Source of the DNA: Bacteroidia bacterium | GTDB taxonomy: Bacteria; Bacteroidota; Bacteroidia; Flavobacteriales_E; Vicingaceae | Direction: 5' to 3' | Length of the DNA: 44,085 nucleotides | NCBI GenBank assembly: GCA_030429925.1 | Contig: JAUIGQ010000007.1 | Span: forward strand, 1-44,085 | In this document: positions 1-44,085 of the stretch, one piece after another | How the letters are laid out: every line of letters starts with the position of its first letter | Position numbering within the stretch: the stretch's first letter is position 1 | Notes under the pieces: generated by a model | What the model saw: the letters and a program-made list of their open reading frames with translations, nothing else | The model's database searches: none | Told to the model about the DNA's origin: nothing | Position numbers and translations under genes: made by a program

Positions 1-742
1 CATCAATCTCTTGAAATTTCTCATAATCTCCGGAAGTAACTACCGACCTGTATAGGATCGGAAATAGGGCAAATGCTTTCTCCTTGGAGAGGGGATTTTT
101 GATCGCAACCATCCAAGGCTCGCCATCCGGCTTGCTTCCCCAAACATTCATGTCTCCGGAGGCATTGATGATCCCTGATGAAAATCCTTCCTCAATCAAT
201 AAGACTTCTACCATATCAGCAGCATATCCTTTTCCAATTGCTCCGAAGCCAATCTTCATTCCTTCTTCAGGAAGAAAGATTGAAGTGTCTTCATGGTTGA
301 TGATGATCTTTTGAGATCCAACTTTACTTACTGATGCTTCAATGGCTCTCTTACTAGGTAATTTTTTCATCTGGGAGCTAAAGCCCCAGATCTTATCCAT
401 GGAAGCATAAGTAATATCAAATGCTCCATCTGTAATATTAGACAGGGCCTGAGATCGAATGATCAGATCAAAAAGCTCATAATCTACCTTTACTGCTTTT
501 ATTCCGGCATTTGAGTTGATCAATGATGTTTGAGAGTTGGGCTTCCAAGAAGAGATAAGCTCTTCTATTCTTTTAACCTCTTCAATGGCAATGGCAAAAC
601 CTTTCTCCGCTTCAGATTCATTTGTGGCCACAACTGTGAACTCAAAATCTGAACCCATTAGAAAGGTTGATTTTTTATAGATCTCCTGAGAGTAAAGTGA
701 AAATTGAAGAATGAACAGTACTATAAAAAGAATGGTCTTCAT
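1..742 (-). CDS. apbE: FAD:protein FMN transferase (ApbE family), C-terminus missing
   Basis: ApbE enzymes attach FMN covalently to Thr or Ser of target proteins such as NqrB/NqrC and RnfG, outside the cytoplasmic membrane. Translation of the minus strand from the ATG at 742 gives a signal peptide of about 19 residues (MKTILFIVLFILQFSLYSQ). It is followed by family landmarks: GAFDIT with a downstream Trp-Gly-Phe, GFGAIGKGYAAD, GIINASGDMNVWG and VVTSGDYEKF. The frame is open to position 1, so the C-terminus lies outside the window and the usual late metal-binding region cannot be checked. Its ATG overlaps the TGA of the upstream thioredoxin-like gene (ATGA), so the two are probably translated together. 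The start is fixed by the signal peptide and this overlap. The family is clear; the target protein is not shown here. Confidence 0.9.
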   Translation of the reverse strand, partial: MKTILFIVLFILQFSLYSQEIYKKSTFLMGSDFEFTVVATNESEAEKGFAIAIEEVKRIEELISSWKPNSQTSLINSNAGIKAVKVDYELFDLIIRSQALSNITDGAFDITYASMDKIWGFSSQMKKLPSKRAIEASVSKVGSQKIIINHEDTSIFLPEEGMKIGFGAIGKGYAADMVEVLLIEEGFSSGIINASGDMNVWGSKPDGEPWMVAIKNPLSKEKAFALFPILYRSVVTSGDYEKFQEID

Positions 743-1176
743 TCTAAAAATCCATTTAGAGTATCGATGTATTCTTTCGGACTTACTTTCTCATAACCTA
801 GTCTTCCCAGTACCTCTCCAGATGCATTTAGCACAACAACATGAGGGAAATACCCACTTTGATTATAGCGTTCAGCCAATTCCTTATTGTGCTTTTCTTG
901 AGTTTCTTCTAACCTGTTGGCTTTTTTTCTTGGAAAATCAGCTTGCAACATAACAAAATGGTCCTTTGCATATGCCTTGAACTCATCGGTTGACCAGATC
1001 TCTTTGTCTAACTTGATACATGGTGCGCACCAATCTGAGCCTTGGAACACTAAGATAATTGGTAAGTTCTTCTCCGACGCTAGTTCTTTAGCTTCATCAA
1101 TATTGAGCTTCCAGTCTTGAGAATAGAGAGAAAGGCAAACAAAGAATAGAAGGAAGGCCGCAATGGATTTCATCAT
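739..1176 (-). CDS. Exported thioredoxin-family protein with a CAPC motif
   Basis: This 145-residue protein has a signal peptide (MMKSIAAFLLFFVCLSLYSQ) and a thioredoxin fold with the redox motif W-C-A-P-C near residues 49-53, followed by KLDKEIW. That pattern matches the thioredoxin_7 or DUF255-like group rather than classical TrxA. A conserved cis-Pro segment (SGYFPHVVVLNASGEV) follows near residue 107. It probably works in the periplasm as a disulfide reductase or isomerase. Two Met codons stand in tandem at 1174-1176 and 1171-1173; either could be the start. The gene overlaps apbE by four bases (ATGA). In Bacteroidota, thioredoxin-like and ApbE genes often sit together, which fits a shared role in maturing periplasmic redox proteins. 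That role is inference. Confidence 0.85.
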   Translation of the reverse strand: MMKSIAAFLLFFVCLSLYSQDWKLNIDEAKELASEKNLPIILVFQGSDWCAPCIKLDKEIWSTDEFKAYAKDHFVMLQADFPRKKANRLEETQEKHNKELAERYNQSGYFPHVVVLNASGEVLGRLGYEKVSPKEYIDTLNGFLE

Positions 1177-1259
1177 GATATTTAGTTTCTATGAACCAAA
1201 TTTCGACCAATTATATTGTAAAAAAACTGATAAATATCAGCTAATCAGAAGTTTTTGAA

Positions 1260-2036
1260 TTACAAACAGCCTGTTCTTCCTCCATCAACAGGAACGTTGA
1301 TCCCGTTAATATAAGATGCTGCCGGCGAGGCCAAGAAACATGCTGCTGCTGCAATCTCCTCCGGTTCTGCAACCCTTCCCATGGGCACTTGATTTTCAAA
1401 GGATTTTTGAATGCTACTTATATCCTGACCGGTCTTTTGCGCTTTATTCTCAATAATGGAACTCAATCTTTCTGTGGCCGTGGCCCCGGGAAGCACATTG
1501 TTCACTGTGATACCGTATTTGCCCAACTCATTGGCCATGGTTTTAGACCAATTGGCAACAGCTCCTCTAACCGTGTTTGATACACCCAGTCCATTCAGGG
1601 GCTGTTTCACAGAAGTCGAAATGATATTGATGATCCTGCCATAACCTTCATCGATCATACTATCTTTCACATGCTGAACCAATAAATGATTGCACATCAA
1701 ATGCATTGAAAAGGCATATTGAAACTCATCAAGACCGGCTTCGGTTATTGGTCCACCGGGAGGGCCTCCGGTATTGTTGATCAAGATATGAATGGGTCTT
1801 TTCAGTTTTAGTAAGGCCTTCTGCAGGCTTTCAAGATCACTAAAATCAGCACTTAAGAAGGAGTGTTGTTGTCCGCTTGTCGGCAGCTCGTTCAACACTG
1901 TTTTCAGTTTTTCTTCATTCCTGGCTATCAGAACAATTTCAGCTCCCATATTAGCCAGTTCCATGGCAATTGCCTTTCCTATGCCGGCTGTGCTTCCACA
2001 AACCAATGCTCTTTTCCCGCTCAGATCTAAATTCAT
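1260..2036 (-). CDS. SDR-family oxidoreductase lacking the canonical Tyr/Lys catalytic pair
   Basis: The protein has 258 residues and a Rossmann fold with the cofactor loop GSTAGIG (residues 14-20), a LINNTGGPPGG segment (85-95) and the C-terminal ELGKYGITVNNVLPG block, all typical of short-chain dehydrogenases. When aligned by the ELG helix, the usual YxxxK site reads S153-x3-R157 within GVSNTVRGAV, so the catalytic Tyr and Lys are both replaced. NTGGPPGG together with an imperfect tetrad matches the BKR-like SDR subgroup (as I recall, CDD cd05344), for which no reaction is firmly assigned. The gene is divergent from the 3-hydroxyanthranilate dioxygenase gene with 92 bases between them. That suggests, but does not prove, a link to tryptophan/kynurenine breakdown. 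The ATG at 2036 leaves a full N-terminal beta strand before the cofactor loop, so the start is sound. Confidence 0.85.
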   Translation of the reverse strand: MNLDLSGKRALVCGSTAGIGKAIAMELANMGAEIVLIARNEEKLKTVLNELPTSGQQHSFLSADFSDLESLQKALLKLKRPIHILINNTGGPPGGPITEAGLDEFQYAFSMHLMCNHLLVQHVKDSMIDEGYGRIINIISTSVKQPLNGLGVSNTVRGAVANWSKTMANELGKYGITVNNVLPGATATERLSSIIENKAQKTGQDISSIQKSFENQVPMGRVAEPEEIAAAACFLASPAASYINGINVPVDGGRTGCL

Positions 2037-2128
2037 AGCTCAAATTATTGAGCCTCGAAGTTAGTCATATTCAATTTCAATGGAAAGTAGATTCTTACTA
2101 CTTTAGAGGTTCTTAAAACTTATTCAAA

Positions 2129-2653
2129 ATGGCGATCAAAAGACCTTTCAATTTTAAAAACTGGATAGATGAGCACCGACATCTATTAAAGCCACCTGTT
2201 GGAAATAAACTAGTTTACGAAGATTCAGATTTTATTATCATGGTTGTTGGCGGGCCAAATGCCAGAAAGGATTATCACTACAATGAAAGTGAGGAGTTCT
2301 TTTATCAATTGGAGGGGGACATCATTGTGAAGATCCAAGAAGATGGTAAAGCTGTTGAGGTGCCGATCAAAGAAGGGGATATCTATTTGCATCCACCAAA
2401 GGTTCCGCATTCACCTATTAGATCTGAGAATTCAATAGGGTTGGTGATCGAGCAGAAGAGATTGCAAGGTGAAAAAGATGGTTTGCTTTGGTTCTGTGAC
2501 AATTGCAACCATAAGTTGTATGAAGAATACTTCAAACTGAACAGCATTGTAAAGGACTTCTTACCAGTCTTTAAAAAGTTCTACACTTCAGAGGAGCTAA
2601 GAACCTGTGATAAGTGTGGGACTGTTATGGAAGTTGACGAAAGATACGTATAA
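2129..2653 (+). CDS. nbaC: 3-hydroxyanthranilate 3,4-dioxygenase
   Basis: This enzyme opens the ring of 3-hydroxyanthranilate with O2 and Fe(II) to give 2-amino-3-carboxymuconate semialdehyde (ACMS). The protein is a 174-residue cupin, the normal bacterial length. Iron ligands are visible as H50, E56 and H94 (DYHYNESEEFF and KVPHSP), with substrate Arg candidates R46 and R98. The C-terminus carries the second rubredoxin-like metal site of bacterial enzymes: C123-x2-C126 (FCDNCNH) and C160-x2-C163 (TCDKCG). The gene lies 20 bases upstream of the ACMS decarboxylase gene on the same strand, which consumes its product, so the pair is very likely one operon. No kynureninase or kynurenine monooxygenase gene is in the window. 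Confidence is high because all ligands and the partner gene are present. Confidence 0.97.
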   Translation: MAIKRPFNFKNWIDEHRHLLKPPVGNKLVYEDSDFIIMVVGGPNARKDYHYNESEEFFYQLEGDIIVKIQEDGKAVEVPIKEGDIYLHPPKVPHSPIRSENSIGLVIEQKRLQGEKDGLLWFCDNCNHKLYEEYFKLNSIVKDFLPVFKKFYTSEELRTCDKCGTVMEVDERYV

Positions 2654-2673
2654 CGCAACTTAAGCATTTATCA

Positions 2674-3720
2674 ATGCGGATAAACGGACACGGGCATCTG
2701 TTGCCAGAGCCCTCTCAGATTCCTCAGTTCATGAAAGACAAGAAGCTTTTTTGGATCGATGAGGATAAAAAATTCATGAGGCAAGGTGATTGGTCCAGAC
2801 CAATAACAGATCCAAGTTTCTTTATAAAGGAGAAACTGGAATGGATGGATAAGAACCGCATTGATCATGCAGTAATGCTCTGCTTGTCGCAATTGTATTG
2901 CAATGGCTGGGAAGAGCAGGATTGTGCGGATGGAATTCGTTTTCAGAATGATTACAATGCTTCTGTGCAAGCTGACTATCCCGACAAATTTACCTGTGGT
3001 TTTGTAGTTCAGCCCTTGTACATGGATCAGGCCTTAAAGGAGATCGAGCGCTGTGTCAATGAGTTGAACCTAAAGATCCTTTGCTTGCCTACCCATTTTT
3101 TAAATGCAAAAGGAGAGTGGCTCTCCGTTGCTGAAGCTGAGGTGGATCCCATTTACGATCTGGCGAACAAATATGGACTGGCTCTTCAAATTCATCCTTA
3201 TGATGGGGAAAAAATGATCGCCCTAAAAAACGACTATTGGCGATTTCATTTGGTGTGGATGATGGCTCAATGTGCTGATACCATTCACCTTTTTACCTTG
3301 CGTGATTTGCCCAATAAATACCCTCATCTTAGAACTAGTTTCGCACATGGAGGAATGCTGGGAGTTGCCAATTACGGAAGAAGGATCCAGGGCTTCGACG
3401 GTAGACCGGATATTTTTAAAGGATTGGAAGATCCGAGGAAAACTCTCGGACATAAGAACCTCTATTACGATACACTGGTGCACGATTCATTCACCTTGGA
3501 ATTGCTTAAAAAGCGAGTTGGTGCCAGTCAGATAATAATGGGCTTGGATGATCCTTACCCCTTAGGAGAAATGGAAGGTGTGGGGACCTCCTATCCCGGT
3601 CGTGTAGTTGATTATGCCGTTGAAATTGGAATTTTAACTGAACAAGAAAGAAAGGATATTTGGTTTAAGAACGTTCTTTCTTGGTTGGGTAAAACTCCTG
3701 AGCAGTTCAATCAACTTTAG
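2674..3720 (+). CDS. nbaD: 2-amino-3-carboxymuconate-6-semialdehyde decarboxylase (ACMSD)
   Basis: ACMSD is a zinc amidohydrolase-fold decarboxylase that turns ACMS into 2-aminomuconate semialdehyde, steering 3-hydroxyanthranilate carbon away from quinolinate and NAD. The 348-residue protein begins with the metal motif H6-x-H8 (NGHGHLLP). Further expected ligands are visible: H174 in LQIHPY, H225 in SFAHGG and D292 in MGLDDPYPLGE, the last being an ACMSD signature. The gene starts 20 bases after the dioxygenase stop, consistent with one transcript. It ends three bases before the convergent stop of the beta-barrel gene, with no room for a separate terminator. The predicted pathway is catabolic, but the downstream 2-aminomuconate enzymes are not in this window. 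The family call is firm. Confidence 0.97.
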   Translation: MRINGHGHLLPEPSQIPQFMKDKKLFWIDEDKKFMRQGDWSRPITDPSFFIKEKLEWMDKNRIDHAVMLCLSQLYCNGWEEQDCADGIRFQNDYNASVQADYPDKFTCGFVVQPLYMDQALKEIERCVNELNLKILCLPTHFLNAKGEWLSVAEAEVDPIYDLANKYGLALQIHPYDGEKMIALKNDYWRFHLVWMMAQCADTIHLFTLRDLPNKYPHLRTSFAHGGMLGVANYGRRIQGFDGRPDIFKGLEDPRKTLGHKNLYYDTLVHDSFTLELLKKRVGASQIIMGLDDPYPLGEMEGVGTSYPGRVVDYAVEIGILTEQERKDIWFKNVLSWLGKTPEQFNQL

Positions 3721-3723
3721 ACT

Positions 3724-4359
3724 CTAGAAGGCATACCCGATGTAAACTTGAACCACGGAATTCCTGCCATCTCCAAATAGGTCTAATTCAGCTGGTTCAC
3801 TAATAGTTGAGCCGTCTACCGTAGATATTGACTCTACAGTATAGCTATAAGATTTCCCAATAGTATTGATGCTATGGGTATATCTTGCACCTACCAATAG
3901 GCCAGCTGCGATATCAAATTCTGCTCCTATAACACCAGATAGATCAGCCTCTTGTAAATAGTCTTCATCGGATGAGCCCTCAGGTAGTTTACCGTCAATA
4001 TCTGCACTTAGCAAATAGCCGTATTGAGGCCCGAGATATAATCCCAACTTACCGGCCACAAAATTTACACGGAACAATAGAGGTATTTGTACATAAGTAA
4101 TATTGGCATCACCACCATCAAATCCGGAGCCTTGAGCGCTATAGAGTGCTTCTGCTTGAATGCCAACTTTTAAAAAAGTAAACCTTGCAAACAATCCACC
4201 GTGGTAGCTGGGCAAAAACTCAGCGCCTTTAATATCACTACCGCTTATCGTGCTATAGTTTAGACCGCCCTTGAGGCCGTATTTGAACTTTTGTGCTTGA
4301 GTATCAGTGAAGATTAGCAGGCATGCAATTGCAATTGCTAATGGTAGAAGCTTTTTCAT
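3724..4359 (-). CDS. Outer-membrane beta-barrel protein (PorT/OMP_b-brl_2 type)
   Basis: This 211-residue protein has a signal peptide ending at TQAQ (about residue 23). It is followed by KYGLKGGLNYST, alternating hydrophobic strands and a closing strand VVQVYIGYAF with a C-terminal Phe, the usual pattern of small Bacteroidota outer-membrane barrels. Phrases such as LYLGPQYGYLLSA and GAEFDIAAGLLVGARYTHS are typical transmembrane strands. The family includes PorT-like proteins, but most members have no assigned role and none is claimed here. It lies 60 bases downstream of hemW on the same strand and could be cotranscribed or have its own promoter. The ATG at 4359 is required for the signal peptide. 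The stop is nearly back to back with the convergent ACMSD gene. Confidence 0.85.
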   Translation of the reverse strand: MKKLLPLAIAIACLLIFTDTQAQKFKYGLKGGLNYSTISGSDIKGAEFLPSYHGGLFARFTFLKVGIQAEALYSAQGSGFDGGDANITYVQIPLLFRVNFVAGKLGLYLGPQYGYLLSADIDGKLPEGSSDEDYLQEADLSGVIGAEFDIAAGLLVGARYTHSINTIGKSYSYTVESISTVDGSTISEPAELDLFGDGRNSVVQVYIGYAF

Positions 4360-4419
4360 CTTTTTTGGTTTTGGTTTTCGAAAGTTTCTTAAAAATGTTT
4401 GAAATTCAAAATCTGAATA

Positions 4420-5544
4420 TTAGTCATCAAGCATGAGTCTACGTAGAATTTCATCAGAGGTTAACCAATACACTTCTTTGATCATATATGTGTGATCATT
4501 CAGCTCAAAGTATTCTTTCAGTTTTTCAGCAGAATGAATAAAGTGCTCTTGAATATCATTGGAGAATTCTGCTTCTAACATTTTAACGGAGATTCCTTTT
4601 TTCGTTCTCAGTCTGCTGATCAATGCATCGTGGTATCTGTCCTTTTCTGTTAATTCTTCCTTTTGAAAGTAGTTGTCTGCAGCAAAATCAGCTTTTATAT
4701 AAAGTTGATTGTTGGACACATTCCATTGCCTGCTATAACCATTGAAGGAATGAGCTGAAGGACCTATTCCCAAATAGCTTTTTCCTTGCCAATAGGAGGA
4801 ATTGTGAATAGCCTCATTTCCTTCTTGGCAATAGTTGGAAAGTTCATAATGATTCCAATTATTCGATCGGATAAATTCTTGTAAAAGAGCATATTGCTCT
4901 GCAAGCTCATCTTCTTCTGGAGGTGTGGACTGACCTTTTTTTATCTGATTAGCATATGCAGTTCGATCTTCAACGGTCAAGGCATAGGAAGATAGGTGAG
5001 GGATCTTGAGATCGAAAAATTGCTCCAAATTCTCTTTCCACTTTTCAGTAGAACTTCCCGGAACACCATAGATCAGATCTATAGTCATCTTTTCAAATCC
5101 ACTGTCTTGTGCCATGAGGATGGATTCTTTCCCTTCAATAGCAGTGTGAGCCCTTCCCATAAAGTTGAGATCCTCTTGATGAAAGGACTGAATTCCGATA
5201 CTCAGTCGGTCAATGGGAGTGTCTCTTAGTTGGACTAGCTTCTCTTGACTAAGGTCATCTGGATTAGCTTCAAGAGTAACCTCTTTGAGATGAGATAAAC
5301 TGAAGTGTTGATGGATGGATTCAAAAATCCGATTCAATTCTGATATACTAAGTAAGGAAGGGGTTCCTCCGCCAAAATAGATGCTTTCAACCTTTTCATT
5401 GGAGAGATAACTTTTTCTTTGCTCAATCTCCCGAATGATGGACTTTACCACATCATCTTTGCGCTTCAATTGAGTAGAAAAGTGAAAGTTGCAGTAGGAG
5501 CAGGCCTGCTTACAAAAAGGAATATGAATGTATATTCCTGCCAT
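4420..5544 (-). CDS. hemW: Radical SAM heme chaperone HemW
   Basis: HemW-type proteins are radical SAM relatives of coproporphyrinogen dehydrogenase HemN that bind heme and deliver it to target proteins. The protein has 374 residues, the normal length. It starts MAGIYIHIPFCKQACSYC, with the cluster cysteines C11, C15 and C18 spaced CxxxCxxC. The SAM-binding GGGTPSLL follows, then LSIGIQSFHQEDLNFMGR and DLIYGVPGSS, all family landmarks. The HemN-specific additional Cys after the cluster is absent (CNF), which favours HemW over HemN. The start is well supported because MAGIYIHIP is the conserved N-terminus. It overlaps the end of the upstream histidine kinase gene by 35 bases, suggesting translational coupling. 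Confidence 0.95.
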   Translation of the reverse strand: MAGIYIHIPFCKQACSYCNFHFSTQLKRKDDVVKSIIREIEQRKSYLSNEKVESIYFGGGTPSLLSISELNRIFESIHQHFSLSHLKEVTLEANPDDLSQEKLVQLRDTPIDRLSIGIQSFHQEDLNFMGRAHTAIEGKESILMAQDSGFEKMTIDLIYGVPGSSTEKWKENLEQFFDLKIPHLSSYALTVEDRTAYANQIKKGQSTPPEEDELAEQYALLQEFIRSNNWNHYELSNYCQEGNEAIHNSSYWQGKSYLGIGPSAHSFNGYSRQWNVSNNQLYIKADFAADNYFQKEELTEKDRYHDALISRLRTKKGISVKMLEAEFSNDIQEHFIHSAEKLKEYFELNDHTYMIKEVYWLTSDEILRRLMLDD

Positions 5545-7057
5545 TTTGAACGATTTTGTTCAATACGATCCTGAAGGTTGTTCCTTCATTTACCTCAGAT
5601 TGCTTCACGAAGACTTTGCCTGAGTGATAATTCTCAATTATTCTTTTTGTCAAAGACAATCCCAATCCCCAACCTCTTTGCTTGGTTGTATAACCCGGCT
5701 GGAATACGGTCTTTCTTGCGCTCTTAGGAATTCCTTTCCCATCATCGCTAATGTCTATATATACAAATTGAGATTGATCGGTAATGTGAATGCTCACATT
5801 TCCTTCCCCGCTTATAGCGTCTACCGCATTCTTGATTATATTTTCTAAGACCCACTCAAGCAAGGGAACATTAATGCTGGCCATCACTATATCACCGTTG
5901 GATGTGGTATGAGTGAAGTTGACCTTTTTTGACAGTCGAGTTTTCAAATAGACCAGGGTATTCTTGACCACCTGATTCACATCGCTCTGCTCTAATTTAG
6001 GAGTTGCACCGATCTTAGAAAAACGTTCAGTTACCGTTTCCAGCCTTCCCAGGTCTCGACTGATCTCGGCAATGGTCTTGTCGTCAACATTCTTGCTTTT
6101 TAGGACTTCGATCCATGCCAACAAGGAAGAAAGGGGAGTGCCCAATTGGTGGGCAGTTTCCTTGGCCATTCCCACCCAGACCTGATTCTGCTCTGCATCT
6201 CTTGCTGTGCTGAATAGGTAGTAAGCGATCATTAGGAACAAGGCGATCACACCCAATTGAATGAATGGATATAGTTTGAGCTTTACCAAGAGGGGGGAAT
6301 CATCATAGAAGATAAATCTTTTCTTTCCATCACCAAGATCCACTTCTATAGGCTGATTGGTAGCCTTCATTTCATCCAACACACTGTTGAAGTAAGCTTC
6401 TTCCTGTATCTTAGTAGAATCTAGGTTACCGAAGGCCAGCATTTCTTCATTCTCATTGGTATAGAGAACGGGAGCTGAGGCAGAATTGGTGATAATATCC
6501 TTATTGAACGACTCGATCTGCTCGTTCATTACATTTCTCAGCTCAGAAAAAATGATCGATCTATCGTAGTATAGATAGTTAAATTGATCTTCATAATAGT
6601 TGATCTTCACCTGTCCGTTCAACTCTTCCATCTTCTCCAGTTGTTCTTGAAGAAAGATGGAATCTTTACTGAGCTCTGAATCTAAATTAGCTGAAGTAAT
6701 GATCTTGCCACTTTCATCAGTTAGGATCATTGGAATGGTGGTGTTATACCAAAGGATCTTGGTATAGAAAGCAGGATCTTCGTCTATTGGAGCAAGCGCT
6801 ACTCTTCTGTTTGCTTCTGCCCAGATCTCTGCCCTTTTCCTTTCTTCTTCTGAAATGGTCTCGAAAAGTTCTTGTGTATAATTGACCAGTTCAGCTTTTC
6901 GCTGTATGGCCTCTGCCCAGGATTGTGCTTTGCTTTTTTCTTCTTCCGCAATTTGGCTCACCAAGATGTTGGTGTACCAAAGCGACAAGAAAACTATAAT
7001 GGCTGCTATTGTAGCCAGAATAAACTTCCACCTCTGCTTTTTTGAATAAATGTTCAA
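5510..7057 (-). CDS. Membrane sensor histidine kinase with periplasmic sensor region
   Basis: This is a 515-residue two-component sensor. Membrane segments lie near residues 14-35 and 264-283 and enclose a periplasmic region of about 230 residues. That region starts with two similar Glu-rich helices (AEEEKSKAQSWAEA and SEEERKRAEIWAEA, near 37-50 and 69-82). The H-box is MAKETAHQLGTPLSSL with the phosphoacceptor H303. The ATPase domain shows the N-box (ENIIKNAVDA), DDGKGIP and GWGLGLSLTKR. No response regulator is next to it, so the partner is unknown. The last residues after GTTFRIVLN extend into hemW, giving the 35-base overlap, an unusually long tail for this family. The HQLGTP H-box is common in Bacteroidota kinases. 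Confidence 0.9.
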   Translation of the reverse strand: MNIYSKKQRWKFILATIAAIIVFLSLWYTNILVSQIAEEEKSKAQSWAEAIQRKAELVNYTQELFETISEEERKRAEIWAEANRRVALAPIDEDPAFYTKILWYNTTIPMILTDESGKIITSANLDSELSKDSIFLQEQLEKMEELNGQVKINYYEDQFNYLYYDRSIIFSELRNVMNEQIESFNKDIITNSASAPVLYTNENEEMLAFGNLDSTKIQEEAYFNSVLDEMKATNQPIEVDLGDGKKRFIFYDDSPLLVKLKLYPFIQLGVIALFLMIAYYLFSTARDAEQNQVWVGMAKETAHQLGTPLSSLLAWIEVLKSKNVDDKTIAEISRDLGRLETVTERFSKIGATPKLEQSDVNQVVKNTLVYLKTRLSKKVNFTHTTSNGDIVMASINVPLLEWVLENIIKNAVDAISGEGNVSIHITDQSQFVYIDISDDGKGIPKSARKTVFQPGYTTKQRGWGLGLSLTKRIIENYHSGKVFVKQSEVNEGTTFRIVLNKIVQNGRNIHSYSFL

Positions 7058-7118
7058 AACTCCTCCCTGCTTTCTCCTATGACGTCTGTTTGAGATTGAT
7101 GGTTGCTAAAAGACTACG

Positions 7119-9749
7119 TTAATCTTGAGGAGATACGTATTCATCCTCATTAGGTTTGGCAATTTTATCAATAAATTTCCCAAATTTCCCCTTTTTCTCA
7201 CTTTTCTTTCCTTCTTCCTTCTTAGGCTGCTCCTGTTTTTGCTCCGTTTTCGACGGCTCTTCTTCCCATTCGATCTCAAAAACGGGAGACTTCTTTTCTT
7301 CTTTATTGGGATTTACCAAGGTGCTATCCCCCTTAAAGAGTCCAAACTCTTCCTTCAGTATAGCTTTCAGCTTTTGTTTCTCCTCTTGAACTTCCTTTTT
7401 CAGGTGTTTTCCCAATTCTTGTCTATCATAGGCAATATTAGGGTCATTTATATTTCCTGTCATCCTCAAGAAAAGCTGTGTATTCCCCAGTCCGTCATCT
7501 TCTATATAACCAAACTCCGTTTCCTTTGGCTTTTTTGCTTTCTTGCCAAGGATCTGATCTAGAGAAAGGCTAATTCGATAGTCCACTATATTCTCAAAAG
7601 TGTGTGTGCCTTCCATCTCTAAGTTGATGGCTGAGGACCTTACCTTGAACCTCGGGATATATATTTCCTCATTGGCAATGCTTACCTGATTCTGAAGTTG
7701 CTGGAATTTTATCTCTTTTAATTCTTCAAGCTCAATATATTTAGAGAGATTATATAGAGGCTCATAATTGACTAGCCTTCCTTCGGTGATATCAATGAAA
7801 CCATTGAGTTCTAAGCTCTTCGGATCGATCTCTCCTTTCTCATTTATTTGAGATCTCATACTCATATATCCGCTAGCATTCCCATAAAGATTATCTGCAC
7901 CAATTACATCCTGACCAAAATCTTTGAACGCCAAGAAAAGTCCATGCACATCAATTGAATTGAATTCTGCTTGAGTCTGGATCTTGGTATATTCTTCAGA
8001 CATGTCTAGAGAAAGTTCACCCTTTACATCCCCACCCAAGCTATTAAAGTTGATGTCAGAAAGGTCAATGGTTGAGCCGTTGGATCGAAGGTAGAACTTG
8101 ACTTCTTCCATGTTGAGATCCATATAGCTCATTTTGTCAACTTCGCAATCCAGGTACATTTGAATGCTCCTCTTCTCTTTGCTCTCATCATTTGTATTGG
8201 TAAGTGCTAGGATATCTTCAAGTCGCAACATGGGGCTTCTGACCTCTCCGTCTAAGAAGAGAGTCTCGGAAGGCTTCTCAATATGGGAGATCAAATTGAG
8301 GACTTTCCCTCTATAATCTAATTTTAGTTGATTATAATTGAGTTGCAGTAGATCTGTATAAAGATCATTTGACCCAATAGCAACCTCAGTCTGAATAGCT
8401 GACAATTCTGAGCGATCATCTAGTTGAATAGCTCCATCATTTAGCTTTAGATAGATAGAATTATCGCCTTTTTTCCAAGCTTTGTAAAAAGATTCTTTGA
8501 TTATTTCCTTAGAGAGATCAAGGTCTAGCTCTGCTTCAAAAGCACCCCCCTTTATCTTCATTCTATCTTCAAGGAAAGGGTTCAGTTCAGATAAAGCACC
8601 ACTTATAGATCCTTTAACATAGTAAGAAGCGGTAGATGCCACAGACCAATAAGAAGATCCATGAAAATTCATACCATTCGCAATAGCATTTATCGTATCA
8701 GCTTTGATCGTTCCGGCTCCTTTTTTAGAGAGGTTATAACTTTCAAAACTTCCTTCGATCATGATCTTGGTTAGCTTCAGCTTCCCTTCTTGAAGTGTAA
8801 TCTCGCCCTTATTGATCTTGTAGTTGAGGTTTAGTTGTGGGCGAAATAACGGACCAAGTTCACCTTTCATTTTTCCCTTTATTTCAACATCAGCTTTAAT
8901 ATCCAGAGAATCTAACTTTAAGGTAGTTTCATCTGATAGCAAAGGGTAGAGTCCGGATAAGCTTCGCATGTCCCGGCTAAAATCAAGATCAACGATTACT
9001 TTATCGCTGTAGTCAAGATTTCCTTTTCCGTTTACTTTGAGTCCTTTCCAGCTAAGATTTAGATCATCAACCTGAAGGATCTTATCATCTTTTCTTATCC
9101 TGCAAATTGCCTCTAGATTGAAATCCTTTTCTGAAAAAGTAGGGCTTCCATTTTTAATATAGGTGAACTCAGAGATATCGGAGTTCCAGGAAAGATCAAA
9201 TTGTTCACTTGCAAAATTTCCCTTGGCCCAAGCATTTTGAATGCTCAATTTAAAACTGACCTTTTCATCTCTTTGCTTATAGTGCAAGCGAACATCGCTC
9301 ATTCCAACTTTTTGAAGCTGGATAGCAAAATCAATACTTTGATCTTCTACTTCCTCTGAATTCTTCCATATCTGTGGAAAGTACTTTCCATCTTCATCCT
9401 CATAAAGGTATAAGTCGGCATTGCTAATGGAAAGTGAGTTTAAACTGTAGTTCCTATCGATCAAATCGGCCAAGCTGAATTTGGCCCTGATCTCTTCTGC
9501 GGAAATAACGGTTGCTTCTGATCTATGGATCCTAACATCTTCCAAGATCAAGGAGAAATTGGGGAAATTCTGCCAAAGAGTGATGTCTACTTCTTTTACA
9601 TCTGCCTTTACCAGGAGATGCTTGTTGATCTCTTTCACCAAGAAAGCCTTGATCTCATCACCGTAGAAATAGGTGTAAAAGGCAATTCCTCCTATTAAAA
9701 GGAAGAGCAGAACTAATGATATTTTTAAAAGAGCTCTTAGATAGCTCAT
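7119..9749 (-). CDS. AsmA-like inner-membrane/periplasmic protein
   Basis: The protein has 876 residues. An N-terminal membrane anchor (about residues 8-27, LLKISLVLLFLLIGGIAFYTYF) is followed by the AsmA start pattern (FPNFSLILEDVRI, then long beta repeats with ADLYLYEDEDGKYFP). Its C-terminal AsmA_2-like part spans the middle to late region (VKGELSLDMS, LNGFIDITEGRL). AsmA-like and TamB-like proteins form long beta-grooves implicated in lipid transport to the outer membrane; that function is family knowledge. The last 60 or so residues are unusual: a highly charged, Lys/Glu-rich tail with many KEEKK-like runs, probably disordered. It starts 24 bases after the rluB-like stop and precedes the kinase gene by 61 bases on the same strand, so it probably belongs to one transcript. 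Confidence 0.88.
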   Translation of the reverse strand: MSYLRALLKISLVLLFLLIGGIAFYTYFYGDEIKAFLVKEINKHLLVKADVKEVDITLWQNFPNFSLILEDVRIHRSEATVISAEEIRAKFSLADLIDRNYSLNSLSISNADLYLYEDEDGKYFPQIWKNSEEVEDQSIDFAIQLQKVGMSDVRLHYKQRDEKVSFKLSIQNAWAKGNFASEQFDLSWNSDISEFTYIKNGSPTFSEKDFNLEAICRIRKDDKILQVDDLNLSWKGLKVNGKGNLDYSDKVIVDLDFSRDMRSLSGLYPLLSDETTLKLDSLDIKADVEIKGKMKGELGPLFRPQLNLNYKINKGEITLQEGKLKLTKIMIEGSFESYNLSKKGAGTIKADTINAIANGMNFHGSSYWSVASTASYYVKGSISGALSELNPFLEDRMKIKGGAFEAELDLDLSKEIIKESFYKAWKKGDNSIYLKLNDGAIQLDDRSELSAIQTEVAIGSNDLYTDLLQLNYNQLKLDYRGKVLNLISHIEKPSETLFLDGEVRSPMLRLEDILALTNTNDESKEKRSIQMYLDCEVDKMSYMDLNMEEVKFYLRSNGSTIDLSDINFNSLGGDVKGELSLDMSEEYTKIQTQAEFNSIDVHGLFLAFKDFGQDVIGADNLYGNASGYMSMRSQINEKGEIDPKSLELNGFIDITEGRLVNYEPLYNLSKYIELEELKEIKFQQLQNQVSIANEEIYIPRFKVRSSAINLEMEGTHTFENIVDYRISLSLDQILGKKAKKPKETEFGYIEDDGLGNTQLFLRMTGNINDPNIAYDRQELGKHLKKEVQEEKQKLKAILKEEFGLFKGDSTLVNPNKEEKKSPVFEIEWEEEPSKTEQKQEQPKKEEGKKSEKKGKFGKFIDKIAKPNEDEYVSPQD

Positions 9750-9773
9750 TTAACCTATGGTATTCAAATGCAA

Positions 9774-10640
9774 TTATTTCAAGCCGGAGATCCTATGAAG
9801 TAAACCAACTTCTGCCTCGGTTAGATGCCTGAACTTTCCCCTTGGAAGGTTCTTTTTGGTTAAACCTGCAAAGATGGTTCGATCTAGTCTTAGCACTTTA
9901 TATCCCATTGACTCCATCATTCTCCTAATGATCCTGTTCTTGCCGGAGTGAAGCTCTATCACAATTCTGCTTTTATCATCAGTATCACTTTGATAGTATG
10001 CTTTGTCGGCATTTGATTCTCCGTCTTCCAGTTTAATACCTTCTACCAGCTGTATCAAATGAGCTTTGGTTACCTTCTTATCTAAATGAACGTGATAGGT
10101 CTTGCTTACTTTGCTGCTTGGATGTGTAAGCTGTTTGGCAAGATGGCCATCATTGGTGAATAGCAATATTCCGGTTGTTGGTCGGTCTAATCTTCCTACA
10201 GGATAGATCCTCTCTTTGCAAGCTCTTCCTACAAGGTCCATTACGGTTCTCCTTTTTCTAGGGTCATCCATAGTGGTAATGTAATCTTTCGGCTTATTCA
10301 ACAATACATAACGTTTTGCCTCTCCACTTATTTTTTCGCCTGCATAATGAACGATATCTCCCGGCTGAACTTTTGTTCCTAATTCGGTAACTACTTCATT
10401 GTTGATCTTGACCGCTCCGGATTGAATGATCACATCAGCCTCTCTCCGACTGCATATTCCGGCATTGGCCAAATATCGATTCAAGCGAATAGATGCATCC
10501 TTAGGGTCTTTTTCCACCACCTTTTTCTTTCTCCTAAATGGAGGCTTCCCTTTGCCGCCACTTCTATTTTGTGAAGCAGAACCGGCTCTCTTTCGCATGC
10601 CGCCACCTTTCTTATTGTCTCCTCTATTTCTCGAATCCAT
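9774..10640 (-). CDS. rluB: Pseudouridine synthase of the RluB/RsuA family
   Basis: Enzymes of this family convert a specific rRNA uridine to pseudouridine. The protein is about 288 residues from the ATG at 10640. It has a basic, Gly/Arg/Lys-rich N-terminal extension (to about residue 52), an S4 RNA-binding domain (LNRYLANAGICSRREAD, then GAVKINNEVVTELGTKV) and the catalytic block PVGRLDRPTTGILLFTNDG, where the Asp is the nucleophile. KNRIIRRMMESMGYKVLRLDR is the family C-terminal motif. A longer frame opens at 10751, but it would run through a good promoter match (10659-10666) and across the sigma-factor promoter. MDSRNRG at 10640 is therefore preferred. RluB (23S rRNA) is the best guess; RsuA and RluE/F are related alternatives. 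Confidence 0.92.
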   Translation of the reverse strand: MDSRNRGDNKKGGGMRKRAGSASQNRSGGKGKPPFRRKKKVVEKDPKDASIRLNRYLANAGICSRREADVIIQSGAVKINNEVVTELGTKVQPGDIVHYAGEKISGEAKRYVLLNKPKDYITTMDDPRKRRTVMDLVGRACKERIYPVGRLDRPTTGILLFTNDGHLAKQLTHPSSKVSKTYHVHLDKKVTKAHLIQLVEGIKLEDGESNADKAYYQSDTDDKSRIVIELHSGKNRIIRRMMESMGYKVLRLDRTIFAGLTKKNLPRGKFRHLTEAEVGLLHRISGLK

Positions 10641-10658
10641 ATGATCTAAATTTGCTGG

Positions 10659-10666
10659 CAAAGGTA
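10659..10666 (-). promoter_or_regulatory. Bacteroidota-type promoter for the rluB-like gene
   Basis: On the minus strand the sequence reads TACCTTTG, a match to the -7 element TAnnTTTG of the Bacteroidota housekeeping sigma factor. A TTT-containing stretch lies 19 bases upstream. It would start transcription about a dozen bases before the ATG at 10640. This also rules against the longer upstream start. Confidence 0.6.
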
Positions 10667-10702
10667 CGTAATCGGAGAAGGGAAAAAATATTTTAACTTG
10701 CC

Positions 10703-10728
10703 TGTAACTAATTGGATACTTCTTCGTC
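10703..10728 (+). promoter_or_regulatory. ECF-type promoter of the sigma-factor operon (copy 1)
   Basis: The sequence TGTAAC (10703-10708) and CGTC (10725-10728) are separated so that AAC and CGTC are exactly 16 bases apart. This is the classic -35 AAC / -10 CGTC arrangement of ECF sigma promoters. The same layout recurs at 12302-12327, with CTGTAACTAAT identical in both. It lies 22 bases before the sigma gene ATG, which suggests autoregulation. Confidence 0.8.
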
Positions 10729-10750
10729 CTACACCCACAAGAGAGCTTCA

Positions 10751-11236
10751 ATGAACACCAAAGAGTACAATACTATTGTTCGGTCCTACTCCGACAATGT
10801 CTATCGCTTTATTCTGAAAAATATTCGGGATGAGGAGAAGGCGCAGGATATTGTACAGGATGCATTTGAAAAAATGTGGAAGAAGGTAGAGGAGATTCCC
10901 TTTGAGAAGGCAAAATCATATCTATTTACAACTGCATATAGAACGATGATCGACCTAACCAGAAGGGAGAAGAAGCAGGGGAGCTGGGAGGAGATCACGG
11001 AGCCGACAACTCGAGCAACTCAGGACCATATTGATCTTTCAGAGATCCTGCAGAATGCCCTTGGAAAATTGTCTGAGGTGCAAAGGTCTGTAGTGATGCT
11101 TAGAGATTATGAAGGCTATGATTATAAAGAGATCGGGGAGATATGTAAACTAACTGAATCTCAAGTGAAGGTCTACATATTTCGAGCGAGGAAGCAGTTG
11201 AAAGAATATTTAGTAAGTGTAGAGACGGTTATTTAA
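10751..11236 (+). CDS. ECF RNA polymerase sigma factor
   Basis: The 161-residue protein has sigma-70 region 2 (NVYRFILKNIRDEEKAQDIVQDAFEKMW, residues about 16-43) and region 4 (LGKLSEVQRSVVMLRDYEGYDYKEIGEICKLTESQVKVYIFRARKQL). This is the compact two-domain layout of extracytoplasmic-function sigma factors. A TTG at 10712 would give a longer frame, but it falls inside the ECF-type promoter, so the ATG at 10751 is preferred. The stop codon TAA shares one base with the ATG of the next gene (TAATG), which implies translational coupling with its presumed regulator. The -35/-10 motif in front of this gene recurs in front of the beta-barrel gene downstream, so the factor probably controls itself and that gene. 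Confidence 0.95.
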   Translation: MNTKEYNTIVRSYSDNVYRFILKNIRDEEKAQDIVQDAFEKMWKKVEEIPFEKAKSYLFTTAYRTMIDLTRREKKQGSWEEITEPTTRATQDHIDLSEILQNALGKLSEVQRSVVMLRDYEGYDYKEIGEICKLTESQVKVYIFRARKQLKEYLVSVETVI

Positions 11237-12291
11237 TGAAGAAGAAGATCAATATAGAAAATTACGAGGCCTATTTGCTAGACTTGTCAGAAGGCAATAT
11301 CAGTGATGCAGATAGGGCTGAATTGATGCTTTTTCTTAATGAGCATCCTGAGATCGACTGGGATACTGATGACCTTCCTATCATTGAGGATAAGCCATCA
11401 GAGTTAAATGAAGTCTCAAAAGCCGACCTATTTAGGAATGAAGAAAGTGGATTGTCTCAAAAAGATCATCTGTTGATCTCTTCAATTGAGAAAACCCTTG
11501 ATCCCTCTGAAACGGAAGAACTCAGCAAGTTGCTGGAAGCTGATCCAGAGCTGCTGAAAGATCTGGCAGCATACCAAAAGACCATACTGCCGACAATAGA
11601 AGTTAGCTTTGAGAGAAAGGATGAGTTGATCAAGAAAGAAGGAAGAGTAATCTATTTCTGGGCATCTGCAGCGTCAATTGCTGCTGCCATATTGGCTCTC
11701 TTCCTATTTAATTTACCTAATGAAAAGTATAATCCCAGAACCAAAGGCTTTGTAGAAAGCACCATGGCCGATTCCAAAGTGGGCTTCTCATTTGAGGTTG
11801 AAGATGATGTTAATGATCAAAAGGAGAAGAAAATAATAAGGGTTGAGCCGGTAGAAGCTGAGATGGATCAGCTTGCTGAGGAGAAAGCGCCAAAAACTGA
11901 AGAGGTGGAATTAGAAAAGCCCCAACCTATTCCACCAATAGAGGAAAACGCTCCTCAATTGGCGGAAGTGAATGTGAAGAAGGAGGGGAAAGTTGAAGAG
12001 CCAGAAGCTTCCCCAGTAGAAGAGGAGAGCATAACTGTTCCAGATTTAGCAGAGAAGAATTCGGAGCCTAAAGCTGAAGCTCCAAAAGATACCAAACCAA
12101 ACAAGGTATATACTCCCATTGAGTTCGCCAAAAAAGTGGTAAAGGAAGATGTGCTTAATAACAAGAGTCTTCCAAAAGCGCTGATGGATGAAGTAGCAGA
12201 CCTCACCAACGATAAGGTGAAGCTAGAGAAAGAAAAAGACTCTCCGCAGTTTGCTCTTAACATAGGGAAGCTGAAGATCAACAAAAAATAA
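11236..12291 (+). CDS. Anti-sigma-like single-pass membrane protein
   Basis: This 351-residue protein follows an ECF sigma gene with a one-base overlap, the usual position of an anti-sigma factor. It has an acidic helical N-terminal half, one membrane segment (about residues 139-159, IYFWASAASIAAAILALFLF) and a long Glu/Pro/Lys-rich region of low complexity, probably periplasmic. Two stretches are similar: 11-40 (EAYLLDLSEGNISDADRAEL onward) and 79-112 (LISSIEKTLDPSETEELSKL onward), each followed by a D/H-P-E turn. They may be tandem sigma-binding helices. No zinc-binding HxxxCxxC anti-sigma motif is present. The sigma-inhibitor role is inferred from position and topology, not from a recognised domain. 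Confidence 0.75.
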   Translation: MKKKINIENYEAYLLDLSEGNISDADRAELMLFLNEHPEIDWDTDDLPIIEDKPSELNEVSKADLFRNEESGLSQKDHLLISSIEKTLDPSETEELSKLLEADPELLKDLAAYQKTILPTIEVSFERKDELIKKEGRVIYFWASAASIAAAILALFLFNLPNEKYNPRTKGFVESTMADSKVGFSFEVEDDVNDQKEKKIIRVEPVEAEMDQLAEEKAPKTEEVELEKPQPIPPIEENAPQLAEVNVKKEGKVEEPEASPVEEESITVPDLAEKNSEPKAEAPKDTKPNKVYTPIEFAKKVVKEDVLNNKSLPKALMDEVADLTNDKVKLEKEKDSPQFALNIGKLKINKK

Positions 12292-12301
12292 AGCGGTAGG
12301 C

Positions 12302-12327
12302 TGTAACTAATCAGCAACTTGCTCGTC
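12302..12327 (+). promoter_or_regulatory. ECF-type promoter of the beta-barrel gene (copy 2)
   Basis: TGTAAC at 12302-12307 and CGTC at 12324-12327 repeat the spacing seen at 10703-10728 (AAC, 16 bases, CGTC). CTGTAACTAAT is identical in both copies and the bases around CGTCC are also alike. It lies 20 bases before the ATG at 12348, in a gap of only 56 bases after the anti-sigma-like gene. Confidence 0.78.
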
Positions 12328-12347
12328 CCACCAATAAACAAGAAATC

Positions 12348-13187
12348 ATGAAAAAGCTAATACTAATTCTTGCAGTCTTATTCTACGGAGCTCAGCTTAT
12401 GGCTCAAGAATCAGATTCAACAAAAAAAGACACCACTTACACCATTGAATGGGGAAAGAAAACCATCATAATAATTGACAAAGGGAATGATAAGGTGATC
12501 ATAGAAGACAGTGATGAGGATGAAGATGTGGTTGTCAAGATAAATACCAAAAAGATCTACAGGAAGAAACGATATATTGGGATGGACTTTGGACTGAATG
12601 GATTTGTAAATGATGTTCAAAGTGTGGATCTAAGGGCTGATGAGAAGTTCATGGATCAGAACTATTATGGTTCATGGTATGTGGCTTTGAACTTTATGGA
12701 GAAATATCTGCCACTTTGGGAAGAGAAAGTTGGAGTGATGGTAGGAATGGGTGTTGAGTTCAACAAATACAAATTAGCAAGAGATTATACCATTGTAAAT
12801 GTGAGTGACTCAACCTTTGGAATTGTGGATTCAACCATTGATCTAGAAAAGAATTTATTCAAGTCAACTATGCTCAACCTTCCGGTGATGCTGGAGACTA
12901 ATATTGGAAAGGATAAGAATCACTCTTTTTATTTGGCAGCAGGAGCGATGCTCAGTTATAGATTAGGTTCAAAAACCAAACAAATATTCACATCAGACGG
13001 AGAAGATTACAAGACAAAAAGCAGGTCTGATTACAATATGAACGACTTAAGACTTAGTTTGATTGGAAGAATTGGTTATGGAAATGTAACTCTCTTTGCC
13101 TCTTATAGCTTAACTCCTTTCTTCCAAGAAGGTCGCGGTCCGGAGCTCTATCCATTTTCTGTTGGAGTATCTCTTGTTCCATTCTAA
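12348..13187 (+). CDS. Exported outer-membrane beta-barrel protein, probable ECF target
   Basis: The 279-residue protein has a signal peptide ending at LMAQ (about residue 20), then a short acidic linker (VIIEDSDEDEDVVVK) and a barrel-like series of strands from YIGMDFGLNGFV to the C-terminal FSVGVSLVPF with a terminal Phe. That is the general pattern of OMP_b-brl proteins of Bacteroidota. It is the third gene of the sigma cluster but has its own copy of the ECF-type promoter (12302-12327). A strong terminator follows at 13218. In related clusters such barrels often act as envelope-stress outputs. No specific ligand or activity can be read from the sequence. Confidence 0.82.
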   Translation: MKKLILILAVLFYGAQLMAQESDSTKKDTTYTIEWGKKTIIIIDKGNDKVIIEDSDEDEDVVVKINTKKIYRKKRYIGMDFGLNGFVNDVQSVDLRADEKFMDQNYYGSWYVALNFMEKYLPLWEEKVGVMVGMGVEFNKYKLARDYTIVNVSDSTFGIVDSTIDLEKNLFKSTMLNLPVMLETNIGKDKNHSFYLAAGAMLSYRLGSKTKQIFTSDGEDYKTKSRSDYNMNDLRLSLIGRIGYGNVTLFASYSLTPFFQEGRGPELYPFSVGVSLVPF

Positions 13188-13217
13188 TTTTGGTTTAGAT
13201 AGATATTGGTAGAGTTG

Positions 13218-13260
13218 AAACCCCAGGGAAGCAAATGCATTCTCTGGGGTTTTGTTTTTT
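13218..13260 (+). terminator. Rho-independent terminator of the sigma-factor cluster
   Basis: AAACCCCAG (13218-13226) pairs perfectly with CTGGGGTTT (13244-13252), and a T-rich tail runs to 13260. It lies 30 bases after the barrel gene stop and separates that operon from yebC. Confidence 0.88.
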
Positions 13261-13335
13261 AGGAATACTGAGATCAGAATGTTTAGAAATGTAGTATGTG
13301 CAAATTTGATTTTCAAAATATGATATCTATCTGCT

Positions 13336-13343
13336 TAAATTTG
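13336..13343 (+). promoter_or_regulatory. Possible -7 promoter element for yebC
   Basis: TAAATTTG matches TAnnTTTG and lies 16 bases before the yebC ATG. No clear TTTG partner is found 19 bases upstream, so this is a weak call. Confidence 0.35.
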
Positions 13344-13359
13344 TTCAAAATTTCAAATC

Positions 13360-14115
13360 ATGGCCGGACATAGTAAATGGGCAAATATTAAGAGAAGAAA
13401 GGGTGCTCAAGATGCCAAAAGAGCTAAGGTATTTACTAGGATCTTAAAAGAGATCTCCATTGCAGTTAAAGAGGGAGGAAACCCAGACCCGGATGCTAAC
13501 CCCAGGTTAAGATTGGCCATTGCCAATGCCAAAGGGGTAAATATGCCCAAAGACAATATCAACAGAGCAATCAAAAGGGCTTCAGACAAGGACAGTGAGA
13601 ACTATCAGGAAGTTACTTATGAAGGATATGGTCCTTCGGGAATCGCATTGTTCGTAGAAGCAACAACCGATAATATCAATAGGACCGTTTCAAATGTAAG
13701 AGCCATTTTTACTAAATACGGTGGAAGTCTTGGAACCAATGGCTCTTTGGAGTTCATCTTTGATAGAAAGGGAGTATTTACCATTCCTATGGAGGCCATT
13801 GAAGGTAAGGATCTGGATGAACTAGAAATGGAATTGATCGATGGGGGTGCAGAAGAGGTTGAAAGAGAGGAAGAGTTCATTACCATTTATACCTCATTTG
13901 AGGATTTTGGAAATATGCAGAAAAAATTAGAAGAACTGGAGATAGAAGCTGAAAGCCAAGAACTTCAAAGAATTCCCAACAATACACAAGCTCTTAGTTT
14001 AGAAGACGGACAAAAAGTGCTTAACATCATTGAAAAGTTTGAAGAAGACGATGATGTAAATGCCGTTTTTCACAATATGGAGATGACAGAGGAGCTAGCA
14101 GAAGCGATGTCTTAA
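13360..14115 (+). CDS. yebC: YebC/PmpR family protein
   Basis: The 251-residue protein starts with the hallmark MAGHSKWANIKRRKGAQDAK and has the normal family length. YebC-family members were long described as transcriptional regulators (PmpR). Mitochondrial TACO1 and recent bacterial work link the family to translation, especially at proline-rich stretches. The central block GPSGIALFVEATTDNINRTVSNVR and the acidic C-terminal region are typical. The gene stands alone between a terminator at 13218-13260 and a palindrome at 14222-14259. It has no RuvC operon partner in this window. The start is certain because of the conserved N-terminus. Confidence 0.95.
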   Translation: MAGHSKWANIKRRKGAQDAKRAKVFTRILKEISIAVKEGGNPDPDANPRLRLAIANAKGVNMPKDNINRAIKRASDKDSENYQEVTYEGYGPSGIALFVEATTDNINRTVSNVRAIFTKYGGSLGTNGSLEFIFDRKGVFTIPMEAIEGKDLDELEMELIDGGAEEVEREEEFITIYTSFEDFGNMQKKLEELEIEAESQELQRIPNNTQALSLEDGQKVLNIIEKFEEDDDVNAVFHNMEMTEELAEAMS

Positions 14116-14221
14116 AAGACAATCTCCTCTTTTATCTCATATGTTCATTTTCTTCTGTCTGATTCTCTTTAATTTATTTTTGGTCAGTCAAAAAGAAATT
14201 AAAAGCTGCAGCCTTGAATTT

Positions 14222-14259
14222 TTTGGTTCTTTTTTGTTTCAAAACAAAAAAGAACCAAA
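14222..14259. terminator. Bidirectional terminator-like perfect palindrome
   Basis: Eighteen bases (14222-14239, starting TTTGGTTC) pair perfectly with 14242-14259 around a two-base centre. T-runs inside one arm and A-runs inside the other let it act as a terminator in either direction. It sits between the converging yebC and carbonic anhydrase genes, 22 bases from the latter's stop. Similar GGTTCTTTTTTG palindromes are, as I recall, frequent between genes in Bacteroidota. Confidence 0.7.
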
Positions 14260-14281
14260 GAGGATTATATCACAGAATCTA

Positions 14282-14908
14282 TTACGTCAGCTTATAGATC
14301 TCTGTAATTCCTTTCAGGATCTCATCAACATTGATCCCAAGATCAACGATCTTACCGCTACCAATATCGAACACCCATCCATGAACTTGCAACTCCCTCT
14401 CATCCATAGCTAGCTGGATCTCTGCCTTTTTCAAGAGATTGACACATTGTTCTTGAACATTTAGCTCAACCAATCTCTTGTATTTAGCTTCTTCATCCTC
14501 AATGGCATTCAACTCATCTCGGTGTAATCTGTATACATCTCTAATGTTTCTTAACCACGGATTTAATATGCCGAGATCTTGTGATTCCATGGCAGCTTTT
14601 ACACCTCCACAATAGTAGTGTCCGCAAACCACAATATGGTTTACTTTCAAGTATTTCACCGCATAGTTGATCACTGCTGCTGAACTGTGATCTAGGTTGG
14701 AGACCATATTGGCAATATTCCTATGAACAAAAGCCTCCCCGGGTGCAACACCCATTAACTCTTCTGCAGTAACTCTACTATCAGAACAACCGATATAAAG
14801 GATCTCAGGAGCTTGACCTTTAGATAGGTTCTCAAAATAGTTGGGGTCAATGCTCAGTTTACTAGCTACCCAATCCTGGTTGTTCTGGAAGATTTCTTTC
14901 ATATTCAT
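14282..14908 (-). CDS. can: Beta-class carbonic anhydrase
   Basis: This enzyme interconverts CO2 and bicarbonate. The 208-residue protein shows the complete beta-class zinc site: C41 and D43/R45 in IGCSDSR, H97 and C100 in CGHYYCGG. The supporting segment EAFVHRNIANMV follows the first motif as expected. Length is typical of bacterial enzymes, and the lack of a signal peptide indicates a cytoplasmic protein. It may supply bicarbonate to biotin-dependent carboxylases. An acyl-CoA carboxylase beta subunit is divergently encoded 150 bases away, which makes that link plausible but unproven. A second Met is three codons in (MNMKEIF); both are possible starts. Confidence 0.95.
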   Translation of the reverse strand: MNMKEIFQNNQDWVASKLSIDPNYFENLSKGQAPEILYIGCSDSRVTAEELMGVAPGEAFVHRNIANMVSNLDHSSAAVINYAVKYLKVNHIVVCGHYYCGGVKAAMESQDLGILNPWLRNIRDVYRLHRDELNAIEDEEAKYKRLVELNVQEQCVNLLKKAEIQLAMDERELQVHGWVFDIGSGKIVDLGINVDEILKGITEIYKLT

Positions 14909-15058
14909 GGCTCACAAATTTTAGGTCCTAAAAATATAACTAATTAGGAGCTATAGCTCGAAAATACATTAATTAATTCAAACTTATTTCAACCAATCCT
15001 CTTGGGCGATGTTTATTATTTTCGCTTAGTTTAGCAATCTGAATTTAAGGCTACAACC

Positions 15059-16600
15059 ATGAAAGATAAGTTCAAAGAATTAGAAGATAAGATCGAGAAA
15101 GCCAAAGAAGGCGGAGGTGAAAAGAGAGTAAAGGCACAACACGACAAAAACAAGCTTACAGCTAGAGAGAGGATCCATTTTTTAATGGATGAAGGCACCT
15201 TTCAAGAGATCGGGATGTTGGTTACTCATAGGAGTAGCAACTTTGGTCTGGACAAGAACAAACCTTTAGGTGATGGAGTGGTGACCGGATTTGGAGAGAT
15301 CAATGGGAGATTAACTTACATTTTTGCCCAGGATTTTACAGTAATGGGAGGCTCCTTGGCAGAAGCACATGCAGAAAAGATCGTAAAGATCATGGACCTA
15401 GCTATGAAAAATGGAGCCCCATTAATTGGACTCAATGATTCGGGTGGAGCCAGAATTCAGGAGGGTGTTGTATCTCTCGGTGGATATGCAGATATCTTCT
15501 ATAGAAATACTCAAGCAAGTGGAGTCATTCCTCAACTCTCTGCCATAATGGGACCTTGTGCGGGTGGTGCAGTATATTCTCCGGCACTTACAGACTTTAT
15601 CATGATGGTGGAGAATACTTCCTATATGTTCGTCACCGGTCCGAATGTGGTTAAAACGGTAACTCATGAAGAAGTGAGTGCTGAAGAACTAGGTGGTGCA
15701 TCAGCTCATTCTACCAAGTCGGGTGTCACTCATTTTACCTATGCAAATGAGATCGAATGTATCAACGGCTTAAAGAAGTTATTGTCCTACATTCCACAAA
15801 ACTGCGAAGAAGAAGCCCCTTCGGTTAACTATGAATCAGCTGAGGAGTCTAGACCAAAATTAAATGAACTACTTCCTGAGAATCCCAATCAGCCTTACGA
15901 TATGAGGGAAGTGATCAATGAAATAGTTGATGGAAATTCATTTTACGAAGTACATAAAGATTTTGCCGAAAATATAGTTGTTGGTTTTGCACGACTTGCA
16001 GGCAGGTCAATTGGTGTAGTAGCCAATCAACCGGCTTTTTTGGCAGGAGTGCTAGATATCAATAGCTCTACAAAAGGAGCTAGGTTCGTTCGATTCTGCG
16101 ATTGTTTCAATATCCCACTTCTTGTTTTTGAAGATGTGCCCGGATTCTTGCCTGGAACTGATCAGGAATGGAATGCCATCATCACCAATGGGGCTAAATT
16201 GCTCTATGCTTTTAGCGAAGCAACGGTGCCGAGGGTTACTGTCATTACTAGAAAAGCTTATGGCGGTGCATACGATGTTATGAACTCTAAGCATATTGGC
16301 GCCGATATGAATTTTGCCTGGCCAACAGCCGAGATTGCAGTTATGGGTGCAAAGGGAGCAGCTGAGATCATTTTTAGAAAGGAGATTGCAGAGGCAAAAG
16401 ACTCTGAAGCAAAGTGGAAGGAAAAGGAAGCTGAATATGCAGAAATGTTTGCCAATCCTTATAATGCCGCCGCTAGAGGCTATGTAGATGAGGTGATCAG
16501 GCCGGAACAAAGCAGGGAGAAGCTAATAGCAGCCTTTAAGATGCTGGAAAATAAGGTGGATACACTGCCCAAGAAGAAACACGGGAATATTCCTTTATAA
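15059..16600 (+). CDS. pccB: Acyl-CoA (propionyl-CoA type) carboxylase beta subunit
   Basis: The carboxyltransferase subunit moves the carboxyl group from biotin to propionyl-CoA or a related acyl-CoA. The 513-residue protein has the full crotonase-fold pair of domains. Recognisable blocks are KLTARERIHFLMDEGTFQE, AQDFTVMGGSLAEAHAEKI, GLNDSGGARIQEG, SAIMGPCAGGAVYSPALTDF and, in the C-terminal half, FEDVPGFLPG and YGGAYDVMNSKH. The C-terminus KKHGNIPL is the usual family ending. No biotin carboxylase (alpha) or biotin carrier gene lies beside it, so those subunits must be elsewhere. Substrate could also be methylmalonyl-CoA in a decarboxylase complex, but that would need other subunits. The start ATG is well placed for the N-terminal helix. 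Confidence 0.93.
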   Translation: MKDKFKELEDKIEKAKEGGGEKRVKAQHDKNKLTARERIHFLMDEGTFQEIGMLVTHRSSNFGLDKNKPLGDGVVTGFGEINGRLTYIFAQDFTVMGGSLAEAHAEKIVKIMDLAMKNGAPLIGLNDSGGARIQEGVVSLGGYADIFYRNTQASGVIPQLSAIMGPCAGGAVYSPALTDFIMMVENTSYMFVTGPNVVKTVTHEEVSAEELGGASAHSTKSGVTHFTYANEIECINGLKKLLSYIPQNCEEEAPSVNYESAEESRPKLNELLPENPNQPYDMREVINEIVDGNSFYEVHKDFAENIVVGFARLAGRSIGVVANQPAFLAGVLDINSSTKGARFVRFCDCFNIPLLVFEDVPGFLPGTDQEWNAIITNGAKLLYAFSEATVPRVTVITRKAYGGAYDVMNSKHIGADMNFAWPTAEIAVMGAKGAAEIIFRKEIAEAKDSEAKWKEKEAEYAEMFANPYNAAARGYVDEVIRPEQSREKLIAAFKMLENKVDTLPKKKHGNIPL

Positions 16601-16634
16601 GTATTCAACTTCCTGATTTTATTATTTTTAGCCC

Positions 16635-18563
16635 ATGTTGACCAAATGGGTATTTACACTTCTATTGATCCTAGGTGTAGGAATTACTTGCACCTACTCT
16701 CAATCAGATAGCTCAAACTATAAATTAGTTGAGAAAGCTGAAGCAGTAATTGACCACAATGTAGATTCAGCCTTGTTCTATGCTAAAGTATTGAGCGGGA
16801 GAAAACTAGATTCAACTCTTCTACTAAAGACCTTCAATCTTCTTGGTAATTGCTTGCAAAGAAAAGGGAATCTAGACTCAGCCATGTATTACTATAAAAA
16901 AGTTGAAGAGCTTTCAATTGCCATGAAGGATGATAAGGGAATGGCCATAGTTCTCAATAACATTGGCATTATCCATATCAACAAGGGAGAGTATGATCAG
17001 GCTTTGAAAGCCATTTATGAAGCTGTAGAGTATGAAAAGTTAGTAAATGATTCTACTGGTATGGCAGAGGGCTATTTGAATATTGGGGTGATCTATTATT
17101 ATATGGGAGATCTGGAAAACACTTTGAAATACTTCAAGATCTCCTCGAATATTTCCAAAGCACTTGGAGATCTAAGAGTTTTGAAAAAGGCTTATATCAA
17201 TATTGGGGCTATACATAGTAGAAATAAGGAATATGATGAGGCTATTGAGTACTATGAATATGGATTGGAAGTAAGTGAGGAGTTGAACGATCAAGCTGAT
17301 GCAGTCATATGTCTCCACAATATGGCAGATGTTTACACAATACAAGGGAAATACAAAAAGGCTGAAGAAAACTATAGGAAAGCAATGGATTTCTACAAGA
17401 AATTCGACAATAGAAGAGGTGTTGCTTTAGAACATACAAAACTGGGAATCTTATATAATAAGATAGGTGAATATGATAAGTCTGAAAGATCTTTCAAAAG
17501 ATCAGCAGAAATGGCTGATAGTGGAAAATACTTCAATGTAAGCGAATCTGCATACCAAGGTCTTACTAACTTATACGTGAGCCAGAAGAAATTTAAGCTC
17601 GCTTTTGAAGCAACTCAAGAATTGCAGAAAAGAAGGGACAGTGTATACACTATTGAAAAGGCAAAGAATATGGATGAGTTGCGCACCAAATATGAAACTG
17701 CAGAAAAAGAAAAAATGTTAGCTCTTGAAAAATCAAGAACTGATAGCCTTACCATGGTCAATGCGGTCATAGAAGAGAAAAAGGCGAAAGCAGAGTTGGA
17801 AACTGCCAATAGGAACCAGTGGATCATTGCACTAGCATCTATATTGCTGACTTCACTTTTTGTCTTCTGGGGTTTGATGCAAAGACAAAGATTAAAGGCT
17901 CAAAAGGAGAGACAGGCTGCCTTGATTGAGGAAAGAGATAAAAGAATAGAAGCGGTTTTCAATGCCCAAGAGGAAGAACGGAAGAGAATTTCCAAAGATC
18001 TTCACGATGGAATTGGTCAACAATTAACTGCACTGAAAATGGCCTTTCAGCAACTGAGGCCAAAGATTGACGAAAGCTCAGAGGTAAAGTCGGAGCTCAA
18101 TAAATTAGGAGGAATTCTGAATCAAACGGCTTCAGACATTCGAACTATTTCTCATCAAATGATGCCAAAGACCCTTTCTGAGGTAGGGTTGATTGCGGCA
18201 ATAGAGGATCTTCTCGACAAATACATCAAGCCTACCGGCATAAATTGGAGACTTGAAAATTTGGGGATAGAGCAGCGACTTAATCAGAAAATGGAAGTAA
18301 ACCTCTATAGAATTATTCAAGAGCTTCTGAATAATGTTATTAAACATTCCAAGGCTGATGAAGTGATCTTACAATTGATCAAGAACCAGAACAGATTGAT
18401 CTTGATAGTAGAGGATAATGGAATTGGTTTCCAGAATGGTCAATCAGATGGTCACGGCTTGCTTAATATAAAAAGTAGACTAAACATGCTCAAGGGTGAA
18501 ATGGAAATTGAAGCCGGTCCGGTTAAGGGGAGTCTAACCACCATTAGAATTCCATTAACTTAG
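16635..18563 (+). CDS. TPR sensor histidine kinase (NarX/DesK-type HisKA_3)
   Basis: The 642-residue protein has a signal peptide (residues 1-22) and about six or seven TPR-like repeats between 60 and 330 with motifs such as NIGIIHINKGEYDQALK. A coiled coil follows (about 340-393), then one membrane segment (about 396-414, IIALASILLTSLFVFWGLM). The cytoplasmic kinase has the HisKA_3 H-box ERKRISKDLHDGIGQQL with H457, and the ATPase motifs ELLNNVIKHS, EDNGIGF and HGLLNI. TPRs therefore face the periplasm and probably sense by protein contact. A NarL-type response regulator lies at 20562, with a barrel gene and an opposite-strand glycosyltransferase between. This is the likely but unproven partner. 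Confidence 0.92.
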   Translation: MLTKWVFTLLLILGVGITCTYSQSDSSNYKLVEKAEAVIDHNVDSALFYAKVLSGRKLDSTLLLKTFNLLGNCLQRKGNLDSAMYYYKKVEELSIAMKDDKGMAIVLNNIGIIHINKGEYDQALKAIYEAVEYEKLVNDSTGMAEGYLNIGVIYYYMGDLENTLKYFKISSNISKALGDLRVLKKAYINIGAIHSRNKEYDEAIEYYEYGLEVSEELNDQADAVICLHNMADVYTIQGKYKKAEENYRKAMDFYKKFDNRRGVALEHTKLGILYNKIGEYDKSERSFKRSAEMADSGKYFNVSESAYQGLTNLYVSQKKFKLAFEATQELQKRRDSVYTIEKAKNMDELRTKYETAEKEKMLALEKSRTDSLTMVNAVIEEKKAKAELETANRNQWIIALASILLTSLFVFWGLMQRQRLKAQKERQAALIEERDKRIEAVFNAQEEERKRISKDLHDGIGQQLTALKMAFQQLRPKIDESSEVKSELNKLGGILNQTASDIRTISHQMMPKTLSEVGLIAAIEDLLDKYIKPTGINWRLENLGIEQRLNQKMEVNLYRIIQELLNNVIKHSKADEVILQLIKNQNRLILIVEDNGIGFQNGQSDGHGLLNIKSRLNMLKGEMEIEAGPVKGSLTTIRIPLT

Positions 18564-18597
18564 CCATTGAAATAATTACACCTTCTATTGACCGTAA

Positions 18598-19248
18598 ATG
18601 AAAAGAGTACTCATATTCACCTTATTACTTTGTAGTGTTACACTACTTAGAGCCCAAGATTATAGAAAACTTAAGATCGGATTCCATCCGGGTTATATCA
18701 TTCCTGAAAAGGGAGATGCAGGAGGAACTATTGCCCTAGAACCTGGGTTTAGGATCACAGATCGACTTGCAGTGAATGCTAGATTTGAGGTTTGTGCTTT
18801 TAATCGAGAGGTTGACACAGATGCAAGTGATCTAAACGTTGAGTTGGGTGTTGGCTGGATCGCTTCTTATACAGCTAATATACAATTCTATTTATTGAAA
18901 GGACCGGTAAGACCATACCTTGGGTTTGGTTTGGGTTATTATGTTCCCGGTGCTGTAGATGTAAAAGCATCAGCCTCTTTGGAGAACGGGGCAAAACAAG
19001 AACAAGAAGAAACTATTGCCCCTGAGGCCGCTTTCGGCTTCTACCCAAGAGTTGGGGTTGATATTGGGCATATGAATATTGTGATCGATTATAATATCGT
19101 TGGGGATTCTGAAGCTAGCTTTTCAAGGGTTAAGACTGAAAATGTTGATGGATCTACTACCCAATCAACGGTCCAGCAAAAAACTGTATTCAAGAATGGA
19201 TATTTGGCGCTCAAATTGGGCTTTACGATTGGTGGAGGAAAAAAGTAA
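18598..19248 (+). CDS. Outer-membrane beta-barrel protein
   Basis: This 216-residue protein begins with a signal peptide (MKRVLIFTLLLCSVTLLRAQ) and has strands typical of OmpA-like or OMP_b-brl porin folds: FRITDRLAVNARFEVCAF, VRPYLGFGLGYYVPG, FGFYPRVGVDIGHMNIVIDYNIVG and the final GYLALKLGFTIGG. It ends GGGKK rather than in an aromatic residue, so the barrel closing strand is a little unusual. It lies 34 bases after the TPR kinase gene on the same strand and may be cotranscribed, suggesting a link between kinase and envelope state. Its stop is three bases before the stop of the convergent glycosyltransferase. No specific function is recognised. Confidence 0.8.
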   Translation: MKRVLIFTLLLCSVTLLRAQDYRKLKIGFHPGYIIPEKGDAGGTIALEPGFRITDRLAVNARFEVCAFNREVDTDASDLNVELGVGWIASYTANIQFYLLKGPVRPYLGFGLGYYVPGAVDVKASASLENGAKQEQEETIAPEAAFGFYPRVGVDIGHMNIVIDYNIVGDSEASFSRVKTENVDGSTTQSTVQQKTVFKNGYLALKLGFTIGGGKK

Positions 19249-19251
19249 GAA

Positions 19252-20451
19252 CTAATTCAATACTTTCTTTAATTCTTGTTCCATTTGATCGAACAAAGGT
19301 TTCCACCTATACATCTCCCTTGCCTTAAGTCTGCTATTGCTTGATAAGCAATCCCAAATTGCTTTGTTTTTAAGTAATAACTTACATTTCTCCGCAAATG
19401 CAGAGGCATTATCTGTGATCATCAGTTCTTTTTGGTCCTCAACCGACAAGCCTTCAGCTCCAACCTTAGTTGTTACAATTGGAATACCTCTATACATGCC
19501 TTCCAATACCTTTACCTTCATTCCACTGCCGAATCGCAAGGGTGCTATGAACACTCTGCTTTTCTTCATATAGCTGTTGATATCGTCAACAAACCCACAA
19601 AGCTTGATTCCCGGATAAGCTGAACAAGCTTTTTCTAAACGTTCATCAGAAACTTTACCCAAGATGTAAAGAGTTAGTTTAGGATGATCAGAAAGCAACC
19701 GAGGGTAGACATCAGCAACAAACCAAAGAATACCATCGATATTGGGCTCCCAACTTAAGGTTCCCATAAAGAGCAAAGCTTCCTCTGTTTTATCAAACTG
19801 AAGCTCATCAAGCTCTAGCAGTTCATCATTTCCTAAATGATAGGTGACTTTGATCCTTTGAGTATCGATCCCTTGATTTTGGTATGCCTTAATATCTGAG
19901 GGTGTAGCATAGCATAAGTCTGAATGCTTTAAGATTGCTCTTTCATAGTTGAGTACTCTCTTTGCTTCAAGCTTGAGTGCAAATTTTATAAGAGGATTGC
20001 TATTTAACTCAGCCATCCTTTGCCATAGTTCAAACTCTGCATTGTGAGTATGAAGTATAACCTTCCCGTGAAAGTTCCTGGGCACATATTGATAGACCTC
20101 ATAATGATCAACAATAATGGCATCGTATCCACCTGCGATCGTATCCACTTCATCTTTGATCTTCGAGCTATAATTTCTATAGACGTTTAAACAAGGAAAT
20201 CCTAAATAACTTCTAAGCAGGGTGAAGAGATTTCTCTTAACATCAACCTCTTGGAAAATAGAATGCTTGAATTGGAATAACTTTTTAAAACCATCCAAAT
20301 GCTCAGCGTCATCATCCTTTAAAAGGCTTACGATTCCAAGCTCATACCTACTTTTCAGATCATTGATGTAGTTCCAAGATTTGATGGTCCCTCCACTTTT
20401 AGGCGGGTAGGGTAGTTGAGTAGTAATGAAAAGAATTGATGGTTTAGACAT
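19252..20451 (-). CDS. Glycosyltransferase family 4-like protein (GT-B fold)
   Basis: The 399-residue protein starts ILFITTQLPYPPKSGGTIKSW, a common N-terminal glycine-rich loop of GT-B glycosyltransferases. The C-terminal half has LLFMGTLSWEPNIDGILWF, LTLYILGKV and FGSGMKVKVLEGMYRGIPIV followed by TTKVGAEGL, the donor nucleotide-sugar binding block of the GT1/GT4 fold. It therefore probably transfers a sugar from an activated donor in cell-surface glycan synthesis. It stands between genes on the opposite strand and is not clustered with the other glycosyltransferases at 38237-40464, so its pathway is unknown. The donor and acceptor cannot be read from the sequence. Confidence 0.88.
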   Translation of the reverse strand: MSKPSILFITTQLPYPPKSGGTIKSWNYINDLKSRYELGIVSLLKDDDAEHLDGFKKLFQFKHSIFQEVDVKRNLFTLLRSYLGFPCLNVYRNYSSKIKDEVDTIAGGYDAIIVDHYEVYQYVPRNFHGKVILHTHNAEFELWQRMAELNSNPLIKFALKLEAKRVLNYERAILKHSDLCYATPSDIKAYQNQGIDTQRIKVTYHLGNDELLELDELQFDKTEEALLFMGTLSWEPNIDGILWFVADVYPRLLSDHPKLTLYILGKVSDERLEKACSAYPGIKLCGFVDDINSYMKKSRVFIAPLRFGSGMKVKVLEGMYRGIPIVTTKVGAEGLSVEDQKELMITDNASAFAEKCKLLLKNKAIWDCLSSNSRLKAREMYRWKPLFDQMEQELKKVLN

Positions 20452-20535
20452 TCAAGAAAATCAATGCTTGGCGAAGGTAAATATTTAAAATTGCACCATA
20501 TGACATTTATCAGCTTTTCAATAGCCTGATCTAGT

Positions 20536-20543
20536 TATATTTG
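20536..20543 (+). promoter_or_regulatory. Bacteroidota-type promoter of the response regulator gene
   Basis: TATATTTG fits TAnnTTTG exactly, and a TTT-rich -33 region lies about 18 bases upstream (around 20515). It is 18 bases before the ATG at 20562. A TTG codon at 20541 overlaps this element, which argues against that start. Confidence 0.6.
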
Positions 20544-20561
20544 GCATATAAGTCATTACAA

Positions 20562-21221
20562 ATGAGTTACAAGCTTATCATAGCAGACGATCATCAATTG
20601 GTTCTTGATGGAATATCGGCAATGATCAACGAGATGCCCGAATTTGAAATTGTTGCAACGGCAAACAATGGTGTTGATGCTTTGCAAAAGCTTGATCAAA
20701 TGGGTGCTGATCTTATCCTGATGGACATAGAAATGCCAAAGATGAATGGGTTAGAGGCAGGTAGAAAGGTCAAAAAGGAATTTCCAGATGTGAAGCTGTT
20801 ATTTTTAAGCATGTATATTGAGAAACCCTTGGTTAATAAAGTAATTGACCTAGGGGCTGATGGCTATATCATCAAGAGCGCAGATAAAGAAGAGTTTTGT
20901 CTGGGGATTAGAAAGGTAATGGAAGGCAAGAAGTATTTCTGTTCTGAAATCACTGAGGTTTTGGCAAGTAATGGAGTTAGTACATCCTTTAGGCAAAATT
21001 TCACCAACAACTCTGAGCTTATATCAATCCTCACTGAAAGGGAAAGAGATGTTTTAAGATTGGTTGCGGAAGGCCTTTCCAACAAAGAAATAGGGTCAAA
21101 ACTGTTCATTTCTCATCGAACAGTAGATACACATAGGACCAATCTCATGAAGAAATTAGATGTACACTCTGTAGCTGAATTGATCAGGTTTGCCTATCAG
21201 ACTGGAGTAGTCTCAAATTGA
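20562..21221 (+). CDS. NarL/FixJ-type response regulator
   Basis: The 219-residue protein has an N-terminal receiver domain (IIADDHQLVLDG, phosphoacceptor D55 in LILMDIEMPKMNG, conserved Lys later in DGYIIKS). A C-terminal LuxR-type HTH follows (about residues 155-210, LTERERDVLRLVAEGLSNKE onward). It probably binds DNA after phosphorylation. The nearest plausible kinase is the HisKA_3 TPR kinase at 16635-18563, since HisKA_3 kinases commonly pair with NarL-type regulators. Its HTH is about 60% identical over some 57 residues to the 68-residue orphan HTH encoded 93 bases downstream. The ATG at 20562 is preferred over an upstream TTG inside the promoter. Confidence 0.94.
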   Translation: MSYKLIIADDHQLVLDGISAMINEMPEFEIVATANNGVDALQKLDQMGADLILMDIEMPKMNGLEAGRKVKKEFPDVKLLFLSMYIEKPLVNKVIDLGADGYIIKSADKEEFCLGIRKVMEGKKYFCSEITEVLASNGVSTSFRQNFTNNSELISILTERERDVLRLVAEGLSNKEIGSKLFISHRTVDTHRTNLMKKLDVHSVAELIRFAYQTGVVSN

Positions 21222-21313
21222 TCAATTAGGGTAATCACCCTATCAATCTAAGTAATTCACTCTATTTAGAACACTCTAAGTACTTTCTTATTTAGCGGTT
21301 GTAAAAAATTGCT

Positions 21314-21520
21314 ATGTCGAATATCCTTGATCTTACTAAAAGAGAATTAGAAGTTTTAGCTCTGGTAGCTGAAGGTATGTCCAATAAAGATATTGGAAAT
21401 TCCCTTCAGATCAGTCCAAGAACTGTTGACTCACACCGTACAAATATTCGCAACAAAACTGGTATTAAGAATATTGCGGGAATGATTCGTTTCGCATATA
21501 AACACAAGTTGATCCAGTGA
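21314..21520 (+). CDS. Stand-alone LuxR-type HTH DNA-binding protein
   Basis: This 68-residue protein is nothing but a GerE/LuxR-type helix-turn-helix: LTKRELEVLALVAEGMSNKD, then SPRTVDSHRTNIRNKTG and IAGMIRFAYKH. No receiver or sensor domain precedes it, and no in-frame upstream remnant was found, so it appears to be a real small gene, not the end of a broken one. It resembles the C-terminal HTH of the response regulator immediately upstream, consistent with partial duplication. Its TGA overlaps the GTG start of the propeller gene (GTGA), so it heads an operon of exported proteins. It could act as a constitutive regulator of this operon or compete with the response regulator for its sites. 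Confidence 0.88.
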   Translation: MSNILDLTKRELEVLALVAEGMSNKDIGNSLQISPRTVDSHRTNIRNKTGIKNIAGMIRFAYKHKLIQ

Positions 21521-22626
21521 AGCATCTGTTTATATATATCTGCTTGATGGTAGGTCTTATTGTACCCAGTACTTCTCTTGGCCAGAATATTAATATAGAT
21601 GAGAATAAGTGTGTTGTCAAAGAGAAAGCAATGAATATCAGTGGCCTTGATATTTCGCCGGATGGAAATCAACTGGCAATTGTTTGTGCAAGCAACTACC
21701 CACTGATGATCTATGACTGGAGAACCCAAGAGATTCTTAAAGAAATTGATATCAAATCAGATGCACTAGGCTACAGCGTTTCATACTCTAGCAAAGGGAA
21801 CTATCTATTACTACAGGAAAAAACCTTGACCAACAACATTAAGAAGGCCAAACTGAGCAACTTCATGATCATTGATATCAGTCAAGGGAAGGTAATGGAG
21901 CAATATAGGAAGATTGCAGATCTTAAGATTGCTGCAGATGAAAGCCATTACTATCTTTTAGATAAGGCGGAACTATCTGTTTATGATTTAAAGAGTGGCC
22001 AAAAGGTCAAGAGCTTTGAGATAGAAAATGCCAGAAACGCAATTGCTGTTAGTCCGGATGGCAACGACTTGGCTATAGTAGTTGAGCCAACAAAAGAAGA
22101 ACTGGTGCTTGTTCCATCAATTAGAAATGATAAAAAGGCTTTGAAGAATGCTATGAAATACAGGCATATGATCGCTATATATGATATCGGCACAGAGAAG
22201 TTCAAAAAAATCGTACCGGAGATCTATGACAATATCAATACAATGCAATACTCCAAAGACGGAAATAAACTATTGAATTTCAACGCTGCTGCCAATTCTT
22301 ATATAAATGTGATTGATGCAACTGACTACTCTCCCTTGAGAGAGGCTTATATGAGCAGAACCAATGTACAACCTGATTTCTCTTTCAATCCGGATGGAAG
22401 CCTTTTCGGCATTGCTTCCGTTGAAAGATTCCCTACTGTGAACATCTATCAAGCTGGCAAAGGAAGCATGGTAGATCATTATGATACGGAGAATAGGATT
22501 TGGAAAAGCATGAAGCAGAAAATGTATCCAGGCACTTATTCAAGCTTTGTTTTTTTACCAGAGGGCAACTATGTAATAATTGCTTATGGAAATGCCTTGA
22601 TCAAATGGAAAATCGAAGGAAAATGA
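21517..22626 (+). CDS. Exported WD40-like beta-propeller protein
   Basis: The 369-residue protein starts with GTG, overlapping the stop of the HTH gene by four bases. The GTG is supported because it gives a complete signal peptide (MKHLFIYICLMVGLIVPSTSLGQ). The mature part has repeats with ISPDGNQLAIV, VSPDGNDLAIV and FNPDGSLFGIA, the SPDG blade signature of WD40/PD40-like propellers, at roughly regular spacing. It probably binds a partner protein or ligand in the periplasm. The next gene overlaps its stop by four bases (ATGA), so the operon is tightly coupled. No enzymatic motif is visible. Confidence 0.78.
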   Translation: MKHLFIYICLMVGLIVPSTSLGQNINIDENKCVVKEKAMNISGLDISPDGNQLAIVCASNYPLMIYDWRTQEILKEIDIKSDALGYSVSYSSKGNYLLLQEKTLTNNIKKAKLSNFMIIDISQGKVMEQYRKIADLKIAADESHYYLLDKAELSVYDLKSGQKVKSFEIENARNAIAVSPDGNDLAIVVEPTKEELVLVPSIRNDKKALKNAMKYRHMIAIYDIGTEKFKKIVPEIYDNINTMQYSKDGNKLLNFNAAANSYINVIDATDYSPLREAYMSRTNVQPDFSFNPDGSLFGIASVERFPTVNIYQAGKGSMVDHYDTENRIWKSMKQKMYPGTYSSFVFLPEGNYVIIAYGNALIKWKIEGK

Positions 22627-22994
22627 AAAGAACAATCCAATTTGCTCTGATAATATGTATTTGTGTTTGCAGCTTCCAAAGCGATCTCTATGCTCAGAAA
22701 AAAAAGTATTTGATAGAGGAAGAAGAAGTGATCGAAGCGGCTCACAAGGCAATTGAAAAATCTATGGCTGAAGGTGATTTTAAAAAATTTGCCGAGAAAT
22801 CTGAAATAAAGGGAAGTTATATAATGGATATTACCATTAAAAATAAAGGTGAAGTAGCTTCAGTGAAGACTATTGATAGAAATGGAGAGATCGTTCACCA
22901 AAATGAGCTTAAAGACTTCGTGATATCATACAGGTTTCCCTTTAAAATGCAAAAAAACAAGAGTTACAAGTTTCGATATGAATTCAAATTTTAA
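22623..22994 (+). CDS. Small exported protein with a possible TonB C-terminal-like domain
   Basis: The protein is 123 residues from the ATG at 22623, which overlaps the propeller gene stop (ATGA). A longer frame opens at 22500, but it would lack a signal peptide and lie inside the previous gene. The signal peptide is MKRTIQFALIICICVCSFQSDLYAQ. The C-terminal half (about residues 65-123: IMDITIKNKGEVASVKTID, later YRFPFKMQKNKSYKFRYEFKF) resembles the beta-alpha-beta pattern of TonB_C or AgmX-type domains. No TonB proline-rich linker or retained membrane anchor is seen. It may be a periplasmic interaction partner of the flanking propellers. The domain call is tentative. Confidence 0.65.
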   Translation: MKRTIQFALIICICVCSFQSDLYAQKKKYLIEEEEVIEAAHKAIEKSMAEGDFKKFAEKSEIKGSYIMDITIKNKGEVASVKTIDRNGEIVHQNELKDFVISYRFPFKMQKNKSYKFRYEFKF

Positions 22995-23019
22995 TTATCT
23001 AACCAAATCAATTTATAAA

Positions 23020-24654
23020 ATGAAAAGATCACTATTTGTTGTAGCAGCTTTAATCTTCGGATCATTTGCTTTGAATGCTCAAGAGGAAATGGAAGTAGCC
23101 TGGACCAAATCTTATGACCACAAAGGAGAAAGAGTTGGAACCGGCCTGGAAGGAGAAGGTGAAGTAAGTTATACATCCGACAGTAAGACCATGACCGTTT
23201 TTAATACTTCTGATGGTTCTGTGGTATGGTCAAAGGACTTTAAAGACCTAGCACCGAAACTAAGAAAGGTCGATGAACTTATTCCTTTTTGGAAATCTGG
23301 CTGTGTATTCCTATTTGAAAAGAAAGGAGGTAAAGACCAGATCGTAGTGATAGATCTGAAGAAAGGTGAAATGTTGTGGAATACTGAAAAGTATAAGAAT
23401 TTGACTAGAGATAATGTTATCTACATCAAAGAAACAGATGCATTTTTACTTTCTCTTGAAGATAGAATCATATACATTCATGCAAGAACCGGAGAAGAAG
23501 TATGGGAGTCAACTGCCTTTGTCGGCTCTGTTGGTGCATGGGACATTAGAGATGGATACATGACTGCCATGAATATTTTGCCAACTGGATTGTCAGCATT
23601 GTTCAAAGGATTTAAAAATCAAATTGCCAAGATCGACCTATCTAATGGGGATATTGTTTGGACCAATGAATACATTGGATTTGCAGCTAGAAAGGTGATC
23701 ACCAAGGAGAGGATCTTCGACTTAAAGATCACAGAAAACAAGGTTGTGATTACTTTGAACGGACTACAAGTTTATGATTTCAATACAGGTGCTCAATTAT
23801 GGTCAGCTGCCTATCCAGAAACTCCGAAAGTTATTGGTGCACCGGCCGGAGCAAAAGCATTTGGTGTTTATGGGGCAATTGCAGACCCATTAAGAGTAGG
23901 TGATGATATCTATATAATTGAAATGAACAAAAAATCAGATCAGAAGATCAAGAAGTATGATGTTCATACCGGAAAACTTTTATGGACTTCACCTGAGATC
24001 AAAAATGCTAAGGCATTGCCAAATCTATATGTGGTTGAAGACAGAGTGATCGTTCAAATTGGTGGAGTAGTTGAAACTCAAGCTTATATCAGAAGAAAAA
24101 CTCAAGATGGTTGGGAAGAAGAATGGATCGTGGATTATGTGAATGTCAAGCCAAATGGACTACAGGCGTTTAGCACAGAAGACGGTTCCCTAGTTTGGGC
24201 TTCTGAAAAATTCAAAAAAGGAATAACCAATGCATTTGTAGATAATGATATACTATATGTCAGCAGCGGCAAATCCATTTACTCAATGAACTATAAAGAT
24301 GGTGCAGTCAACTTTGAAGAGGATGTCAAGAATGGAGGTGTTGGTAATGCAGTTAAGATCCTTCCATATAAAGACAAGATTGTAGTAGTTGGAGAAAAGG
24401 GTATCTCAACGTTTGCAATGAAGGATGGCAGCCTTCTTAATGCTAATAAGTATAAGAAAGCAGCAGTGTCAGAGCAGGAAGACAATATCCTCTTAATGGT
24501 TACACCAAAGAATGATTTTGCAGCATTTAATTTGGAAGATTGTTCTTATAGAGAGTACAATGCCAAAAAGAACTCACAGCAATCTTTAAGTGAAGATGGA
24601 AGGTTTGTATGGGTCTATGAGAAAAAGGACGTCACCAAATTAAAAGTTAGATAG
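23020..24654 (+). CDS. Exported PQQ-like beta-propeller protein
   Basis: The protein has 544 residues from the ATG at 23020; a frame from 22978 would put extra sequence before the signal peptide and is rejected. The signal peptide is MKRSLFVVAALIFGSFALNAQ. The mature part has PQQ-like blades with recurring W-near-end signatures such as DGSVVWSKDF, KGEMLWNTEKY, TGEEVWES, NGDIVWTNEY, GAQLWSAAY, GKLLWTSPE and DGSLVWASEKF: seven recognisable blades. Catalytic PQQ-dehydrogenase residues are not evident, so it is more likely a scaffold or binding propeller than an enzyme. It follows the small exported protein by 25 bases and is the last gene before a terminator. Confidence 0.85.
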   Translation: MKRSLFVVAALIFGSFALNAQEEMEVAWTKSYDHKGERVGTGLEGEGEVSYTSDSKTMTVFNTSDGSVVWSKDFKDLAPKLRKVDELIPFWKSGCVFLFEKKGGKDQIVVIDLKKGEMLWNTEKYKNLTRDNVIYIKETDAFLLSLEDRIIYIHARTGEEVWESTAFVGSVGAWDIRDGYMTAMNILPTGLSALFKGFKNQIAKIDLSNGDIVWTNEYIGFAARKVITKERIFDLKITENKVVITLNGLQVYDFNTGAQLWSAAYPETPKVIGAPAGAKAFGVYGAIADPLRVGDDIYIIEMNKKSDQKIKKYDVHTGKLLWTSPEIKNAKALPNLYVVEDRVIVQIGGVVETQAYIRRKTQDGWEEEWIVDYVNVKPNGLQAFSTEDGSLVWASEKFKKGITNAFVDNDILYVSSGKSIYSMNYKDGAVNFEEDVKNGGVGNAVKILPYKDKIVVVGEKGISTFAMKDGSLLNANKYKKAAVSEQEDNILLMVTPKNDFAAFNLEDCSYREYNAKKNSQQSLSEDGRFVWVYEKKDVTKLKVR

Positions 24655-24674
24655 GGTTAAGTGAAAATGAAGAG

Positions 24675-24703
24675 AAAGGGGGCCATTTGCGCCCCTTTTT
24701 TTG
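24675..24703 (+). terminator. Rho-independent terminator of the propeller operon
   Basis: AAAGGGG (24675-24681) pairs with CCCCTTT (24692-24698) with a short inner stem, followed by a T-run. It lies 20 bases after the propeller stop and closes the operon that begins at 21314. Confidence 0.85.
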
Positions 24704-24795
24704 TTCTTACTTGCGGATAAGAATAAGCAGTTTTTCATTGTAGTACTAAATTGGCAGACTAATCTTAATTTTATTCCTCAACAAAAAAATTGAAA

Positions 24796-25419
24796 ATGAA
24801 AAAGTTAGGATTTGTTATAGCAACTGCTCTTGCAGTTTTAATTGTGTTTGCCTTCAGTGGCGGAGAAGAGTATGAAACTTTAAAGATCGGCTCCAAAGCA
24901 CCTAAGATCGATTATGAGATGGAATCCACTCAAGGGGAAATGGTCAGCGTAAAATCCTTAATGAAGGAAAATGGAACACTCATCATATACTCCTGCAATA
25001 CTTGTCCCTTTGTGATCGCATGGGAAGACCGCTATCCTGAAATTGCCGGTTGGGCTGAATCTGCCAAAGTTGGATTTGCTCTCATTAACTCTAATGAAGC
25101 TAAAAGGCAAGGTGATGATTCAATGGAAGAAATGAAGAACCACGCTGCTGAAAAGGGTTATCCAGATATTCCTTACTTGGTAGATAACAATTCAGAATTG
25201 GCAAATGCCTATGGTGCAAAGACTACCCCTCATGTATTCTTGTTCGATAAGAATTGGAAACTGGTATATGAAGGTGCGATCGATAACAATCACAAGGACA
25301 TGAATGCAGCTGATCAGCCTTATCTGAAAAATGCATTGAAGAATCTCTCAGAGGGAAATGTGATCGACCCTAATGATACTAAAGCGCTAGGCTGTAGCAT
25401 CAAAAGGGTAAAGATCTAG
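24796..25419 (+). CDS. Exported or membrane-anchored thioredoxin-fold protein (redoxin type)
   Basis: The 207-residue protein starts at the ATG at 24796 (an upstream TTG at 24790 adds two residues). It has an N-terminal hydrophobic segment (about 4-20), then a redoxin fold: APKIDYEMESTQGE, LIIYSCNTCPFVIAWEDRY with a CNTC motif, INSNEAKRQGDD, and the cis-Pro segment AKTTPHVFLFDKNWKLVYEGAIDN. This pattern is common among AhpC/TSA-related thioredoxin-family proteins of unknown target. It probably acts in the periplasm as a thiol reductase. It is monocistronic: a terminator lies upstream and the convergent DUF3078 gene ends 10 bases after it. Confidence 0.88.
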   Translation: MKKLGFVIATALAVLIVFAFSGGEEYETLKIGSKAPKIDYEMESTQGEMVSVKSLMKENGTLIIYSCNTCPFVIAWEDRYPEIAGWAESAKVGFALINSNEAKRQGDDSMEEMKNHAAEKGYPDIPYLVDNNSELANAYGAKTTPHVFLFDKNWKLVYEGAIDNNHKDMNAADQPYLKNALKNLSEGNVIDPNDTKALGCSIKRVKI

Positions 25420-25429
25420 TTGGTTCTTT

Positions 25430-26383
25430 CTAGAAGTTATAGGAAAATCCCAAGCTCAGTACTTCTTTGAACTGAGTTCTGGGTCCTATTTTCGGATTTC
25501 CATTCTCATCTAACTTTGGATCTCCATTGGCCTTGGTCTCCTGAATGTCTATATCATGATCGTAGATCAAAGTGGTGGTTACATTACAAGTAATGTACTT
25601 GTTGACCTTCATTGCCAAAATATTTTCCCAGAATACATCAATGTGAGAAGGATCTTCTGTGTAGCTAGAGAAGAGTTCCAATCTACTTTTCAGATTGATA
25701 TTCTCCATTACTTTAACATCCAGTAAGAAGTTCGCATATGCTCCTATCTCGATCAATGAGTTTTCTCCGTCTTTGATCTTTCTTCCTGCCGCATTATATT
25801 CTGCTTCTTGCACTCCAAAAGCACCTGCATCTGCAAGATCCTGGTTCATGACAAAGGTCATTTTAGCGGTAGCAGGTGATATATATGCAGAGAACTTATC
25901 CGATGGCTTATAATCAGCACCGAGAGATAATAGCAAATAACCGGGTGCCATGAATTCTGAGATCAGAGTAGAATCATTGGGGTAGTTATAACCTGCTGCA
26001 AATTGAGATTTAAAGTTCAATAAGGCAGTGTAGTACCAATGCTCACTTGCCTGAATTCCATATTTGGATAGAAAGTCAATTCGGTCATCGGTCTTTCTCA
26101 GCTCTTCACCTCCTTGTTGCATAATACCATAAGCCAGGTCCAACTGATTGGTCCAGCTTTTATTTCCCTTTTTATAGTTCAAGTTCAAATTGGCGAGAGA
26201 GGTTAAAGCCAGTGACCTTTGTCCACCAGCGGCCCAATTCTCCAAATACACTTGAGTGAAGTTCAAACTGGTGATCCCGTGGAACTTCCAGCTGGTGTCT
26301 TTAACTGCTGCTGCCGGCTCATCTTGGGCAGAGGCAGATTGAAAGAGGAAAATAGAAAGTGCAATAACTAGAAATCTTTTCAT
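25430..26383 (-). CDS. DUF3078 family outer-membrane protein
   Basis: From the ATG at 26383 the protein has 317 residues with a signal peptide (MKRFLVIALSIFLFQSASAQ). The mature part contains the DUF3078 signature WKFHGITSLNFTQVYLENWAAGG, then many amphipathic strands (for example YANFLLDVKVMENINLKSRLELFSSY) and a closing KEVLSLGFSYNF with terminal Phe. DUF3078 proteins are Bacteroidota-specific predicted barrels with no known role. A longer frame reaches 26476 but lacks a signal peptide at its start and overlaps the mscS gene. The gene begins seven bases after the MscS stop, so the two are cotranscribed. Confidence 0.88.
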   Translation of the reverse strand: MKRFLVIALSIFLFQSASAQDEPAAAVKDTSWKFHGITSLNFTQVYLENWAAGGQRSLALTSLANLNLNYKKGNKSWTNQLDLAYGIMQQGGEELRKTDDRIDFLSKYGIQASEHWYYTALLNFKSQFAAGYNYPNDSTLISEFMAPGYLLLSLGADYKPSDKFSAYISPATAKMTFVMNQDLADAGAFGVQEAEYNAAGRKIKDGENSLIEIGAYANFLLDVKVMENINLKSRLELFSSYTEDPSHIDVFWENILAMKVNKYITCNVTTTLIYDHDIDIQETKANGDPKLDENGNPKIGPRTQFKEVLSLGFSYNF

Positions 26384-26390
26384 TCTTATC

Positions 26391-27209
26391 TTATTTTGAA
26401 TTGTGTACATGAACATCCATTTGAGGGAATGGGATATTGATTCCTTTAGCGTTAAATTCATTGTAAACCTTTTCAAGGGTTTCCATCTTCACATCCCAAT
26501 AGTGTTCACTATTAACCCATACTCTTGTAGCCAAGTTCACAGAGCTATCACCTAGTTCTGAAACTTTGATAAAGATTGCCGGGTCTTTATGAACTCTTTC
26601 ATCTTTAGAGAGAATGTCGAGTAAGATCTCTCTTGCCGCTTCGATCTTATCTCCATAACCAATACCAATTGTCCAGTCTACCCTCCTCTTAGGCTCGGAA
26701 GAAAAGTTGGTCAAAGAACTGGTAGCTACTCCTCCATTTGGGATGATAATGGTTTTATTATCAACTGTCTTAAGGATCGTATTAAATATCTGGATCCCAT
26801 GCACAGTTCCACTATGACCCTGTGTTTCAATGTAATCTCCAACTTTGAATGGCTTTAGTATAAGTAAGATCACACCTCCGGCAAAATTGGAAAGTGTTCC
26901 AGACAATGCCATACCAACAGCCAAACCAGCAGCACCAAGAATGGCAATGAAAGAGGTCATTTGAATACCTACCATTCCTAGAACAACTATGAAGAGGATC
27001 AATTTTAGAGTCGTTGATACAAGGCTCTTTAGAAATGGGATCAAGGAAGGGTCAACATTTCTGCTCGATAACATATTCCCAAATCCGCGATTCACTCCCT
27101 TTAAGACCCAAAGTCCGATGATGAGAGTTGCGATCGCTCCTATAAGATTAACTCCATATTCTACGACCATTTCTTTGGCCATTGCTAAGTATTTATCAAT
27201 ATTTTCCAT
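26391..27209 (-). CDS. mscS: Small-conductance mechanosensitive channel (MscS family)
   Basis: MscS channels open under membrane tension to release solutes in hypo-osmotic shock. The 272-residue protein is the typical short MscS: three membrane segments (about residues 17-37, 64-82 and the Gly/Ala-rich pore helix 85-115, GAAGLAVGMALSGTLSNFAGG). The beta domain follows with LKPFKVGDYIETQGHSGTV and IIIPNGGVATSSLTNFS, then the alpha/beta vestibule ending in IPFPQMDVHVHNSK. The DUF3078 gene follows by seven bases. The gene is divergent from a metallophosphoesterase with 75 bases between starts. Confidence 0.93.
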   Translation of the reverse strand: MENIDKYLAMAKEMVVEYGVNLIGAIATLIIGLWVLKGVNRGFGNMLSSRNVDPSLIPFLKSLVSTTLKLILFIVVLGMVGIQMTSFIAILGAAGLAVGMALSGTLSNFAGGVILLILKPFKVGDYIETQGHSGTVHGIQIFNTILKTVDNKTIIIPNGGVATSSLTNFSSEPKRRVDWTIGIGYGDKIEAAREILLDILSKDERVHKDPAIFIKVSELGDSSVNLATRVWVNSEHYWDVKMETLEKVYNEFNAKGINIPFPQMDVHVHNSK

Positions 27210-27258
27210 GGTTTAAATTTTGGTTGCGAAATTAAAACAAATCTGATTAAGAGATGGT

Positions 27259-27266
27259 TAAGTTTG
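27259..27266 (+). promoter_or_regulatory. Possible -7 element for the metallophosphoesterase gene
   Basis: TAAGTTTG fits TAnnTTTG and lies 18 bases before the ATG at 27285. No TTTG is present 19 bases upstream, so only half the promoter is supported. Confidence 0.4.
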
Positions 27267-27284
27267 TCTAGTGGGTATTAAATT

Positions 27285-28535
27285 ATGAATAAAGTCTTTT
27301 TTGTCCTTATACTTCTCCTGATATTTTTCATTCTTGAATTATATGCATTTCAGGCTTTCAAGGAACTTACTTCAAAATCATCTTCCTTTATTCAAAGTTT
27401 TACCAGGTGGGCCTACTGGAGCTTGACAGCTATCGTCTTCGCTTCTTTTCTTTTCTTTCATTTTGGTCAGCCTGAGATCCTTGGTAAACACGGAAGAACC
27501 ATCCTTATCTCATTCATTTTTATCAATTATCTTTTTAAAACTCTGCTGTCTGTCTTTTTGTTTTTTGGTGATCTGATCAGAGGTGTTCAATGGATAGCAT
27601 GGAAGATCGCGGGTCCTGATGTTAAGATGGGGGAGGAAGGAATAAGCAGATCAAAGTTTTTGATCACTAGCGGAATGATCATAGCAGCGGCTCCTGTTCT
27701 ATCAATGACCTGGGGGATCATTAGCGGAGCTCATGATTATAGAGTTAGAAGAGTAAAGCTTCCAATTGCCAATCTTCCAAAAGGGCTTGAGGGATTAAAG
27801 ATCTTGCAGCTCTCTGATATTCACTCAGGAAGTTTTTGGAGCCGAAGTGCAGTATTAAGGGGAATTGAGATGATTAAAGAAGAGGCTGCCGATCTGATCG
27901 TTTTCACCGGGGATCTGGTGAATAATAAAGCAGAGGAAATGAATGAATGGAAGGAGCTGTTTGGACAACTTAAAGCACCTTTGGGTATCTTTTCTTCTAT
28001 GGGAAACCATGACTATGGAGATTATGTGAAATGGGAAAGTGAAGAGGCCAAGAACAAGAATTTACAAGACCTTTATTCAACTCATAAAGAAATGGGATGG
28101 GATCTTCTTAACAATGAAAACAGGGTAATAGAAAGAAATGGTGAGAAGGTAAATATTGTTGGGGTAGAGAATTGGAGTGCTAAAGGCAGGTTCCCTAAAT
28201 ATGGAGATCTGGAAAAAGCAACATCGGGATTGGATCCCGACAAACCAACGATCCTTCTTTCACACGATCCAAGTCACTGGAAAGGAGAGGTCTTAGAGAA
28301 GTTCTCCTGGATAGATCTGACTCTTTCCGGACACACTCACGGAATGCAGTATGGAGTTGAAATTCCCGGTTTCAAATGGAGTCCTGTGCAGTACTTCTAC
28401 AAGGAGTGGGCAGGCTTGTATTCAAGTGGAAAGCAAAACTTATATGTAAACCGAGGTTTTGGATATATTGGATATCCGGGTAGGTTTGGAATACTGCCTG
28501 AGATCACAGTAATTAGTTTAGAAGCAAAAGGGTAA
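27285..28535 (+). CDS. Membrane-anchored metallophosphoesterase
   Basis: The 416-residue protein has four or five membrane segments in its first 150 residues, followed by a calcineurin-like phosphoesterase domain. All five metal motifs are visible: LQLSDIHSG, FTGDLVNNK, GNHDYGDY, LLSHDPSHW and LSGHTHGMQYG. Related proteins (YkuE/YaeI-like) act on phosphodiesters, including lipid A precursors or other envelope lipids; the substrate here is unknown. The C-terminal FYKEWAGLYSSGKQNLYVNRGFGYIG is shared with Bacteroidota members of the group. The gene has its own promoter and about 200 bases of quiet sequence after it. Confidence 0.9.
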   Translation: MNKVFFVLILLLIFFILELYAFQAFKELTSKSSSFIQSFTRWAYWSLTAIVFASFLFFHFGQPEILGKHGRTILISFIFINYLFKTLLSVFLFFGDLIRGVQWIAWKIAGPDVKMGEEGISRSKFLITSGMIIAAAPVLSMTWGIISGAHDYRVRRVKLPIANLPKGLEGLKILQLSDIHSGSFWSRSAVLRGIEMIKEEAADLIVFTGDLVNNKAEEMNEWKELFGQLKAPLGIFSSMGNHDYGDYVKWESEEAKNKNLQDLYSTHKEMGWDLLNNENRVIERNGEKVNIVGVENWSAKGRFPKYGDLEKATSGLDPDKPTILLSHDPSHWKGEVLEKFSWIDLTLSGHTHGMQYGVEIPGFKWSPVQYFYKEWAGLYSSGKQNLYVNRGFGYIGYPGRFGILPEITVISLEAKG

Positions 28536-28737
28536 GGGCCTTCCCAACAATATCAAACAGATAGTTGAGACCTATTACGCAGCTGAGTCTAATTACCATG
28601 CCTCCTTATCAATGCTAGGATTTATGAGCTTGTTTTGAGCATCAAGCTGTTCCGTAAACATATTTCCACTTTCTTGGTTAAATTTATATTCCAATTTCAA
28701 CCATACCGAACCCTCACTCTTTAAAGAACAAATTGGT

Positions 28738-29430
28738 ATGAACCTGAATACTGTCGATCTGCATAAACAACTTGACAAGATCAAGAAAAAGCATCCTGCT
28801 CCATCTATTGAAGATGAGATAGCCAATATTTTAGAGCAAGGAAGTCAAACAGACCAAAGAATATTAAGCTCAATTGAGAAGGGAGATGCTAACCAACTTA
28901 TTGACGAGTCAAAATTGGATCCCAACAAGATCTATAGTCTTGATCAGATTGAGAAGTTATGTATAAAGTATCGACTAAGATTCTTGGATAGTAAGCACTT
29001 CAAAGGGGAGATCCCATATGAGGCTTTAGTGAAAGTAAAAGAGGTGGAGAAGGAACTGGATATGGAGCTCGGACACTTCAAGATCATTGCGCCTAAAGAA
29101 CTCTTCAAGTTAACCGACAAGGACTCAGACCCTATTCTGATGCTTCCTCTTTCAAAAGATAGATTCTATTTCATCCATAAATGGGGCGGAGAGATCTCAT
29201 CTCTCAGATCCATTCTTGCATTTCCCATGCGCAATTTCATGAGCATGTTCTGGTTTTTGGTAGCATTGGCTATTCTCTTTTCTTGGGCAGTACCAACCCC
29301 TTCGTTTGATGTCTTCATCTTTTTAGTGGTTCATAGTTTCATAGCAATTTGTGGAATGGCTTGCATGATCGTAATGAGTATGAGAGAGAACTTCAGCAAC
29401 GCAGAATGGGATAGCAAATACCTTAGCTAA
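28738..29430 (+). CDS. Uncharacterised protein with two C-terminal membrane segments
   Basis: This 230-residue protein is not recognised. It has a charged helical N-terminal half (MNLNTVDLHKQLDKIKKKHP), a middle alpha/beta region (LRFLDSKHFKGEIPYEALVKV, then HFKIIAPKELF and LMLPLSKDRFYFIHKWGGE) and two membrane helices near residues 166-185 and 189-211 in the C-terminal part. The last 20 residues are hydrophilic. Codon usage matches its neighbours and the start ATG is preceded by a 200-base gap, so it is a real gene. It is followed after 20 bases by a DUF2141 gene on the same strand. Confidence 0.7.
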   Translation: MNLNTVDLHKQLDKIKKKHPAPSIEDEIANILEQGSQTDQRILSSIEKGDANQLIDESKLDPNKIYSLDQIEKLCIKYRLRFLDSKHFKGEIPYEALVKVKEVEKELDMELGHFKIIAPKELFKLTDKDSDPILMLPLSKDRFYFIHKWGGEISSLRSILAFPMRNFMSMFWFLVALAILFSWAVPTPSFDVFIFLVVHSFIAICGMACMIVMSMRENFSNAEWDSKYLS

Positions 29431-29450
29431 AATCCGCTTACTTTTGCCCG

Positions 29451-29885
29451 ATGAAAATATTGGTCCTAATCTCAGTCTTTCTAGCATCCCTTATGACCGA
29501 TCCGGTTGAAAAAGGAAAGATCAAGATCAGCCTGGAAGGACTTAAAGAAGAAAGTGGCAGTATTGCATTAATGATCTTCAATAAGGAAGATGGCTTTCCG
29601 GATGATCGCTCAAAGGCCGTCTTGAAAAGACAGGTAAAACTGAACGGCAAGATCAAAGAAATTGAGATTCCGGAATTGCCCGCCGGACGTTATGCCATCT
29701 CATTGATCCATGATGTGAACAATAATGAGAAGCTCGACAAGAACCTGATGGGAATCCCAACAGAGCCTTTTGGATTTTCAGGCAACAAAAGCATTTTTAA
29801 AGGCCTCCCATCCTTTGATGAAGCTGCTTTTGAATTGAATGCCGCAGAAGTAGAGTGCAAGATTGAGCTGATCCGACTTTTCTAA
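29451..29885 (+). CDS. DUF2141 domain protein
   Basis: The 144-residue protein has a short hydrophobic N-terminus (MKILVLISVFLASLM) and then the DUF2141 pattern: GKIKISLEGLKEESGSIALM, FNKEDGFPDD, IPELPAGRYAISLIHDVNNNEKLDKN and PTEPFGFSGN. Members are exported Ig-like beta-sandwich proteins of unknown role found widely in Bacteroidota and Proteobacteria; the DVNNNEKLD stretch may bind a metal. It follows the membrane protein gene by 20 bases and ends one base before the stop of the convergent PhoD-like gene. Confidence 0.9.
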   Translation: MKILVLISVFLASLMTDPVEKGKIKISLEGLKEESGSIALMIFNKEDGFPDDRSKAVLKRQVKLNGKIKEIEIPELPAGRYAISLIHDVNNNEKLDKNLMGIPTEPFGFSGNKSIFKGLPSFDEAAFELNAAEVECKIELIRLF

Positions 29886-29886
29886 A

Positions 29887-31227
29887 TCATCTCTGAGGCA
29901 TCAACTCTCTTTCCCAAACCAAATTTCCTTTAGTATCAAAGGTTTTCAGCACTAATTTCCTTTCCTTATAACTTCCTTTCATTTCCAGCATTCCAAAGTT
30001 TTGCTTCGGATAATGAGTGCCCTCCAGTCGAAGAGTATTGCCTTCATCGTGGGTATCATAGGAAGTTGAGGTGAGGGGAGAGGAGGTGAAATCATACATC
30101 ACAATACCATTCTCACTTTCATATTTGGTGAGTTCTGTCTTGTGTCGGTCACCACTTAGAAAGACTACATTCTTGATCTCTTCATCCGCTATCAGTTTCA
30201 ACAATTTTTCTCTTTCCTCCGGAAAGGTGGCGTAGTTCTCATGAACTGCAGCAGGACTGAGAACTTGTCCGCCAATGGCTACGATCTTAAAGCGGGCTTT
30301 ACTGCCCGCCATCGCATCGATCAACCATTGGATCTGAGCATCGCCTAGAATTTCTCTTTTCCCTGTTTTACGATTGTTCGGACTGCGTTGACTTCTATTG
30401 TCCAAGAGGAAGAAGTCTAGATCATTGTATGAAAACATTCCCGTAATGCAACTCTCGCATCCTTCAATTCCATAACTGGGGTTGGCCCAAAAATCTTTGA
30501 AAGCTTGTAAGGTTAGGTCTTTATTGATGAAACTTCTATCGCCATCGTTGGGCCCAAAGTCATGGTCATCCCAAATAGCATAATGATGAAAGTTCTTCAA
30601 AAACTCCTGCAAACTATCTTGAGACTTGAAATGTGTATATCTGTACTGAATTCCGCTCATGGAACCCCAATCCGGCTCTCTTAAATAGATATTGTCTCCT
30701 AGCCAAAGCATGGCTTCAGCATTTGTTTTCGCCATGGATAAAAAGATCTCCATGGATTTCCCATAAGGCTTTCCCGGTCGGTCGTATTGCTCTTCATTTG
30801 TGTAGGTACAGCTTCCGATCAAGAAAGAAAAATCCGGAGCATCAGTTCTGTATCGCCAATGTTGTTGAGTAGTGAATTGTCCTTTTGTAAATACCTGATC
30901 GTCTAAGGAGAGTATTCTATAGCTATAGGTTGTCCCAGGCTCAAGATGGTCTGCAACCAAATGCAAACAATTAGCATTCTTCTCACTGCTTGCATATAGC
31001 TTTTGAGTCTTATTCCTATTATCATTGTCAGCAAAATATTCAAAGTAGATATCTTGAGGCCCGTCGGTTTGAACCCAAACGACTACTTCTTTTAATTCTT
31101 TATAGCCCAGCATGGGTCCGGACTTAATTTGGGCTAATGAAACTGAGAAGGAGAGTAAAAAGAGAAAGATGAGGAGAAGTGGAGATAGATAATTTGTGAA
31201 TCTAGTGTGAGCTTCTCTTATTGCCAT
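29887..31227 (-). CDS. PhoD-like alkaline phosphatase / phosphodiesterase
   Basis: The 446-residue protein has a signal sequence (about residues 14-33) and a fibronectin-like N-terminal domain (GPMLGYKELKEVVVWVQTDG, LEPGTTYSYRILS). A PhoD-type metallophosphoesterase core follows: FLIGSCTYT, MLWLGDNIYLREPDWG, YAIWDDHDFGPNDGDRSF and VVFLSGDRHKTELTKYE. PhoD enzymes hydrolyse phosphodiesters and monoesters and need Fe/Ca; substrate range here is open. The start at 31227 overlaps the antiporter gene by 26 bases, indicating coupled translation. No twin-arginine motif was found in the N-terminus, unlike classical Tat-exported PhoD. Confidence 0.9.
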   Translation of the reverse strand: MAIREAHTRFTNYLSPLLLIFLFLLSFSVSLAQIKSGPMLGYKELKEVVVWVQTDGPQDIYFEYFADNDNRNKTQKLYASSEKNANCLHLVADHLEPGTTYSYRILSLDDQVFTKGQFTTQQHWRYRTDAPDFSFLIGSCTYTNEEQYDRPGKPYGKSMEIFLSMAKTNAEAMLWLGDNIYLREPDWGSMSGIQYRYTHFKSQDSLQEFLKNFHHYAIWDDHDFGPNDGDRSFINKDLTLQAFKDFWANPSYGIEGCESCITGMFSYNDLDFFLLDNRSQRSPNNRKTGKREILGDAQIQWLIDAMAGSKARFKIVAIGGQVLSPAAVHENYATFPEEREKLLKLIADEEIKNVVFLSGDRHKTELTKYESENGIVMYDFTSSPLTSTSYDTHDEGNTLRLEGTHYPKQNFGMLEMKGSYKERKLVLKTFDTKGNLVWERELMPQR

Positions 31228-32500
31228 TTTCTTTGTTTACTTCAGTGGATAAAAAATCATTTTCTTCTTTGTCGTCTTTCCCATACAGGAAAGTAATGTC
31301 CTCAACTGGAACAACATTCTTACCGGAAACTACAAGGGCCAGTGCCATGATCACACAGCTGATGATGATGATGTATAGCAATATTCCCGAATCAAATGCC
31401 GGCTCTTGAAATTCTTCAGGGATGGCAAAGAATAAGAGTATGCTGATCAATCCTCTAGGCGTCAGCCAAACTTGAGGGTAGATATCCTTTAAAAGGAATA
31501 GCTTCACGATCAAGAACCTCAGAACATAGATCAATGCCAAAAGAGAGATACTAATGATGGCAACGTTCAAGTCCATCAAACTGCTCAGAGCAATACTGAT
31601 CCCAAAGAGAACAAAGAAAAAGGTTCTTACTACAAAGGCAGATTCAATGGTCACCAAATGAAAATCTTCCAAGACTTCGCTCACTTTTGAACGGTCGATC
31701 CACTTTCTCAGCACACCTCCAAAAAACACATTGTAATTGTTCAAGATCAATCCGAAGATCAAGATCTCCACCAAGGAAGATAGGTGGAAGAGTTTACCAA
31801 CGGAATAGAGGATCATCAACACAGCGATCAACATGAATAGCTTTACTTGTGAGGTCATCTTTTGGAAGATCAATACCAAACCATAGCTGATCGCAACAGA
31901 CAATAGGAGGGTGATGGCAATATTGGAGAAGATGTTACTCGCCACCACCTGTGCACTTTCAGCACCCGCATTTTCCAAAAGAAAATAGAATACCATAATC
32001 CCGAGTATATCTGAGAAAGTTCCTTCATAGACCATGAATTCCTTTTTCAATTCAGATAATCCCCCAACAGATGGGATAATAATGGCACTGCTCATAATGG
32101 AGAGAGGAACTGCGTAAATGACCGCATGAAAGAAATCATCAATGATGAAATACTGCAGGATATAGGCTGCGCCAATAGTGGTTAAACCCAATGATAGCAG
32201 GGCAACGCTAAAGGATTTCCAGATGATGGGCCACTTCTCTTTGGTAAGTTTAAGATCCAGAGCTGCCTCCAGCACGATCATGATCAATCCAATGATCCCC
32301 AATACCTCAAGAATGTCGAAGAGGGAATCATCTGTAGTGATGTTCATGAACTTCATGCCTTGTCTGAGCAGGATCCCCAGAGCAATTAACATGAGTACAG
32401 AAGGGATGTTGGTCTTCTTAGAAATGATATTGAAGAAATAGGAAAGAATGATGATCAGGCTCAGCCCAATTATCGCCCAATAGGGATTGATCATTTCCAT
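31202..32500 (-). CDS. Cation:proton antiporter (CPA family)
   Basis: The 432-residue integral membrane protein has about 12 hydrophobic segments and a hydrophilic C-tail. The first segments (WAIIGLSLIIILSYFFNIIS, IPSVLMLIALGILLRQG), LMIVLEAALDLKL, SSAIIIPSVGGLSELK and YEGTFSDILGIMVFYFLLE match Na+/H+ or K+/H+ exchangers of the CPA1 type. The Glu-Gly-x3-Asp within the last motif is the probable ion-binding site. No RCK/TrkA domain is attached. It overlaps the gene upstream by 10 bases and the PhoD-like gene by 26, so the three form one unit. Confidence 0.9.
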   Translation of the reverse strand: MEMINPYWAIIGLSLIIILSYFFNIISKKTNIPSVLMLIALGILLRQGMKFMNITTDDSLFDILEVLGIIGLIMIVLEAALDLKLTKEKWPIIWKSFSVALLSLGLTTIGAAYILQYFIIDDFFHAVIYAVPLSIMSSAIIIPSVGGLSELKKEFMVYEGTFSDILGIMVFYFLLENAGAESAQVVASNIFSNIAITLLLSVAISYGLVLIFQKMTSQVKLFMLIAVLMILYSVGKLFHLSSLVEILIFGLILNNYNVFFGGVLRKWIDRSKVSEVLEDFHLVTIESAFVVRTFFFVLFGISIALSSLMDLNVAIISISLLALIYVLRFLIVKLFLLKDIYPQVWLTPRGLISILLFFAIPEEFQEPAFDSGILLYIIIISCVIMALALVVSGKNVVPVEDITFLYGKDDKEENDFLSTEVNKENGNKRSSH

Positions 32501-33327
32501 GGCATCTTCAATTTATTAGCAGTTTTTTCTTCTACTTCATCTTCAAAAAGAGCATCGAAGATCTGCTTTGCAAGAATAGGGAAATAGGATGAAGTAATGG
32601 TATTGATATCGTTTTCTGTTGCAGGTACCAGAGTGGAAGAAATACCTGTGGCCAGAATACTACCGTCTTTTTTATAGAGTGTAAAGTGCACTTTCAACTC
32701 TCTATTGAACTCCATTCTTTGCATGGCAGCAGCGTCTCCATAGACATTTCGAAAATCCAGTTCATTCAAGAAGAGGAAGAATTCATTGTTGAAGTTCATA
32801 TGCATGCTATCCAGCATCTTTTGATCACTTACAACTGCTTTCATATAGCGTTCACGTGGATCGCTCTTGGTAACGATCTCGCCACCTTGTACCCCACCTC
32901 TATCGTAGCGATCATCTTCCTTTTTCTTGAACTTCTCTTTGAACTTGGTAACTCCATCTTTCTCTTCCGTTTTGGAAACCAATTCATATTCCAGATCAAT
33001 ATTTTGGTAGATATAGCTCAAGGAAGATTGGGCACTATCGTCATCTAGGGTGTAATAGGAAGTTACCTTACATCTTTCTTTGAAAGTGTAGTATAGACTT
33101 TGGTCCAGGGCATTGGTAAAACGGGAAATGATCTGCTCAGAATTCATTTGATTGTGCTCAGCAAGTTTGCCATTGACATCAGACAAATACATTTTGCTTT
33201 GGAAGGGAACGATCAAGATCGACTGATGGTCCAACATAAAGGGCTCATCTTGAAATCTCAAGGTGGAATGTTGAGCAGTGGCTGAAAGGCAGATCATTGC
33301 GAAAACGCAACTTAGTAATAGTCTCAT
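32491..33327 (-). CDS. Uncharacterised exported protein
   Basis: The 278-residue protein begins with a signal peptide (MRLLLSCVFAMICLSATAQ). The mature protein has an early strand pattern (ILIVPFQSKMYLSDVNGKL), a charged central region (KFKEKFKKKEDDRYDRGG) and a C-terminal part with FNNEFFLFLNELDFRN and VHFTLYKKDGSILATGISST. No domain is recognised; the general look is of a periplasmic lipoprotein-free protein. It overlaps the antiporter gene start by 10 bases, which ties it to the antiporter and the PhoD-like enzyme, perhaps as a periplasmic accessory. That role is inference only. Confidence 0.72.
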   Translation of the reverse strand: MRLLLSCVFAMICLSATAQHSTLRFQDEPFMLDHQSILIVPFQSKMYLSDVNGKLAEHNQMNSEQIISRFTNALDQSLYYTFKERCKVTSYYTLDDDSAQSSLSYIYQNIDLEYELVSKTEEKDGVTKFKEKFKKKEDDRYDRGGVQGGEIVTKSDPRERYMKAVVSDQKMLDSMHMNFNNEFFLFLNELDFRNVYGDAAAMQRMEFNRELKVHFTLYKKDGSILATGISSTLVPATENDINTITSSYFPILAKQIFDALFEDEVEEKTANKLKMPWK

Positions 33328-33412
33328 TTTTGACTTTTTATCAAAAATAAGCTCAGTCCTACCGATGCAATAGTAGAAAGAGTGCTACTTTAAAACAGAG
33401 GAATGTTAACAA

Positions 33413-34732
33413 TTAGTCGAAAGCTCGAATGATATCATTTCCGTTGGCAAGGATCATTAACCCAAGCAGAATAATGATACCAACGATCTGAGCGTATTCC
33501 AAGAATTTGTCGTTGGGTTTTCTACCGGTAATGATCTCATAAAGCAAGAACATCACATGTCCACCGTCCAATGCAGGAATAGGAAGGATGTTCATGATCG
33601 CCAGAATGATGGAAAGAAAAGCCGTAAAGGACCAGAATCTCTGCCAGTCCCAAGTAGGACTAAAAGCCTTAGCAATGGTTCCAAATCCACCTAAAGACTT
33701 GTAAGCTTCTGTTTCAGGTTTGAAGATCAATTTGATCTGCTTGATGTAATTGTCGAAAGAGCTGTATGCTTTAGTAAAGCCTGCCGGGATAGATTCTATC
33801 AAGCTGTATTCTTCAATGGCAACAGGAATTTGCTCATCTGCCGGTGTGATCGCGAATCCAAGAGTGCCTTGTTCACTAACATCGGCATTTAAGACAACCT
33901 CACTTCCATTTCTCAAAACTGTAAAGCTGATCTTTTCTCCTTTCAATCCTTGAAGTGTTTTAACAACATCCTGGAAGAAAGGCGTAGGAGTTCCTTCAAC
34001 GGAGACCAATTGATCGCCCACTTGCAATCCGGCTTTTTCGGCATTGGAGCCGGAGGTGACTTCAGCTACTTCAGCAATCAATGCAGGCTCAATAAAGGCA
34101 TCCTGCTTTTTGATCATATTGGCCACCGTGTTCTCCGAGATTTGGATATCCTCGGAAATTCCTTCCCTTTCTATCTGAATGGTTTTAGCATCTTCCAACA
34201 AGATCTTCAACGGAATGTCTTTCAATTTCTCGACTTTTTGTCCGTCAAGACTCAAGATCTTGTCTCCGCTTTTCAGCCCCATTTCCATGGCTACCGAATC
34301 TGCATATATCCCATAAGTAAGCTTGTCAGTTGGAACGTATTGAGTTCCCCAAACGAAAAGAACCCCGATATAAATAGCAATTCCCAAGATCACATTCACG
34401 GTTACTCCACCCAACATGATGATCAATCGTTGCCAGGCTGGTTTAGAACGAAACTCCCAGGGTTGAGGTGGTTGTTTCATCTGTTCCTTGTCCATGGACT
34501 CGTCGATCATTCCCGAGATCTTCACATAACCTCCCAAAGGAAGCCAACCAATTCCATATTCTGTCTCGCCTTTCTTGAACTTGAAGAGAGAGAACCATGG
34601 ATCAAAGAAAAGATAGAACTTCTCAACTCTAGTCTTGAATAGTTTCGCAGGTATAAAATGACCCAGCTCGTGAAGGATCACGAGGATGGATAAACTGAGA
34701 ATTAATTGTGATGCGCGAATTAGGATCTCCAT
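33413..34732 (-). CDS. rseP: RIP metalloprotease RseP (site-2 protease)
   Basis: RseP cleaves membrane-embedded proteins such as anti-sigma factors within the bilayer. The 439-residue protein has the zinc motif HELGH (H21, E22, H25) in the first membrane helix, and two PDZ domains (about residues 130-205 and 215-290; GLKSGDKILSLDG and AGLQVGDQLVSVEG). The second catalytic element NILPIPALDGGHVMFLLYE lies near the C-terminus. The dxr gene lies 189 bases upstream on the same strand, a conserved pairing in bacteria. The anti-sigma-like protein at 11236-12291 is a possible substrate in principle, but nothing in the sequence shows it. Confidence 0.95.
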   Translation of the reverse strand: MEILIRASQLILSLSILVILHELGHFIPAKLFKTRVEKFYLFFDPWFSLFKFKKGETEYGIGWLPLGGYVKISGMIDESMDKEQMKQPPQPWEFRSKPAWQRLIIMLGGVTVNVILGIAIYIGVLFVWGTQYVPTDKLTYGIYADSVAMEMGLKSGDKILSLDGQKVEKLKDIPLKILLEDAKTIQIEREGISEDIQISENTVANMIKKQDAFIEPALIAEVAEVTSGSNAEKAGLQVGDQLVSVEGTPTPFFQDVVKTLQGLKGEKISFTVLRNGSEVVLNADVSEQGTLGFAITPADEQIPVAIEEYSLIESIPAGFTKAYSSFDNYIKQIKLIFKPETEAYKSLGGFGTIAKAFSPTWDWQRFWSFTAFLSIILAIMNILPIPALDGGHVMFLLYEIITGRKPNDKFLEYAQIVGIIILLGLMILANGNDIIRAFD

Positions 34733-34921
34733 TCGAAAAATAAAGCCTCAAAAGTAATGATTAACTTAGGAAGAGGGGAGGTAAAATCCAATTACAAAAA
34801 GTTGGCATTTTCATTCCGGTGAAGAAATTATTTAGAGCGACGGGATTAAATGAATTATTTAAAGTTGGTTCAAGGTTTCTGAAAAATTTTGTCAATCTAA
34901 ATAATAAAGACAATTTAACAA

Positions 34922-36097
34922 TCAATAAATTCTCACAATGATCTCCCTCGCTTTTTCCCTCGCTTCCTGGTCCGCTGCCAGATATTGCTCCAAGCTTGCC
35001 TTTTTTATATTCGTCATACTTTCCATCACTTCTTCATTGATATCTGCAATTTGCAGAAAGGAGATCTGCTTATTTCTAAAAGCCTGATTGCTGATCTCGT
35101 TGGCTGCATTGAGCACACAAGCAGCAGTGCCTTCCATCTCCAAAGCTTGATAGCACAGTTTCAAGTTTTTGAACACATTCTCATCTACTTTTTCAAAATC
35201 CAGAGAAGGATAATTCATAAAATCAAAACGAGGAAAATCCGATTTGATCCTTTGAGGGTAGGCCAAGGCATATTGAATGGGCAGTTTCATATCCGGCAAC
35301 CCCATTTGGGCCTTCATACTCCCGTCCTCAAATTGAACAATTGAATGTATGATCGACTGTGGATGCACGATCACTTCGATCTGCTCGGGTTTAAGATGAA
35401 AAAGCCATTTGGCCTCTATTACTTCCAGTCCCTTGTTCATCATGGTGGCTGAGTCAATCGTGATCTTCGCCCCCATTTCCCAATTGGGATGTTTTAGAGC
35501 AGCTTCAAGGCTAACCTTTTCCAATTGTTCTTTGGAGTATCCTCTAAAAGGACCACCGGATGCTGTGAGAATGATCTTCTCCAATGGATTGTGCAATTCC
35601 CCTACCATGCATTGGAACAAGGCTGAATGCTCAGAATCAACCGGAATGATCGGAACTCTTCTGCTGGCTGCTTCCTTCATGATCAATTCTCCGGCAACTA
35701 CCAAAGTTTCTTTGTTGGCTAAGGCAATGGGTTTTCCGGCTTTTATTGCATTCAATGTAGGTTGCAGTCCAATAGCCCCAACAACAGCCGTCAATACAAT
35801 ATCTATTTCCTCCATTTCCACTACTTGTGCCAGAGCTTCATTGCCAGCATAGGTCTTGATGTCTTCCTTCCACAGTTCTTCAGAAACTTTTTTATACTGC
35901 TCCTCATCTCCAATAACCACACAATTTGGCTTGAACTTAAGTGCCTGTTTTATAAGAAGTTCCGCATTTTTATATGCCGTAAGTACCTCAACCTCAAATA
36001 ATTCAGGATTTTTTTCTATCACATCCAAAGCCTGACAACCAATGGAGCCTGTAGAGCCAAGTATGGCAACCCTTTTCTTTTTTTCAGAATTTCTCAT
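34922..36097 (-). CDS. dxr: 1-deoxy-D-xylulose 5-phosphate reductoisomerase
   Basis: DXR makes 2-C-methyl-D-erythritol 4-phosphate in the non-mevalonate isoprenoid pathway with NADPH and a divalent metal. The 391-residue protein has the cofactor loop AILGSTGSIGCQALD, ANKETLVVAGEL, the metal and substrate block PVDSEHSALFQC, LTASGGPFRGYS, the flexible loop HPNWEMGAKITIDSATMMNKGLE (with the conserved Trp), and IVHPQSIIHSIVQF followed by QMGLPDMKLPIQYAL. All are normal. The gene precedes rseP in the same direction. No other isoprenoid gene is in the window. Confidence 0.97.
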   Translation of the reverse strand: MRNSEKKKRVAILGSTGSIGCQALDVIEKNPELFEVEVLTAYKNAELLIKQALKFKPNCVVIGDEEQYKKVSEELWKEDIKTYAGNEALAQVVEMEEIDIVLTAVVGAIGLQPTLNAIKAGKPIALANKETLVVAGELIMKEAASRRVPIIPVDSEHSALFQCMVGELHNPLEKIILTASGGPFRGYSKEQLEKVSLEAALKHPNWEMGAKITIDSATMMNKGLEVIEAKWLFHLKPEQIEVIVHPQSIIHSIVQFEDGSMKAQMGLPDMKLPIQYALAYPQRIKSDFPRFDFMNYPSLDFEKVDENVFKNLKLCYQALEMEGTAACVLNAANEISNQAFRNKQISFLQIADINEEVMESMTNIKKASLEQYLAADQEAREKAREIIVRIY

Positions 36098-36160
36098 TCA
36101 ATTAATAAAACCTTAATCTCTTTATTACCGTATAGTTACCCACTCAATGGGGAATTTAAA

Positions 36161-36168
36161 TATATTTG
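36161..36168 (+). promoter_or_regulatory. -7 promoter element for the 56-residue membrane protein
   Basis: TATATTTG fits TAnnTTTG exactly, 25 bases before the ATG at 36194. It lies in the divergent gap upstream of dxr. The -33 element is not clear. Confidence 0.5.
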
Positions 36169-36193
36169 ACGCCCGGGAATACAGCTAACCACA

Positions 36194-36364
36194 ATGAATT
36201 CACAAAACCACGTACTTCGTTTGATCGTATCTTGCGCAATTGTTTTCTCGCTTGCAGTTGCAGTAGTTTACATTCAGGAGTTCAAAGAAAACGAAAAAGC
36301 GAATCTAAATCAAAAGGATAATAAATCTCTTTATCTTACTAACCAGCAATGGTTGACCAAGTAA
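36194..36364 (+). CDS. Small single-pass membrane protein (56 residues)
   Basis: A 57-codon frame runs from the ATG at 36194 to the TAA at 36362-36364. The peptide begins MNSQNHVLRLIVSCAIVFSL, has one hydrophobic helix (about residues 8-26) and then a charged, Lys/Asn-rich tail ending QQWLTK. A -7 promoter element lies 25 bases before the start. It fills the gap between the divergent dxr gene and the convergent VWA gene, ending one base before the VWA stop, so the space appears used, not random. The frame is short, so coding is likely but not proven. No function is recognised. Confidence 0.6.
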   Translation: MNSQNHVLRLIVSCAIVFSLAVAVVYIQEFKENEKANLNQKDNKSLYLTNQQWLTK

Positions 36365-36365
36365 G

Positions 36366-37451
36366 TTAAAGCCTAGAATTCTTCTTGATATTCTTAAGGA
36401 TCTGATCTCGATCTTTCAATTGATCGATTCTCACCATATCCCCATTTCCCAATTTCGATAGTTTTTTCAGCTCTTTTCTTGCCCAGGATTTTGATTTGAT
36501 AGCCAAAACGGAAACTTTCAATCCTTCTTTAGCAGCATTCTCTATTTGCCTCTTGGTTCCATTGGGCCCAGGCTTCAGATCAAATGCTCCATCACTCACC
36601 AAATACAATTGATTATTTCCTTCATTTAGATAATTATTCAATGCCGTTTGAATGGCCAGCTCAATTCCTTCAATGGCATTGGTCCTGCCCTTAGCTTCAA
36701 GTGATTGAATGATCCCTTCTATTTTTTCCTTGTCAACGGCTTTTGCATTTTCGATCAATTTGGCTTCATTGTCATAGCAGACGATACTCAAGATATCTTC
36801 CTCCCTCAAAGGCTGAAGCAAAGTGATCAAGCTTTCCTTCAACAATTCAAGCTTTCCCTCCTTGGCCATAGAAGAAGAAATATCGATCAAGAAAACCATA
36901 TTGTTAGGTCGAAATTCTTCACTCAGTAACTCAATTTTTTCAGGCTCTTCTCCCAACATCACATTGAAACTCCTGATCTGACCGGTTACTTTCCTGCGCC
37001 TTTTGGCAATTTGTCGAGGAGTTGGAACATCGTCAAAGGAGGGGCATTTTTGTAATCCATTGGAGGGCAATCGTTGAACTTTGCCGGTAAATTGGATCTT
37101 GATATCATATTCAGCTTGATCAAAATGCAATTCCAGTGTTTTGTCAAAAGGGCCAATTTGCATTTGATTGATCTTAACTCTTACAAAGGTGAATCCCCCT
37201 GCCAATAGAACTCTGTCTCTGATCTGCACCTGCATAGGAGGAGTAGCAAAATGATTGATCAAATTCATGGCAGTTGGCGCAGGATTATAGATTACAAGAT
37301 CAACTATATCTTCATTGTTCTTTTTGATCTTACCTAGGTCAAAGGATCGTTCTATAATACTTTGAGAATTTGCCCCTGTCGAAAAAGTGAGCAGAAAGCT
37401 CAAGAAGAGAAAGGTGAAGAACGAAAGGACTTTGCTCGGCAATTTCATCAT
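36366..37451 (-). CDS. Exported protein with DUF1573-like and VWA domains
   Basis: The 361-residue protein starts with a signal peptide (about residues 1-29). It is followed by an Ig-like domain resembling DUF1573 (ERSFDLGKIKKNNEDIVDLV, VQIRDRVLLAGGFTFVRVKI), and then a von Willebrand factor A domain from about residue 180. The MIDAS motif is present as FLIDISSSM (D-x-S-x-S), with a later Thr/Asp loop (KGRTNAIEGIELAI and YLVSDGAFD). VWA domains of this kind bind metal-dependent protein ligands. Its ATG overlaps the TGA of the methyltransferase gene (ATGA). No partner ATPase such as MoxR is next to it. Confidence 0.85.
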   Translation of the reverse strand: MMKLPSKVLSFFTFLFLSFLLTFSTGANSQSIIERSFDLGKIKKNNEDIVDLVIYNPAPTAMNLINHFATPPMQVQIRDRVLLAGGFTFVRVKINQMQIGPFDKTLELHFDQAEYDIKIQFTGKVQRLPSNGLQKCPSFDDVPTPRQIAKRRRKVTGQIRSFNVMLGEEPEKIELLSEEFRPNNMVFLIDISSSMAKEGKLELLKESLITLLQPLREEDILSIVCYDNEAKLIENAKAVDKEKIEGIIQSLEAKGRTNAIEGIELAIQTALNNYLNEGNNQLYLVSDGAFDLKPGPNGTKRQIENAAKEGLKVSVLAIKSKSWARKELKKLSKLGNGDMVRIDQLKDRDQILKNIKKNSRL

Positions 37452-38122
37452 TTATAGGCAACCCCGTAGATCACATAATGTTGCTTAGAAGATAAGATCC
37501 CACTGATCAGATGGTCTATTTTGCCAAGAAAACCTCTTTGAGATTCCGACCTGCCAAAGGCTGCAAAGAAACCTGTGGTTTTGTATTCTACTTTTGAAAA
37601 TTCTGAGAAGATGGAATGAACTTCTTCCATTCTCAAATAATTCCATTCGCTGCCCCATTTAACAAAGTTCTTTCTAAAGAATCGATGAACAAGAGAGGAT
37701 TCAAGATTTTCAGCAAATAAAAGAACTCCTCCTTTTTTCAAGGATCGATATGCTTGATCGATCACCAATTTCTTCTTTTCATCTTGTCCATTTCTGCCAA
37801 TTCCGCCCAAGATGGATTTGAAGATCACTACATCAAATGATTCTTCGTAAGGGATATTGGTAGCATCGATAGATGCATAATTGATCTTTAGATCCTTATA
37901 CTTTTGATGCAAAGGCTTTGCAGTCTCTTCCGGATTTTCTAGGTCAGAACAGACCACCTCAAACCCTTTCAGGGCTATCCATAGGGACAATCCACCTCTT
38001 CTGCCCCCAAGTTCCAATGCCTTACCCTTAGAGTTAGGGAGTCGATCTTCCCAATAGGGAATTGCTTTCCCCCAGTTCACTAGGTCCCATTCAATGATAT
38101 CTGTAAGAAGCTGTTTTTCCAT
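37448..38122 (-). CDS. Class I SAM-dependent methyltransferase
   Basis: The 224-residue protein has the SAM-binding Gly-rich motif I as ALELGGRRGGLSLWIA, motif II with the acidic residue FEVVCSDLENP, a SIDATNIPYEE motif and FDVVIFKSILGGIG. It then has the GGVLLFAENLESS segment of type 11-like methyltransferases. The second half (FFRKNFVKWGSEWNYLRMEE) is less typical and may bind the acceptor. It is divergent from the glycosyltransferase gene at 38237 and may modify glycans or lipid-linked sugars, but the substrate cannot be read. The stop overlaps the start of the VWA gene by four bases. Confidence 0.85.
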   Translation of the reverse strand: MEKQLLTDIIEWDLVNWGKAIPYWEDRLPNSKGKALELGGRRGGLSLWIALKGFEVVCSDLENPEETAKPLHQKYKDLKINYASIDATNIPYEESFDVVIFKSILGGIGRNGQDEKKKLVIDQAYRSLKKGGVLLFAENLESSLVHRFFRKNFVKWGSEWNYLRMEEVHSIFSEFSKVEYKTTGFFAAFGRSESQRGFLGKIDHLISGILSSKQHYVIYGVAYK

Positions 38123-38236
38123 ATTGCTTTTGCGAAATTAACTAATCAACTGATGATAACTTCTTCAGCTAGCTTGTCTCATTCATCCTTTATGGTCGAA
38201 CTTTGAATCTTTCTAAGCTTTTAGCACATTTGAACT

Positions 38237-39262
38237 GTGATTGATTCCTTCCCATCTGTTTCTGTTGTTATTCCTTGCCTGAATGAAGAGAAATACATTG
38301 AAAGATGCTTGCAGTCTATTGTTGATGTAGACTATCCTAAGGAGAAGCTGGAAGTCTTTGTTTGCGATGGTATTAGCTCAGATGGCAGTAGGGAGATCAT
38401 TTCTCGAATGTCAGCAAGCTACCCCTATATACACTTGTTAGACAATGAAGCAAGGACAACTCCTCATGCATTAAATCTTGGGTTGAAAAGATCAAATGCA
38501 GAGGTGAAGATCATTCTGGGAGCCCATGCAGAGATCGACCGGCAATTCATTTTGCAAAACATAGAGACACTTAAGGAATCTGAAGAAGTGGGCTGTTCAG
38601 GAGGCATTATAGAGAATGTTTATGAAGACAATACATCTGAATTGATCGGAAAAGCTATGTCTTCCTCCTTTGGAGTTGGGAATGCTCATTTCAGAACTGC
38701 AGCCAAAGAAGGATTTGTAGATACTGTTGCTTTTGGTGCCTATAGAAAGGAAGTTTTTGAAAAGGTTGGATACTTCGATGAAGATCTGGTAAGAAATCAG
38801 GATGATGAGTTCAATTTTAGGCTGTTGAAGAATGGCTACAAGATATTTTTATCCAAAGCCATTCGATCTAAGTACTATGTGAGAGCCAGTCTTAAGAAAC
38901 TATACAGACAATACTATCAATATGGTTATTGGAAGGTTTTTGTGAACAAGAAGCACAAGGCCATAACAACCTTCAGACAGCTTGTTCCATTGTTCTTTGT
39001 GCTCTATTTATTCATTGGAATAGCAGCTTCAATTATTTACAGACTATTGATCGGTTTATTCAGCTTTGGACTGGCGATCTATTTTGCCCTGTCAATTTTT
39101 TCAGCCATCAGATTACATTCCTCCCCCATCAAGATCTTGAAAACTGTTAGCATATTCTTTATCCTTCATTTTAGCTATGGGTTGGGATATTTAAATGGAA
39201 TTTGGAGGTTTGTGCTTTTGGGGAAAGGGCCGGATATTCGTCAAATGAAATCTTCTCGATAA
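38237..39262 (+). CDS. Family 2 glycosyltransferase with C-terminal membrane segments
   Basis: The 341-residue protein is a GT-A fold transferase: VSVVIPCLNEEKYIERCLQS at the start, EVFVCDGISSDGSREI, the metal/nucleotide region (LGAHAEIDRQFI, near residues 94-105) and FDEDLVRNQDDEFNFRLLKNGYKIF, where the ED near Q/D may be the catalytic base. The C-terminal 80 residues have two or three membrane helices (FFVLYLFIGIAASIIYRLL, LFSFGLAIYFALSIF). The start is GTG at 38237; an in-frame stop lies six bases upstream, so no earlier start exists. Succinoglycan biosynthesis protein ExoA-like enzymes are the closest known pattern. Sugar and acceptor are unknown. Confidence 0.88.
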   Translation: MIDSFPSVSVVIPCLNEEKYIERCLQSIVDVDYPKEKLEVFVCDGISSDGSREIISRMSASYPYIHLLDNEARTTPHALNLGLKRSNAEVKIILGAHAEIDRQFILQNIETLKESEEVGCSGGIIENVYEDNTSELIGKAMSSSFGVGNAHFRTAAKEGFVDTVAFGAYRKEVFEKVGYFDEDLVRNQDDEFNFRLLKNGYKIFLSKAIRSKYYVRASLKKLYRQYYQYGYWKVFVNKKHKAITTFRQLVPLFFVLYLFIGIAASIIYRLLIGLFSFGLAIYFALSIFSAIRLHSSPIKILKTVSIFFILHFSYGLGYLNGIWRFVLLGKGPDIRQMKSSR

Positions 39263-39301
39263 GTTTGCAGCATAATTCTATTTTGAATCTGTTTTGCTAT
39301 T

Positions 39302-39332
39302 TTGAAGGAATAGAATTAAACTCTACTATTGT
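39302..39332 (+). promoter_or_regulatory. Bacteroidota-type promoter before the second glycosyltransferase
   Basis: TTTG (39302-39305), 19 bases, then TACTATTG (39325-39332) fits TTTG-N19-TAnnTTTG with one mismatch. It lies 34 bases before the ATG at 39367. Confidence 0.62.
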
Positions 39333-39366
39333 ATAAAGACACATCAATTAATCAGATCTCAGCATT

Positions 39367-40464
39367 ATGTTAAAAGGGAAAACAGTAGCCGTAGTAGTTC
39401 CTGCATATAACGAAGAAACTCAGATTGGAATGGTCATCGAGACCATGCCCGATTTTGTTGATCGGATTATGATCATCAATGATAAATCAAAGGATCGAAC
39501 TGCAGAGGTTGTTAAAGAGTACATCGATAAAGAAGGTCCGCATCAACTGGAACTAAAACCTTTTCCAAACAGGGTAATTCCTAACAAGTACAACGAGGCT
39601 GATCAAGTAGTAGAGGAGATGAATATGAAGGAGATCGAGCATTATGTCCCTTCTGAGATCGTTAACACATCACCCAATACGGATCGTATCATATTGATCA
39701 ACCATTTGGAAAATGGAGGTGTAGGTGCCGGAATTGCAAGAGGATATAAGTGGTGCAAGGATCACGAAATATTTTGCACGGCGGTAATGGCCGGCGACGG
39801 TCAAATGGATCCGGGTGAGCTGGAGTCTATCTGTTTGCCGGTGATCGAAGAAGGGATAGATTATGTGAAGGGAAATAGATTGAGACATCCGAGCTCTAAA
39901 TTCGTTATTCCCAAGATCAGGTTCTTTGGGAACTCAGTACTTTCCATGCTCACCAAGATCGCATCAGGCTATTGGAGAATTTCAGATACTCAAACCGGCT
40001 ATACAGCTATTTCACTACCGGCTTTGAATGCCGTTAGGATCTATAAGATCTACAAGAGCTATGGAATGCCCAACGACCTTTTGGTCAAGTTGAACATTGC
40101 AGGATGCAGCCTGAAGGAAGTAATGATCAAACCGGTCTATAGGGTTGGTGAACAAAGTAAGATGAAGGTTGGAAAGGTGATCAGAAGGGTTTCCTGGTTA
40201 TTATTGAAATTGTTTTTTAAACGCTTGTATACCAAGTACCTGATCAAGGATTTCCACCCTCTTTTTATATTCTACAACTTGGCCATCCTTCTTGGGGTCG
40301 CTTGTATTCCCTATGCAATAAAGATCATAGGATCTTTTGTTAATGGAACGGTCATGTCTTACGAGCCTATCTTGGCATTTATATTCTTATTCACAGGTTC
40401 TTTTCAGGCATTGACCTTTGCCATGTGGATGGATATTCAAGACAACGAACGAATCTATAAGTGA
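39367..40464 (+). CDS. Dolichol-phosphate mannosyltransferase-like family 2 glycosyltransferase
   Basis: The 365-residue protein has the GT2 start VAVVVPAYNEETQIGMVIET and the nucleotide loop IMIINDKSKDRTAEVV. Between about residues 54 and 114 an inserted region (KPFPNRVIPNKYNEADQVV and so on) precedes GGVGAGIARGYKWCKDH. The DxD-type motif is AGDGQMDPGE, followed by RLRHPSSKFVIPKIRFFGNSV and ISDTQTGYTAISL, a polyprenyl-phosphate sugar transferase pattern. Two C-terminal membrane helices lie near 299-320 and 335-353. It probably loads a sugar onto undecaprenyl phosphate for surface glycan assembly. The insert is longer than in ordinary DPM synthases. Confidence 0.88.
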   Translation: MLKGKTVAVVVPAYNEETQIGMVIETMPDFVDRIMIINDKSKDRTAEVVKEYIDKEGPHQLELKPFPNRVIPNKYNEADQVVEEMNMKEIEHYVPSEIVNTSPNTDRIILINHLENGGVGAGIARGYKWCKDHEIFCTAVMAGDGQMDPGELESICLPVIEEGIDYVKGNRLRHPSSKFVIPKIRFFGNSVLSMLTKIASGYWRISDTQTGYTAISLPALNAVRIYKIYKSYGMPNDLLVKLNIAGCSLKEVMIKPVYRVGEQSKMKVGKVIRRVSWLLLKLFFKRLYTKYLIKDFHPLFIFYNLAILLGVACIPYAIKIIGSFVNGTVMSYEPILAFIFLFTGSFQALTFAMWMDIQDNERIYK

Positions 40465-40520
40465 TCACAATACATTCACTTATTAAGAGTTAGACTTTGA
40501 TAAGCTGCTTTTGGAAGCAT

Positions 40521-40549
40521 TTTGACTATCGTCAATTTGTTTAGTTTTG
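40521..40549 (+). promoter_or_regulatory. Promoter candidate for the sugar amidotransferase gene
   Basis: TTTG (40521-40524) and TAGTTTTG (40542-40549) are 17 bases apart and fit the Bacteroidota pattern, with a leader of about 60 bases to the ATG at 40619. TATATTTG at 40589-40596 is a second -7 candidate nearer the gene. Confidence 0.5.
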
Positions 40550-40618
40550 CAGATTAATAGAGGCTTTAAGGCTTTTTTGAAGGGCTTCTATATTTGTTTA
40601 ACCCCTAGTTGAGAACAT

Positions 40619-42235
40619 ATGTGCGGAATATTTGGATTTGTAAGCAGCGGTAAGAGCAAGCTTCAATATCAAGAGGTCAAATCCATTGTAGATAACCTAT
40701 TTGTGCTTTCTGAATCCAGGGGGAAAGAATCTTCCGGAATTGCCATCAAGAGCGATGAGAAACAGAACATCAGTGTGCTGAAAAAATCCATCCCTGCCAG
40801 CAAGTTCATCAAGTCCAAGGATTATAATAAGTTATTAGAATCTTCACTAAAGGCTAGCACAGACAAGGCGACTCCCTTTTCACTGATCGCTCATGCCAGA
40901 TTGGTGACCAACGGAACTCAAGAAAACAACAACAATAACCAGCCTGTCATTAAGAACAACTATGTGGCAGTTCACAATGGGATCATCACCAATGTAGATG
41001 ACCTATGGGAGAAGAATCTCAATCTCCAAAGAGAATATGAAGTTGATACTGAGTCAATGCTGGCTTTGCTCAAAAAGTATCAAGATGAGGGCAAGAACAT
41101 CCCCAGCAGTCTTGAGCAATTATTTCACGATATCAAGGGAACAGTAAGTACGGCAATTTTATCTGCCACAAATGATATAGTCATCTTGGCAACCAACAAT
41201 GCCTCACTATATTATGCTTTTGATTGGGAAAACCAAGTTGTGCTATTTGCCTCTGAAGCGCATATTCTCAATACGGCGATCAAAGAGTGGAGTTCATCCT
41301 CCAAACTCAAGCTAAGCGAAGTAGAATGGTCCTCTCCCAATAGTTCACTCATTCTAAATAATTCAAATTTCGAGCATAAGAGCTTTCATCTTTTTGACGA
41401 CAAATTGCAACTGGGTGACTTAGATAGAAAAGCTCAAGAATTTGAGATCAACAACTTAAGTCCTGATAAACCGATCGATTTTGCAAAGGTTGAGTTGGAG
41501 CTTGCAAAGCAGCATGAGACCAAGCTAAGCTCTTTGTTAGAGTTTAATTTGGATGCGATCAATGAATTAAAGAGATGCTCTAAATGTTTGCTACCTGAAA
41601 CATTCCCCTTCATTGAATACGACGATAGTGGAGAATGTAATTACTGCAAAAGATACATCCCCAAAAAGCAAGGAGAGAAGGAACAAGAGTTCAAGGAGCT
41701 CATGAAACAATATAGAAGCAAAGACGGAACACCTGATTGCATAATTCCATTCAGTGGAGGAAGGGACAGTAGCTATGGTCTTCACTATATTGTAAAAGAG
41801 TTAGACCTGCATCCGATCACATATACTTATGACTGGGGAATGGTTACAGACCTTGCTAGGAGAAATATTGCAAGAGTATGCGGAAAATTGGGAATTGAGA
41901 ATATCATCGTCAGCGCAGATATCCATAAGAAAAGAGAGAACATCCGAATGAATGTTGAGGCTTGGTTAAAGAAGCCGCAGCTGGGAATGATCCCTCTCTT
42001 TATGGCGGGCGACAAGCAATTCTTTTACTATGTGAACCAGATCAAAAGACAAACCGGTATCAAACTGGATATTTGGTCTACAAACATTCTTGAGAATACT
42101 GATTTCAAGATCGATACATTGCCGGATAGCTTTGAGCTCTTGGGAGAACTTTTTAGGCAGATGCGTTGCTGCGTGAATCGCAACCAACTCTATCAGGATC
42201 GGGTCGTGAAGATATGTCATTCTGTCCCCCTATAA
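40619..42235 (+). CDS. Fused class II glutaminase and N-acetyl sugar amidotransferase, truncated at a foreign junction
   Basis: Domain 1 (about residues 1-230) is an N-terminal nucleophile glutaminase: Cys2 in MCGIFGF, RGKESSGIAI, HARLVTNG and VHNGIITNVDDLW with DTESMLALL, as in GlmS and asparagine synthetase. Domain 2 has a zinc-ribbon pair (CSKC near 321-324 and CNYC near 341-344) and a PP-loop ATPase (IPFSGGRDSSYGLHY), as in WbpG/PseA-like sugar amidotransferases. The enzyme would use glutamine-derived ammonia to form an amidine on a surface sugar. Family resemblance ends at ENTDFK (residue 497, base 42109). The last 41 residues look random and run over the presumed genome junction, so the true C-terminus is missing. 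It follows two glycosyltransferase genes. Confidence 0.85.
   Translation: MCGIFGFVSSGKSKLQYQEVKSIVDNLFVLSESRGKESSGIAIKSDEKQNISVLKKSIPASKFIKSKDYNKLLESSLKASTDKATPFSLIAHARLVTNGTQENNNNNQPVIKNNYVAVHNGIITNVDDLWEKNLNLQREYEVDTESMLALLKKYQDEGKNIPSSLEQLFHDIKGTVSTAILSATNDIVILATNNASLYYAFDWENQVVLFASEAHILNTAIKEWSSSSKLKLSEVEWSSPNSSLILNNSNFEHKSFHLFDDKLQLGDLDRKAQEFEINNLSPDKPIDFAKVELELAKQHETKLSSLLEFNLDAINELKRCSKCLLPETFPFIEYDDSGECNYCKRYIPKKQGEKEQEFKELMKQYRSKDGTPDCIIPFSGGRDSSYGLHYIVKELDLHPITYTYDWGMVTDLARRNIARVCGKLGIENIIVSADIHKKRENIRMNVEAWLKKPQLGMIPLFMAGDKQFFYYVNQIKRQTGIKLDIWSTNILENTDFKIDTLPDSFELLGELFRQMRCCVNRNQLYQDRVVKICHSVPL
42105..42115. other. Probable chimeric junction between two genomes
   Basis: On the left, codon use, promoters and protein families are Bacteroidota. 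On the right are a minus-strand gene with a strong Shine-Dalgarno sequence, then increasingly GC-rich sequence ending in an alphaproteobacterial-type rpsL start. Resemblance of the sugar amidotransferase to its family stops at 42109. GATCGAT at 42109-42115 may have served as short shared sequence. The exact base is uncertain by about 20 bases. Confidence 0.7.
42110..42220 (-). CDS. 5' fragment of a leftward gene cut at the junction
   Basis: The ATG at 42220 follows a strong Shine-Dalgarno sequence (AGGGGGACAGA on the minus strand). The first 37 codons read MTYLHDPILIELVAIHAATH, then PKKFSQELKAIRQCID, a normal amphipathic helical start with no low-complexity bias. By contrast the overlapping plus frame is Cys/Arg-rich and unlike a protein end. 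The frame stays open a little beyond 42110 into the Bacteroidota sequence, but there it is antisense to a conserved gene and cannot be trusted. The family is not recognised. It lies 145 bases downstream of the antitoxin-like gene, with hairpin and palindrome between. Confidence 0.5.
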
Positions 42236-42249
42236 TAGAAATTGCGGCT

Positions 42250-42280
42250 CTTGAACGACCGTGATGAAATGTCGTTCAAG
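42250..42280. terminator. Perfect 10-base-pair hairpin without a T-run
   Basis: CTTGAACGAC (42250-42259) pairs exactly with GTCGTTCAAG (42271-42280) around an 11-base loop. It sits between the antitoxin-like gene and the next leftward gene. Without a T-run it may be a weak terminator, an mRNA stabiliser or a protein-binding site. Confidence 0.5.
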
Positions 42281-42333
42281 CACTGACCGTTTTGCTATCA
42301 AACGGGGGTTGTGCAGTCAATACAAAATGTACA

Positions 42334-42345
42334 AAACGTACGTTT
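42334..42345. promoter_or_regulatory. Operator-like palindrome AAACGTACGTTT
   Basis: A perfect 12-base palindrome 20 bases beyond the end of the antitoxin-like gene. A TTGACT hexamer on the minus strand nearby could belong to a promoter of the gene at 42220. A similar TAC-centred palindrome lies before the first gene of this group (43333-43344). Confidence 0.45.
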
Positions 42346-42364
42346 ATAACTGAGTGTCAAGGTG

Positions 42365-42688
42365 CTAACCGTTCGCGGTGTCTAATTCAGTCGTCTCCTT
42401 AGTCCCGGAGGCATTAGTTCCCTCAACGCCGGCAGCAATCTCATCGCGGATATCCTCATGTTCTGCTATCATAGCAATTAGCCGCTCTAAAAATTTATGC
42501 GGGTCAATTTCAAGGCTATTAGCAATCAACCGAATTTGCTCCAGGGACTCGCCATATTCACTGGAGACGACCGCAACAAATGGATCGCCATGCTTGTTGA
42601 CCTTTATAATTTCATCATAGAAATGAGCCCTATCAAAAGCCTTTCGAAGTTCTTTGCGAATATCCGCTACAGAAAATGCCTTCGTCAT
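42365..42688 (-). CDS. Phd/YefM-like antitoxin candidate
   Basis: From the ATG at 42688 the protein has 107 residues. A TTG at 42709 would add seven, but the ATG has an excellent Shine-Dalgarno sequence (GGAAAGGAGAAATC) just before it. The N-terminal half reads FSVADIRKELRKAFDRAHFY, then IIKVNKHGDPFVAVVSSEYGESL. This is the beta-alpha DNA-binding and dimer fold of Phd/YefM antitoxins (a start like S-x-A-x-x-R-K-x-L, then V-x-x-x-G-x-P-x-A-V-V). The C-terminal part (about residues 50-107) is helical, then Thr/Glu-rich and probably disordered, the usual toxin-wrapping region. It lies 23 bases downstream of an unknown 204-residue gene that may be its partner. Confidence 0.55.
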   Translation of the reverse strand: MTKAFSVADIRKELRKAFDRAHFYDEIIKVNKHGDPFVAVVSSEYGESLEQIRLIANSLEIDPHKFLERLIAMIAEHEDIRDEIAAGVEGTNASGTKETTELDTANG

Positions 42689-42711
42689 ATGATTTCTCCT
42701 TTCCAGCAAAA

Positions 42712-43326
42712 CTAAATCAACCTATTAACGCGAAAATATTTTCCCAATGTAAGGCCATTCCATCCAGATCTGCTAATTCCTAAGATTGCAACATCTCGAA
42801 TCCCAAAAACTAAATGAAAACTAAAACCGCGGGCGTTGCCTCTCATTATAACATTGGATGCTTCGTCCAATTTAACTAAATTAGAAACCAATCGCACTAT
42901 TGTCTGAATCGCTAGTCGAATGTCCTCAAATTCAGATGTTTTTAGTGACAATTGGTCCATGTCATCTCGGGCATGTTGCGTTAGCCGAACCGAAAAATTT
43001 CTTATCGGAAAAGGAAACAGCCTCCAGCTTCTGAGTTGAAATGGATTTCCTCCAAATACCGTGGAATCAATTCCAAGCACGCGGACCATTGACCGAGACA
43101 TAGCTAAGAAAAATGTTAGGCCGTTTATTTCAGTCTTTTCGGCAATTACGTCGTCGTCATCGCCCAATGATTTCTTCGAAGAAAAATCAATCAAAAGATC
43201 CTCGACAATTCTCTTTCTGGGTAATCGCTTCGTCTCCCGGTGAGAGGCGAATTCCTTATTCGCCTCTGGGTCCCAAGCGATAGATGGCCTAGCCGGCACA
43301 GTCTTTCCCCTTCCTGAAAGTTGCAT
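42712..43326 (-). CDS. Uncharacterised protein, possible partner of the antitoxin-like gene
   Basis: The protein has 204 residues from the ATG at 43326, or about 195 from a GTG at 43299 preceded by a Shine-Dalgarno-like AAGGGGAAAG. The N-terminal part is polar and basic (ETKRLPRKRIVEDLLIDFSS). The C-terminal part (FSVRLTQHARDDMDQLSLKT, later GFSFHLVFGIRDVAILGISR) has a helix-then-sheet order faintly like RelE/ParE toxins, but no catalytic signature is clear. It is upstream of the antitoxin-like gene, the reverse order seen in HigBA-like pairs. A TTGACA box and a palindrome overlap its promoter. The toxin role is only a hypothesis. Confidence 0.5.
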   Translation of the reverse strand: MQLSGRGKTVPARPSIAWDPEANKEFASHRETKRLPRKRIVEDLLIDFSSKKSLGDDDDVIAEKTEINGLTFFLAMSRSMVRVLGIDSTVFGGNPFQLRSWRLFPFPIRNFSVRLTQHARDDMDQLSLKTSEFEDIRLAIQTIVRLVSNLVKLDEASNVIMRGNARGFSFHLVFGIRDVAILGISRSGWNGLTLGKYFRVNRLI

Positions 43327-43332
43327 TTAGCT

Positions 43333-43360
43333 GTTTGTACAAACTAATGGAAATTGTCAA
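43333..43360 (-). promoter_or_regulatory. Sigma-70-type promoter with overlapping palindromic operator
   Basis: On the minus strand, TTGACA (43355-43360) and TACAAA (43334-43339) are 15 bases apart. The -10 region lies inside the perfect palindrome GTTTGTACAAAC (43333-43344). This arrangement suits repression by a DNA-binding antitoxin. The promoter is of proteobacterial, not Bacteroidota, type. The start would be almost at the ATG at 43326, favouring the GTG at 43299 as the translation start. Confidence 0.5.
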
Positions 43361-43543
43361 TGTGTACCACTCCAACTTCGGTTCGCCGCTTTAGCTTTTT
43401 GGTGATCGTAAGCTGGAAATCGTAACTCCCCTTGACGCCCTCTCCACACCCCGCTAATGGCCCGCGCGTTCGGTGCGGGGCTTTGCCCTCACGCTGAAAG
43501 ACATAATGAGCTGAACGCTGGTGGTTTGGCTTGTTTGTGGGAG

Positions 43544-43579
43544 GTCCCCGCCTGCGCGGGGACTCGCAAGCAGGCGGGG
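43544..43579. repeat. GC-rich hairpin repeat with alternative pairing
   Basis: GTCCCCGC (43544-43551) pairs with GCGGGGAC (43556-43563). Alternatively CCCCGCCTG (43546-43554) pairs with CAGGCGGGG (43571-43579). Only one of these stems can form at a time. Similar elements are common in sphingomonad intergenic DNA. Confidence 0.6.
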
Positions 43580-43645
43580 CTGGCAGAGTAATCCGGCAAC
43601 GGTCCGGGTGGAGGGTTCAAGCTCGTGCAATGGCTTGGTGATGGT

Positions 43646-43678
43646 CCGTTCGTACTTCGACGGGCTCAGCACGAACGG
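43646..43678. repeat. Sphingomonad-type palindromic repeat, copy 1
   Basis: CCGTTCGT (43646-43653) and ACGAACGG (43671-43678) form 8-base inverted arms around CTTCGACGGGCTCAG. The last 28 bases recur at 43785-43812 with two differences. Repeats with the core TTCGACxxGCTCAGCACGAACGG are, as I recall, widespread in Sphingomonadales. Confidence 0.75.
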
Positions 43679-43740
43679 GTCGGCACGATCTTTTCCCCAT
43701 CATCCAGATTTGAGGCCGGTTCGGCGGACGAGACTTTTTC

Positions 43741-43770
43741 CCGTTCGCCCTGAGCCTGACGAAGGGCGAG
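43741..43770. repeat. Palindromic repeat of the CGCCCTGAGCCTG type
   Basis: TTCGCCCTGAGCCTGACGAA is followed by GGGCGAG, with TTCGCCC pairing loosely with GGGCGA across a GAGCCTGACG centre. It looks like a second subtype of the neighbouring repeats and is in opposite orientation to them. Confidence 0.6.
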
Positions 43771-43783
43771 CTGGCGAGACCGT

Positions 43784-43812
43784 CCGTACTTCGACACGCT
43801 CAGCACGAACGG
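43784..43812. repeat. Sphingomonad-type palindromic repeat, copy 2
   Basis: This 29-base copy (CCGTACTTCGACACGCTCAG then CACGAACGG) matches 43651-43678 with two base differences over 28 bases. The left arm is truncated relative to copy 1. Confidence 0.75.
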
Positions 43813-43891
43813 TTTTGAGATGCCGGCGCTCTCGGGCACCGGAATGGGTTTTCACGAAGGGTCTGGCCTTGTGCCGCGCTCCCTTCAGCAA

Positions 43892-43939
43892 AAGTGGGAA
43901 CCGGTGGAACCTCATCAGGGGAAGTGGGAACCGGTTCCC
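43892..43939. repeat. Tandem AAGTGGGAACCGGT repeat with palindrome
   Basis: AAGTGGGAACCGGT occurs at 43892-43905 and again at 43922-43935, 30 bases apart. The second copy extends to a perfect 14-base palindrome GGGAACCGGTTCCC (43926-43939). It lies just upstream of rpsL and is of a type seen in alphaproteobacteria. Confidence 0.6.
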
Positions 43940-44002
43940 CGCCCGGATGAGGTGACGGAATTTCCGCCCGGAAGGGGCGCGAATAAGAGGAACGGATATA
44001 TA

Positions 44003-44085
44003 ATGCCGACGATCAACCAGCTGGTCCGCAAGGGCCGCGTTCCGCAGAAGGCCAAGAGCAAGGTCCCTGCGATGGAGCAGAACCC
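44003..44085 (+). CDS. rpsL: 30S ribosomal protein S12, 5' end only
   Basis: Translation from the ATG at 44003 gives [20 protein letters not shown] then VPAMEQN, the unmistakable N-terminus of S12, a universal small-subunit protein at the decoding centre. The wording [19 protein letters not shown] is typical of alphaproteobacteria, especially sphingomonads, and unlike Bacteroidota S12. The gene runs off the window. A purine-rich Shine-Dalgarno candidate (AAGAGGAAC) lies about 11 bases upstream. Because rpsL is an essential, rarely transferred gene, it fixes the taxonomic origin of this end of the window. Confidence 0.95.

Follow-up and report, generated by a model that had tools for sequence, protein, structure and literature searches.

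Two closely similar promoter-like sites occur in the window (the whole stretch of 44,085 nucleotides analyzed here), one upstream of an ECF sigma factor gene and the other upstream of a gene encoding an outer-membrane beta-barrel protein, and this locus raises the question of whether the sigma factor reads both sites and how far its regulon extends. The preliminary description had taken the sites for twin ECF promoters defining a local regulon. The features involved are the following:

10703..10728, forward strand: promoter-like site 1, putatively autoregulatory, before the sigma gene (-35 TGTAAC, N16, -10 CGTC)
10751..11236, forward strand: ECF sigma factor, 161 aa, regions 2 and 4 (Pfam Sigma70_r4_2 4e-17, Sigma70_r2 4e-12)
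11236..12291, forward strand: probable membrane anti-sigma factor, 351 aa, the ATG of which shares one base with the sigma stop codon (TAATG)
11428..11595, forward strand: anti-sigma-like domain, residues 65-120 of the second protein (VIA-align Z 5.0 to RsiW/MucA)
11653..11709, forward strand: predicted transmembrane helix, residues 140-158 of the second protein (from the model; hydropathy peak from residue 138)
12302..12327, forward strand: promoter-like site 2, before the barrel gene (TGTAAC-N16-CGTC)
12348..13187, forward strand: outer-membrane beta-barrel protein, 279 aa (Pfam OMP_b-brl_2 4e-12)

The fuller form of site 1, CTGTAACTAAT...CGTCCTAC, extends over positions 10702-10732 (full sequence from 10702: CTGTAACTAATTGGATACTTCTTCGTCCTAC) and that of site 2 over positions 12301-12331 (full sequence from 12301: CTGTAACTAATCAGCAACTTGCTCGTCCCAC). 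As previously described, CTGTAACTAAT followed by CGTCC is present before both the sigma and the barrel genes, and exactly 16 nt lie between AAC and CGTC at both sites; the distance from the end of CGTC to the ATG, which had been given as 20-22 bases, amounts to 22 nt in the case of the sigma gene (ATG 10751) and 20 nt in that of the barrel gene (ATG 12348). The two sites have an 11-base run in common and differ in their spacers. The window contains the pattern TGTAACN{14,18}CGTC twice, versus 0.02 times expected (none of the 100 dinucleotide shuffles reached 2). A weight matrix derived from 164 sites, all from other loci, assigned 28.9 and 28.1 bits to the two sites but only 8.4 bits to the next best position of the window, in line with the earlier remark that no third copy was noticed there; the maxima obtained in 20 mononucleotide shuffles of this 44-kb stretch ranged from 4.7 to 20.3 bits.

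Both positions recur in relatives. Orthologs of the anti-sigma gene were identified in 35 of the 46 genomes of the order, and among the 30 order loci read, the window's own locus (L007) included, a site with 9 or more of the 10 bases was found before the sigma gene in 29 and before the third gene likewise in 29, spacings of 15-18 being allowed in the scans of these loci and of the other relatives. The sigma gene of L020 has a weak site (AGTAAC...CGTT), and in L016 the anti-sigma gene is not immediately followed by a barrel gene, the site being located about 1 kb further on, before a displaced barrel gene (L212). A scan with the sigma protein yielded at least 579 related stretches, the best 80 of which were analyzed and are therefore not a random sample; in these 80 loci, which include two labelled Chlorobiota, a site of at least 9/10 bases was present 20-200 nt upstream of the sigma match in every case (80/80). 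Cultured relatives such as Marinifilum flexuosum and Labilibaculum filiforme are among the bacteria in which the module has both sites. When the two sets were pooled, three of the order loci being the same DNA as three loci of the phylum scan, the count of sigma sites was 106/110: L007, L015, and L035 do have sites, an upstream start having been called in these genes, and L020 is the real miss. The sigma gene's own promoter-like site is thus conserved in its orthologs, as in autoregulated modules.

The occurrence of the second site parallels that of a barrel gene. Among the 102 loci with a recognizable anti-sigma ORF, some of which come from the best 80 of the at least 579 stretches, both the site and the barrel gene were found in 59, the barrel gene only in 1, the site only in 6, and neither in 32, while 4 loci were truncated (Fisher p about 1e-18, uncorrected for relatedness). 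The lone barrel gene without a site, among the 60 detected after an anti-sigma gene, is that of L045. As regards the site-only loci, L022, L025, L032, and L033 end before or inside a barrel gene found in the genome, L100 carries a DUF2807 protein without any Pfam barrel match, and the site of L053 is a weak 9/10 match. The recurrence of the sites at the same two positions and the association of the second one with the barrel gene support the view that they are twin ECF promoters.

In some lineages (L029, L022, L100, and others), the second-site gene begins with a DUF2807 (head GIN) domain. This domain precedes the barrel in L029, and no barrel was detected in L022 and L100; since DUF2807 stands behind the second site with or without a barrel, the part preceding the barrel has been swapped between lineages.

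The sites were selected on the TGTAAC and CGTC boxes alone (at least 9/10 bases), so the identity of 96-100% recorded for the boxes is partly built in, and that of the spacers is only 30-41%. The conservation extends to positions which played no part in the selection: the four positions that follow TGTAAC are occupied by A or T in 106, 106, 105, and 98 of the 106 sigma sites, respectively, and 102 of these sites have an A three bases beyond CGTC. The consensus obtained is CTGTAACWWWW, 12 or 13 nt, CGTCNYAY, and the spacing between TGTAAC and CGTC in the sigma sites is 16 in 29 cases and 17 in 77, only these two values being considered. AAC and CGTC boxes placed 16 or 17 nt apart are the form typical of ECF promoters.

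The search pattern proposed in the preliminary description was of use in its extended form only. The loose pattern TGTAACN{14,18}CGTC matched the 2.6-Mb genome to which the window belongs 6 times versus 35 times for the reversed control pattern, and as it is unselective by itself, an extended, strict motif (TGTAACWWWW-N12/13-CGTCNYA) was built from the sites of the relatives. In the same genome, this motif has exactly 2 matches, both at the sigma locus, versus 0 for the control; random distribution of the motif over the genome, which had been named as evidence against the proposal, is therefore what the loose pattern shows and the extended one does not. In the 46 genomes of the order, the strict motif has 83 sites versus 11 for the reversed control, and in six named isolates (of Carboxylicivirga, Labilibaculum, Marinifilum, and Ancylomarina) 25 sites versus 0, its frequency ranging from 0 to 5 per genome searched. 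Scans in which two mismatches were allowed gave fewer matches than their controls (17 vs 43 and 14 vs 45). The loose-pattern match at G000:C174, in the window's own genome, was rejected as it is without the run of A or T.

The 161-aa product of the first gene consists of regions 2 and 4 only, is within the usual size range of about 160-200 aa for ECF sigma factors, and gave profile matches to the solved ECF sigmas SigE, SigW, SigH, and RpoE. The best NCBIfam model is NF058625 (sigma_PG0214), but the score of 113.7 bits is below the curated cut-off of 130, and the window sigma is not placed in this equivalog family. The PG0214 protein of Porphyromonas gingivalis is, we take it, probably SigCH/PGN_0319. 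According to PMC10101095, PG_0214 adjoins a putative anti-sigma gene, PG_0215, and the expression of both increases in a mutant transcriptome; the adjacent putative anti-sigma gene is a feature which PG_0214, of the PG0214/GFO_1088 family (NF058625), has in common with the present locus, whereas the gene listed next in the same source, PG_0216, encodes a DUF4252 protein and not a barrel.

The 351-aa product of the second gene showed no Pfam match, and no sequence relative was found among the PDB entries. In the AlphaFold model, which was built with 43 sequences, the helical N-terminal domain is confident (residues 1-40 and 65-120); it is followed, after the transmembrane helix, by a low-confidence tether of about 130 residues (about 160-290) and by a helix pair and a hairpin at the C-terminus (pLDDT about 50-74), the last residues of which are alike in close relatives. 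Residues 65-120 aligned at Z 5.0 with RsiW (5wuq_C) and MucA (6in7, 8z6g) and at Z 2.7 with ChrR (2q1z), so that RsiW, two MucA entries, and ChrR occupy the top four rows; the aligner itself warns that a Z under 8 can reflect a mere common arrangement, and Foldseek alone gave nothing significant with this domain (E above 1). The second protein looks like a membrane anti-sigma factor, in which the predicted domain resembles RsiW and MucA at a modest Z. RpoE-RseA, AlgU-MucA, and SigW-RsiW are autoregulated ECF sigma factors with membrane anti-sigma factors; the window system resembles them in that its predicted anti-sigma-like domain is nearest to the RsiW and MucA folds, and differs from them by its long tether and the co-regulated barrel gene next door.

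The third protein was modelled with a hydrophobic N-terminus, a short N-terminal strand region, and about eight long strands, the nearest folds being those of Ail, OmpA, and OmpX (Foldseek, best E 3.6e-4). A divergent pseudouridine synthase gene lies to the left of the sigma gene, and yebC and a carbonic anhydrase gene lie to the right of the barrel gene. An AsmA-family protein of 876 aa is encoded two genes away from the sigma gene (window positions 7119-9749, reverse strand).

The locus very probably combines a self-regulating switch, consisting of an ECF sigma factor and its membrane anti-sigma factor, with a co-regulated outer-membrane barrel and a few dispersed envelope genes, and we interpret the system as a sigma regulon that serves envelope homeostasis and is autoregulated. 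In the resting state, the sigma factor would be kept at the membrane by the anti-sigma factor, with its cytoplasmic domain, single transmembrane helix, disordered periplasmic tether, and small C-terminal element. A signal from the envelope would free the sigma factor, and the RNA polymerase carrying it would initiate transcription at CTGTAACWWWW-N12/13-CGTCNYA: the site at 10703 would give more sigma and anti-sigma factor, that at 12302 the separate barrel protein, and the freed sigma factor would also raise the expression of the few dispersed envelope genes. The analysis itself establishes the sites, their conservation, their association with the genes, and the predicted domain architecture. 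The sequence patterns suggest that these sites are read by the window sigma, and the predicted fold suggests that the second protein inhibits it; the trigger is presumably stress at the outer membrane or in the periplasm. The target families (the barrel, DUF5686, S41 protease, and DUF4097 proteins) fit an envelope role.

How the signal enters might be inferred from the nearest known system, Das/Dma of Bacteroides thetaiotaomicron, in which, according to PMC13088901, the Dma anti-sigma factors unite an anti-sigma domain, a transmembrane helix, a disordered tether, and a C-terminal barrel in a single chain and pair with the Das ECF21 sigma factors. Both systems belong to Bacteroidota and include an ECF sigma gene adjoining that of an anti-sigma factor with a transmembrane helix and a long tether, and a barrel is involved in both, but in Dma the barrel is fused to the anti-sigma factor, whereas here it is encoded separately, by a gene that has a promoter-like site of its own. 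The N-terminal anti-sigma domain (at a modest Z), the transmembrane helix, and the tether are all present in the 351-aa model; a C-terminal barrel in the same polypeptide is not, since this protein ends with the helix pair and the hairpin. As the barrel is separate and none of the 102 anti-sigma ORFs (0/102) matched a barrel profile made from 14 close barrels, the locus was not classed as a member of the Dma group, and by analogy it may work like a Dma system. One doubtful reading of the signal step is that the anti-sigma factor makes contact with the separate barrel through its periplasmic tail; the barrel would then be at once a sensor or feedback brake and a product of the regulon. The order of the parts is that of Dma (anti-sigma domain, transmembrane helix, tether, barrel) as given in PMC13088901, and the helix pair and hairpin, the last residues of which are similar in close relatives, come after the tether in the model, whereas 32 of the 102 loci yielded no downstream barrel gene or site, which indicates that a dedicated neighboring barrel is not always needed, and the comparison between the anti-sigma and barrel profiles revealed no similarity any more than the search of the ORFs did. 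Since it concerns only the signal step, this arrangement is compatible with the self-regulating switch described above.

Conservation alone leaves it unproven which sigma factor is the reader. The sites might be conserved and yet read by another ECF paralog or by a classical activator, the neighboring sigma gene being simply a target. Besides the window sigma, ten other ECF-type matches were identified in the genome, and an ECF-like motif may serve several sigma factors in Flavobacterium psychrophilum: according to PMC9723704, the SM6 motif has a CGT box at -10 and precedes one sigma/anti-sigma pair and secretion genes. SM6 resembles the present sites by this -10 box, by the single ECF sigma/anti-sigma pair, and by the presence of an ABC-transporter ATPase among the targets, and differs in that its targets include several type IX secretion genes, according to the same source. 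The form of the AAC and CGTC boxes is that of ECF promoters; the site accompanies this particular sigma gene in all of the best 80 of the at least 579 related stretches; and in the scannable DNA upstream of the remaining ECF-type genes (L225, the start of which is off the contig, being excluded, and L224 being a partial match), no good site was found, the best one scoring 10.5 of 13.5. With these observations, which lend further weight to the twin-promoter proposal along with the conservation of the unselected positions, we consider another reader improbable. That the twin sites are a functionless product of chance or of a recent duplication, as the 11-base run common to them might suggest, is next to impossible given the 0.02 occurrences expected, the different spacers of the two copies, and the recurrence of both positions in relatives with diverged spacers.

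The putative regulon of this sigma factor does not seem to stop at the locus. The 83 strict sites of the order consist of 58 in the sigma locus and 25 elsewhere, and the latter number, compared with the 11 controls, is a modest excess (binomial p 0.03). Exported or envelope families recur behind these dispersed sites: the commonest, with 9 of the 25, is that of DUF5686 proteins which also carry a CarboxypepD_reg-like domain, and the others are a 154-aa secreted family (4), an ABC ATPase (3), TonB-receptor plug proteins (2), and an S41 protease (1), while two of the 25 fall within coding sequence (L211). In the six isolates, the dispersed targets include DUF2807 proteins, DUF4097 proteins, which score below the cut-off with the LiaG/LiaX models, and a family of 414-417 aa without any Pfam match.

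Three one-mismatch matches were followed in the window's own genome (G000:C166, G000:C24, and G000:C69:3046-3075). The first (G000:C166:21099-21127, reverse strand) is located 189 nt before the gene of a 154-aa secreted protein; among 14 homologs of this gene, 7 are preceded by a site with a score of 12 or more (out of 13.5), one by a site scoring 11.5, and 6 by none, and five of the 7 sites lie at 184-198 nt, including that of a congeneric species, at 198 nt. The second (G000:C24:1617-1646, reverse strand) is 53 nt before a GNAT gene which is followed by a DUF5686 gene. Six DUF5686 matches were found in this genome, some of which are gene fragments at contig ends, and in the DNA examined only the copy in the GNAT operon has a site; as the site-bearing DUF5686 genes of the order form, by eye, two subfamilies, this gene is only putatively orthologous to each of them. 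The two extra sites score 20.5 and 23.5 bits, which is so close to the best shuffle (20.3, for the 44-kb window) that they could be due to chance by score alone; it is the comparative support from the relatives that makes them credible. The sequence comparisons indicate that the 154-aa secreted protein and the GNAT-DUF5686 operon are probably included in the regulon, which, in view of these sites at two other genes or operons with counterparts in relatives, is probably small and not strictly local. The term local regulon was therefore too narrow, all the more so as the relatives carry further members. The third match (21.7 bits), which overlaps the start codon of a 123-aa ORF, is likely to be due to chance.

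Several other observations were made around these sites. A second element, TTATACTACTATG, precedes the gene of the 154-aa secreted protein in 10 genomes (G000:C166, which is L226, and L227, L228, L229, L230, L232, L233, L234, L235, and L236), including some in which no sigma-type site precedes this gene; it is followed, by eye, by a TAnnTTTG-like box and was not found in the window. It is a likely operator. In L203 (G020:C265), a sigma-type site precedes the S41 protease gene, and the homology between the N-terminal part of this protease and the 154-aa protein hints that the small protein may be a stand-alone version of that protease domain. In three genomes of the order (L160, L169, and L171), a site is present 9-109 nt before genes of the same ABC-transporter ATPase family (ABC_tran), and in a genome of the same genus (L176, G039:C12), a strict site is located between a PspC/toast-rack gene and a 63-aa ORF resembling a membrane peptide.

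To our knowledge, outer-membrane stress signalling is poorly defined in Bacteroidota in comparison with RpoE in Proteobacteria. An autoregulated ECF sigma factor with a membrane anti-sigma factor is a system of a known kind; what is new here is the members, the promoter code, and the listing of the regulon. No published account of this code in Bacteroidota was found among the titles and abstract openings of the top-ranked literature, and the main text of Rhodius et al. (2013) contains neither ECF21 nor TGTAAC, although the motif may already be present in ECF catalogues. As the code stands before the sigma gene at nearly all the loci and its strict form is rare, listing the regulon is feasible: the code makes it possible to catalogue the regulon across many Bacteroidota genomes, which can then be tested by deletion. 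The locus would also provide, as a split counterpart of the fused Dma sensors, a model for the communication between an outer-membrane barrel and an inner-membrane anti-sigma factor. On the broadest interpretation, which is tentative and on balance unlikely, a large part of Bacteroidota would respond to outer-membrane stress through this sigma factor, their functional counterpart of RpoE, using a fixed promoter code and a feedback loop of the split Dma type. If this is true, the tail of the anti-sigma factor would sense the barrel, along with other outer-membrane proteins, that the sigma factor itself induces, closing a loop across both membranes.

Follow-up and report, generated by a model that had tools for sequence, protein, structure and literature searches.

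In the stretch of 44,085 nucleotides analysed here (the window), one contig of a 2.6-Mb Bacteroidota draft genome, the gene of a NarL-type response regulator (RR) is followed by a gene for a small helix-turn-helix (HTH) protein, sHTH. Judged from sequence, sHTH is most likely a real second regulator of an operon and lipoprotein gene set. The explanation preferred here, with a probability of about 0.6, is that sHTH is a working regulator derived from the duplicated HTH of the RR, which shares the operators of the RR, is triggered by it, and then acts on its own promoter, operon, and lipoprotein genes.

The sHTH gene and its neighbours

The genes of the region are as follows.

16635-18563, + strand, TPR-HisKA_3 sensor histidine kinase, likely partner of the RR (Pfam HisKA_3, HATPase_c, TPR; syntenic in relatives)
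20562-21221, + strand, NarL-type RR with receiver and GerE HTH, 219 aa (Pfam Response_reg 90 bits, GerE 83 bits)
21314-21520, + strand, sHTH, 68-aa receiver-less GerE/LuxR HTH protein (Pfam GerE 71 bits; seven orthologues in all)
21517-22626, + strand, exported WD40-like beta-propeller protein (4-bp GTGA overlap with sHTH; Pfam, synteny)
22623-22994, + strand, exported TonB_C-like protein (Pfam TonB_C under cut-off; syntenic)
23020-24654, + strand, exported PQQ/BamB-like beta-propeller protein (Pfam PQQ_2 88 bits; 55-62% identity in relatives)
24796-25419, + strand, redoxin/thioredoxin-like protein, end of the conserved block (Pfam; synteny)

The sHTH reading frame has an ATG start, 92 bp beyond the RR stop, in a stop-to-stop frame of 71 codons. 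Its match to Pfam GerE (PF00196; cut-off 23.5 bits) has an E value of 6e-20 over positions 3-57 of 57, and all of its Pfam matches are of the HTH type, with no receiver, PAS, TPR, or other sensor domain. By possession of a receiver, the neighbour at 20562-21221 is a NarL-type RR and sHTH is not. An earlier note on this DNA had described a 68-residue LuxR-type HTH without a receiver, which is what was found; of the span that it gave, 21155-21520, the end is correct, but 21155 falls within the RR gene and the protein begins at 21314.

The AF2 model of sHTH (pLDDT 90) is a four-helix HTH, with helices at 9-19, 24-31, 35-49, and 54-63, for which the best Foldseek matches are LiaR, VraR, DegU, NarL, and GerE. 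The nearest solved structures, the NarL output domain and the DNA-binding domains of VraR, LiaR, and DegU, have the same fold; these are parts of full RRs, isolated as laboratory constructs, whereas sHTH is natural. To probe the role of the receiver in NarL-type regulators, output domains lacking it have long been constructed in the laboratory.

The 4-bp overlap with the next reading frame, together with synteny, upholds the proposal that the small HTH heads an operon of exported proteins. Signal-peptide-like N-termini, judged by eye, are present on the products of 21517-22626, 22623-22994, and 23020-24654. Upstream, we infer that the TPR histidine kinase feeds the linked RR. Between 24654 and 24796, the window is without the PD40/OmpA gene that several relatives have between PQQ and redoxin. 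Towards the contig end (43200-44085), GC rises from about 0.40 to 0.57 and the ORFs are unlike the rest; this is possibly a chimeric contig end or mobile DNA.

Conservation and synteny

Orthologues of sHTH are present in seven of the 46 family genomes (G003, G006, G008, G019, G033, G036, and the genome of the window), which represent six genera and keep it as a small gene of its own; the evidence base is these seven genomes, all related. The mean column identity of the seven proteins is 75%, and dN is 0.13-0.40 with dS saturated. These comparisons indicate that sHTH is under purifying selection.

The same operon is headed by sHTH in all seven genomes, and RR orthologues (47-54% identity) are present in every one of them. 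The conserved block runs from a carboxylase through one or two TPR histidine kinases, an antisense glycosyltransferase, the RR, and sHTH to WD40, TonB_C, PQQ, in some cases PD40/OmpA, and redoxin; it is retained with local gaps in six of the sHTH genomes. In Acidiluteibacter (G019), the RR lies with the carboxylase and redoxin on a different contig and sHTH still heads the WD40 operon.

In G001, which belongs to the same genus as the window genome, RR, sHTH, and operon were not found at the thresholds used. Outside the family, no stand-alone orthologue was found in samples of 395 class and 395 phylum genomes (E 1e-29), and in a contig search reaching close relatives only, the Acidiluteibacter gene was the sole stand-alone match. 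One family genome, G010, has kept the RR and is missing sHTH, operon, and double site (described below) together, and the WD40 operon of four others (G017, G004, G028, and G018) is a distant one, accompanied by neither sHTH nor site.

Relationship of sHTH to the response regulator

BLASTP aligns sHTH and the RR with 34/57 positions identical and 46/57 similar (E 5e-22), reproducing the earlier note's count of about 34 of 57 HTH positions shared with the RR C-terminus. The linked RR is closer to sHTH (57-60%) than are the two further full-length GerE proteins that the genome encodes (40-44%), and within-genome identity between sHTH and RR is 53-67%, against an average of 49% to other GerE domains. 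Since sHTH is nearer to the linked RR, and is kept as a separate small gene in six genera, the likeness is beyond that expected by chance for a common GerE domain.

In a maximum-likelihood tree of 62 HTH domains (69 columns; supports as aLRT/UFBoot), the seven sHTHs are monophyletic (76.9/96) and fall within a clade (94.6/96) that holds the seven linked RRs and four other RRs. Distant clades were not seen, and the claim that sHTH is a duplicate of the RR HTH is borne out. As read from these sequences, the duplication is real but old; it predates the split of the compared genera and is therefore not recent. Under the preferred explanation, the HTH of the linked NarL-type RR, or that of a near relative of this RR, would have been duplicated before the genera split, giving rise to sHTH. 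In a survey of Actinobacteria, single-domain proteins were found within receiver-LuxR clades, and fusion, fission, and transfer were invoked (PMC3466318).

All seven RRs have the recognition helix TVDTHRTN and all sHTHs have TVD[TS]HRTN, and most other sampled RRs have R or K replacing the last T, the last variable position. The residues right after this helix differ consistently, being N-L-M-K-K in the RRs and N-I-R-N-K in the sHTHs, and with I45-R46-N47 in place of L-M-K the specificity or partner choice of sHTH may differ.

Candidate operators

The suggestion that sHTH binds the same sites as the RR gains partial support, in that a candidate common site lies within the region named for it (21222-21313) and the recognition helix is shared, so that both proteins may recognise the same kind of 16-bp operator. 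The elements of this region are as follows.

21227-21242, + strand, candidate operator site A, TAGGGTAATCACCCTA, a 16-bp pseudo-palindrome kept before 7/7 sHTH orthologues
21249-21264, + strand, candidate operator site B, TAAGTAATTCACTCTA, a second 16-bp pseudo-palindrome, followed by TTT (21265-21267) in the -33 region
21288-21295, + strand, weak -7 element of the Bacteroidota type, TTATTTAG, 39 bp beyond the first base of site B, with a predicted transcript start near 21300

The candidate operator is 16 bp, roughly TA[CG]GnnnnnnACYCTA, with 22-23 bp from the start of one copy to that of the other. The 7-2-7 site of NarL has the same length. Sites A and B were aligned by eye in the seven genomes and then tested by leave-one-out PWMs, which found the double site in each of the seven sHTH promoters (25.6-41.2 bits; 37.9 bits for A+B in the window), and no matches as good as the real double sites were found in 600 kb of simulated sequence. 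With 0-1 mismatch, matches to the double-site pattern across the 46 genomes are at sHTH/WD40 promoters only, and in its own genome the pair at 21227-21264 is the sole match, with 0 mismatches. When up to 3 mismatches are allowed, reversed-pattern controls give 0-3 matches on each strand of a genome, therefore 3-mismatch matches elsewhere are background. One 2-mismatch match (G023) is inside a gene and was taken as chance.

Where WD40 is a separate unit (G033, G003, and G036), the double site is also present before WD40, and the G008 WD40 promoter has a clear site B alone; in G000, G006, and G019, in which sHTH overlaps or adjoins WD40, there is one double site. Nearly every transcription unit therefore has its own site.

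Two weaker lines of evidence were discarded. The single-site pattern gives 160 matches in the window genome against 195 for the reversed control. Likewise, the palindrome alone is not significant, as there are 24 such inverted repeats in the window and 311/5000 shuffles are as symmetric; the case for an operator is therefore one of cross-genome conservation only.

It is highly improbable that the intergenic inverted repeat is an RNA element, either terminator or leader structure, instead of an operator. The 92-nt region does fold better than shuffles (z -4.1), but there is no T-run after the hairpin, and the terminator reading was rejected for this reason. By promoter geometry the elements precede the transcript start, and those at the promoters of WD40 and of lipoprotein genes do not stand behind the RR.

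Site A is near-palindromic, and site B has two unlike halves (TACG and ACTCTA) in nearly all promoters. This would suit a heterodimer of sHTH and RR reading the asymmetric B while homodimers read the palindromic A. A precedent is the LuxR-type pair BldM-WhiI of Streptomyces, whose two kinds of site, one palindromic and one half-changed, are 16 bp each, as here, and RcsB pairs with RcsA, BglJ, and GadE (PMC4125116). However, BldM and WhiI are two response regulators, as against an RR and a bare HTH. As the right half of B lies directly against the -33 region, the asymmetry of the site may serve the polymerase, and the double site is present in a genome, G460, in which no sHTH was found. A division of the sites between heterodimer and homodimers is therefore rather unlikely.

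Promoter geometry and the sign of regulation

In Bacteroidota the -7 element has the consensus TANNTTTG, whose first T lies at -12 (PMC6847099). Counting 39 bp from the beginning of site B, the octamers of 17 promoters together agree with this consensus at 82/102 letters; every other offset scores far lower, and 2000 shuffles reach <=51/102. Of the 17, one or two were chosen with a pattern that includes the -7 (this is certain for G006_lipo2) and are not independent. Relative to the predicted start, A and B are centred near -66 and -43, with the TTT of the -33 region directly after B. The -33 TTTG is poor in the site-B promoters, and the -7 matches 3-5 of 6 in the sHTH promoters and 5-6 of 6 in the WD40 and lipoprotein promoters. 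A constant distance from B to the -7 and a poor -33 TTTG are as expected of activator-dependent promoters, and the fixed spacing of operator and promoter favours activation at the sHTH, WD40, and lipoprotein promoters. A third half-site, CACTCTA, is present at 21272-21278, between -33 and -7, in the window genome only.

NarL- and VraR-type RRs hide or release the HTH through phosphorylation (PMC4549865, PMC9263151), a switch that a bare HTH escapes, having no receiver. Bare-HTH regulators are instead set by their own synthesis or redox state, as for GerE, which is controlled via its own synthesis, ClbR, and PedR (PMC7364221, PMC13421787). Escape from the phosphorylation switch and these precedents favour a control of sHTH that is RR-triggered and self-sustained. 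In the proposed mechanism, the neighbouring TPR histidine kinase would phosphorylate the RR, which would turn on the sHTH promoter via the two operator copies; sHTH, without an inhibiting receiver, would then act on the same double sites, which precede its own gene, the beta-propeller/TonB_C operon, and dispersed lipoprotein genes. The net effect would probably be to sustain or amplify expression, activation being slightly favoured over damping.

The opposite sign is plausible but less likely: sHTH may fill the RR operators without activating, giving a negative feedback that caps the RR response, similar to the competitor that the earlier note had offered beside a constitutive activator. The sHTH gene is downstream of the same operator, as for a feedback repressor, and the window promoter has the extra half-site between -33 and -7. 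On its own, the NarL output domain is a monomer that binds narG sites partially, represses frdA, and is unable to activate narG (PMC4549865), and for LiaR and DegU binding is better when the receiver is present (PMC9263151). On these examples sHTH may, having lost the receiver, be weak or negative and, as the NarL domain can repress and fails to activate, either sign is plausible in spite of the activator-like spacing. Against damping are the activator geometry of the operators, the retention of sHTH with the operon where the RR is elsewhere (G019), and the single-domain members GerE and PedR, which are able to activate (PMC7364221, PMC13421787).

Lipoprotein genes and the reader of the site

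Further intergenic matches to the double site are three with 2 mismatches (two in G003 and one in G006) and one from the PWM (G036), and there is one match to site B plus promoter in G006. For the pattern of site B with the -7, 2 mismatches are background, and those kept had 0-1 mismatch, an intergenic position, and a gene at the right distance. All five immediately precede genes for lipoproteins in which acidic residues follow the lipobox cysteine (L166, L167, L153, L216, and L040:2338-3354); these have acidic stretches, often with N/G/S-rich linkers, and no Pfam match in the two that were scanned. A lipoprotein target is not claimed in the window genome, in which the four 1-mismatch matches are within open frames or without a convincing gene.

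Among the weaker matches, one of 16.8 bits in G019 (L042:4869, - strand) is between the first kinase and a divergent gene for a 658-aa exported-type protein.

The genome G460, of another family in the same class, has a histidine kinase and RR, the latter with the helix TVDTHRTN. Behind this RR is a double site (31.5 bits, not used to build the model) with TAATTTTG at the exact spacing, preceding a small zinc-ribbon/HTH ORF and a T9SS-type secreted protein; sHTH was not found in 19 kb or by a genome search at E 1e-29. The site therefore looks like the RR's own kind, with the RR as its original reader. This could also mean that the RR is the sole reader and sHTH a bystander DNA-binding protein with other targets, which is distinctly unlikely, since the recognition helix is common to both, the sHTH gene always carries the site, and in G010, which keeps its RR, the sites are missing together with sHTH. 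Within the family, site and sHTH occur together (G010 and the four genomes with a distant WD40 operon have neither), and with the RR as the apparent original reader the economical reading is that both proteins use the site. On this pattern, RR and sHTH are probably the proteins that bind the double sites.

Comparison with known systems

GerE of Bacillus subtilis is, like sHTH, a stand-alone GerE/LuxR HTH of about 70 aa without a receiver. Its structure (1fse) matches the sHTH model with a Foldseek TM of 0.88 and 32% identity, the sequence match being weak (phmmer 28 bits). Unlike sHTH, it is a sporulation regulator with no paired parent RR. PedR of Synechocystis is also a small LuxR-type HTH, is autoregulated, and acts via a Cys80 disulfide and thioredoxin (PMC13421787). 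It is the second-best NCBIfam match of sHTH (59.7 bits, under the cut-off of 120); as sHTH has no cysteine (count 0), a PedR-like redox control was rejected. ClbR of the E. coli colibactin cluster, compared by its published description only, is LuxR-like without REC and acts on the promoter region beside its own gene (PMC7364221), but is not a paralogue of an adjacent RR.

Single-domain LuxR regulators are known, and the proposed circuit of an RR with an HTH-only paralogue would be a new variation on them; a literature text search for this arrangement gave no match, which is weak evidence of absence. From the comparisons above, sHTH would be a freed output domain, from the linked RR or near kin, that has been kept naturally and conserved with its operators across genera, and the effect of such a domain on its parent regulon is thus directly testable. 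A Bacteroidota two-component system would also gain from this a defined candidate operator and a set of candidate surface genes as its regulon.

Related arrangements and motifs

A related but distinct motif, TGAG...TTTACCCCTATT, is present before -7-like elements in G036 (C250:3135, C116:9135, and C341:5450), with one copy near another GerE gene; perhaps it is the operator of another RR.

More speculatively, the RR and its receiver-less HTH copy might form a self-contained circuit and co-occupy the paired operators, as hetero- or ordered homodimers, turning a phosphorylation pulse into lasting expression of surface lipoprotein and beta-propeller genes, in a pair possibly arisen twice in the family. 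A 16-bp palindrome between the members of a second pair, found in G020 and G011, was rejected as evidence, being within chance. In this pair (G020 L044:7622-8565 and G011 L045:9635-10578), an RR is followed by a 73-aa stand-alone HTH, both with TVDTHRKN; the downstream genes are different, the two HTHs group in the tree without support (0/40), and the pair is possibly an independent case of an RR with an HTH-only protein.

Follow-up and report, generated by a model that had tools for sequence, protein, structure and literature searches.

The window, i.e. the whole stretch of 44,085 nucleotides that was analysed, contains a compact forward-strand run of four genes, three of which encode exported proteins (PROP, TONB and PQQ, together referred to as the trio). 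These genes and the features surrounding them are as follows:

16635..18563, forward strand: TPR histidine kinase (HisKA_3/HATPase), the likely partner of the response regulator
20565..21221, forward strand: response regulator with receiver domain and LuxR HTH, a likely regulatory neighbour
21314..21520, forward strand: HTH gene, stand-alone LuxR/GerE protein of 68 aa, sharing a 4-nt GTGA overlap with PROP; accessory gene
21517..22626, forward strand: PROP, exported WD40-like beta-propeller of 369 aa with ISPDG/VSPDG blades and a GTG start; core gene 1
22623..22994, forward strand: TONB, exported stand-alone TonB-C/TolA-C-like protein of 123 aa, with an ATGA overlap; core gene 2
23020..24654, forward strand: PQQ, exported BamB-like propeller of 544 aa, following TONB after a 25-base gap; core gene 3
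24655..24795, forward strand: slot of an OmpA/PD40/CRD gene in relatives (L015, L017, L025), empty in the window
24672..24702, forward strand: intrinsic-terminator-like hairpin with GC stem and T7 tail, closing the operon

All four open reading frames and the hairpin could be located, and thus the layout reported by the first-pass annotation (GTGA and ATGA overlaps, the 25-base gap and a terminator at the 3' end) was recovered. Terminator-like sites in the window do not exceed chance in number (3 observed, 3.3 expected); the hairpin is the only one among them with a 12-pair stem and lies immediately 3' of PQQ. The coding sequence directly 3' of PQQ is a redoxin gene (24796-25419). At the far end of the contig, GC content is 0.61 over positions 43500-43999 as compared to about 0.40 before, and the last ORF (43521-43955) is dissimilar to the rest of the window: this end is possibly mis-joined or foreign. 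A small minus-strand ORF (42365-42709) near this odd contig end resembles, by eye, a Phd/RelB-type antitoxin.

Pfam agrees with the families that had been proposed for the four proteins: a small regulator, a propeller, a TonB-C-like protein and a PQQ-like propeller. The HTH protein matches GerE over positions 3-57 of 57 (71 bits, E 6e-20; cutoff 23.5) and thus represents a complete GerE domain without receiver domain, PROP carries WD40-like repeats and PQQ matches PQQ_2/BamB (88 bits, E 7e-25), with TONB falling just under the cutoff for TonB_C (21.9 bits, E 2e-4; cutoff 24.6). TONB gave a good AF2 model (pLDDT 84, core above 90), and each of its best 20 Foldseek matches in the PDB is a C-terminal domain of the TonB/TolA type, with probabilities of up to 1.00 but E-values no better than 0.002. 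For PQQ, five sequences yielded an AF2 model of only fair quality (pLDDT 68): the top Foldseek matches are BamB structures (E 4e-14) with poor global superposition, and about ten four-stranded repeats are visible in a model that does not settle ring closure or blade number. An adjacent Cys-Cys pair, as found at the cofactor site of quinoproteins, is absent from all 28 PQQ-family proteins, which argues against a quinoprotein enzyme and is in line with the earlier description of a propeller lacking clear enzyme residues. The signal peptides noted on the three larger proteins were also seen by us: reading by eye, PROP, TONB and PQQ all carry cleavable-type signal peptides with GQ or AQ ends, and the products of the trio look periplasmic. 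TONB has no membrane anchor beyond its signal peptide, and in most of its homologues the signal sequence with its AQ end abuts the domain directly (by eye).

The distribution of these genes was followed by searching for PQQ, initially among 41 relatives, followed by 395 Bacteroidia genomes. PQQ is the best-conserved core gene (26/395 genomes); TONB was found as a single copy in 24 genomes, every one of which also has PQQ, and PROP in 24 genomes, 23 of them with PQQ. The complete trio is present in 23 of the 395 genomes (that of the window and 22 others), covering at least six families (f1, f3, f9, f13, f23 and f61), with two further trio loci on a Bacteroidales contig (L027) and a Flavobacteriales contig (L025). 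Wherever a single contig spans the trio, the order is always PROP-TONB-PQQ on one strand, the genes overlapping or lying close together; for G322 and G361, the trio was counted across a contig break that runs through PROP. Conserved synteny, the check proposed by the first-pass annotation, thus holds for the trio, and its refuting condition, that no other genome has the genes together, failed, given the 22 other sampled carriers. The co-occurrence of TONB and PQQ is highly significant (hypergeometric p 2e-36 by genome and 1e-18 by genus, values uncorrected for phylogeny), and the conservation of the trio across distant genomes indicates a grouping far above chance. At the same time, the trio is missing from some 94% of the Bacteroidia genomes sampled, a phylum-wide draw of 396 genomes contained no PQQ carriers except the genome of the window, and a scan of genome contigs gave only four relatives. 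There are exceptions: G240 has TONB and PQQ with PROP missing, G271 and G343 have a divergent PQQ alone, and G301 of family f5 has a PROP homologue (L084:2455-3579) but neither TONB nor PQQ. In G017, PQQ is broken into two frames of 377 and 169 aa (L022:9326-11018), owing either to recent pseudogenisation or to a sequencing error; the gene is intact in the near-twin genome G004.

Gene trees, computed as quick searches, show the same main groups for PROP and PQQ, with the short TONB tree agreeing less sharply; the unit has thus been inherited together. Family f1 contains two separate versions of the trio, the second of which (G004, G017 and G018) is nearest to G036 from family f13, and this placement hints at either horizontal movement or old divergence. 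Taken together, the trio is a conserved operon of three exported proteins. The small HTH gene, which the first-pass annotation had included in a four-gene operon, is attached to the trio only in the branch of the window (the window, G006, G003, G019, G008 and L025), and its distribution rules it out as a core part.

Instead, the more telling fourth gene is one that the original set omitted, namely that encoding an OmpA/PD40/CRD protein. An OmpA-domain gene lies directly 3' of PQQ in eight loci (G006, G003, G008, L025, G036, G026, G046 and G350), and its product combines a TPR or discoidin-like N-terminus with a PD40 propeller, a CRD and a peptidoglycan-binding OmpA domain. These linked proteins form two subfamilies in two separate clades, both of which lie outside the clade of queE-linked PorE; the occupation of one slot by two OmpA subfamilies argues for a functional tie to the trio. 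Orthologues of the TPR type (E <= 1e-180) were detected in 4 of 345 genomes; each of these carries the trio and has the gene at that locus. G019 lacks the OmpA gene, and no such gene lies next to the trio in f9, G004, G017 and G018; it is thus not essential to the module. No close copy was found elsewhere in the genome of the window, which is 93% complete; since the gene is present in G036 and in relatives from the window's own branch, loss is the simplest reading, and the lineage of the window probably lost it, as far as can be judged from an assembly of this completeness.

The linked OmpA protein shares its TPR, PD40 propeller, CRD and OmpA domain with PorE in case of the TPR type, but scores far below the NCBIfam cutoff (256-287 bits in the two scanned proteins of this type, cutoff 600; 192 bits for the discoidin type), belongs to another clade and has no obvious lipobox. 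PorE-type genes are numerous in trio genomes, several of which encode a further OmpA homologue adjoining queE that is likely PorE itself; a linkage of PorE to queE/queC has been reported (PMC12204202). As the queE-linked PorE reference itself scores only 283, clade membership is a stronger argument against PorE identity than the score, and the separate clade together with a separate queE-linked PorE in the same genomes rules out the linked protein as PorE. By eye, the linked proteins display AQ-type signal peptides, as opposed to the lipobox-like N-termini of several queE-linked PorE proteins, and an outer-membrane lipid anchor is hence not evident. The closest named family of the TPR type is CHU_0125, yet the match (332 bits) remains below the equivalog cutoff of 620; we saw no description of a propeller trio beside CHU_0125.

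Upstream of the trio, homologues of the response regulator are found in G006, G003, G008, L025, L027 and G046, and the combination of a TPR histidine kinase and a LuxR response regulator precedes most loci of the window's branch, the trio of G046 and the TONB-PQQ pair of G240. A kinase and a LuxR-type regulator also lie beside divergent PQQ genes in G271, G011 and G032; the pair is not found beside the trio in f9, G004, G017, G018, G036 and G026. This neighbourhood is compatible with regulated expression of the trio, although it is not universal. Individual arrangements vary: in G019 (L016:2932-7197) the small HTH gene follows two TPR kinases, with no response regulator in between, in G271 (L044:8028-13614) a TPR kinase, a regulator, a small LuxR HTH and a 309-aa protein with a T9SS sorting domain precede the divergent PQQ, and the PQQ-type propellers of G032 (L023:1453-8149) and G011 (L024:5274-8997) show 25-27% identity.

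Among known systems, Tol-Pal (TolB propeller, TolA C-terminal domain, Pal OmpA domain and CpoB TPR) offers the same set of folds once the linked OmpA protein is counted, this peptidoglycan-binding component being encoded with the trio in the eight relatives and absent in the window. The differences are nevertheless substantial: TONB is not membrane-anchored, there is no motor gene at the locus and the trio contains an extra BamB-like propeller. TolB_N (PF04052) gave no match in five trio genomes (G000, G003, G008, G036 and G046), with E. coli and other controls matched, and a canonical TolB is therefore rejected. MotA/ExbB had no match on contig C147, to which the window belongs, the motors lying on other contigs; the five trio genomes examined have both ExbB-type motors and classical TonB_C proteins elsewhere. 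TONB shares the C-terminal domain fold of TonB energy transducers but has neither a retained N-terminal transmembrane anchor nor a proline-rich linker, and without an inner-membrane anchor it cannot transmit force alone. A phage-defence system was likewise rejected: the products look exported, none of the three exported proteins matches PADLOC, and the matches at these loci are limited to a generic HTH and a MotB-like hit to the OmpA domain. The module thus carries Tol-Pal-like parts yet fails Tol-Pal membership, and the best reading is that it uses folds of the Tol-Pal/PorE type without being Tol-Pal, PorE or BamB. A limited search of the open-access literature found no published description of the gene set, in line with the first-pass annotation, which knew of no named system of this composition.

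From the sequence comparisons, the trio could, at close to even odds, form a regulated periplasmic complex of the cell envelope at the interface between outer membrane and peptidoglycan, anchored by OmpA where such a protein is present. We infer its assembly, docking, wall attachment, envelope role and regulation as follows: the BamB-like propeller PQQ would act as scaffold onto which PROP and TONB dock, TONB probably via edge-strand addition to its partner; the co-encoded OmpA-family protein, where present, would fix the complex to peptidoglycan, and the module would serve to stabilise or organise the interface of outer membrane and peptidoglycan; the TPR histidine kinase and LuxR regulator would switch the module on, with the small HTH protein as a putative additional regulator in the window's branch. 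The association with OmpA points first towards envelope stabilisation; the complex may also serve in assembly or sensing, as the first-pass annotation proposed. Deletion of chu_0125 in Cytophaga hutchinsonii leads to higher permeability and more vesiculation, indicating damaged outer-membrane integrity (PMC5891637), and PorE has been proposed as a compact Tol-Pal-like tether between outer membrane and peptidoglycan in Bacteroidetes, possibly with a TonB/TolA-like partner (PMC12204202). Several observations speak against the envelope complex: some carriers, the window included, lack the OmpA gene, the linked OmpA proteins show no evident lipid anchor, TONB is not anchored in the inner membrane, few sampled Bacteroidia have the trio, and PorE-type genes abound in these genomes. 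A bolder version, which we consider rather doubtful, is that the trio and its OmpA partner constitute a distinct Bacteroidota counterpart of Tol-Pal: here, a soluble TonB/TolA-C domain and two propellers would control a peptidoglycan-bound OmpA/PD40 protein in place of the motor-anchored TolA-TolB-Pal, and the set would move between lineages as a unit.

Other functions can be envisaged for the same parts. BamB (YfgL), itself a propeller of PQQ repeats, is the best Foldseek and NCBIfam match of PQQ, which could suggest an accessory of outer-membrane protein assembly in which PQQ, aided by PROP and TONB, feeds BamA or chaperones as a BamB counterpart. We regard this as unlikely: PQQ reaches 45 bits against the BamB equivalog cutoff of 285, is longer (544 aa compared to about 370), has no lipobox and different partners, and is restricted to the few carriers given above, whilst the solved Bacteroidota BAM complexes are, in the available part of their description, presented without a periplasmic BamB-type subunit, the Bacteroides BamI propeller being extracellular. 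There is a similarly small chance that the trio is a periplasmic sensor head, which sets the activity of the TPR kinase and LuxR regulator in response to a bound ligand or to envelope stress. The proximity of this pair to the trio, to TONB-PQQ and to divergent PQQ genes would fit such a role, but the trios that lack an adjacent pair do not, and regulators adjoining their own targets are the simpler reading.

Propellers are common scaffolds for ligands and enzymes, and together with the patchy, partly horizontal-looking distribution of the trio this would agree with a complex that binds or converts a particular substrate such as a polysaccharide or metal, in which the propellers act as binding platforms; given that no gene for transport or catabolism is conserved next to the trio and that PQQ has no quinoprotein-like Cys-Cys pair, we consider this explanation quite improbable. 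An accessory to type IX secretion or gliding, with a PorE paralogue and the propellers assisting secretion, appears very unlikely, even though the linked TPR-type OmpA protein has PorE architecture and the sorting-domain protein of G271 adjoins a divergent PQQ: the same genomes hold a separate queE-linked PorE, no T9SS gene was recognised near trio loci and most sampled Bacteroidia do without the trio.

If PQQ were to serve the BAM machinery, this would be relevant to the question of a BamB equivalent in any Bacteroidota, the existence of which has been called unclear (PMC12578637). Returning to the envelope complex, Bacteroidetes were reported to have no identifiable tol-pal loci, and further systems stabilising the outer membrane are predicted to await discovery (PMC12204202). 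The trio operon, together with its peptidoglycan-binding partner, would offer a direct genetic handle on outer membrane-wall attachment in Bacteroidetes.
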